Below, piece by piece: positions 1 to 34,388 of a stretch of DNA of 34,388 nucleotides (position 1 is its first letter; each line of letters opens with the position of its first letter). The stretch lies in assembly GCA_945898275.1 (NCBI GenBank), contig CAMDHZ010000030.1, forward strand, positions 1 to 34,388, given 5' to 3'. The DNA comes from Chitinophaga pinensis (GTDB taxonomy: Bacteria; Bacteroidota; Bacteroidia; UKL13-3). A program made the position numbers and the translations under genes. The notes under the pieces were generated by a model, which was given only the letters and a program-made list of their open reading frames with translations, was not told where the DNA came from and ran no database searches.

Positions 1-2000
1 AAGCAAAAACGTACTGATGGTGGTAACTCTCTGCTTGGTAACACACGGGTAAAGATGTTAAACGTAGTTGAATCTTTACAGCCATTTAAGTCTTGAATCA
101 CTACTTTATAAGTTGAAGAAGCTCCAGCAGTTGGAGGACTAATGGCCGCACTAGAATCTGGTCCGAAAAGTCTTACCACATTGGTACCAGATAAGCCACC
201 TGAATAGAAAGTATAGCGATAAGTATTTCCAAAAGGAGTACCAGCAGTACCATTTACTTTTACACTTACTGGAGTGCCAAAGCAATTAAAAGTATCCCGA
301 GCAGTAACGTCTACGGTGGGTAGAATAAAAATAGAATCTATGATGGTATTTGGGCATCCATTTGGCAAGGTGGGAAGAATTGCCGTTGTAGTTAGGTTAA
401 GCCGAATACGGTGCCACCCCCCATTTATGAATTTGTGATTGGTTACAGACCCTCCAGGATAATTCGTGTAGGTATTTGATTTTGGAGAATTTTCAACCTG
501 AATATTGGTGAAAGAAGTATTTAGAGGTACTGTATTGGTTTGCGTGAAAGTAAAATCATAAAAACCACAGTTCTTATTAATTTTATTAATGATTGCCTGA
601 GGAATTGGTCTTACTGTAATCGAAAAAGAGCGGGTGGTACGACCTGGAATTGCGCAGGCTCTGTCTTTGGCATTCATTACAAAATAATAAGGAAGGTTTC
701 TCGCAACAGAGGCGGGAGGAGTCCAACAGAATTTGACGCTATCGAATTTTGGCCCCAACACTGCTCTTGTATTAGGATTATATAGACGAGTAATTGTTCC
801 ACCGGTGGTGAAAATAGGGTTTGGATCTGGGCCACCAACTGGCTGTGGCCAATTTAGGTCAGTGGTATCCCAACCTGCGGTATTGTCCCAAGCAGAAACA
901 ATGAAGCAAAAAGGTTGCCCTGCGCATACGCCATAAACAAAATTAGGGGATGGAGCGGTAAGAGTACCATCCTCTTTATAAGTTCTTATGACAGGAGGAT
1001 TGTTGTTTGGGCAGACCTGTGAGTAAAATTGAATATCCCGTCGGGTAACACCCATAAGCACATATACACCACCAACAATTTTCCACTGAAGCACCTCTAC
1101 CACCAGATTTGCTACAAAAGTTCCGAGCGGTGTAAACCGAATATCTCCTGACATGGGGTCAATAAAAATACCTAAAGGTGGCAATAATGGTGGAGATTGG
1201 CCTGGAACTCCTAAATACGGAAAAGGAACGTTTGGACTATATGGACTTGCATAAGGTGCACCAGCGCCAGGAGCCACCAAAGATTGTCCAAAACGATAAC
1301 TTAAAGAATCTCCATCTGGGTCGATTGCCCCAAGATTATAAGCAAACTCTTGGCCAGCACAAGCAACTGCCACTGCATCATTGGTAAATGTTGGAGAACT
1401 GTTGCAAGGGGTAGCGCAACGATTGATAAGCGTTTCTGTGAAGAAACCCAAAGAAGCTGGATTTTGAAGTGTGGTAATGGCGTTATTACGACAACAAGTT
1501 TGCCACCCAATTCTTACTAAGCAGCAATTAGAAGGAATAGCTGATAAATTAACCATTCCAGTAAATACATAAATCTCAATACCGGGTGTAAAAGTACCTG
1601 GAGTTCTAGTACCACAATTAGAACAAATAGTTTTAGTCAACGCACAAAGCTGTATAACATCTAAACCAGATATACCTGGAACAACAGTTAAAGAGGTATT
1701 TCCAAAGTTAACGCCTGTGCAAGTCTGGGCTGGAATATTAGCGCCAGTAGGAATGGTAGCTCCGGTAATACCAACGCTGATAGCGCAAGAAGGACTTAAA
1801 CCGTTGGGGCAACCAGGACAAAGTTGAATACCTTGGCAATCTCTATATAGCTTGAATGTGAGGTTATAATTTCCAGAACCAAGACAGGTGTAGGCTACAT
1901 CAGAACCTACAACATGGTCGGCTTTGGTTTCGGTTTGAACCAAAAGTAGGGTCAACCCGAAAAATAAAATACGCAGAATTGTTTTGAGTCGAGATTTCAT
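1..2000 (-). CDS. Secreted Cys-rich surface protein, T9SS/gliding-associated type (partial, 3' end outside window)
   Basis: The reading frame opens at ATG 2000-1998 and runs without a stop to base 1, giving at least 666 codons. Residues 1-28 form a signal peptide (basic MKSRLK, hydrophobic LRILFFGLTLLL, then VQTETKA). The mature N-terminus, DHVVGSDVAYTCLGSGNYNL followed by TFKLYRDC, matches the opening of large Bacteroidota proteins usually annotated as gliding-motility-associated or T9SS C-terminal-domain proteins. Many Cys pairs (CPGC, NCC, TCC, CAGQ) suggest disulfide-linked extracellular beta-sandwich domains. Repeated motifs such as VACAGQEF and VCAGQPFCF suggest PKD/Ig-like repeats. The sorting domain, if present, lies beyond the window. 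It is divergent from the aspartate kinase gene, with 113 bases between starts. The surface location is a confident inference. The exact function is not known. Confidence 0.75.
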   Translation of the reverse strand, partial: MKSRLKTILRILFFGLTLLLVQTETKADHVVGSDVAYTCLGSGNYNLTFKLYRDCQGIQLCPGCPNGLSPSCAISVGITGATIPTGANIPAQTCTGVNFGNTSLTVVPGISGLDVIQLCALTKTICSNCGTRTPGTFTPGIEIYVFTGMVNLSAIPSNCCLVRIGWQTCCRNNAITTLQNPASLGFFTETLINRCATPCNSSPTFTNDAVAVACAGQEFAYNLGAIDPDGDSLSYRFGQSLVAPGAGAPYASPYSPNVPFPYLGVPGQSPPLLPPLGIFIDPMSGDIRFTPLGTFVANLVVEVLQWKIVGGVYVLMGVTRRDIQFYSQVCPNNNPPVIRTYKEDGTLTAPSPNFVYGVCAGQPFCFIVSAWDNTAGWDTTDLNWPQPVGGPDPNPIFTTGGTITRLYNPNTRAVLGPKFDSVKFCWTPPASVARNLPYYFVMNAKDRACAIPGRTTRSFSITVRPIPQAIINKINKNCGFYDFTFTQTNTVPLNTSFTNIQVENSPKSNTYTNYPGGSVTNHKFINGGWHRIRLNLTTTAILPTLPNGCPNTIIDSIFILPTVDVTARDTFNCFGTPVSVKVNGTAGTPFGNTYRYTFYSGGLSGTNVVRLFGPDSSAAISPPTAGASSTYKVVIQDLNGCKDSTTFNIFTRVLPSRELPPSVRFC

Positions 2001-2018
2001 AATTAAGAATTACAAAGT

Positions 2019-2026
2019 CAAAAGTA
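2019..2026 (-). promoter_or_regulatory. Possible -7 element TACTTTTG for the surface-protein gene
   Basis: On the minus strand TACTTTTG fits the Bacteroidetes -7 consensus TAnnTTTG and ends 18 bases before the ATG at 2000. I found no TTTG at the right -33 distance, so this is only a weak candidate. Confidence 0.25.
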
Positions 2027-2113
2027 AAGGCAATATTTCATAAGAATTACATAATCCTTACAAGATTAAAACTTTTAACATCATTTTTATAAATTGCATG
2101 CTCAATATAGAAT

Positions 2114-3373
2114 ATGCGGGTTTTCAAATTTGGTGGAGCTTCGGTAAAAAATGCAGAAGCAATTAGAAATGTGGGTACAATTTTAAATGCCTTTGGAGGA
2201 GAAGAAGTTTTAGTAGTAGTAAGTGCTATGGGTAAAACTACCAATGCTTTAGAGGCATTAGCTTTGGCTTATTTCCAAAATAATCAGGATAAGTATACTA
2301 AGTTTAAAGAAGTTAAATCTTTTCATGATGAGATTATAAAAGACTTGCTTAATGGCAAATCTGTGAGGGCGTATGATGATATTGAGAATCTTTTTATTGA
2401 ATTAGAATGTGAAATTGAAGGAAAGCCGCAAATTGGGTTCGATCAAGTTTACGATCAAATTGTTAGTTATGGTGAGATTTTTTCATCTAGAATTTTAAGC
2501 ACCTACTTAAATGAAGCTGGGGTTAAAAATCGCTGGATGGATGCACAAAATTTTATTATTACAGATAATACCTACCGAGAAGGCAAGGTGAATTGGAACA
2601 GGACCTCTCATTTGATTGGTTCAAAACTACTTCCAATTGTAAAAAAACAGATGGTGGTTACGCAAGGTTTTATTGGCAAAAACCAAGATAATTTTACGGT
2701 GACACTTGGCAGAGAAGGTTCTGATTATTCGGCAGCAATTTTTGCTTATGGTTTGAATGCTGCAAGTGTAACCATTTGGAAAGACGTAGCTGGGGTAATG
2801 AATGCAGACCCAAAACTTTTTCCAGATGCGATTAAGATTGAAACCATTAGCTACCCAAAAGCCATTGAAATGGCGTATTATGGAGCAACTGTTATTCATC
2901 CCAAAACCATCCAACCATTACAAAGCAAAAACATACCATTGTTTGTAAAGTCGTTTGTTGACCCAAGTGCTGCTGGAACAACAGTAGGTGTAGAAAATGA
3001 AACAATTAAGCAACTTCCAACTATTATTAAGAAAGGAAAACAGGTATTGCTTTCCTTTAGCACCAAGGATTTTTCTTTTATTGCAGAAGAAAATTTGAGT
3101 AAGTTGTTTAGTGTCTTTGCCTCATTTAAAATTCGCATCAACGTTATGCAAAGTTCTGCCATAAGTTTCAGTGTTTGCGTTGACGATGAGGAAGATAAAA
3201 TTGAAGGAATGAGAAATGAGGTAAAGCAAGAATATGATATTAGCATTGTAAAAGGGGTGGAACTGCTTACCTTGATAAATTTTGAAAAGGAAAACGCAAC
3301 TCAATTGCTTAATGGAAAGCAAATTATACTTGAGCAGAAAACCCAAAACACCTTACAATTGGTGATAAAATAG
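2114..3373 (+). CDS. lysC: Aspartate kinase (monofunctional)
   Basis: Phosphorylates aspartate in the first step of lysine, threonine and methionine synthesis, in the cytoplasm. The N-terminal KFGGASV (residues 5-11) is the aspartokinase ATP/phosphate signature. GREGSDYSAA and WKDVAGVMNADP follow in the kinase domain, then AYYGATVIHPKTIQPL at its end. The last ~120 residues look like paired ACT regulatory domains (LLSFSTKDFSF ... INVMQSSAISFSVCVDD). At 419 aa it is slightly short for a monofunctional enzyme, and no homoserine dehydrogenase domain follows, so it is not a ThrA-type fusion. It stands alone, divergent from the surface-protein gene and convergent with the lipoprotein gene, with 5 bases between stops. 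Feedback inhibition through the ACT domains is expected from the family. Which amino acid acts cannot be read from the sequence. Confidence 0.93.
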   Translation: MRVFKFGGASVKNAEAIRNVGTILNAFGGEEVLVVVSAMGKTTNALEALALAYFQNNQDKYTKFKEVKSFHDEIIKDLLNGKSVRAYDDIENLFIELECEIEGKPQIGFDQVYDQIVSYGEIFSSRILSTYLNEAGVKNRWMDAQNFIITDNTYREGKVNWNRTSHLIGSKLLPIVKKQMVVTQGFIGKNQDNFTVTLGREGSDYSAAIFAYGLNAASVTIWKDVAGVMNADPKLFPDAIKIETISYPKAIEMAYYGATVIHPKTIQPLQSKNIPLFVKSFVDPSAAGTTVGVENETIKQLPTIIKKGKQVLLSFSTKDFSFIAEENLSKLFSVFASFKIRINVMQSSAISFSVCVDDEEDKIEGMRNEVKQEYDISIVKGVELLTLINFEKENATQLLNGKQIILEQKTQNTLQLVIK

Positions 3374-3378
3374 CTAAT

Positions 3379-3801
3379 CTACCTTTTGCTAAGTTTCATT
3401 TTTCTTTCTTCTTGCAATCCACCGCCAATATTACGTATGCCAATTAATCTAACTTCTGTGTCAGAGATTGTTATAATGTTATATACTTGTCCCACCCAAT
3501 CCACTTCAGATATGAGAATTGTTTTGGCCGAGGCATTATGACTCCAATTGATTGCAAAATTTCCTGCATTAACTGTTAATACACCAGTTTTATCAGCATT
3601 AAACATATAAGTTCCAACATTTGAAGCCTCAGTAACAATCGTTCGAGTGCCGTCACTTTCAATTTCTGTTTCGGTGATGCTGTCTCTATTCCAAGTCCCA
3701 ACAAAATCAACGGTTGTATCGGTATCTGGCACATCAATAACATCAGGTTCGCATGAAGCAAATAAGGCTATGAACAAAGCAATTAGAATAATATTTTTCA
3801 T
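3379..3801 (-). CDS. Small lipocalin-like lipoprotein
   Basis: A 140-aa protein with a clear lipoprotein signal: MKNIILIALFIALFASC, with Cys17 as the lipidated residue and an acidic stretch (EPDVIDVPDTDTTVD) after it. The mature part has VGTWNRDSITETE, then alternating strands (GTYMFNADKTGVLTVNAG, FAINWSHNASAKTILISE, EVRLIGIRN). This is the pattern of the lipocalin-like or META-like small beta-barrels common in Bacteroidota (W-N-x-D-S-I ... F-x-x-D-K-T-G). It is probably anchored in the outer membrane. The ligand is unknown. It ends five bases from the convergent aspartate kinase stop. Confidence 0.7.
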   Translation of the reverse strand: MKNIILIALFIALFASCEPDVIDVPDTDTTVDFVGTWNRDSITETEIESDGTRTIVTEASNVGTYMFNADKTGVLTVNAGNFAINWSHNASAKTILISEVDWVGQVYNIITISDTEVRLIGIRNIGGGLQEERKMKLSKR

Positions 3802-3807
3802 CGTCTA

Positions 3808-3815
3808 CAAATCTA
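3808..3815 (-). promoter_or_regulatory. Possible -7 element TAGATTTG for the lipoprotein gene
   Basis: TAGATTTG on the minus strand fits TAnnTTTG exactly and ends six bases before the ATG at 3801, so the transcript would be nearly leaderless. No convincing -33 TTTG is visible. Only about 40 bases separate this start from that of folK on the other strand. Confidence 0.3.
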
Positions 3816-3841
3816 AGTAAAAGGAAGCTAATTCTTTTGGT

Positions 3842-4336
3842 ATGTTTGCCAAAGTGAATTCTACAGCATTTATACTTTTAGGTTCAAACCAAAACCAACC
3901 TTTGCTGCAATTGCAACATGCTTTGTTGCGCATCGAAGAAAATATCGCAGCCATTATCAGTGCATCTTCCATCTACAAAACCGCTGCGTGGGGTAATAGG
4001 CAACAACCGGTTTTTTATAATCAGGTAATTGAAGTAAGAACAGAGCTCAAACCTATTGATTTATTAGAAAAATTATTGTTATTGGAAAATGAAATGGGCC
4101 GCGTTCGCCATACAAAATGGGAACCAAGAATTATTGATTTAGACATTCTTTTTTATGAGGGTATTATTTCAAATCAACCTAGGTTAACACTCCCACACCC
4201 TTACTTGCATGAGCGAATGTTTACTTTGATTCCGTTGAATGAAATTGCATCAACTTGGGTTCACCCAAAACTTGGTTTAACTGTAAAAGATTTGTTGCAT
4301 TTATGTACAGACCCCTTGAAGGTGGAAAAAATTTGA
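3842..4336 (+). CDS. folK: 2-amino-4-hydroxy-6-hydroxymethyldihydropteridine diphosphokinase
   Basis: Transfers pyrophosphate from ATP to hydroxymethyl-dihydropterin in folate synthesis. The 164-aa protein has the family's opening strand (FILLGSNQNQP), YKTAAWG with QPVFYNQVIEV, and the catalytic and metal-binding block ENEMGRVRHTKWEPRIIDLD followed by ILFYEG. The pterin-binding end LTLPHPYLHERMFTLIPLNE is also present. This is a normal length for single-domain FolK. The stop TGA (4334-4336) overlaps the proposed TTG start of the kinase gene downstream, so the two are likely translated from one mRNA. Its first residues carry a copy of the iterated motif (GGTTCAAACC, 3881-3890). Confidence 0.93.
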   Translation: MFAKVNSTAFILLGSNQNQPLLQLQHALLRIEENIAAIISASSIYKTAAWGNRQQPVFYNQVIEVRTELKPIDLLEKLLLLENEMGRVRHTKWEPRIIDLDILFYEGIISNQPRLTLPHPYLHERMFTLIPLNEIASTWVHPKLGLTVKDLLHLCTDPLKVEKI

Positions 4337-4989
4337 ACCAAAAACAATCATATCCATTTATAGCCATAGAAGGCAATATTGGTGCTGGAAAATCTACGCT
4401 AGCAACCATGCTTTCAAAGGACTGGAATACTAGGTTGATTTTAGAAGAATTTGAAGACAATTCTTTTCTTCCTAAGTTTTACAAAGATGCCAGACGTTAT
4501 GCATTTCCGCTAGAAATGAGCTTTTTAGCAGCAAGATTTAACCAACTAAAAAAACAATTACCCGAACAAGATTTGTTTAAAGGAAGTGTTATCAGCGATT
4601 ATATCATTACAAAATGCTTATTGTTCTCTAAAGTTAACTTAGATGAAGATGAGTTTGAATTGTATGGTAAATTGTTTGGAATCATACAACAACAGCTTCC
4701 AAAACCCGATTTACTATTGTATTTGCACAATCCTGTTGAAAAACTTCAACAGCACATTACCCAACGTGGCAGAAGTTATGAGCAAGAGATAAGCAATGAA
4801 TACTTATTGAATTTACAGCAAACCTATTTTGACTTTTTATATAACAATAAAGAACTTAAAATTATTTTACTAGACTGCACTGAAATTGATTTTGTAAATA
4901 ATTCGTTTCATTTTGAAGCCATAAAAAAATTGCTTCAACAATCTTTTTCGCTAGGGTTACACACTTTCACAAGCAAAGATTTGTTATGA
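4333..4989 (+). CDS. Deoxynucleoside kinase (dGK/dCK/dAK family)
   Basis: Salvage kinase phosphorylating deoxynucleosides. From the TTG at 4333 the P-loop GNIGAGKST is residues 14-22, the usual distance for this family. EEFEDNSFLPKFYKDARRYA and FPLEMSFLAARF match the substrate-binding region, SDYIITKCLLFS is the DRS/SDY-type segment, and RGRSYEQEI is the lid. I chose 4333 because AAGGTGG (4319-4325), close to a Shine-Dalgarno site, sits seven bases upstream and the TTG overlaps the folK stop as TTGA. An in-frame ATG at 4303 is the alternative and would add ten residues. It overlaps the WbqC-like gene by four bases (ATGA at 4986). Specificity (dG, dA or dC) cannot be read from sequence. Confidence 0.88.
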   Translation: MNQKQSYPFIAIEGNIGAGKSTLATMLSKDWNTRLILEEFEDNSFLPKFYKDARRYAFPLEMSFLAARFNQLKKQLPEQDLFKGSVISDYIITKCLLFSKVNLDEDEFELYGKLFGIIQQQLPKPDLLLYLHNPVEKLQQHITQRGRSYEQEISNEYLLNLQQTYFDFLYNNKELKIILLDCTEIDFVNNSFHFEAIKKLLQQSFSLGLHTFTSKDLL

Positions 4990-5615
4990 ATTCAATCCTA
5001 TTAAATACTGCTTATTTCCCTCCAATAGCCTGGTTCCAGCAAGCTTTATTGGCAGACGAAATTTGGATTGAAAAGCAAGAAAATTATATCAAACAAACCT
5101 ACCGCAACAGATGCAAAATTTTGGGTGCGCATGGGGTACAAGATTTGAGTATTCCGGTTCAACACAATCAATCAAAAATTAGAATTAATGAACTCATTTC
5201 AGATGAAAGTCAGGCTTGGAAGCGTATACATTGGCAAGCCATACAATCTGCCTATGGGAAGTCGCCCTACTTTATTCATTATGCATGGCGCTTTGAGCCC
5301 TATTTTAAATCTAAAGAAGTAGTAAATATTTATTCATTTAATTTGGGGTTGATCCAAGAGTTAAATAAAGCTTTAAAATTAGGGTTGAACCTAAATGAAA
5401 CTGAAACTTATGAACACTTGCCAATGAATAAAAATAACTTAAGAAATGCATTTATCGCCAAAGGAAATCCAAACCAAGAAGAGCTCATTTTTGAAAAGAA
5501 GTATTATCAATCGTTTCCAGATAAGCATGAATTTGTGGCAAATCTGAGTATATTAGATTTGCTCTTTCATCAAGGGCCTGATGCCGTTTTGTTTTTAAAA
5601 GAGCAGGGCAAATAA
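4986..5615 (+). CDS. WbqC-like family protein
   Basis: A 209-aa cytoplasmic-looking protein with no signal peptide. The opening NSILLNTAYFPPIAWFQQAL, then QTYRNRCKILGAHGVQDLSI and WKRIHWQAIQSAYGKSPYF, matches the WbqC-like family. Members are often found in O-antigen or glycan loci, but their reaction is not firmly established. Here it follows the deoxynucleoside kinase with a four-base ATGA overlap, so the two are likely co-translated. I see no glycan biosynthesis genes beside it. Confidence 0.82.
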   Translation: MNSILLNTAYFPPIAWFQQALLADEIWIEKQENYIKQTYRNRCKILGAHGVQDLSIPVQHNQSKIRINELISDESQAWKRIHWQAIQSAYGKSPYFIHYAWRFEPYFKSKEVVNIYSFNLGLIQELNKALKLGLNLNETETYEHLPMNKNNLRNAFIAKGNPNQEELIFEKKYYQSFPDKHEFVANLSILDLLFHQGPDAVLFLKEQGK

Positions 5616-5645
5616 AACTAAATGGGTATAATGAGTTTACATGTA

Positions 5646-6581
5646 ATGAGGTTTTATTTATTACTATTTATTGTGGTTTTTGGGTCTTGTAAACAAAAGA
5701 AGTCACCCAAAAACAGTCATTTAACTCCTGAATATGAAGTAAACTTTTCTCCGAAATTGGTTCAAACTGATGAAACTTACAAGTACCTTGGAGAGGTTAA
5801 AATACAGAATAGAAGTTTGATTGAAACCTCAGGTATTTGCGCAAGTAGGAGGATAAAAGGCCTTATTTGGGCGCACAATGATAGTGGTGACCCAGCAAGA
5901 ATTTTTGCCTTTGGAGAAAACGGAGAAGACTATGCCACAATTTATCTCGAAGGCGCAACCCATTATGATTATGAAGATATTTGCATGGGTAAGTACAAGC
6001 AAGATAGCCTATCCTATATTTTTGTGGCAGATATTGGAGATAATAGAAGAAAAAGAGAAACGATACAGATTTATAGATTTCCAGAACCTACCATAGATAC
6101 TGCTTCAAGAGGTAGCACCATAACAATTCCTGCAAAAGAAATCACAACCTTTAACTTAAGCTTTCCTGATGGTTCAAGAGATGCAGAAAGCATTATGTTT
6201 GATCCCATTGAGGAAGTGATTTATATTCTTTCAAAACGGGAAGAAAAAGTTGGAATATACCGAGTTTTGGTTCAAACCGAAACCTCCAATAGCTTAGTTT
6301 TGGTTGCCCAATTGCCATTAACTTGGGTTGTTGCTGGCGACATAAGTTCTGATGGAAAGAAAATAGCAGTTGAAACTGGCGATTCCATTTGGTGCTGGGA
6401 GCGAATTGGCAATGAACCAATTGGTAAAGCCTTGCAAAGGCTACCTTTAAAATTGCCTTACCAAAAAGAAAAACAAGGAGAAGCCTTTACCTGGAATCAA
6501 AAAGGGAATGGTTATTTTACCATGGGAGAAGGCAGTTTATTCAAGCCCTCTAGGCTAAGAAAGTATGAAAAAATTGAATAA
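5646..6581 (+). CDS. Lipoprotein with a probable beta-propeller domain, function unknown
   Basis: I chose ATG 5646 because it gives a compact lipoprotein signal, MRFYLLLFIVVFGSC, with Cys15 lipidated. In-frame ATGs at 5622 and 5631 are possible and add a few residues. The mature protein has ETSGICASRRIKGLIWAHND, SGDPARIFAFGENGED, HYDYEDICMG and YIFVADIGDNRRKRETIQIY. These are strand-turn blades typical of secreted beta-propeller proteins annotated as WD40-like, SdiA-regulated-like or esterase-like. The set S-G-D-P-A-R and Y-E-D-I is shared by proteins of unknown activity. It lies a few bases after the WbqC-like gene on the same strand. It contains one exact copy (6267-6284) of the 18-base iterated motif, read in frame as LVQTET. 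Confidence 0.65.
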   Translation: MRFYLLLFIVVFGSCKQKKSPKNSHLTPEYEVNFSPKLVQTDETYKYLGEVKIQNRSLIETSGICASRRIKGLIWAHNDSGDPARIFAFGENGEDYATIYLEGATHYDYEDICMGKYKQDSLSYIFVADIGDNRRKRETIQIYRFPEPTIDTASRGSTITIPAKEITTFNLSFPDGSRDAESIMFDPIEEVIYILSKREEKVGIYRVLVQTETSNSLVLVAQLPLTWVVAGDISSDGKKIAVETGDSIWCWERIGNEPIGKALQRLPLKLPYQKEKQGEAFTWNQKGNGYFTMGEGSLFKPSRLRKYEKIE

Positions 6582-6584
6582 GCG

Positions 6585-7118
6585 CTACTTTAATTTCAAC
6601 TTCTTAAATTTTTTAATGCTTGCCTTCATTGCGGGTGTAATTTCGTGTTCAACACGCAATCTTATTATTTCATCAATTTCGCGGTAGATTTCTGGATACT
6701 GTTTACAAAATTGGAATAGCTTTTCAAGTCCATACATAAACACGGCTGGTTTACACTGTGGGTCGGCAATCCATTTCAACAATAAGTCTAGTAATTCACC
6801 TTCCTTAAAGCTTTGCAAAGGCTGATATTTAACTGCACCTAAAAGGTTTCTTTTTACAGTTTCATTATTAACAATTAATAAAGCATTTAGTATCTTTTTA
6901 TAATAGGGTTGAACCAAAAGAGGTGCTTTTTTGCTAATATGGGTTAATAGCCATGAGGAATATTCTGGAAAAGGATGTTCCAAATTACTAATAGCTAAAT
7001 CTACTAATTCTTTTATCTGCTTAGGATCATCCAAAAAAACATTTGCAAGATTAGGAAAGCCAAGCATTCTTTTGTTTTTGGCTATTAACTCATAAACGGG
7101 ATTGCTGCTTTCGGACAT
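6585..7118 (-). CDS. Helical-repeat protein of unknown function
   Basis: A 177-aa protein with no signal peptide or membrane segment, made almost wholly of amphipathic helices (DPKQIKELVDLAISNLEHPF, YSSWLLTHISKKAPLLVQPY, KKILNALLIVNNETVKRNLL). The spacing resembles HEAT or DNA-alkylation-repair-type alpha-alpha repeats. It ends with a basic tail (MKASIKKFKKLKLK). I do not recognise a named family. It is convergent with the propeller lipoprotein gene, with three bases between stops. Confidence 0.6.
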   Translation of the reverse strand: MSESSNPVYELIAKNKRMLGFPNLANVFLDDPKQIKELVDLAISNLEHPFPEYSSWLLTHISKKAPLLVQPYYKKILNALLIVNNETVKRNLLGAVKYQPLQSFKEGELLDLLLKWIADPQCKPAVFMYGLEKLFQFCKQYPEIYREIDEIIRLRVEHEITPAMKASIKKFKKLKLK

Positions 7119-7134
7119 ATTTTTTATTATTAAT

Positions 7135-7142
7135 CAAAATTA
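7135..7142 (-). promoter_or_regulatory. Possible -7 element TAATTTTG for the helical-repeat gene
   Basis: TAATTTTG on the minus strand fits TAnnTTTG, 16 bases before the ATG at 7118. The nearest TTG upstream gives a spacer of only 14 bases, so support is weak. Confidence 0.25.
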
Positions 7143-7232
7143 AAAAGAGTTTTCCACAACACCTAGTTTTAAAAAAAGTTTGATTAACAATTAGATAATA
7201 TTAAAAGTTGAAGGTTGTAAAACCATTAAAGC

Positions 7233-8090
7233 ATGTCGAAGCGAAAATTGAAGCTTGCAGTAGTGTCAGACATACACTTAGGAACTTACGGTTGTCAAGC
7301 AAAAGCAGTAAATTCCTACTTAAAATCAATAGACCCAGAAATTTTAATTTTGAATGGCGATATTATCGACATCTGGCAATTTACCAAGAGTTATTGGCCT
7401 AAATCTCATAACAAAGTTATACAGCGAATTTTTAAGTTGATGGCAAATGGCACAAAAATCTATTACTTAACTGGCAATCACGATGAAATGTTGCGAAAGT
7501 TTTGTGATTTTGAAATGGGTAACCTTAAATTACAGAATAAGTTGGTTTTGGATTTAGATGGCAAAAAGGCTTGGTTTTTCCATGGCGATGTTTTTGATAT
7601 TACCATGAAACATTCTAAATGGCTGGCAAAGCTTGGCGCTGTAGGTTACGATACACTTATAATTATCAATGCTGCTGTTAATTGGATTTCGGAAAGATTG
7701 GGTAAAGGCAAAATTTCTCTTTCTAAAAAAGTAAAAAATAGCGTTAAACAAGCAGTTAAATTCATAGATGATTTTGAACAAACTGCAATGGATATTGGCA
7801 TTTCAAAAGGCTATGATTATGTTGTTTGCGGTCATATTCACCATCCAACGATTAAAAAATATTCAAATGAAAATGGCGAAGCTTTGTATCTTAATTCTGG
7901 GGATTGGATTGAAAACATGAGCGCCTTAGAGTATAATGAAGGTAATTGGCGCTTGCATTTTCATAAAACCATCGCCGATTTAGAAAACTCATTGGCCGAT
8001 GATGAGGAAGAAATGCCAGATGAAATACCTAGCATGGAAAACATCTATAAATCTGTAATTGAAAATGTTGTAGGAAATTCTAAATCCTAA
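7233..8090 (+). CDS. UDP-2,3-diacylglucosamine diphosphatase-like metallophosphoesterase (LpxH-type)
   Basis: A 285-aa calcineurin-like phosphoesterase with all the metal-binding motifs in order: SDIHLG (Asp13, His15), NGDIIDIW, TGNHDE, FFHGDVFD and CGHIHHP. The spacing, and the insert between HGD and GHIHHP with helices rich in Lys and Trp, match the LpxH-like branch that cleaves UDP-2,3-diacylglucosamine in lipid A synthesis. Bacteroidota often carry more than one such protein, so this may be a paralogue with another phosphoester substrate. The acidic C-terminus (ADDEEEMPDEIPS) is unusual but follows the core. The gene has its own spacer upstream (7119-7232) and no tight neighbour. Confidence 0.82.
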   Translation: MSKRKLKLAVVSDIHLGTYGCQAKAVNSYLKSIDPEILILNGDIIDIWQFTKSYWPKSHNKVIQRIFKLMANGTKIYYLTGNHDEMLRKFCDFEMGNLKLQNKLVLDLDGKKAWFFHGDVFDITMKHSKWLAKLGAVGYDTLIIINAAVNWISERLGKGKISLSKKVKNSVKQAVKFIDDFEQTAMDIGISKGYDYVVCGHIHHPTIKKYSNENGEALYLNSGDWIENMSALEYNEGNWRLHFHKTIADLENSLADDEEEMPDEIPSMENIYKSVIENVVGNSKS

Positions 8091-8129
8091 CAGTTTCTTT
8101 TTAGTATCTTGACCCCAAAATAATTGCAA

Positions 8130-9026
8130 ATGTTTGGGAGTGTTAGGTTAAATAAATTTATTAGTGACAGCGGCTTATGTTCTAGAAGAGAAGCTGATAG
8201 GTACATAGAATTAGGTCATGTATACCTTAATGGAAAAAGAGCAAAAGTAGGTGATATGGTGCGAGGTGGCGACAAGGTGAGGGTTAATGGCATTTATCTT
8301 GAACCAAAAGCCGCAGACGAATTAGTTTTTATTGCCCTAAACAAACCTGTTGGCATAACCTCTACCACTGAGGAAGGCATTGCGGATAATATCATAAGAT
8401 TTGTTAACCATAGTAAAAGGGTATTTCCAATTGGGAGATTAGATAAAGATTCGCAAGGACTTATTTTTTTAACTAACAATGGGGATTTGGTTAACAAGAT
8501 TACTAGGGCAGGTAATAAGCATGAAAAAGAATATGTTGTAACGGTAAACAAACCGCTAACAAAAGAAGCACTTGAAGGAATGGCGCAAGGCGTTCCGATG
8601 CTTGGTGTTACTACAAAGAAATGTAAAATTGTACAGGAGGCAGCTACTGTTTTTAACATTACCCTTATTCAAGGCTTAAACCGTCAAATTAGGAGAATGT
8701 GCGAGCACTTTGGTTATGAGGTAGTCAAATTGGAACGCGTGCGAATCATGCATGTACCTTTGAAAGGAATTCCACTTGGAGAATGGAGAGACTTAAGCAG
8801 CGAAGAATTAAACATTCTCTTTGACAAGTTAGAAAAATCAAAATCAGAAATACCTGTTAAAAAATTAAAAGCCGCTGCCAATAGTAGTGCTAATAAAACT
8901 GCTGCGAAGAAAACTGCTTCGAAAAAAACAGCTTATAAAACTGGGTTTAAATCTAAAAACAAATCTAATTTCATTGTAAGCAAAAAAACCAATAGGCATT
9001 TTGGCAAAAGCAAAAGGAATGGCTAA
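8130..9026 (+). CDS. rluF: 23S rRNA pseudouridine synthase, RluF/RsuA family
   Basis: Isomerises a uridine to pseudouridine in rRNA. An N-terminal S4 RNA-binding domain ([20 protein letters not shown], then [17 protein letters not shown]) is followed by the RsuA-type catalytic core. That core has [11 protein letters not shown], the catalytic motif [15 protein letters not shown] (Asp), KEYVVTV, and [23 protein letters not shown] 8130 gives [10 protein letters not shown]; a TTG six bases earlier is less likely. After about residue 245 the protein carries a long Lys/Ala/Thr/Ser-rich tail ending HFGKSKRNG. This is not part of the enzyme fold and probably binds RNA non-specifically. The 3' end overlaps the start of the glycosyltransferase gene by eight bases. 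Confidence 0.9.
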
Positions 9027-10008
9027 ACTTTTGAAAAAAATGCTTTATCTTTCTCATGGCAAACCCATAACTGGTGGTTATTTTCATGAAATTTACTTAG
9101 CAGAATCTATCGCAAAAGAATTAAAGTTAGATTTGCATAAAATTAGATACGAAAAGCATTTTGAAGGTTTTTTTGGTCATCTTGAGTTATTATGGAAAGG
9201 CTTTTGGGCAGCCCGTGCTGAGGTTATAATTAGTGTAGCTAGGTTATCGATACCAGTGCTTGTAAGGAATGCTTTTTTGCCTACCAAAATAATTTTAGTT
9301 TGGCATTACCACGATGAAAATTCAAATATCTCTAGGATGCTCAAGGTTTGGTATCGATTAAGTTTGTATTTAATGAGATGCTATCCCGCAAGCCGACTTA
9401 AAGTTATAGTGGTAGCCCCGTTTTGGCAATCCTATTTCGAAAAGTTAATTGATTCGCAAAAAGTACATTTATTCCCAAATCTTTTCGACCAATCCTATTA
9501 TAAAGCGTTTAGGACTTTAAATAAAAAGAAGCAAGTGCATTTAGGGCAAGTTTCATTTAAAAATCATCCTGATATTATTTGGATTGCAAACCAGTTAATG
9601 CAATTGGGCTATGCGTGTTATTTGAGTACGAATGATAAAGAAAAATTATCTGGTTATGAAACGATGGGTTTACCCGTACAATACTTTGAAAGCCATGAAA
9701 GTTATTTAAAAGAAATGGCTGCTTCCATGTATACCTTGGCCCTTCCCTATTTTAAGGAAGGATGGAACCGAGTAGCACATGAAAGTATTTTAGTAGGCAC
9801 ATCAGTAATTGGTTATCCAATGGGTGGGCTGGCAGATTTATTAGAATTAAGCAAATCTGGAATAGCTCATAACAAAGAAGAGGTTGTTCAAATAATTAGT
9901 AATGAAGGTATCATGGCATTGCCAATTGAATTAAATTTATATAACAAAAGTGAAAATGAAAGATACTTGGAAGAGTTAAAAAAGTGGATAATTTTGACAA
10001 AAAAGTAA
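9019..10008 (+). CDS. Glycosyltransferase-like protein (GT-B, GT1/GT4-like)
   Basis: About 330 aa. The start [20 protein letters not shown] has the Gly-Gly-Tyr loop of GT-B N-terminal domains. The C-terminal half contains [40 protein letters not shown] and [10 protein letters not shown], which is the E-x7-E-like nucleotide-sugar binding region seen in family 4 and related enzymes. There is no signal peptide; the protein is likely cytoplasmic or membrane-associated through a basic patch. ATG 9019 overlaps the rluF stop; ATG 9040 (MLYLSHGKP) is also plausible. Donor and acceptor sugars are unknown. No other glycan genes surround it except the distant WbqC-like gene. Confidence 0.72.
9967..9996 (+). 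promoter_or_regulatory. Predicted promoter for the ParS/RES pair, inside the 3' end of the glycosyltransferase gene
   Basis: TTG (9967-9969), a 19-base spacer and TAATTTTG (9989-9996) match the Bacteroidetes -33/-7 pattern. Transcription would start near 10002, about 36 bases before the antitoxin ATG at 10038. A second exact -7-like word, TAAATTTG (10027-10034), sits just before that ATG without a matching -33. Confidence 0.5.
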
Positions 10009-10037
10009 AATTCTTAAAAAAATGTCTAAATTTGTGT

Positions 10038-10553
10038 ATGAAAACTTATAAGAATAGCAGAAAAAAATATCAGCAAGATGCCATTTCTCCTTCGGTAGTA
10101 GCAGATGTTTCTATCCAAAGTTTAAAAGTACCCATGCATAACAATAGTATATCCGCATTATTTGGTTCAAACCTTTCAATAAACAATGATTTTGAGCTAA
10201 TTGCTGCCACTAGAAAAGGCATTCATAAAAAAGAATTACTCAATTTGGCTAAAGCTTTGGGCTTATCTCAAGAAGAACTTTGCAAGGTTCTACACATGAG
10301 CACCAGAACTTTTCACCGCCTCGATGACACTGCTACCCTCGATGTTTACACTACAGAGCAAGCTTTAGAAATGGCGCTTATTTATGAAAAATCTCTAGAA
10401 ATTTTCTCTTCAGAAGTTGCAATTCAAATGTGGCTCAAAACGCCAATTAGGTCTTTAAACATGCAAACTCCTCTTTCGCTTTTAGATACTGGTTTTGGGG
10501 CAAAATTGGTTTTGGATACCCTTAATGCCATCGAAGAAGGAGTTTTTGCCTAA
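10038..10553 (+). CDS. ParS/Xre-type antitoxin (DUF2384, RES partner)
   Basis: Antitoxin of a type II RES-Xre toxin-antitoxin pair. From ATG 10038 the protein is about 171 aa. The N-terminal half contains the Xre-like DNA-binding region (IAATRKGIHKKELLNLAKAL, GLSQEELCKVLHMSTRTFHR). The C-terminal MbcA/ParS/Xre domain reads TTEQALEMALIYEKSLEIFS, WLKTPIRSLNMQTPLSLL and DTGFGAKLVLDTLNAIEEGV, with the P-x-x-L-L-x-T-x-x-G core. A GTG at 9984 would extend the N-terminus but lies inside the upstream gene. The stop shares one base with the toxin's ATG (TAATG, 10551-10555). By family precedent the complex represses its own promoter. Confidence 0.88.
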   Translation: MKTYKNSRKKYQQDAISPSVVADVSIQSLKVPMHNNSISALFGSNLSINNDFELIAATRKGIHKKELLNLAKALGLSQEELCKVLHMSTRTFHRLDDTATLDVYTTEQALEMALIYEKSLEIFSSEVAIQMWLKTPIRSLNMQTPLSLLDTGFGAKLVLDTLNAIEEGVFA

Positions 10554-11011
10554 TGTTTGTTTACCGATTAAGCGCGCGAAAATTTGGAGGTGATTTAAGT
10601 GGGAATGGCGCAAAAAAGTTGGGTGGAAGATGGAATTCAAAAGGTGTTTCCATGGTATATTGTTGTGGGACGATTTCTTTATGTACCTTAGAATTAGCCG
10701 CACACAGTGGTGGACTTACCCAACTTAAAACTTTGGCGCTAACTTGCATTGAAATTGCTGATTCTCTTAATTTGAAACCCATTTCAATGCCTCTTTTACC
10801 CTATGATTGGCAAGAAGTACCTGCTGCTTTTGGTTCTAAAGAATTTGGCAACAAATGGGTAACAAGCCTTAAATCACCTGTTCTTGTGGTGCCATCAGCA
10901 ATTGTGCCTAGAGAATTTATTTTTTTGCTTAACCCAATTCATCCAGAATTTGATAAATTAGTTAAGGTAAAATGGGTTGAACCTTTTAACCTTGACCCTC
11001 GCATAATTTAA
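10553..11011 (+). CDS. RES-domain toxin (NAD+-degrading family)
   Basis: A 152-aa RES domain. The start VYRLSARKFGGDLSGNGAKK is followed by LGGRWNSKG with Arg26, SLCTLELAAH with Glu47, and VVPSAIVPREFIFLLNPIHP in the Ser-containing C-terminal segment, so the Arg-Glu-Ser positions that name the family all look intact. Characterised members consume NAD+ and arrest growth until neutralised by the paired Xre/ParS antitoxin, encoded one base overlap upstream here. It sits between housekeeping genes, three bases (stop to ATG) before ispE, so ispE may be partly transcribed with it. Nothing suggests decay of the pair. Confidence 0.88.
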   Translation: MFVYRLSARKFGGDLSGNGAKKLGGRWNSKGVSMVYCCGTISLCTLELAAHSGGLTQLKTLALTCIEIADSLNLKPISMPLLPYDWQEVPAAFGSKEFGNKWVTSLKSPVLVVPSAIVPREFIFLLNPIHPEFDKLVKVKWVEPFNLDPRII

Positions 11012-11013
11012 AT

Positions 11014-11844
11014 ATGATAACTTTTCCTCCTTGTAAAATTAACTTAGGCCTGCAAGTTTTGCAAAAACGCAATGATGGTTACCACGATTTGCAAACTTTG
11101 TTCTTTCCCATTCCATTGTTTGATGTCTTAGAAATAAAAGGTGGTAATTCTAGCGGGAATGACATTGAAATTATAAATTATGGCATTCCAGTTCCTGGTG
11201 ATGACTCTCAAAATTTGATTGTAAAGGCCTATCATTTATTAAAAAAAGATTTTACACTCTCGCCTGTTACTTTTTGTTTGTTAAAAAACATACCCATGGG
11301 CGCAGGCTTAGGCGGAGGATCTTCGGATGGCGCATTTGCACTAAAGTTGTTAAACGTTTTTTTTGGTTTGAACCTAAACCAACAATCACTTTTGGATTAT
11401 GCCTTGCAATTGGGAAGCGATTGCCCCTTTTTTATTTTGAACCAACCTTGTTTGGGCGAAGGACGTGGTGAAATTTTACATCCTATTGATTTTTCACTTA
11501 AGAATTATTGGCTAGTTTTAGTAAAACCAAATATCCATGTAAGCACTGCAGCAGCATTTAGCGGACTAAATTTAAACAAAGGTGAGGTGAAAATTGGGTC
11601 GGTTCAAACCGAAATAAATAAAGGCATTGACAACTGGCGTGCTGGACTTAAGAATGATTTTGAACCCAGTGTATTTGCTTTGCATCCAATATTGTCTGAG
11701 ATAAAAGAAAGTTTATATGATAGCGGAGCCATTTATGCATCAATGAGTGGAAGTGGCGCTACTATATATGGTTTGTTTGAAAAAGCGCCTCTTCTTAAGG
11801 ACAATTATAAGGAACATTTTTACTTTGAAAGCCAATTAGGCTAA
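11014..11844 (+). CDS. ispE: 4-diphosphocytidyl-2-C-methyl-D-erythritol kinase
   Basis: GHMP-family kinase of the non-mevalonate isoprenoid pathway, phosphorylating CDP-methylerythritol. The 276-aa protein begins [20 protein letters not shown] followed by [10 protein letters not shown], the IspE opening. The ATP-binding motif [19 protein letters not shown] is near residue 90-105, LGSDCPFF follows, and [13 protein letters not shown] is near the C-terminus. It follows the RES toxin by two bases, and its last four bases overlap the end of the convergent ABC ATPase gene. It contains four copies of the iterated heptamer within about 300 bases, more than any other gene of its size here. Confidence 0.93.
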
Positions 11845-12527
11845 GCGTTAGTGTCGCTTTCAATTTCTCCGTCACGCAACCTAACAATTCTTTTGGCTCG
11901 TTTGGCAATATCTTCTTCGTGTGTAACAATTATAACTGTATTGCCATTTTCATGAATCTTTTCAAGTAAATCCATGATTTCATGAGAGGTTTTAGTATCT
12001 AAATTTCCAGTAGGCTCATCGGCTAATATTATGGAAGGGTTATTTACCAAGGCACGCGCAATTGCTACCCTTTGGCGTTGACCACCCGATAGCTCATTTG
12101 GCTTGTGTTCCATTCTATCCCCTAAACCCACACTGGTTAAAGATGCTTCTGCCCTAGTAATTCTATCTTTTTTGCTAATGCCAGCATATACCAATGGCAA
12201 AGCCACATTGTCGAGCGCGGTGTTTCTAGCCAATAAATTAAAGGTTTGAAAAATAAAGCCTATTTCTTTGTTCCTTATTTCTGCCAACTCATTATCGGTC
12301 ATCTTGCTCACATTGGTGCCATTCAATTCGTAGGTACCTCTAGAGGGCGTATCAAGGCAGCCAAGGATATTCATGAGGGTTGATTTTCCAGAACCAGACG
12401 GCCCCATAAGTGCAACATATTCGCCTCGATTTATCAGTAAATCTACTGTTCTCAAAGCATGTACTTCTACATCTCCAATGCGATAGGTTTTACCAATTCC
12501 GTTGATTTGTATAACAGCTTTAGTCAC
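11841..12527 (-). CDS. ABC transporter ATP-binding protein, MacB/LolD type
   Basis: A 228-aa ATPase with Walker [10 protein letters not shown] (residues 42-50), Q-loop [18 protein letters not shown], signature [16 protein letters not shown], Walker [14 protein letters not shown] and switch His in VIIVTHE. The sequence [17 protein letters not shown] and the [12 protein letters not shown] block are typical of MacB, LolD and FtsE-like ATPases that drive export or lipoprotein release. No permease lies next to it, so its membrane partner is elsewhere. The start is GTG at 12527, sharing one base with the gatC stop (TAGTG). It is the last gene of the pyrE-plsC-gatC run and ends four bases into ispE. 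Confidence 0.9.
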
Positions 12528-12817
12528 TATTTTTCAATAAATTTAGGAACCCTAAAGTAATCGCTGTCTTTGGAAGGTGCGTTTTTTAGCGCATCTGATT
12601 TTAAAATAGTATCACCTGGAATATCTTCTCGCAAAATATTTTCATTTTCACTCATAAAAATAAGCGGCTCCACTCCTTCTGTATCAACTTGGTTGAGGGT
12701 TTCAATATAACTTAAAATCCTCGAGAGATCTTTTTTAAGGTTTTCTCTTTCTTCTCCGCTAAACTCAAGCTTAGCAAGGTCTGCAAGCTTATCTATGGTT
12801 TCGTTAGTAATATCCAT
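12527..12817 (-). CDS. gatC: Asp/Glu-tRNA amidotransferase subunit C
   Basis: Small subunit of GatCAB, which converts Glu-tRNA(Gln) or Asp-tRNA(Asn) to the amide forms. The 96-aa protein shows the full GatC pattern: [46 protein letters not shown], then LREDIP and a C-terminal [13 protein letters not shown]. The length is normal. It overlaps the plsC gene by 14 bases at its start and the ABC gene by one base at its end, so translation is probably coupled. gatA and gatB are not in the window. Confidence 0.92.
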
Positions 12818-13553
12818 GGGATTGCAATTTAGTGTTTATCACCTGAAATACTTGTTCTTTTAATGTATCTAAATCTTTTAAGGTTAAACCTGCTGTAGGA
12901 ATAGGTTTGTGAATGTACTGATGTACTATGCCTGGTTGACCTTCAAACACGCCTTGGTCTGGGAAAATAGTCCAATTACCAATTATGGTTACTGGCAATA
13001 TAGGCAACTGCTTTTCTATGGCCATTCTAAACGGACCATCTTTAAATGGAATTAATGTTGGCACTTTATTGCTAATTGTACCTTCAGGGAAAATCACCAT
13101 GCTATTACCTTGGTCAAGCCATTTAAGAGCCTTTTTGTAGGCAAGTGCTCCTTTTCTAGCGTCTTTTCTATCTACCGCGATATCAATGGTTCTGAACCAA
13201 ATGCCAAAAAAAGGAATTTTTTCTAATTCTGCCTTGGCCATAAAGTTAAAAAACAAAGGCAGTTTAACTGTTAGGGTTACAATATCTATTTGTGAGGTAT
13301 GGTTGGGTGCAATGATGTAGGACTTACTTTTATCAAGCGGTTCTTCAAAATGTTGTATAACTCGCATTCCTCCGGCAACCAATATTATTTTCCCCCAAAT
13401 CTTCCGCATAACATGAGCAAACTTATACATTTTTGGATGGCTTAAACCTAATCTTATTAATGGATATAGGATAATGAAGCACACCACAACCCATAAGCCA
13501 AAATAAATGGCATAGCTTGCTTTTAAGGGGTTTTTAGAGAGTTTAAATGCCAC
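12804..13553 (-). CDS. 1-acyl-sn-glycerol-3-phosphate acyltransferase (PlsC family)
   Basis: Membrane acyltransferase making phosphatidic acid. The 249-aa protein has an N-terminal hydrophobic segment (YAIYFGLWVVVCFIILYPLI), the catalytic NHTSQID (H-x4-D), the acceptor-site motif VIFPEGTIS, and PVTIIGNW downstream. The start is GTG at 13553 (VAFKLSKNPLK), since no ATG occurs before the hydrophobic helix. Ten bases separate it from pyrE upstream, and it overlaps gatC by 14 bases, so it is part of one transcript. A related lipid A or ornithine-lipid acyltransferase role cannot be excluded. Confidence 0.88.
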   Translation of the reverse strand: MAFKLSKNPLKASYAIYFGLWVVVCFIILYPLIRLGLSHPKMYKFAHVMRKIWGKIILVAGGMRVIQHFEEPLDKSKSYIIAPNHTSQIDIVTLTVKLPLFFNFMAKAELEKIPFFGIWFRTIDIAVDRKDARKGALAYKKALKWLDQGNSMVIFPEGTISNKVPTLIPFKDGPFRMAIEKQLPILPVTIIGNWTIFPDQGVFEGQPGIVHQYIHKPIPTAGLTLKDLDTLKEQVFQVINTKLQSHGYY

Positions 13554-13563
13554 TTATTTACAA

Positions 13564-14226
13564 TTATTTAGATTGCGCATCAAATTTCATACTCCATTGC
13601 TCTGGATTACTAGCCCAATCGCTCAAGGCAGCTTTATCGTCAAGCGAAATATAGCCCTTTTCTGCGGCCACTTTTACGAGTGCCTCATAGTTGCTTAGGT
13701 ATTCATAAGGACAATTTGCAGCCTCAAAATTTTGCTTCGCAGTTGTAAAACCGTAAGTAAAAATGCAGGCTAATCCTAAAACTTCTACCCCAAATTCGCG
13801 CAGTGCCTCTATGGCTTGAAGGCTGCTTTTGCCAGTTGAAACCAAATCTTCTATTACTACCACTTTATCTCCGGGATTTAAATCTCCTTCCACTTGTTTG
13901 CCCATTCCATGCTTTTTTGCCTCTGAGCGCACATATCCAAATGGGAGTTTCAATTCGTCTGCAACCAAAGCTCCTGGTGCAATTCCGGCAGTGGCTACTC
14001 CAACAATAGCTTTGGCATTTGGGAATTTGGTTTGAACCAACTCTGCTAATGCTATTTTAATATCTGTTCTAATCTCTGGGTAAGACAGTGAAAGTCTGTT
14101 GTCACTGTATATCGGAGATTTAAGTCCGCTTGCCCAAGTAAACGGTTGTTTTGGACTTAACTTAATTGCTTTAATTTGGAGTAAATATTCTGCTATCTTT
14201 GTGGCTGGATCTTTCATATACTGCAT
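13564..14226 (-). CDS. pyrE: Orotate phosphoribosyltransferase
   Basis: Makes OMP from orotate and PRPP in pyrimidine synthesis. Motifs in order are KIAEYLLQIKAIKL, PFTWASGLKSPIYSDNRL, VGVATAGIAPGALVADEL, RSEAKKHGMGKQVEGDL, and the PRPP loop VVVIEDLVSTGKSS. The 220-aa length is normal. ATG 14226 and ATG 14217 (MKDPATK) are both possible. It heads the run pyrE-plsC-gatC-ABC. Its start lies only 8 bases (17 if 14217 is used) from the divergent NUDIX start, so the two promoters must lie within each other's coding sequence. Confidence 0.94.
   Translation of the reverse strand: MQYMKDPATKIAEYLLQIKAIKLSPKQPFTWASGLKSPIYSDNRLSLSYPEIRTDIKIALAELVQTKFPNAKAIVGVATAGIAPGALVADELKLPFGYVRSEAKKHGMGKQVEGDLNPGDKVVVIEDLVSTGKSSLQAIEALREFGVEVLGLACIFTYGFTTAKQNFEAANCPYEYLSNYEALVKVAAEKGYISLDDKAALSDWASNPEQWSMKFDAQSK
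14194..14201 (+). promoter_or_regulatory. Predicted -7 element TATCTTTG of the NUDIX gene, inside pyrE
   Basis: TATCTTTG fits TAnnTTTG exactly and would start transcription near 14208, giving a leader of about 27 bases before ATG 14235. A TTTG at 14175-14178 gives a spacer of 15 bases, shorter than usual. The element lies within the first codons of pyrE. Confidence 0.4.
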
Positions 14227-14231
14227 ACCCG

Positions 14232-14239
14232 CAAATGTA
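14232..14239 (-). promoter_or_regulatory. Predicted -7 element TACATTTG of pyrE, overlapping the NUDIX start codon
   Basis: On the minus strand TACATTTG fits TAnnTTTG. It covers the ATG (14235-14237) of the divergent NUDIX gene. Transcription would begin at about the pyrE ATG at 14226, giving a leaderless or nearly leaderless message (about 9 bases if ATG 14217 is used). No -33 TTTG at proper distance is visible. Confidence 0.35.
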
Positions 14240-14846
14240 TAAATTTTTCATAAACGATAAGCCATTAATCATCTGCAAAGAAATTCCTAAAGAATCGAGG
14301 TTCTTTGGGTTTGATGAATTTGAATACCAAAAACCAGATAAGTTATTAGAGCTTGTTAGGAAAGTTGAGGAGCAAAGTACCAAAGGAGGATTGTTAATTT
14401 GTGATGATCCAGCCATGGTTTTGAACCAATTGAAATCAAATTTCACCTGCATAAAAGCGGGAGGTGGAATTGTTTACAATGCAGACGGTAATCTATTACT
14501 TATGAAGAGATTGGGTAAATGGGATTTACCAAAAGGAAAAATTGATGCGGGTGAAACGGTTGAAGAAGGCGCAATCAGAGAAGTTGAGGAAGAATGTGGT
14601 ATTAATGAATTGAGTATTATAAATTATTTTAAAAACACCTATCATACTTATAAAATTCAAGGGCACCGCTTTTTAAAGATTTCACATTGGTACACGATGA
14701 ATACCACATTTAAAGGGGAATTAATTCCACAATTAGAAGAAAATATTACTGAGGTGAAGTGGGAAGACCCAGCAAATATAGACCCTGAAACCTTGGATAC
14801 GTATGAGTCTATCAGAGAATTGTTGTTTGATTTATTTGCTAAGTAA
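14235..14846 (+). CDS. NUDIX hydrolase
   Basis: From ATG 14235 the protein is 203 aa. The first ~75 residues (MYKFFINDKPLIICKEIPKE ... TKGGLLICDDPAMVLNQL) form an N-terminal extension. The NUDIX fold starts at AGGGIVYNADGNLLLMKRLG, followed by WDLPKGKIDAGETVEEGAI and the NUDIX box (G101 to I123, ending REVEEECGI). The Glu residues needed for metal binding are present. Such enzymes hydrolyse nucleoside diphosphates linked to another group; the substrate is not readable. It is divergent from pyrE (8 bases) and its stop abuts the stop of coaD with no base between. Confidence 0.88.
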   Translation: MYKFFINDKPLIICKEIPKESRFFGFDEFEYQKPDKLLELVRKVEEQSTKGGLLICDDPAMVLNQLKSNFTCIKAGGGIVYNADGNLLLMKRLGKWDLPKGKIDAGETVEEGAIREVEEECGINELSIINYFKNTYHTYKIQGHRFLKISHWYTMNTTFKGELIPQLEENITEVKWEDPANIDPETLDTYESIRELLFDLFAK

Positions 14847-15308
14847 CTAAATCACAACTTCTTTAGGCACAAAATCTTTTATATCTCCCCCATTCCTGAT
14901 TAAGTCGCGAACCACTGATGAACTTATGGGTGTATAAGCAGGATCACACATTAAAAAAATCGTTTCTGCTTGCGGGTAAATAATTTTATTCATTTGGGCA
15001 ATATTCTTCTCATAGTCAAAATCTGCCATGTTGCGAATGCCACGTAAAATGAATTGTGCGCTAATTTGTTCGCAATACTTTACGGTTAAACCTTCATAAA
15101 AGTTTGCTTTTACCTTTGGATTGTCTTTGAATATCTCTTGAATCCAAGCCATGCGCTTTTCAACTGGAAATAGGGTTGCTTTATTGCTGTTGTGGCCTAT
15201 ACCCACAATAATCTCATCGAAAATTGGAATGGCTCTTTCAATGATATTAACGTGTCCAACGGTAATTGGGTCGAAGGTGCCTGGGAATAATGCGATTTTC
15301 TTTATCAT
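14847..15308 (-). CDS. coaD: Pantetheine-phosphate adenylyltransferase
   Basis: Transfers AMP to 4'-phosphopantetheine in CoA synthesis. The 153-aa protein has FPGTFDPITVGHVNIIERA with the T-x-G-H nucleotidyltransferase motif, LRGIRNMADFDYEKNIAQMN, and ISSSVVRDLIRNGGDIKDFV with the S-S-x-V-R motif. The length and order fit the family. It is convergent with the NUDIX gene and has its own well-formed promoter candidate just upstream. Confidence 0.95.
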   Translation of the reverse strand: MIKKIALFPGTFDPITVGHVNIIERAIPIFDEIIVGIGHNSNKATLFPVEKRMAWIQEIFKDNPKVKANFYEGLTVKYCEQISAQFILRGIRNMADFDYEKNIAQMNKIIYPQAETIFLMCDPAYTPISSSVVRDLIRNGGDIKDFVPKEVVI

Positions 15309-15315
15309 AAAAAAT

Positions 15316-15347
15316 CAAATATATAATTCATACTTAAAACCACCAAA
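15316..15347 (-). promoter_or_regulatory. Predicted coaD promoter
   Basis: On the minus strand TTTG (15347-15344), a 20-base spacer and TATATTTG (15323-15316) match the Bacteroidetes promoter consensus at every fixed position. The -7 box ends seven bases before ATG 15308, so the message should have a leader of only a few bases. Confidence 0.6.
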
Positions 15348-15428
15348 AGTGTAAATCTTAAGGATTACAGTAAAATTCTTTCCTCTAATTAAAACATCTA
15401 TTTAAAAGTGATAATTTATTTGAAACGG

Positions 15429-15773
15429 CTATGGCAATCGATAGGATAAAAAAGTCATAATACTTTGAAAGCTTTCATCATCCAAGCCTTGGGCAACGGC
15501 ATGGTTCTCCTTATCCGACCTAATGAAGGCCGCGTTGTAATTATGTAATTGAATGCTAGTAAAGTTTGGGGCATCTGCATTTCCTGGGCCAAATATGCCA
15601 TGACAAGAGGCACAATATTTTTTATACAAGACTTCGCCTCGTATAAATTCTTTTTTAATATAAGTTTGGTAATCTTTAGAAGAACCCTCTAATGATTTAA
15701 TTTTCGAGCTAGGCTGAACCGCGCAGGCAACAATAAAAATTATAAAGATAAAATAAATGTGTTTTCCTTTCAT
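15429..15773 (-). CDS. Lipoprotein cytochrome c, single heme
   Basis: A 114-aa protein. MKGKHIYFIFIIFIVAC is a lipoprotein signal with Cys17 lipidated. The mature part has one c-type heme site CASCHG at residues 54-59 (axial His58) and a later MTFLSYRLP segment that could give the distal Met. The arrangement GEVLYKKYCASCHGIFGPGN is that of small class I cytochromes c. Its ATG shares one base with the stop of the di-heme protein gene (15773), so the two are translated from one message. It probably serves as the electron donor or acceptor for that enzyme at the membrane. Confidence 0.85.
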   Translation of the reverse strand: MKGKHIYFIFIIFIVACAVQPSSKIKSLEGSSKDYQTYIKKEFIRGEVLYKKYCASCHGIFGPGNADAPNFTSIQLHNYNAAFIRSDKENHAVAQGLDDESFQSIMTFLSYRLP

Positions 15774-17674
15774 TAATACTCCCCTCCTGGTTTGCGCGAA
15801 TTTAATACCTTCTTTGAAGATATTGGCAAACTAGCTGGTTTTGGGTCAATACTTAACTCCTCATCTAATGATTTCATAAAAGCAATAATAGCCAATACCT
15901 CATTATTTGAAAGACCTATGGAATCAGCACTTAGCGTTTGATTAGGAACAACTAATCCATGACCCACTCCTCCTCCATTGTTATAAAACTCCATTACCTG
16001 ATTTAGGTTCTTAAAAACCCCGTTATGCATATAAGGCGCTGTTTTAGAAATATTGCGCAAAGTGGGCGTTCTAAAGGCATGTAAACTTTGTGGAGATGGA
16101 TAAATATTGTACCTCCCAGAATCTGCACTGATGGAAGCATATATAGTGTCATCGGGAGTTCCCAAAACTTCAAATTCACTGTTGGTATAAGGGGGTTTTA
16201 CGCCATTAAAAATTGGCAAAAAATGGCAAGTGGCACATTGTGATTTCGACATAAACAAATTAAAGCCTTTCACCACCAATGCATCTTCAGCAATCTTTTG
16301 GTTCATCATGTTATCAAAACTAGAAACTGCCTTATTATGCTTGGTATAAAACAAAGTAATGGCTGAGGCCACATGCTGAAATTCAGGTTTAGGGTAAGAT
16401 GGGGTTTGCTTTGCTGCAAAGGCTAGTTCTTTTTTATAGGCATCTACACTTTGTAGGTATTTTAGGATCAACTCCTTATTGCCACCCATTTCTATAGGGT
16501 TGGTACTTACTTCTTCTACTTGCTTTTGTAAAGAGATAAGATGGCCGTCTATCATTGCTAAATGATTATAGGAAGCATTGAGTAAACTTGGCGCATTTCT
16601 GGGTAATACCCCATTAAAATTAAACTGCAATGCGGTAGCTACTGTATTATCTGTAAACGCCATTGCAGGCGAATGACAGGATGCACAAGAACGCTTTAAA
16701 TTTCCACTCATTATTGGGTCAAAAAACAAATTTCTACCAAATGTAGCCAGACGATTGAGTACTGCAGTATCCTGAACAGGTTGAAATACTCCTTTTGGAG
16801 ATAAACCATTGTAAAGATTTTTAGAAAAAATACTGGTCGCCTCAAGGTTCAAGGAATAATCCTGAAGGTTTTTGCTAATCAATTTATAGGTTCTAATTTG
16901 TTCTTGTTGCAAAGCAAATAACGGATTTACAAAATCTTTTATCCATACAAAGCTATTAAATTCATCATAGTTTTTTTGGGATGCCACATATTGAATGGAT
17001 TGTTGGTATAGTGTTAAATACTGCGAGGTAAAAGCCTGTTGAGGGAATTTTTTGTTAAACACTAGATAATATTCTTGTTGTTTTAACAAAGTTAGAAGTA
17101 ACTCGGGCAAGATTAATTCAGGATTTGGGTTTTCAAATCCTGTAGTATAAATGGAGGCAAGGTTCAACAAAAATAAACGGTTGCTAAAATGACCAACCCA
17201 AGGTTTTGATTGGGTTAAAACAACAGAATCACTTTTAAGATTGGCAATTCCTTTTAAGGCTAACCTTAGGTATTCTGCTATTTTTTTGGCATCAGGTTGG
17301 TCTTCCTGAAATTCAATTTGCATTAAGGTTAATCCCCCTCCTATTCTTTGGTAAGGTGGTTCCCATTTTTCAAAAACCTCTGTTTCCCATTCTACAGGTA
17401 AGGGTCCATTTACCAATTTATATGCTACTGGATCAAGGTACCTAAGCATTGGGTCAATTGCTTTTAGTTTCATTCGGGCTGAACCAAGATGCTGGTCGTT
17501 TAATTGGTTTTTAGCAAGGTTATAGTCTATTTCTAATAGCGCTTTCTCAAGCTCCACAACCCTAGTTAGGTATAAGTTTTCTACCTCATTACTCCTTTCA
17601 TTTACCAAGGTAAATGCCATCGCACCAAAAGCGAAAACACAAATAAAGAATAAATAAGTTTTTGGTATTCTCAT
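15773..17674 (-). CDS. Di-heme cytochrome c peroxidase/MauG-like protein with helical N-terminal domain
   Basis: About 633 aa from ATG 17674 (MRIPKTYLFF), with a hydrophobic signal segment. Residues ~30-270 are helical, with AKNQLNDQHLGSARMKLKAI, NGPLPVEWETEVFEKW and IGGGLTLMQIEF, resembling the imelysin-like or peroxidase-associated N-terminal domain of many Bacteroidota proteins. The C-terminal half carries two heme motifs, CASCH (330-334) and CATCH (480-484), and the family end motif TPTLRNISKTAPYMHNGVF. It may reduce peroxide or oxidise a partner, as in MauG. A GTG at 17704 would extend the frame but lies inside a terminator hairpin. It is co-transcribed with the small cytochrome c. Confidence 0.85.
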   Translation of the reverse strand: MRIPKTYLFFICVFAFGAMAFTLVNERSNEVENLYLTRVVELEKALLEIDYNLAKNQLNDQHLGSARMKLKAIDPMLRYLDPVAYKLVNGPLPVEWETEVFEKWEPPYQRIGGGLTLMQIEFQEDQPDAKKIAEYLRLALKGIANLKSDSVVLTQSKPWVGHFSNRLFLLNLASIYTTGFENPNPELILPELLLTLLKQQEYYLVFNKKFPQQAFTSQYLTLYQQSIQYVASQKNYDEFNSFVWIKDFVNPLFALQQEQIRTYKLISKNLQDYSLNLEATSIFSKNLYNGLSPKGVFQPVQDTAVLNRLATFGRNLFFDPIMSGNLKRSCASCHSPAMAFTDNTVATALQFNFNGVLPRNAPSLLNASYNHLAMIDGHLISLQKQVEEVSTNPIEMGGNKELILKYLQSVDAYKKELAFAAKQTPSYPKPEFQHVASAITLFYTKHNKAVSSFDNMMNQKIAEDALVVKGFNLFMSKSQCATCHFLPIFNGVKPPYTNSEFEVLGTPDDTIYASISADSGRYNIYPSPQSLHAFRTPTLRNISKTAPYMHNGVFKNLNQVMEFYNNGGGVGHGLVVPNQTLSADSIGLSNNEVLAIIAFMKSLDEELSIDPKPASLPISSKKVLNSRKPGGEY

Positions 17675-17675
17675 A

Positions 17676-17709
17676 AAACAAAAAAGCCTCGTGGGGTATC
17701 CCACGAGGC
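17676..17709 (-). terminator. Strong intrinsic terminator after the PhoX-type gene
   Basis: Inverted repeat GCCTCGTGGG (17686-17695) and CCCACGAGGC (17700-17709) with a 4-base loop. Read on the minus strand it is followed by TTTTTTGTTTT (17685-17676 region). It starts about 17 bases after the stop of the 1475-aa gene and is a textbook Rho-independent terminator. Its T-run reaches to within about two bases of the next gene's ATG (17674). Confidence 0.85.
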
Positions 17710-17726
17710 CTTATAAGGCTTAATTA

Positions 17727-20700
17727 TTAACGGTTAATTTTCATCAATTGCTCAACCACTGTTTGATTTTTAGTATCTGTAATTTTTACAAAGTAAGTAC
17801 CTTCTGCAAGGTTACTTAAATCGAATGAACTTGCTTTTCCAGCAGGTTTAACCAATTGAGAAATTTCTCTTCCATTGATATCAAAAATTACAATGCTAAT
17901 TTCTAAATCAGATTCAAAAACCAATTGCTCAGCAAATGGATTTGGATACACTTTTAAACCTTCAATGGCAGAAAGTTCTTTTACGCCAACTGCAGAAAGT
18001 GTTACTAATAAAGTTGCAGTATCTCCTACACAAGCATTGGCATCTGTTTGTTGTACTTTAACTGAACCTGCATTACCAGTTGCTGCCCACTGAACGCTGA
18101 TGGCATTTGTATTTGAACCAGAAGCTTGTGTACCATTGCTTATCCACCATTGGTAAGTAGAACCTGCAGCATTTGTAACTGAATAACTTTGAGTGCTATT
18201 ATTTTGAGCAGTTGCAGGACCAGCAACAGTGATTGCAGCAGGCTTAGCATAAACTGTCATGTTTCTTGAAATTGAATCCACACATGCATTAATGTTAGTT
18301 GAAGCAACTAATCTTACTCTGTAATTACCAGCGTTAGCATAAGTAGCTTGACCGTTTTGTGTAGTTGCAGTTGTGCCATTGCCATAATTCCAATTGTAAG
18401 CACTTGCATTAACTGAAGTATTGTTAAAGTTGAATGAATTATTGTTGATGCACTGAGTTGAATCATTAACTGTATAAGCAGCAGTTGGTCCTTTAGCAAA
18501 AGTAGGGTCTAATGCAATCACAATGGTAGTTGCTTTGTTAAACACTACGTTGTTACCTGCAACATCCTTTTGAATTGTAGTATTGCTTGGAGATGGCGAC
18601 TGAATTGACAAGAACATAAATTTTTCGTCCGGAGTAAGCGTCATTCCAGTAGGCTCAGACTCTTTTGGTGTAGTCATGAAAATTTCAAGCTTAGGATTAG
18701 CTTGGGTATGACCAGCTTTTACTAACCAAATATGGTCGCGGCTACCATCTTGTAATACGTATAAGTTACCTCTGCTGTCAAACGTTAGGTTGTCATTACC
18801 ACCACCCCAATCTTCAGAAACAATGCCTTCTGCAGTTGTAATGCGGTAAGATTTACCACCTACATAGGTTTCAAATTCACTTACTGTATTGCCATTGTCT
18901 TTAAATCTGTAAGTTCTGTTATTTCCTTTAGCAGTAAAGTAAATTTTGTTGTCAACAGGATTAATTTCAACATCTTCTACGCCACTAAATGGTGTTGCTC
19001 CAAGGCCTGCTGCAAGATTTCTTGTAGTATTTCTTTCTGTTTGCGTTGTATTAGGAACTTGTACCCAAACTCCCACAGTTGAGCGTGGTTCGAAGTTTTG
19101 CAAGGTGCTATCTAATTTCAATACATAAATGGTACCAGAAGATAAATCCATTTTGTTATTGGCTACAAACTTGTAAACATTACCGCTACCAGCATCTTCA
19201 CCATAATAAGCTGTTAAGCTATCATTTTTGAAACAAACATTTTCATGCGACATACGTCCCATAGCCCAAAGCTTTTGCGCTTTGCCATTGGCTTGTTGTT
19301 TGATTTTTTTAGTTCTAGGATCAATTTCTACCATCCATCCTAAATCGTTGTAACCATCACTATTTGCATCACTAACCACATAAGTTTCTTCACAGGTTAC
19401 TGAAGTTTCCCAAGGTGTAATACCACCAGAACAATTGCCAGCAGTTAATACTACATCTGTAAAATCAATTGCTCTTGAACTATCAACTACCCATATACCT
19501 AATTTACAATCGAAACGTAAATCTAATAAAGAAACTGAACCAGGTCCAGTTTCATGGTTAATAGCTAACCAACCTGATAAGCTACTGCCTCTGTTAGGAA
19601 TATAACCTGTAAAGTCGTTTGAACCTAAAGCAACACCTGAACCTGTAGTATAAGGTTGTCCTTGTTCAAATATTTTTTGGAAGGCATGTACCGAAGGGAA
19701 ACCCATTGAATCTACTTTTTCGATTGGTAAAATTGAACCAAAGCAGCTGATGTATGAATCGTTAGGACCATTGCAACCCAATGCAGGCGCGTTTGCACGC
19801 ATGGTTCTATTTACGATTTCAATGTCAAAACTCATGTCGTTTGCATTTGAACCATTGTGAAGTTCTACAGCAACCACATTCTTACCATTTCTAAAAGCAG
19901 TTTTAGGAATATCAAATGAGTATTTAACCATTTCTTTCATACCTTCTATATTGGCTGTTGCCAAAGTATTGCTATCTACATTTGTTGCTGGTAAGTTTCT
20001 TCTTAATACTTCAACGCCATTTACAAAAACCAAAGCACCATCATCACAAGTAAGATTTAATTCTAAAGTATCGGCTAAGGTTGACACATTGTTAACATTA
20101 ATTACTTTTCTAAACCAAGCAGTAGTAAGATTAGTATCTGTTTTGGTTGCAACAAAGGCATCGCCATATCCTAATGGAGCAGCACCACTTTTCCAAGTAG
20201 AATCTACATTCAAAGTATCTTTCCAAAGGTTAGATGGCTTCATTTTTTTATCCCAGAAGTACCAAGATTGTTTGTTAGATACTGGGAAGTTGGTTACAGT
20301 TAATGGGGTGAAATTACCAGCACCACCGCCACCGCCACTTGTAGTTCCACCAAGGTAGTTAACTACCAACATTGGCGCTTTAGGTGCATCACCATCAAAC
20401 GATTCTACCTCACGTGTACCAGTACCTTTAATATAAAATGCCATTGCATTTCCAGGTGCCCAACCACCGCGGTTAACTATGTTTTGAACCAAATTTTTAA
20501 GGTCGGCAGTTCTTTGATCAACACCTGCTGTACCTACTACGTTCCAACCTGTACCACCAACTGCCCAATACACTGAGTCGGTTGATTTAGCTCTATTGGT
20601 TAAAAAGAATTTAGCAGTATCAAACGGACTAGCATTATCGCTTGGTTCAGACCTGATAACTACATTACAAGGATCTGAGTTCTTGCCTGTAGCATCTACT

Positions 20701-22154
20701 GTAAATTGTATATAAGCACTTTGAATTTGCGCACCATTAGGTATTTGTAAGCCAGTAAATCTTAATCCTACCAATTGAGGATCTACTGTAGAACCTTCCC
20801 ATCCAAATTCTAAGTCAGAACTGTTAAAGTCAATATCACCTAATCCTTTAGTTTGTGTTGGTGGTCCAGCAATCCATTCTTCCAAATCATCAAACATGGC
20901 ATCAATGCGCTTGCTAACTGCAGTAACTGGAATATATTCAATTACCAATTGAGCTGCTTTTGGAGCATCACCATCAAATGATTCTACTTCTCTAGTTCCT
21001 GTTCCATTTAAAAAGAAGGCCATTGCATTTCCGCTGTTCCAACCATTACGGTTTACAATTTGTTGAACCAATGAAGCCAAGTTTGGTGTACGTTGATCAA
21101 CACCAGCCGTTCCAACGGTTGTCCAGCCTGTTCCACCTACTGCCCAATATACAGAATCTGTAGATTTTGCTCTGTTGGTTAAATGAAACGCATTGCTATC
21201 AAAAGTAGTTGGGTTATCAGAAGGTTGATAACGAATTACTACGTTACAAGGGTCTGAATTTTTTGAGGTAGCATCTACTGTAAATTGGATATAGGCATTT
21301 TTAATCACAGATCCTTTAGGGATGTTAATGCTTTGAAACCTTAAGCCAACTAATTGAGGGTCGCTTGTGGTGCTTTCCCATCCAAATTCTAAGTCAGAAC
21401 TATTCCAGTCAATACCACCAACAGTTTTAGTTTGGTTTGGCGGTCCAGCAATCCACTCTTCGATATCATCAAAAGCTGAGATGATTCTTGTAGAGAAAAC
21501 TACTGGTTGAATATACTCAATCACTAATTGAGGCGCTTTTGGAGCATCACCATCAAAAGATTCTACTTCTCTTGTTCCAGTTCCTTTTAGAAAGAAAGCC
21601 ATTGCATTTCCGCTAGTCCATCCATTGCGGTTAACTAATTGTTGAACCAATGAAGCCAAGTTTGGTGTACGTTGGTCAACTCCAGCAGACCCCACTACAT
21701 TCCAACCTGAGCCACCCACTGCCCAATAAACTGAATCAGTTGATTTTGTTCTATTGGTTAAATGGAAAGCATTGCTATCAAAAATAATTGGGTTATCGCT
21801 TGGTTCAACACGAATTGAAACATTACAAGGATCTCCATTTTTTGAAGTAGCATCTACTGTAAATTGAATGTACGCCTTAGTAATGATAGCACCTTTAGGG
21901 ATGGTGATATTTGTAAAGCGTAAGCCCACTAATTGAGGATCTGCAGTAGTGCTTTCCCATCCAAATTCTAGGTCAGAGCTATTCCAATCGATAGCACCAA
22001 CTTGTTTGGTTTGGTTTGGCGGACCAGCAATCCATTCCTCCATATCATTGAAGGCTGAGTTAATTCGAGTTGAAAATACTGTTTGTGCTTGGGCGTAAAA
22101 GTTTAAGGAAACTAATAACCCAATCATCAATAAGGATTTAAAATTACTTTTCAT
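17727..22154 (-). CDS. Large T9SS-secreted PhoX-type protein with three N-terminal repeats and a PKD domain
   Basis: 1475 aa. Residues 1-24 are a signal peptide (MKSNFKSLLM ... FYAQAQ). Three repeats of exactly 193 residues follow (about 26-604), each with MEEW/IEEW/LEEW-IAGPP, SSDLEFGWE, DPQLVGLRF, AYIQFTVDAT, STDSVYWAVGG, GVDQRT and GTREVESFDGDAPKA. A Gly-rich linker (TSGGGGGAGN) leads to a galactose-binding-like region (WYFWDKKMKPSNLWKD ... CDDGALVFVNGVEVLRR). The central part matches PhoX/DUF839 phosphatases: GWLAINHETGPGS, CEETYVV, GRMSHENVCF, YYGEDAGSGNVYKFV, GVEDVEINP and DNLTFDSRGNLYVLQDG. A PKD domain (NASAYNWNYGNGTTAT) and a C-terminal T9SS type A sorting tail (LKVYPNPFAEQLVF ... 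GTYFVKITD) end it. It is probably a cell-surface calcium-dependent phosphatase or relative. Confidence 0.85.
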   Translation of the reverse strand: MKSNFKSLLMIGLLVSLNFYAQAQTVFSTRINSAFNDMEEWIAGPPNQTKQVGAIDWNSSDLEFGWESTTADPQLVGLRFTNITIPKGAIITKAYIQFTVDATSKNGDPCNVSIRVEPSDNPIIFDSNAFHLTNRTKSTDSVYWAVGGSGWNVVGSAGVDQRTPNLASLVQQLVNRNGWTSGNAMAFFLKGTGTREVESFDGDAPKAPQLVIEYIQPVVFSTRIISAFDDIEEWIAGPPNQTKTVGGIDWNSSDLEFGWESTTSDPQLVGLRFQSINIPKGSVIKNAYIQFTVDATSKNSDPCNVVIRYQPSDNPTTFDSNAFHLTNRAKSTDSVYWAVGGTGWTTVGTAGVDQRTPNLASLVQQIVNRNGWNSGNAMAFFLNGTGTREVESFDGDAPKAAQLVIEYIPVTAVSKRIDAMFDDLEEWIAGPPTQTKGLGDIDFNSSDLEFGWEGSTVDPQLVGLRFTGLQIPNGAQIQSAYIQFTVDATGKNSDPCNVVIRSEPSDNASPFDTAKFFLTNRAKSTDSVYWAVGGTGWNVVGTAGVDQRTADLKNLVQNIVNRGGWAPGNAMAFYIKGTGTREVESFDGDAPKAPMLVVNYLGGTTSGGGGGAGNFTPLTVTNFPVSNKQSWYFWDKKMKPSNLWKDTLNVDSTWKSGAAPLGYGDAFVATKTDTNLTTAWFRKVINVNNVSTLADTLELNLTCDDGALVFVNGVEVLRRNLPATNVDSNTLATANIEGMKEMVKYSFDIPKTAFRNGKNVVAVELHNGSNANDMSFDIEIVNRTMRANAPALGCNGPNDSYISCFGSILPIEKVDSMGFPSVHAFQKIFEQGQPYTTGSGVALGSNDFTGYIPNRGSSLSGWLAINHETGPGSVSLLDLRFDCKLGIWVVDSSRAIDFTDVVLTAGNCSGGITPWETSVTCEETYVVSDANSDGYNDLGWMVEIDPRTKKIKQQANGKAQKLWAMGRMSHENVCFKNDSLTAYYGEDAGSGNVYKFVANNKMDLSSGTIYVLKLDSTLQNFEPRSTVGVWVQVPNTTQTERNTTRNLAAGLGATPFSGVEDVEINPVDNKIYFTAKGNNRTYRFKDNGNTVSEFETYVGGKSYRITTAEGIVSEDWGGGNDNLTFDSRGNLYVLQDGSRDHIWLVKAGHTQANPKLEIFMTTPKESEPTGMTLTPDEKFMFLSIQSPSPSNTTIQKDVAGNNVVFNKATTIVIALDPTFAKGPTAAYTVNDSTQCINNNSFNFNNTSVNASAYNWNYGNGTTATTQNGQATYANAGNYRVRLVASTNINACVDSISRNMTVYAKPAAITVAGPATAQNNSTQSYSVTNAAGSTYQWWISNGTQASGSNTNAISVQWAATGNAGSVKVQQTDANACVGDTATLLVTLSAVGVKELSAIEGLKVYPNPFAEQLVFESDLEISIVIFDINGREISQLVKPAGKASSFDLSNLAEGTYFVKITDTKNQTVVEQLMKINR
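20343..22079 (-). repeat. Three in-frame tandem repeats of 579 bases in the PhoX-type gene
   Basis: Units at 22079-21501, 21500-20922 and 20921-20343 keep exactly the same length, 193 codons each. The spacing is confirmed by shared landmarks such as TTGAACCAA at 21642, 21063 and 20484. The units are clearly related at DNA level as well as protein level, with scattered synonymous differences, so the duplications are not brand new. Confidence 0.85.
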
Positions 22155-22207
22155 GTTACTTTAATTTCTTCAAATAAAGTGTTTCAATAAACATATTAAG
22201 TAATTGT

Positions 22208-22224
22208 AATGTTAAATTAACATT
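22208..22224. promoter_or_regulatory. Short palindrome between the PhoX-type and TPR/MORN genes
   Basis: AATGTTAA-A-TTAACATT gives 8-base arms around one central base, in a 275-base AT-rich divergent spacer. It lies 54 bases upstream of the PhoX-type start and about 206 bases from the other start. It could be an operator. AT-rich DNA gives such palindromes by chance fairly often. Confidence 0.3.
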
Positions 22225-22367
22225 GCCATAAATATCTCTAAATATTATTCAAACATTAATTAATTATTAACAAACCTCCACTACTCGAATGTTTATAGCA
22301 AAAGCATCAATTTAATTTAGAAAATTGATTTATCTAAACACCTGATTAAAATTCAACCTTACATCTT

Positions 22368-22399
22368 TTTGGAAATGATTTTAATTAAAGATAATTTCC
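22368..22399 (+). promoter_or_regulatory. Possible promoter of the TPR/MORN operon
   Basis: TTTG (22368-22371), a 20-base spacer and TAATTTCC (22392-22399) match the -33/-7 pattern with two mismatches at the end of the -7 box. Transcription would start near 22405, about 25 bases before ATG 22430. The rest of the 22155-22429 spacer shows no other clear signal on this strand. Confidence 0.35.
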
Positions 22400-22429
22400 G
22401 CATTATTTAAAATCAACTTCAAGTAGCCT

Positions 22430-25400
22430 ATGAAAAAGCTTTTAGTCATTCTCATTCTTTTATCAATCAACTTTTTGGCAAAAAGCCAAGCCACAATCGA
22501 GCTTATCAATTCTCAGGAGGTGGTTTTAAAAGCCTACGATTATTTTGAAAAGGAAGAATATGAAAAGGCCATTCGAGAGTATCGCAGGGTACCACAAGGC
22601 GATACCAATTATTTTATTGCACAATATGAAGTAACTTATGCCATGTATTTGCAAGAGCGTTACGAAGAGGCCATTCAGGAATCTCGCCGATTGATTTATG
22701 AGGGCACCGACCAAATGAATCAGTATAATATTTTAGGTTCAGCCTTAGATGAAATAAAAAAATATGACGAGTCGATTGAGGTTTATAACATGGCTTTGAA
22801 ACGTTTTCCTTACAGTACAAACCTACTGCTAAACAAAGGCATTGTTTATGAAAGAAAAAAGGATGTAAAGGCAGCATGGGACACGTATATGGAATTACTA
22901 AGTATTTCACCAAGTTTTCCATCAGCACATTTAAGGTTGGCTAAACTGGCAGAAAGCGAAGGTAAGTTTACCCAAGCCATTATGGCCTATACCATTTTTC
23001 TAATGCTTGAACCAACCAGCAAAAGGAGTTTGGGAGTGGTAACCGACTTTAATAAACTATGCGACAACAGCTCTCAAATCCTTAACTCCTCTAAAAATCC
23101 AATTTTAAAAAGTGAGTTTGAAGATTTGGATTTCCTGATTGGAAATCAAATTGCCTTAAATGATAAATATAAAATTCCTGGGAAACAGCAATTTCCTATG
23201 AACAAGCAACTGCACTTGGTTTTTGAAAAAGCAGCCTCATCTGTGAAAGAAGAAGGATTTTATGCCCAGTATTACTTACCATTTTTTAAAGACTTTCTTA
23301 AAACACAAGATTTCGTAAGCTTTAACTTATTGCTATTGGCCAGCAGTGACAATGAAAAAATTGAAAAAGAAGTAAAATCAAAAATTGATGCCATTAAGAA
23401 ATGCAGAGAAGCCTGCTTAAAGGTATTTCAAGACCAACATGATGTTAAGCCGTTTAATTGGAATGGCAAAAATTTGTCTTTAAGTTATTTCTATTATGAT
23501 GGGTTCAATCCTGAAGCTTATGGCAATTTAAACAAAGAGGGGAAAACCATTGGAACGTTTATTTATTTCGACGAAGAAGGATACATAGATGTCATTGGTA
23601 ATTTTGACAATGCTGGCAATCGTGATGGAAAATGGTATTATTTTGATAGCAAAGGCGACACCACCAGAGTATTTAGTTACAAGGCAGGAAAGCTCAATGG
23701 CCCTTATCGATTCTTTAAAAACGGCTTCTTAAGTGAAACAGGTAGTTATGTTGATGAATTGGTAGAAGGTGAAGTGCTTGCCTTTTATGCGGATGGCTCT
23801 TTATCTAATAAACAATATTATAAAAACGACCTGAGAGAAGGAAAATCTATTGAATACTACCCAAGTGGGGGTATAAAAAGTGATTACGCGTATGTGAAAG
23901 GTGAAATTGAAGGAGAAGCAAAAGACTATTATGCCCATGGTCAGCTAAAAGAAGTAGCCCAATACAAAGCAGGTAAAATTACAGGTATCTATAAAGAATA
24001 CTGGGAAAACAAGAACCTAAGAAAAGAATGTAATTTTAGTAATGGCGTTCTTGAAGGTCCTTATAAAACCTTTTTTATCAATGGGCAACTAGAGCAAGAA
24101 GGTATTGCTGCCAAAGGCGAAATGTCTGGTAAATGGCTTAAGTATTATAGTAATGGAAAACTAAAGGTACAATCCAACTTAGATGAAAACGGTAAAGTAA
24201 ATGGCGATGAAATTGGATTTGACCATGCAGGAAAACAGTTTAGGTTCGACACCTACGCAAAAGGTGAATGGAAATCTGTTAAGTTTTTTGATAAATATGG
24301 CAAAGTTTTTTACGAAAACAAAATTGCACGCTCTGGCACTCCGGTAGTGCTGTATAATCACTACAGAGATAAAACAGCCGAAGGATTATTTAAAGACGAT
24401 AATCGCCAAGGGGAATGGAAATTCTATAACGCAAATGGCATAGTTAATTCGATAGAGGTGTATGAGAAAGGGCAATTAGAAGGGTTTATTACAAATTATT
24501 TAGATAAGGATCTTATTAGCTCAACCATTAATTATAAAGTGGGTGAATATGATGGTTTATATACCGCCTATTATTCAAATGGCAAGATAAAAACCCAAGG
24601 ACATTATATGAATGGCGAGCGCTATGGTATTTGGAAAAATTATGAAGTGAATGGGGCTGTTGAAAACCAATATTTTTACTTTGCCGACAACAAAAAAGAT
24701 TGGGGCTACGAATACCTATCTAATGGCAAATACTATAAAAAGTACAAATATGTTAGAGGCATCTTAAGAGAGGTACACCATTGCGATACAAACGGAGTTA
24801 GCATCGACTCTGCTACTTTTCCTACCGGAACGGCTAGGTTTAGTTTAAAAGGTTTAAGTGGTAAAAAAGTTTACGAAGGCGGTTTCTTAAATGGTTATGC
24901 GCATGGCAAAGCCACTTGGTACTTTCCTAATGGGAAAATCAATGAGCAAGGAGAATATTTTGAGGGTGACTCTCATGGGGATTGGCTTGTTTTTCATCCT
25001 AATGGAAAGATTAAAAGAAAGTATTTTAAATATTACGGATACAGCACTAGCACTTGGGAAGACTATAATTATTTTGGCGAACCCATTGGAAAATTTGATT
25101 ATAAAGATGGCTTAAGTCATGGCAAAAATATTCGGTTATACAACGACGGTAAAGTAGAATCTGAAATTGGTTTTTATGAAGACGAAAAGCATGGTGAGTC
25201 TAAATATTATGCAACTTCAGGAGAACTCAGAGAAGTTCGTTATTTCTCATATGGCAGATTGATTGGGTATAGCTACCAGGATAAAACAAATAAACTTAAA
25301 GACACCATTTTTACACCCAATGGCGATGGTGTGATTAAGGCATTTTATGCCAATGGAAACCCAAGTACCACCTATGAAATGCGCAATGGCACCTATCACA

Positions 25401-25702
25401 ATGAATACAAAATATTTCATCCCAATGGTACTTTGCAAGAGGAAAGATTTTATGCGAATGGCAATGAAATTAAGCCAACCAAAACCTATTTCAACACTGG
25501 CAAAATCATGCGTATAGAACCTTATCTCCTAGGAGATTTACACGGTGAAGTGCAAGAATACTATAGCAATGGCAACCTTAAAATGAAGGAAAATTACGTA
25601 AATGGTTACAAAGAAGGTCTTTGCGAATACTTTGATGCTACTGGCAAACGCCTAGGATCTTATCTTTATAATCATGGAGAACTCATTACAATAATTCAAT
25701 AA
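22430..25702 (+). CDS. Secreted TPR and MORN-repeat protein (YwqK-like repeats)
   Basis: 1090 aa. Residues 1-20 are a signal peptide (MKKLLVILILLSINFLAKSQ). Residues ~30-200 form TPR-like helical pairs (YDYFEKEEYEKAIREYRRVP, YAMYLQERYEEAIQESRRLI, KYDESIEVYNMALKRFPYST). From about residue 385 to the end the protein is a long series of MORN_2/YwqK-type repeats, roughly two dozen by eye. The pattern is Y-Y-x-N-G-x-L/I-K ... Y-x-x-G-x-x-x-G, for example YYSNGKLKVQSN and YYSNGNLKMKENYVNGYKEG. Shorter proteins with these repeats are often labelled toxin-antitoxin YwqK antitoxins, a label with no support here. It is probably periplasmic or outer-membrane associated and may scaffold other proteins. 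It leads an operon with two transglutaminase-fold proteins and mnmE. Confidence 0.8.
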   Translation: MKKLLVILILLSINFLAKSQATIELINSQEVVLKAYDYFEKEEYEKAIREYRRVPQGDTNYFIAQYEVTYAMYLQERYEEAIQESRRLIYEGTDQMNQYNILGSALDEIKKYDESIEVYNMALKRFPYSTNLLLNKGIVYERKKDVKAAWDTYMELLSISPSFPSAHLRLAKLAESEGKFTQAIMAYTIFLMLEPTSKRSLGVVTDFNKLCDNSSQILNSSKNPILKSEFEDLDFLIGNQIALNDKYKIPGKQQFPMNKQLHLVFEKAASSVKEEGFYAQYYLPFFKDFLKTQDFVSFNLLLLASSDNEKIEKEVKSKIDAIKKCREACLKVFQDQHDVKPFNWNGKNLSLSYFYYDGFNPEAYGNLNKEGKTIGTFIYFDEEGYIDVIGNFDNAGNRDGKWYYFDSKGDTTRVFSYKAGKLNGPYRFFKNGFLSETGSYVDELVEGEVLAFYADGSLSNKQYYKNDLREGKSIEYYPSGGIKSDYAYVKGEIEGEAKDYYAHGQLKEVAQYKAGKITGIYKEYWENKNLRKECNFSNGVLEGPYKTFFINGQLEQEGIAAKGEMSGKWLKYYSNGKLKVQSNLDENGKVNGDEIGFDHAGKQFRFDTYAKGEWKSVKFFDKYGKVFYENKIARSGTPVVLYNHYRDKTAEGLFKDDNRQGEWKFYNANGIVNSIEVYEKGQLEGFITNYLDKDLISSTINYKVGEYDGLYTAYYSNGKIKTQGHYMNGERYGIWKNYEVNGAVENQYFYFADNKKDWGYEYLSNGKYYKKYKYVRGILREVHHCDTNGVSIDSATFPTGTARFSLKGLSGKKVYEGGFLNGYAHGKATWYFPNGKINEQGEYFEGDSHGDWLVFHPNGKIKRKYFKYYGYSTSTWEDYNYFGEPIGKFDYKDGLSHGKNIRLYNDGKVESEIGFYEDEKHGESKYYATSGELREVRYFSYGRLIGYSYQDKTNKLKDTIFTPNGDGVIKAFYANGNPSTTYEMRNGTYHNEYKIFHPNGTLQEERFYANGNEIKPTKTYFNTGKIMRIEPYLLGDLHGEVQEYYSNGNLKMKENYVNGYKEGLCEYFDATGKRLGSYLYNHGELITIIQ

Positions 25703-25708
25703 TTATTC

Positions 25709-27637
25709 ATGCACTATTCTAAAGCCTGTTTTTTAATTCTTATCACTTTTTCTTTTTTCGGGTTGAACCTAAATGCGCAAGCAGTTGAGGACTACACACG
25801 CCTGAAAGAAAAATACCCAAATGCCAAAGTTGTATGCACAGAACAAGCTGCTGAAGTAAGCCTAAAACTAGAAAAGGGTGAACCAAAAGTATATTATACC
25901 ACACGGGAAGAATTTTTCTACCTAGATGACAATAACAGCGGGTATACCAAACGCTCTATTCACTTTTCTGGGTTTTATGCCTTGGTTTCTTATAAAGCAA
26001 TCCTCTACTCGCCTAATGGCAAGAATTATAAAAAGGAAGAAATAAAAGACTTTAAGGTAAATGATTTTGTAAACAACAATATTTTCCATGACGATTCTAA
26101 AGAGCTAAGCTTTCGTTTCCCACTCATCGAAAAAGGGGCAAAGACTGTCATCGAAACTACTTATGAAATTAAGGATTTACACATGATGCCTAAATTCTCT
26201 GTTTCTCCTTTTTTCGACTTTGACCATGTTTCTTTTAAAGTAAATCATCCTAGTTCTTTTGCGATTGCCATGGATACTTTTCGCCTGCATCTTATCAATT
26301 TCAACTTTCAATCGGTTCAAAAAGGTAACAATACTTCTTTATCATGGGAAGGCAGCTCGGCAAAAAGATTAGAATTTGAAGGAGACGGACCTGAGTCTGA
26401 ATATCTTTCTACACAAATACATGTGCGCATAAAATCTTATGAGGGCAAGCAAGGAAAGGTAAATGTGCTTGGCAACTTAGACGATTTGTACCGTTGGAAT
26501 TGCAATTTCTTAAAGGAAACTTTTGAACCTGCAGAGAAATATAAATCGCTGAGTGATTCCATTGTTAAAAACGAAACAGATACACTCAAAAAAGTTGCAG
26601 CCATCTTCTCTTGGGTTCAAACCAACATAAGATACATTGCCTTAGAAGCAGGCTATGCGGGGTTAATTCCGGCCAAAGCCAGCATGGTCTTGCAAGAACG
26701 CTATGGCGATTGCAAAGGGATGTCGAACATGTTGTATAACCTATTGAGAAGTCAGCATATTCCAGCGCATTTGGTTTGGATTGGAAGCAGATCCCTTCCC
26801 TATAAATACACCGAACTACCCACACCCAATACAGACAACCACATGATTTGCGCCGTAAAGCACCAAGGTAAATTTATCTTTCTTGATGCTACTTCAAACA
26901 ACCTTCCTTTTGGAATGCCTTCTGGATTTATTCAAGGCAAAGAAGCCATGATTGGGCTTGAGGATTGCGAACATTATGCCATTGAAACCGTTCCTGAAGT
27001 TGAACCTTCGCAAAATTTAACCCTCGATTCTTGCTACATAAAACTAAAAGGAAAAAGTATTTCGGGCAGTGGCAAAGTAACCTTAACGGGCTATAAGCGC
27101 GTGAACTTTATAGACCGCATGAGCGAACGCAATTATAATTTTTTACTCAAACAATGTCGTGGTTATCTGCTCAAAGGCAGCAACAGGTTTACCATTGATA
27201 CAGTTTGGTTAGAGCACTTAGAAGAAAAGAACAAACCACTTTTTATACATTATAAATTTAGTTTGCCAGAATATGCGGTAGTTGCTGATAATGAACTTTT
27301 CATTAACCTCAATTTAGAGAAAGTTGGCAGCCCTTCCAAGATTGACGCGAAAAGAAATGTTCCATTAGAATACAATTACAAACGCCGAAATGAGTATGTA
27401 GTTTGCCTAGAATTGGAACCGCAATGGCAAGTAACCTATACGCCAAAAAATGTAAGCTGGGAAAAGGAATCTTTTAAATACGAAGTTCAATATCAAAAAC
27501 AACAAAACCTTTTGATACGTCGTGAACTGCAACAAGAAAGCACCTTAATGCTATATCCAAACCAATTCTCCATTTATAATACTATGGTAGAAGCTATTCA
27601 AAAATCATATGCCGAACAAACCATTATTAAGCAATAA
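25709..27637 (+). CDS. DUF3857/transglutaminase-like secreted protein with intact triad
   Basis: 642 aa with signal peptide MHYSKACFLILITFSFFGLNLNAQA. The N-terminal DUF3857-type beta domain (YTTREEFFYLDDNNSGYTKR, LSFRFPLIEKGAKTVIETTY) is followed by a transglutaminase core. In it, IFSWVQTNIRYIALEAG precedes ERYGDCKGMSNML with Cys335, TDNHMICAV with His378, and FIFLDATSNNLPFG with Asp393, so the Cys-His-Asp triad is complete. Proteins of this kind are probably peptidase-like or amide-bond enzymes in the periplasm, but no substrate is established. It begins six bases after the TPR/MORN gene stop. Confidence 0.82.
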   Translation: MHYSKACFLILITFSFFGLNLNAQAVEDYTRLKEKYPNAKVVCTEQAAEVSLKLEKGEPKVYYTTREEFFYLDDNNSGYTKRSIHFSGFYALVSYKAILYSPNGKNYKKEEIKDFKVNDFVNNNIFHDDSKELSFRFPLIEKGAKTVIETTYEIKDLHMMPKFSVSPFFDFDHVSFKVNHPSSFAIAMDTFRLHLINFNFQSVQKGNNTSLSWEGSSAKRLEFEGDGPESEYLSTQIHVRIKSYEGKQGKVNVLGNLDDLYRWNCNFLKETFEPAEKYKSLSDSIVKNETDTLKKVAAIFSWVQTNIRYIALEAGYAGLIPAKASMVLQERYGDCKGMSNMLYNLLRSQHIPAHLVWIGSRSLPYKYTELPTPNTDNHMICAVKHQGKFIFLDATSNNLPFGMPSGFIQGKEAMIGLEDCEHYAIETVPEVEPSQNLTLDSCYIKLKGKSISGSGKVTLTGYKRVNFIDRMSERNYNFLLKQCRGYLLKGSNRFTIDTVWLEHLEEKNKPLFIHYKFSLPEYAVVADNELFINLNLEKVGSPSKIDAKRNVPLEYNYKRRNEYVVCLELEPQWQVTYTPKNVSWEKESFKYEVQYQKQQNLLIRRELQQESTLMLYPNQFSIYNTMVEAIQKSYAEQTIIKQ

Positions 27638-27641
27638 ACCC

Positions 27642-29600
27642 ATGAAACATATCCTAAGTATTTGTGCATTTTTGTTGTTAATTACAAATTCACAAGCACA
27701 GTTTTCTTTAAAGTATCAGTTTGAACCAAACCCAGATTTTGCGAAATATTGCAAGGGGCACGACTTAAAAACCATTGACGAATTAGAAGTGATAGATGAA
27801 CGTGTGGTTGAATTTGCCTACGACAAGGACGGAAACCTTTTTGAATACTTTTATATTCATGGTGTGCGATATGTAAACTCAGAAGATGCCATAGACCGCA
27901 ACAATAAAATATATGTTTCATTTGCTAGAGCTTTTGATTTAGTAGCTTATGATGCACGGGTAATCTCTAACAGTGGCACCATACAAACCCTCGGTAAAGA
28001 TGCCCTCAAAGAAGGAACCCGCGAGGATGAAAGCAAGGTGCAATACTTTGCTGTTTCTGGCGCAGAGAAAGGTAGCTTCATAGAATACTATTATTTGGTA
28101 AAGAGAAGTCCAAATTACACCGGAACTTGGTTTGGAATGCAAAGCAATACACCAATTGCCAAGTCAATGGTGAAGATTATCAGTCCTGAAAATTTAATCT
28201 TTATTAGCAAATCTTTGGGTGGCTATACCACTTTATATGAAGATACGAGCCTTGCAGACCGCAATATGTTGGTGGGCATTCAAGAAAACATTCCAGCCAT
28301 TCCAGAAGAACCTTTTTCCAATGCAGGTGGAAATAAAATGAAACTCATGTATCAATTGTTTTACAACACTGCTAAGGGCAAGAAAAACCCTTATAACTAC
28401 GGGATTGTAAGTCAGAATATTTTTGAAAACATGGGAGGTAAACTCAACAAGGAAGAACAAAAAGCCTTAGAAAAAATCCTTAAAAACTGCAACCTTAAAG
28501 AAGCCACAGATGATGCCAGTAAAATTAGAGCTGTAGAAAACTATATCAAAAAGGAATTCACTTTTGTGGAAAATCCTGCCAATGAATTTGAAAATTTCAC
28601 TTCCATCCTAAAATCTAAAACCCTAAATGAAACGGGTGCAACGCGTTTGTTTTACCATATTTATGAAAGTTTAGACATTGAACAAGAACTAGTAGTTACC
28701 AGCAACCGATACAATATTCGCTTCGACAAGGAATTTGAATCTTATGCGTTCTTAACCGATTTCTTGCTTTACTTCCCTAAACTAAAAACCTACATGGCTC
28801 CTTTTGCACAACTGTATCGCTTGGGTTTAATCCCTGGCAGTTACCTCGAAAACTATGGTTTATTTGTGAGAAAAGTAAGTGTGGGAGAACTAAATACTGG
28901 TGCTGGAAAAGTGCAGTTCATCCCCTCCTACTCTGGCAAGCATACCCAACACAATATGTATATTACTGCCAGTTTAGATGAAAGCACAGACAGTTTAAAC
29001 ATCGATTACAAGCAAGAATACACAGGCTATTATGCGCAAAACTTTCAACCTATTTTCGACTTCATTCAGAAAGACAAGGTAAAAGAATTTGAAGAGTCTA
29101 TTGTTAAAGGTTTGCACCCAGACATCAGCATTAAAAGCATCGACATTGAAAACAAAGGTGGCGAAAACCTAATGCTTAAGCCTTTAGTGGTAAAAAGCAA
29201 ACTGAGTTCGCATCATTTTATTGAGAAAGCAGGCAACAAAATTCTCTTGAAGTTTGGCGATTTAATTGGACCACAATCCGAAATGTACCAAGAAAAACAA
29301 AGGGTATTGCCCATAGAAAATGATTATAACCGCGAATACCATCGCATCATAACATTCAATATTCCTGAAGGCTACCAAATCAAAAACCTAGAGCAACTCA
29401 ATCTCTCGGTTCAACCCTTTAAAAACAATGCAGCTGGATTTGTGGCGACTTATAAACTTGAAGGCAACAAACTCATTGTTACCTGCGACGAAGTTTACAA
29501 CCAAATTCATTTCCCTTTAGAGGAAGCAGAACAGTACAGAAGCGTTATTAATGCTGCAGCCAACTTTAATAAAATTGTATTGGTGTTGGAGAAAAAATGA
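27642..29600 (+). CDS. DUF3857/transglutaminase-fold secreted protein lacking the catalytic triad
   Basis: About 652 aa from ATG 27642, with signal peptide MKHILSICAFLLLITNSQAQ; an earlier frame start at 27609 lies inside the previous gene. The layout parallels the preceding protein: an N-terminal beta domain (RFVEFAYDKDGN-like strands, AKSMVKIISPENLIF), then NYIKKEFTFVENP and a core aligned as LNETGATRLFYHIYESLDIE. The position of the catalytic Cys is Glu330, and no His or Asp appears at the other two triad positions (SYAFLTDFLLYF, KLKTYMAPF). It is therefore probably a non-catalytic relative that binds or modulates. It starts four bases after the previous stop and overlaps mnmE by four bases (ATGA at 29597). 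Confidence 0.75.
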   Translation: MKHILSICAFLLLITNSQAQFSLKYQFEPNPDFAKYCKGHDLKTIDELEVIDERVVEFAYDKDGNLFEYFYIHGVRYVNSEDAIDRNNKIYVSFARAFDLVAYDARVISNSGTIQTLGKDALKEGTREDESKVQYFAVSGAEKGSFIEYYYLVKRSPNYTGTWFGMQSNTPIAKSMVKIISPENLIFISKSLGGYTTLYEDTSLADRNMLVGIQENIPAIPEEPFSNAGGNKMKLMYQLFYNTAKGKKNPYNYGIVSQNIFENMGGKLNKEEQKALEKILKNCNLKEATDDASKIRAVENYIKKEFTFVENPANEFENFTSILKSKTLNETGATRLFYHIYESLDIEQELVVTSNRYNIRFDKEFESYAFLTDFLLYFPKLKTYMAPFAQLYRLGLIPGSYLENYGLFVRKVSVGELNTGAGKVQFIPSYSGKHTQHNMYITASLDESTDSLNIDYKQEYTGYYAQNFQPIFDFIQKDKVKEFEESIVKGLHPDISIKSIDIENKGGENLMLKPLVVKSKLSSHHFIEKAGNKILLKFGDLIGPQSEMYQEKQRVLPIENDYNREYHRIITFNIPEGYQIKNLEQLNLSVQPFKNNAAGFVATYKLEGNKLIVTCDEVYNQIHFPLEEAEQYRSVINAAANFNKIVLVLEKK

Positions 29601-30979
29601 ACAAACACAGTTATAACCCAGACGATACCATTTGCGCTTTGGCAACCGCTGCCGGCGTGGGCGCCATTGGCGTGATACGCTTAAGTGGCAAAAATGCCAT
29701 CACCATTGCTAACCAATGTTTTGTTGGCAAAAACCTTACAAAAGTAAAGTCGCATACGGCTCATTTTGGACGCTTGGTTCAAGCAGAAACCATTATTGAC
29801 GAAGTTTTAGCAACTGTTTTTGTTGAACCTAAAAGTTATACGGGCGAGCATACCGTTGAAATCAGCTGCCATGGTTCGCCGTATATTCAACAAAAGATTC
29901 TTGAAACCTTGGTTCAACAAGGCGCTCGCTTGGCGCAACCGGGTGAGTTTACCTTGAGGGCTTTCTTAAATGGCAAACTCGATTTAACCCAAGCAGAAGC
30001 GGTGGCCGACTTAATTGCTTCCGACTCTGAGATGAGCCATAAAACGGCCATGAACCAAATGCGTGGTGGTTTCTCTAAAGAGATTGCCAACCTGCGCGAA
30101 AGGCTCATCAACTTTGCTTCGCTAATAGAGTTGGAACTCGACTTTAGCGAGGAAGATGTGGAGTTTGCAAGCCGACCAGAATTACATGCTTTGGTGAGCA
30201 ACCTGCACGAAATGTTGCGCACTTTAGCAGATAGTTTTAAAACAGGCAATGCCATTAAGAATGGGGTGCCTACCGTGATTGCAGGCAAACCCAATGCTGG
30301 GAAATCTACCTTGCTCAATGCACTCATCAAAGAAGACAGAGCCATTGTGAGTGATATTGCAGGCACCACCAGAGATACCATTGAAGAGGTGTTTAGCATT
30401 GGCGGCATCAACTTTAGACTCATTGATACTGCGGGCATACGCACACATACCGCCGATTTAATTGAAAGCATTGGCATAGAAAAAACATACGAGAAAATAA
30501 GGCTAGCCAGCATTGTAGTATACTTATTTGATGCCATTACCACCAGCCCAGAAAGCCTAGCTATAGAGTTAGCCGAATTCGATGCCCTAGAAGCAATTGT
30601 GATTCCGGTAGCCAACAAAATTGACTTAGCAGATACAAGCGTTTTAAGACAAAAGTTTGCGGCTTATGAAAACCTTATCTTGTTAAGTTCTAAAACACAA
30701 GACGGTTTGAACCAATTGTATGAGCGCTTGCGAGCCGTGGTAGAAACAGAGGTAGGCAGAGACGATGTTATCATTACCAATATTAGGCATTTTAAAGCCT
30801 TGAGCGATGCCGCACAATCCTTAGAACAAGTATTAGAGAGCATGCAATTGAACCGCACAGGCGAGCTCTTAGCCTTCGACATTCGCAAGGCCATTTACCA
30901 CCTAGGAGAAGTAACTGGCGAAATTACCAATGACGACTTGCTGAAGAATATCTTTGGGAAGTTTTGTATTGGGAAGTAG
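29597..30979 (+). CDS. mnmE: tRNA modification GTPase MnmE
   Basis: Works with MnmG (GidA) to modify the wobble uridine of certain tRNAs. The 460-aa protein has the N-terminal formyl-THF-binding domain (DTICALATAAGVGAIGVIRL, SYTGEHTVEISCHGSPYIQQ, PGEFTLRAFLNGKLDLTQAE). It then has a helical region and a G domain with GKPNAGKST (near residue 230), DIAGTTRDT, DTAG and NKID. The C-terminal FGKFCIGK includes the conserved Cys of the C-x-G-K motif. Length and domain order are normal. It is the last gene of the TPR/MORN operon, overlapping the previous one by four bases. Its stop codon TAG is followed at once by a heptamer repeat array. Confidence 0.96.
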   Translation: MNKHSYNPDDTICALATAAGVGAIGVIRLSGKNAITIANQCFVGKNLTKVKSHTAHFGRLVQAETIIDEVLATVFVEPKSYTGEHTVEISCHGSPYIQQKILETLVQQGARLAQPGEFTLRAFLNGKLDLTQAEAVADLIASDSEMSHKTAMNQMRGGFSKEIANLRERLINFASLIELELDFSEEDVEFASRPELHALVSNLHEMLRTLADSFKTGNAIKNGVPTVIAGKPNAGKSTLLNALIKEDRAIVSDIAGTTRDTIEEVFSIGGINFRLIDTAGIRTHTADLIESIGIEKTYEKIRLASIVVYLFDAITTSPESLAIELAEFDALEAIVIPVANKIDLADTSVLRQKFAAYENLILLSSKTQDGLNQLYERLRAVVETEVGRDDVIITNIRHFKALSDAAQSLEQVLESMQLNRTGELLAFDIRKAIYHLGEVTGEITNDDLLKNIFGKFCIGK

Positions 30980-31048
30980 TCCATGGTCCATGGTCCAAAG
31001 TCCATGGTCGATGGTCCAAAGTCCATAGTCGACGGTCCATGGTCCATG
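30979..31048. repeat. Heptanucleotide tandem array, unit GTCCATG
   Basis: Ten consecutive 7-base units, all in phase: GTCCATG twice, GTCCAAA, GTCCATG, GTCGATG, GTCCAAA, GTCCATA, GTCGACG and GTCCATG twice. The first base of the array is the last base of the mnmE stop codon TAG. Units contain CCATGG palindromes at their joints. It is not coding; ORFs across it on either strand are spurious. Confidence 0.9.
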
Positions 31049-31057
31049 GTTACCTCC

Positions 31058-31101
31058 GGTCGCCGAGCAAAACCCCGGTCGCCGAGCGGAGTCGAGGCGC
31101 T
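31058..31101. repeat. GGTCGCCGAGC repeat pair, left copy
   Basis: Two adjacent units of the GGTCGCCGAGC family (CCCCGGTCGCCGAGC ... GGAGTCGAGGCGC). These are much more G+C-rich than the surrounding DNA. The same words recur at 32645-32720 and 32801-32865 on the far side of the Fic gene, so the element is a dispersed intergenic repeat. Confidence 0.75.
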
Positions 31102-31113
31102 TCTGTGTTGATC

Positions 31114-31154
31114 TGTGGTATCTGTGAGGCGCCCTTTTTCTCACAGATACCACA
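31114..31154. repeat. 15-base perfect inverted repeat, TGTGGTATCTGTGAG
   Basis: TGTGGTATCTGTGAG (31114-31128) pairs with CTCACAGATACCACA (31140-31154) around an 11-base loop. A related copy of the right arm, CTCACAGATAGCACAGAT, occurs near 32604. It could act as a bidirectional terminator for mnmE and the Fic gene, or be a dispersed repeat hairpin. Confidence 0.7.
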
Positions 31155-31248
31155 TATACCTTAGTTGTTCACATATTTTGAGCCTTTTCTTTACACGATA
31201 GGTAGCTCAAGGGTGAACATGGCTAGGTTTTTACACACGAGAAGTATG

Positions 31249-31300
31249 TCATGAGTAGAAAATCAAATAATTTACTCATGATAAACGTATCATGAGTAAA
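31249..31300. promoter_or_regulatory. Operator-like 30-base perfect palindrome with an extra half-site
   Basis: TTTACTCATGATA (31271-31283), AACG, then TATCATGAGTAAA (31288-31300) is a perfect 13-base inverted repeat. A third half-site TCATGAGTA lies at 31249-31257. Three related half-sites in alternating orientation, 22 bases before the stop of the Fic gene, suggest a protein-binding site or an RNA hairpin at its 3' end. The rest of the spacer 31155-31322 shows no gene. Confidence 0.6.
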
Positions 31301-31322
31301 TTCTGATCCATTACAAACCAAT

Positions 31323-32402
31323 TTATAGTTGGTTGACATTCTGCAACAAGTTGAATAGATCGGTATTAATGTAATAGTTGTCCTTCCAAATCTTTTGCTT
31401 CCTCACTATTCCTAGTTTGTCGAGTTCATCTAAGTATTTTGAGGCAGTTTTTCTGCTCACCCCAGTTTCTTCCATTACAAAATCAATTTTGGTGTAAGGA
31501 TGACAGAACAAATTATTTAGTAAATCTTGACTGTAAATTTTGGGAAGTTCAGTTCTGATTCTATCTTTTTGGCTTCTCATTAGGTTTTTGATGCCCGCTA
31601 TTATTTTGATAGTTTGTAAGGAGGTTTGCTCCACACCATTCAAAACAAACAGCACCCATTCCTCCCAAGCGTTTTCGTTGCGTACCTTTTGCAACAAGCG
31701 ATAATAGTCGCCTTTGTTTTGGTTGATGTAGCGGCTTAAATATAAAATAGGTAAATTCAATAACCCTTCTTTTACCAAATACAGAATATTAATAATCCTG
31801 CCAGTTCTACCATTTCCATCATAAAAAGGGTGGATGCTTTCAAACTGATGGTGAATAATGGCCATTTTTACCAAAGGATCTAAATCGCTGAGTGTATTGT
31901 CGTTGATGAACTGCTCTAAGTTGCTCATAAGGGCCACCACCTCGTTATAAGTTTGCGGAGGAGTGTAAACGATTTCACCTGTTTGTTCATTTTTTAATTC
32001 AGTACCTGGTACTTTTCTAAAACCTCCATCATTTTCTTCTAGGGTTGACTGCATTTGGATGATGTGATTATTTGACAAAAATCCCATTTGTCTTACAGTT
32101 TCAAAACCCCAACGTAAGGCTTCCGCATAGTTATGTACTTCTTTGGATGCTATGGATTTAAATTCTTTCCTCAGATAATCGAACTGATATAGTTCATCAT
32201 GCGTTGTAATAATATTTTCAATGGCCGAACTATCTTTGGCCTCCTGCAAGGAAAGTGTGCTGATAAGTATACTTTCATTCGGAATACTTAAAGCAGCACC
32301 TTTCATTTCTGCCAATGCACTGCGAGCAGCAGCTGTTTTTTTCAGAATAGATTTGGATTCTAAATCCAAAATTAATGGGAGTTCGGGTATATTATATGGC
32401 AT
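31323..32402 (-). CDS. Fic family protein, class II-like with inhibitory motif
   Basis: From ATG 32402 the protein is 359 aa. An upstream GTG/ATG-type start at 32549 would lie before the predicted promoter and adds an atypical stretch. The Fic core motif HPFYDGNGRTGR is at residues 191-202 with catalytic His191. The N-terminal SSAIEN (Ser58 ... Glu62, Asn63) matches the inhibitory S/T-x3-E-G/N motif that keeps class II Fic AMP-transferases off. The C-terminal region (YTKIDFVMEETGVSRKTASK, YLDELDKLGIVRKQK) is a winged-helix domain. Expected activity is AMP transfer to a protein target. The protein is cytoplasmic, and the gene is bracketed by dispersed repeats. Confidence 0.88.
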   Translation of the reverse strand: MPYNIPELPLILDLESKSILKKTAAARSALAEMKGAALSIPNESILISTLSLQEAKDSSAIENIITTHDELYQFDYLRKEFKSIASKEVHNYAEALRWGFETVRQMGFLSNNHIIQMQSTLEENDGGFRKVPGTELKNEQTGEIVYTPPQTYNEVVALMSNLEQFINDNTLSDLDPLVKMAIIHHQFESIHPFYDGNGRTGRIINILYLVKEGLLNLPILYLSRYINQNKGDYYRLLQKVRNENAWEEWVLFVLNGVEQTSLQTIKIIAGIKNLMRSQKDRIRTELPKIYSQDLLNNLFCHPYTKIDFVMEETGVSRKTASKYLDELDKLGIVRKQKIWKDNYYINTDLFNLLQNVNQL

Positions 32403-32517
32403 TTCTGTAAAGTTGTTTATGCTTAAAAAATCTTTGACCTTTAACTTCGAATTCCTTGTTTGCAGGAAATTCCAAATGAAGGTCGGAGGCGTATTGAATT
32501 TTAAGTGACACTTGAAA

Positions 32518-32550
32518 CAAAAATAAACATAAATAAATTTAGTTACCAAA
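32518..32550 (-). promoter_or_regulatory. Predicted promoter of the Fic gene
   Basis: On the minus strand TTTG (32550-32547), a 21-base spacer and TATTTTTG (32525-32518) match the consensus at all fixed positions. Start near 32512 gives a leader of about 110 bases to ATG 32402 and excludes the longer reading-frame start at 32549. Confidence 0.55.
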
Positions 32551-32559
32551 ATAAGGGGC

Positions 32560-32770
32560 TGGCATCTGGCTGCTAGCCGGTCGGAGTTCGAGCCACCCTA
32601 TTTCTCACAGATAGCACAGATGTTCACAGATTTTGATTTAGTGCCGCTGCCCCCTCGACTCCGCTCGGGGACCGCCTTTGACTCCGCTCCTTTCGACAGG
32701 CTCAAGGACCGCCTTAATAAGTATTATGAAATACTTCTCGGCTTCGCTCGAAGGACTTTCCCATTGAAAT
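32560..32770. repeat. Dispersed repeat block, right side of the Fic gene
   Basis: Contains TTTCTCACAGATAGCACAGAT (from 32601), matching the left-side hairpin arm. After it come CCCTCGACTCCGCTCGGGGACC, GACTCCGCTCC and TTTCGACAGGCTCAAGGACC (about 32650-32712), which are variants of the CGACTCCGCTCGG family in the reverse orientation to the 31058-31101 pair. No open reading frame here looks real. This and the next entries account for most of the gene-free stretch 32403-33189. Confidence 0.65.
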
Positions 32771-32772
32771 AA

Positions 32773-32790
32773 TGCTGCTGTATAGCAGCA
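32773..32790. other. Short hairpin TGCTGCT-GTAT-AGCAGCA
   Basis: A perfect 7-base stem with a 4-base loop, lying between two blocks of the CGCCGAG repeat family. It may be the centre of a larger mobile repeat unit. No T-run follows on either strand. Confidence 0.5.
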
Positions 32791-32800
32791 CCTTGTCACT

Positions 32801-32870
32801 GGTCGCCGAGCAAAGCCCCCGGTCGCCGAGCAAAGCCCCCGGTCGCCGAGCGAAGCCGAGGCGCTGAGCG
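32801..32870. repeat. Tandem 20-base repeat GGTCGCCGAGCAAAGCCCCC
   Basis: Two exact units at 32801-32820 and 32821-32840, then a diverged third (GGTCGCCGAGCGAAGCCGAG) running into GGCGCTGAGCGC. They have no spacers between them, so this is a tandem repeat and not a CRISPR. It is G+C-rich compared with its surroundings. Confidence 0.85.
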
Positions 32871-32930
32871 CTAATTGCCATCCAGCACAAAGCTAGAAGC
32901 TTTGTTATAATTAAATATTAAAACGCTTTG

Positions 32931-32948
32931 GGTTTCGGTTTGAACCAA
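32931..32948. repeat. Intergenic copy of the 18-base iterated motif
   Basis: The plus strand reads GGTTTCGGTTTGAACCAA, the exact reverse complement of TTGGTTCAAACCGAAACC. Identical copies are at 34173-34190 (intergenic), 1926-1943 and 6267-6284 (both coding). Confidence 0.85.
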
Positions 32949-32992
32949 AGCCAAACCCTAAAAATTTAACTGCACATTCTCTTTTGCAAAAA

Positions 32993-33010
32993 ATACCCAC
33001 TTATGGGTAT
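32993..33010 (-). terminator. Possible weak terminator hairpin
   Basis: ATACCCA-CTTA-TGGGTAT has a 7-base stem. Read on the minus strand it is followed by TTTTTTGC. No minus-strand gene ends here, so it may only be a relic or stop antisense transcripts. Confidence 0.3.
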
Positions 33011-33122
33011 AGGATGGATAAAGGGGATTGGGTATGTTTGTTTTAATACAATGGGTGTTGAATAGATACATGGTATGTTAGGACTACCGTTCATAACTTC
33101 ACAGTTTGACGGACTGAAATTC

Positions 33123-33130
33123 TAACTTTG
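33123..33130 (+). promoter_or_regulatory. Possible -7 element TAACTTTG for the DUF6140-like gene
   Basis: TAACTTTG fits TAnnTTTG. A TTTG at 33105-33108 gives a spacer of 14 bases, shorter than normal. Transcription would start near 33136, about 54 bases before ATG 33190. Confidence 0.35.
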
Positions 33131-33189
33131 TAATAAACGGGGAAGCTGAAAACCGATCAGAGTAAGCAAAAAATTTATATAATATAATT

Positions 33190-33408
33190 ATGGCGCTTTT
33201 TTTAATTACTGTAAAACAAAATCATTATTCAAATGGAATCAAATTAGAAAAAGGAATGAGTGTTGAAGTTTCATCTTCATATTCTAATCCTTTGACAACA
33301 AACGGAGGACATGAAGTTCAAGATGCTTTTATGAGAAAATATGGACTTGATTTGAAAAAAAATGGTGGCAATTCAAGTGTTTGGTTGGACGTTAAAAAAA
33401 TAAGCTAA
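33190..33408 (+). CDS. DUF6140-like small protein
   Basis: A 72-aa protein with no signal peptide. ITVKQNHYSNGIKLEKGMSV followed by EVSSSYSNPLTTNGGHEVQD, AFMRKYGLDLKKNGG and the ending VWLDVKKIS resemble a small family found widely in Bacteroidota (DUF6140, from memory). Its function is unknown. The K-G-M-S-V-E-V and N-P-L-T-T-N-G-G segments are the recognisable parts. It sits 11 bases before the UDG-like gene and is likely co-transcribed with it. Confidence 0.65.
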   Translation: MALFLITVKQNHYSNGIKLEKGMSVEVSSSYSNPLTTNGGHEVQDAFMRKYGLDLKKNGGNSSVWLDVKKIS

Positions 33409-33419
33409 AACACTTATCT

Positions 33420-34112
33420 ATGAATAGTTTCCTTACAAATCTTTACTCCTCTAAATGGGACAGATTACAAACTGAAATTACCAGAATAAATTCAGATAAT
33501 GAATTAGAAACGAAACCAACAAGTCCTCTTTTACTGCTCGTTGACAACGAAGCAGAATTTTCATCGGCTGACATCAGAATTTTAATCTTTGGACAGGAGA
33601 CAAATGGCTGGTATGAAATGGATGACACCATTGAGGGCATATCTAACAACTATGACAAATTTTTTAATGGAGGTGATTGTTACAGTTATGGAGGACAATT
33701 TTGGAATGGATTTAACAGATTTATAAAGGCCCTTCAAGAAAAATATCCAAACAAAACAATAAAACCAATTTGGAACAACATTGTAAAAATTGGTTGTAAC
33801 GACAGAAAAGGTTTCCCACCAGACTATATATATGAAATGGAAAGACAACATTTTTCGGTTATAAAAGAAGAATTAAATATACTTAAACCTAATATTGTTT
33901 TATTCTTTACAGGACCAAATTATGATGGCATTATTGCTGACAATTTTGGTAAATTATCTTATAAAGCATTAACGCCATTTTCAGAAAGACAAATTTCAAA
34001 AGTACAATTAGATGGTGTTGCCTTTGCTTTTAGAACATATCATCCAAACTATTTGTGGAGAAACGACATAGACAGTTATTTTGAAAAAATCATAAGCGAA
34101 ATTAATCTTTAA
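33420..34112 (+). CDS. Uracil-DNA-glycosylase-like fold protein, function unknown
   Basis: A 230-aa protein with no signal peptide. RILIFGQETNGWY resembles the first active-site loop of UDG-superfamily proteins (G-Q-x-P/T), ILKPNIVLFFTGPNYDGII resembles the central strand with its following loop, and FAFRTYHPNYLWRND resembles the H-P-S/N-x-L DNA-binding loop. YSYGGQFWNGFNRFIKALQE lies between them. The overall order suggests the UDG fold, but the usual catalytic Asp or Asn is not certain. Family members of this kind often lie in accessory islands. Codon use is A/T-rich, and the gene has none of the iterated TTGAACC motif seen in most of the older genes. Confidence 0.5.
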   Translation: MNSFLTNLYSSKWDRLQTEITRINSDNELETKPTSPLLLLVDNEAEFSSADIRILIFGQETNGWYEMDDTIEGISNNYDKFFNGGDCYSYGGQFWNGFNRFIKALQEKYPNKTIKPIWNNIVKIGCNDRKGFPPDYIYEMERQHFSVIKEELNILKPNIVLFFTGPNYDGIIADNFGKLSYKALTPFSERQISKVQLDGVAFAFRTYHPNYLWRNDIDSYFEKIISEINL

Positions 34113-34172
34113 TAAGCTGAAGACAAAAAACATAACAATTACTCATACAATCATTTTTAATTACCCTCAAAA

Positions 34173-34190
34173 GGTTTCGGTTTGAACCAA
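34173..34190. repeat. Intergenic copy of the 18-base iterated motif
   Basis: Exact copy in the same orientation as 32931-32948. It lies in the 127-base spacer between the UDG-like gene and the UVR-motif gene, 50 bases before ATG 34240. Confidence 0.85.
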
Positions 34191-34239
34191 TCGCATTATA
34201 AAGTGAAGTAAATAAATAGACCCCTAAAATTTAAAGCAT

Positions 34240-34388
34240 ATGAATAAAGAAACATTAAACGAGCAGCTTAAACTCATTCAAGAAAAGAAGCAAAAAGCCG
34301 TTACCGCACAATCATATGAACTCGCCTCCAGCCTGCGAGATAAGGAAATGGAACTTTTAAAGGAACTGGTAGTATTGGAGAAAGAAAT
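34240..34388 (+). CDS. UVR-motif protein (partial, 3' end outside window)
   Basis: ATG 34240 opens a frame of at least 49 codons that runs off the window. The sequence LNEQLKLIQEKKQKAVTAQS followed by YELASSLRDKEMELLKEL fits the UVR motif, an A-x-x-L-R-D-x-E helix pair found in UvrB, UvrC, ClpC and McsA-type proteins. Because the motif is at the very N-terminus, it is not UvrB or UvrC themselves. A Clp-type chaperone, an McsA-like protein or a small free-standing UVR protein are possible. Nothing more can be said from the visible part. Confidence 0.55.
   Translation, partial: MNKETLNEQLKLIQEKKQKAVTAQSYELASSLRDKEMELLKELVVLEKE

What the first reader, a model, noticed from the sequence alone, without database searches (positions are those of the whole stretch)
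31249..31300. Perfect 30-base palindrome with a third half-site downstream of the Fic gene
TTTACTCATGATA-AACG-TATCATGAGTAAA has 13-base arms, and TCATGAGTA occurs again 31 bases earlier. Such regular spacing is typical of an operator for a dimeric regulator, but it lies at the 3' end of the Fic gene and downstream of mnmE, far from any start. It might mark a lost promoter, an attachment-like site, or an RNA structure protecting the Fic mRNA.
Basis: seen in the sequence. Interest (0 to 1): 0.55.

Follow-up and report, generated by a model that had tools for sequence, protein, structure and literature searches.

The report
Binding-site array beside a defence toxin
The palindrome is part of a short, regularly spaced array of DNA sites that the neighbouring SoFic-type Fic protein (a family of anti-phage toxins) very probably binds with its own DNA-binding domain; more relatives carry such an array in front of the gene than behind it, but here it sits behind, where ordinary promoter control is unlikely to be its job.

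Summary
The palindrome is real (15-bp perfect arms, 31269-31302) and unique in its genome. It belongs to a larger object: four half-sites in two dyads 41 bp apart (31230-31302), starting 20 nt past the stop of a SoFic-type Fic gene. In 134 SoFic-like loci, arrays of at least four alternating half-sites with about 41-bp period lie upstream in 42, downstream in 14, never both; shuffles of the first 98 gave 0 of 490 per side. Of 107 protein windows, residues 314-325, the predicted recognition helix, best predict half-site similarity, and two classes of a helix-to-site rule held in 22 later loci. So the array is most likely the cognate DNA site of the adjacent toxin. Precedent: CccR, a Fic toxin that represses its own promoter (PMC9755527). 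New here: the tandem array, its covariation with the helix, and its repeated 3' placement. Its effect there is inferred: feedback on, or DNA-holding of, the toxin. The hairpin may double as a terminator.

The parts
31230..31302 (.). Half-site array, two dyads 41 bp apart, four alternating half-sites (consensus TTTACTCA(TGA))
   Evidence: chain of 4: TTTACTCA +42,-64,+83,-105 on the Fic strand, zero-based from 20 nt before the end of the stop codon; sequence printed
31269..31302 (.). Dyad nearest the Fic stop: perfect palindrome, 15-bp arms, 4-nt loop (the reported feature)
   Evidence: (I6)
31230..31259 (.).
   Evidence: (D5: 28-nt direct repeat, 75% identity, spacing 41)
31249..31257 (+). TCATGAGTA, the third half-site of the finding
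31323..32402 (-). SoFic-type Fic gene (359 aa from the ATG at 32402; the open frame runs on to a TTG at 32549). Motifs HPFYDGNGRTGR and SSAIEN present
31428..31463 (-). Codons of Fic residues 314-325 (GVSRKTASKYLD), predicted HTH recognition helix, the 12-aa window that best predicts half-site similarity
   Evidence: Helix assignment rests on below-cut-off Pfam HTH matches and on the statement in PMC10628234 that SoFic's crystal structure has a C-terminal wHTH, not on a structure of this protein
32518..32525 (-). Candidate -7 element TATTTTTG of a Fic promoter, 123 nt before the ATG; no array there (upstream chain length 2)
   Evidence: the TTG/TAnnTTTG promoter consensus for Bacteroidota is recalled, not from a call
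31269..31302 (-). Terminator-like hairpin on the Fic strand (15 pairs, only 3 G-C, tail ATTTGATTTT)
29597..30979 (+). mnmE, convergent neighbour, not part of the array
   Evidence: relatives

Best explanation
The palindrome and its extra half-sites are the cognate DNA-binding array of the adjacent SoFic-type Fic toxin. Fic dimers would dock their C-terminal winged-helix domains on pairs of inverted half-sites, and neighbouring dimers would sit 41 bp (about four helical turns) apart on one face of the DNA. In more relatives the same kind of array lies in front of the gene, where bound Fic would repress its own promoter. Here, as in a minority that seems to have arisen several times, it starts 20 nt behind the stop codon. 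There the bound complex most likely still gives negative feedback on the toxin, by holding newly made Fic on DNA in a less active form or by obstructing transcription at the gene's end. The link between array and Fic gene is shown by comparison. That Fic binds this DNA is inferred from covariation. The effect of binding at the 3' end is inference only.
For: Arrays of at least 4 alternating half-sites with 39-43 bp period: upstream 33 of 98 and downstream 10 of 98 SoFic-like loci (the window included), against 0 of 490 Markov shuffles on each side. Control genes: 233 genes of this genome gave 0 upstream and 2 downstream, one being this Fic and the other a simple GTCCATGG repeat; 494 genes around mnmE in other Bacteroidota gave 0 and 0. 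The period appears without being imposed: of 221 like-oriented site distances between 20 and 60 bp, 126 are 40-42. Residues 314-325 give the highest partial correlation with half-site similarity of 107 windows after controlling for identity over residues 10-284 (0.268; 1 of 2000 permutations). Helix-site rule on 112 loci: KRQTA with TCGACA 8 of 8 (1 of 104 others), SRTT with TGAACA 5 of 5 (0 of 107 others), RQTA with TTAACA 5 of 7 (1 of 105 others), R[ILPV]TA with TGTAxAG 44 of 58 (4 of 54 others). On 22 loci not used to set the rule: KRQTA 8 of 8, R[ILPV]TA 5 of 7; the other classes did not occur there. Arrays recur in cyanobacterial and proteobacterial plasmids. This genome's own SoFic-like paralogue has another helix (SRTTITKYM) and a three-site upstream chain of another motif. 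Precedent: CccR, a Fic with wHTH, represses its promoter through two inverted 10-bp repeats (PMC9755527, passages read).
Against: No binding data exist here; SoFic itself had no demonstrated DNA binding as of PMC10628234. Most loci fall short of the criterion: 42 + 14 of 134 have an array of four or more sites, and the RKAA class (10 of 112) gave no site class. The half-site classes and k-mers were chosen after looking at the first sets; many KRQTA loci come from one family, so they are not independent. The Mantel correlation is modest, identity in the rest of the protein keeps an almost equal partial correlation (0.257), and single residues outside the helix (301, 241, 121, 290) score higher than any in it. 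Like-oriented distances show a second peak at 30-31 bp (44 of 221) that a plain 41-bp array does not explain. A reading frame ends within 60 bp upstream of Fic in 6 of 18 downstream-array loci against 3 of 32 upstream ones, so placement may simply follow operon context. The window's second dyad is degenerate, so the array here may be decaying. The CccR operator has a different spacing (26-bp gap). Nothing here shows what a 3' array does.
Confidence: 0.75

Rival explanations
1. Intrinsic terminator or 3' stabilising hairpin of the Fic mRNA: the palindrome folds as RNA 20 nt past the stop and ends transcription or protects the 3' end.
For: On the Fic strand it scores as terminator-like (15 pairs, tail ATTTGATTTT; shuffles expect 0.1). 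RNA fold z = -5.3. Of the 11 other perfect palindromes in the genome sample, 8 lie within about 65 nt behind a stop codon.
Against: Only 3 G-C pairs and no clean T run, unlike 6 of those 8, which have A- and T-tracts at the ends of the arms. It does not explain the second dyad 41 bp away, the same arrays upstream of genes in relatives, or covariation with the HTH helix. It could be a second role.
Confidence: 0.12
2. Operator or promoter relic: the array once controlled a gene that followed Fic (as before hsdR or hsdS in some relatives) and stayed behind after that gene was lost.
For: Some downstream arrays precede genes that read like hsdR (L151, L215) or hsdS (L191) by my reading of the translations. 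The next gene is codirectional in 11 of 22 downstream loci. The window's dyad B is degenerate.
Against: Downstream arrays hug the Fic stop (first site -17 to 54 nt in 10 loci) while the next gene varies; it is convergent in 10 of 22. Downstream arrays show the -7 motif in 0 of 18 (sense) and 1 of 18 (antisense). The first dyad here is perfectly preserved.
Confidence: 0.15
3. A mobile or attachment element (MITE, REP-like palindrome, integration site) that happens to lie behind Fic.
For: The intergenic regions on both sides of Fic share repeats. Fic is patchily distributed: hits in 69 of 395 phylum genomes at E<=1e-70, with up to 74% identity in another family.
Against: Single copy in the genome. 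Homologous positions carry unrelated sequences with the same geometry, which fits co-evolving sites and not copies of one element.
Confidence: 0.03

Closest known systems
CccR autoregulation, Yersinia pseudotuberculosis (PMC9755527; passages read)
   Same: A Fic AMP-transferase with a C-terminal HTH domain binds inverted repeats as a dimer and represses its own gene; toxin and regulator in one protein.
   Different: One pair of 10-bp boxes with a 26-bp gap in the promoter. Here: a tandem array with 41-bp period, behind the gene, in the SoFic subfamily.
SoFic / Sofic anti-phage toxins (PMC12249575, passages read; PADLOC SoFic; PDB 3eqx, 9vjc)
   Same: Same domain order and motifs as the window Fic.
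   Different: In the passages read, control is by the N-terminal inhibitory helix, the CTD and a small downstream protein AS1; no DNA site is described there.
CbFic2 of Coxiella burnetii (PMC10628234; abstract, passages and the first part of the discussion read)
   Same: A wHTH Fic whose enzyme activity changes on DNA binding.
   Different: No specific site was known; random DNA was used. Sequence similarity to SoFic is low according to that paper.
Intrinsic terminators (recalled)
   Same: A hairpin just behind a stop codon.
   Different: A-T rich, without a clean T run, part of a two-dyad array.

Membership tests
SoFic-type Fic (the gene) | Fic_N + Fic + SoFic-like C-terminal domain | tested here: met
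   PF13784 92 bits, PF02661 70 bits, PF21248 89 bits, all above cut-off
SoFic-type Fic (the gene) | Catalytic HPFxxGNGRxxR and inhibitory [S/T]xxxE[G/N] motifs (motifs recalled) | tested here: met
   HPFYDGNGRTGR at 191, SSAIEN at 58 (a second chance-like match STLEEN at 119)
SoFic-type Fic (the gene) | NCBIfam NF046030 equivalog cut-off (550 bits) | tested here: not met
   399.7 bits, so a relative, not the equivalog; PADLOC SoFic 405 bits
SoFic-type Fic (the gene) | Small AS1-like antitoxin gene downstream (as in E. coli H397, PMC12249575) | not tested
   no AS1 sequence was searched for
SoFic-type Fic (the gene) | Anti-phage activity by AMPylation | not testable with these tools
   needs experiment
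Autoregulatory operator of a wHTH Fic (CccR type) | Inverted half-sites specific to the protein's own wHTH | tested here: inconclusive
   covariation with the predicted recognition helix supports it; binding itself not testable
Autoregulatory operator of a wHTH Fic (CccR type) | Lies in the promoter of the Fic gene | tested here: not met
   array is behind the stop; upstream chain length is only 2
Autoregulatory operator of a wHTH Fic (CccR type) | Two 10-bp boxes with 26-bp gap | tested here: not met
   successive half-sites start 22, 19 and 22 bp apart, period 41
Intrinsic terminator | G-C-rich stem followed by a T run | tested here: inconclusive
   passes a lax consensus, 3 G-C pairs, interrupted T tail
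MITE / REP / attachment site | Several copies in the genome | tested here: not met
   one copy

The most novel reading that the evidence does not exclude
The array is a DNA antitoxin: a cis-acting docking platform that keeps the newly made AMP-transferase bound and inactive, and that frees it when a phage degrades, occupies or out-replicates host DNA. That would explain why it is found on either flank of the gene but on both in 0 of 134 loci, why no promoter motif goes with the downstream arrays, and why site and recognition helix change together. Fits from the literature: the CTD-catalytic domain contact is needed for EcSofic toxicity (PMC12249575), and DNA shifts CbFic2 from AMPylation to deAMPylation (PMC10628234).
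Probability: 0.18. Interest if true: 0.88.

Novelty: new variant of a known kind. Interest (0 to 1): 0.62.

Why it matters
How Sofic toxins are activated upon phage infection is called elusive in PMC12249575 (passages read). The comparison gives a concrete candidate, a DNA array that varies with the toxin's own predicted recognition helix, that can be tested in laboratory E. coli. It also gives a rough helix-to-site code seen in more than one phylum, and a natural test set of loci with the array in front of or behind the gene, which separates promoter control from DNA-held inhibition.

Tried and rejected
Searching for more copies of the palindrome as a regulon signal: none in the genome and one 3-mismatch hit in 18 other genomes of the genus. 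DNA homology of the 161-bp region in 98 genomes (89 with a match at E<=1, own genome included; best non-self 0.0017) gave short stretches that I read as chance. Phage DNA similarity: one weak 27-bp hit. Rfam: no match in the window at gathering thresholds. Viral contigs with the Fic protein: no relative, with a method that finds close relatives only. The first covariation statistic (PWM correlation) produced undefined values, gave 105 of 2000 permutations as high, and put its best windows at the near-invariant catalytic motif; I replaced it by a consensus-match statistic and left out windows of mean identity over 0.8. This was a change of method after seeing a result, so the held-out set matters more than the Mantel figure. 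Structure prediction from the single sequence was poor (mean pLDDT 36.6) and is not used. The minimum number of position switches on the tree (6 strict, 9 with three-site arrays) was not compared with shuffled labels, and the weaker downstream and upstream arrays were added by a hand-made list. Rows left out before counting: of the 30 loci only the 14 strongest were scanned, and the weaker rows were not fetched. The attachment-site and dispersed-repeat ideas were dropped because the palindrome is single-copy. Seven paper searches listed no title or abstract start that describes half-site arrays in SoFic loci; only the listings were looked at, apart from three papers, and the library lacks most subscription papers.

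Full report
What is there. The reported palindrome is present at 31271-31300 and its perfect arms run to 15 bp (31269-31302, loop 4). Its 9-mer TCATGAGTA recurs at 31249-31257. The extra copy is no stray: 31230-31259 is a degenerate copy of the whole dyad, 41 bp from the first (28-nt direct repeat at 75%), so the object is an array of four half-sites in alternating orientation from 31230 to 31302. It begins 20 nt past the stop codon of a Fic gene on the minus strand and lies between that gene and the convergent mnmE. It is single-copy in the genome. The window is one whole contig of its genome; the named best relatives of its mnmE are Bacteroidota.

The gene beside it. The Fic protein has Fic_N, Fic and SoFic-like_C domains, the motifs HPFYDGNGRTGR and SSAIEN, and matches PADLOC's SoFic model with 405 bits. 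It stays below NCBI's equivalog cut-off for SoFic (399.7 of 550 bits). Its best solved relatives are 9vjc, which PMC12249575 names as the E. coli Sofic, and several SoFic entries. According to that paper, Sofic is an abortive-infection toxin (passages read). That the window Fic is toxic or defends against phages is inferred from this kinship.

The same kind of array sits beside many relatives. I scanned 98 SoFic-like loci (39-100% identity, mostly or all Bacteroidota; 14 loci, 29, 15 and 40 stretches; two of them, L024 and L181, carry identical proteins). I looked for chains of alternating inverted 8-mers (one mismatch allowed, like-oriented sites 39-43 bp apart) in about 260 nt on either side. 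Chains of four or more: upstream 33 of 98, downstream 10 of 98, the window among them; Markov shuffles 0 of 490 on each side, with chains of three in 12 and 7. Among 233 genes of this genome's sample there were 0 upstream and 2 downstream (this Fic, and the simple GTCCATGG repeat behind mnmE). Among 494 genes of 80 mnmE loci there were none. Without any imposed spacing, 126 of 221 like-oriented distances between 20 and 60 bp fall at 40-42; 44 more fall at 30-31, which I do not explain. Fourteen plasmid or phage-collection loci added later gave 5 upstream and 4 downstream arrays, among them Pseudanabaena and Geminocystis (cyanobacteria), Psychrobacter, Marinobacter and Azotobacter. Twenty-two further loci of another Bacteroidota class gave 4 and 0. 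In total: upstream 42, downstream 14, both 0 of 134, where independence would give 4.4 (Fisher p = 0.005). Four more plasmid loci read separately: one chain of four upstream (R. lusitanum), one of three (R. rhizogenes), and none in Salmonella and Ilyobacter, although the Salmonella locus shows TGTCGAT repeats by eye.

The sites follow the recognition helix. Half-site sequences differ widely between loci while the geometry stays. In 43 loci with four or more sites, I compared half-site similarity with protein identity in 107 windows of 12 residues, controlling for identity over residues 10-284. The best window is 314-325 (partial correlation 0.268; 1 of 2000 permutations as high), the predicted recognition helix GVSRKTASKYLD. 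Identity in the rest of the protein keeps a partial correlation of 0.257, and some single residues elsewhere (301, 241, 121, 290) score above those of the helix, so the statistic alone is not strong. An earlier version of it failed and was replaced. The classes visible by eye were then written as a rule. On 112 loci, with at least three matches in a flank: KRQTA with TCGACA 8 of 8, SRTTxTKYM with TGAACA 5 of 5, RQTA with TTAACA 5 of 7, RSTA with TCAAAAA 2 of 2, RNTA with TAACC 1 of 2, RKTA (the window's class) with CTCATG/TACATG 3 of 4, R[ILPV]TA with TGTAxAG 44 of 58; the KTxGxYL class 1 of 5 with AGGGCA and the RKAA class 0 of 10. That rule was made on most of the same data, and CTCATG/TACATG also occurs in 14 of 58 R[ILPV]TA loci. 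On the 22 loci fetched afterwards it gave KRQTA 8 of 8 and R[ILPV]TA 5 of 7; TCGACA was otherwise seen once in 14, in a QRQTA helix, and TGTAxAG once in 15. The other classes did not occur there and stay untested. The window's nearest relative, L151 (74%), has PTA where the window has KTA, and TTTACATGA where the window has TTTACTCATGA. The second SoFic-like gene of this genome (L234, one internal stop reported) has another helix and another upstream motif. Together this makes the Fic protein itself the likely binder.

Front or back. Upstream arrays carry the TAnnTTTG promoter element on the sense strand in 9 of 33 (shuffles 3.6). Downstream arrays carry it in 0 of 18 on the sense (shuffles 1.8) and 1 of 18 on the other strand (shuffles 3.0) (the consensus is recalled). 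Downstream arrays start -17 to 54 nt from the Fic stop (10 loci). The next gene is convergent in 10 of 22 downstream loci, the window included, against 11 of 42 upstream ones; a same-strand reading frame ends within 60 bp upstream of Fic in 6 of 18 downstream against 3 of 32 upstream loci, so operon context may influence placement. Some downstream arrays lie before genes that read like hsdR (L151, L215) or hsdS (L191). On a tree of 96 Fic proteins the position changes at least 6 times (9 downstream, 33 upstream) or 9 times with weaker arrays added by hand (17, 49); no shuffled-label control was run. So the array seems tied to the gene, on either flank, and not always to a promoter.

How it most likely works. 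Shown: the array, its geometry, its presence at SoFic loci and near-absence from the control genes, and its covariation with the helix. Inferred: that Fic dimers bind it. CccR, a Fic toxin with an HTH domain, represses its own promoter through inverted boxes (PMC9755527, passages read), which supports plain autoregulation for upstream arrays. For arrays behind the gene, as here, the effect must be something else or something more: a roadblock or terminator at the gene's end, or a docking site that holds the toxin. The second is the boldest reading the data allow. It draws on two published facts: the contact of the C-terminal domain with the catalytic domain is needed for EcSofic toxicity (PMC12249575), and DNA binding turns CbFic2 from AMPylation towards deAMPylation (PMC10628234). 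PMC10628234 states that DNA binding of SoFic had not been shown.

Against this reading. More than half of the SoFic loci have no array by these criteria; the site classes were partly chosen after the fact; related loci are not independent; the window's second dyad is degenerate; the hairpin alone would pass as a weak terminator on the Fic strand; and 8 of the 11 other perfect palindromes in the genome sample sit behind stop codons too, 6 of them with A- and T-tracts. Nothing here is a binding measurement.

Verdict. The operator idea is largely right, with the regulator probably being the toxin next door. It is a new variant of a known kind (a self-binding wHTH Fic), with an open and testable question about its 3' position.

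Noticed in passing
31054-31160 and 32590-32865: The Fic gene is flanked on both sides by the same repeats. GGTCGCCGAGCGGAGTCGAGGCG-like: 3 in the window, 0 in the 328-kb sample at up to 4 mismatches. CTCACAGATACCACA-like: 3 in the window and 8 in the 300-kb C4/C5 sample, as inverted pairs 30 bp apart.
   Followed up: partly
30979-31050: Short GTCCATGGTCC-like tandem repeat directly behind mnmE; it triggers the array detector by itself.
   Followed up: partly
L171 (G438), region behind the Fic stop: Three dyads of the GGTACATGA-N8-TCATGTACC type; the second is the exact reverse complement of the first while the spacers keep their direction, as if the dyad core had been flipped.
   Followed up: no
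L151, L191, L215, L243, L244: SoFic-type genes sit inside type I restriction-modification loci: annotated methyltransferase, Fic, restriction subunit S in Azotobacter plasmids; hsdR- or hsdS-like reading frames next to Fic in L151, L215, L191 by my reading.
   Followed up: partly
L180 (G559): Another SoFic-type gene, with a two-site dyad behind it, lies upstream of a frame that reads like mnmE, as here but in the same direction; probably coincidence.
   Followed up: no
33190-33408 (+): Small gene of the DUF6140 family, beside a 230-aa gene at 33420-34112 without a Pfam match.
   Followed up: no
G000 contig C5, 127878-127914 of the contig: A perfect 17-bp-arm hairpin inside a mechanical open reading frame of the same genome.
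   Followed up: no
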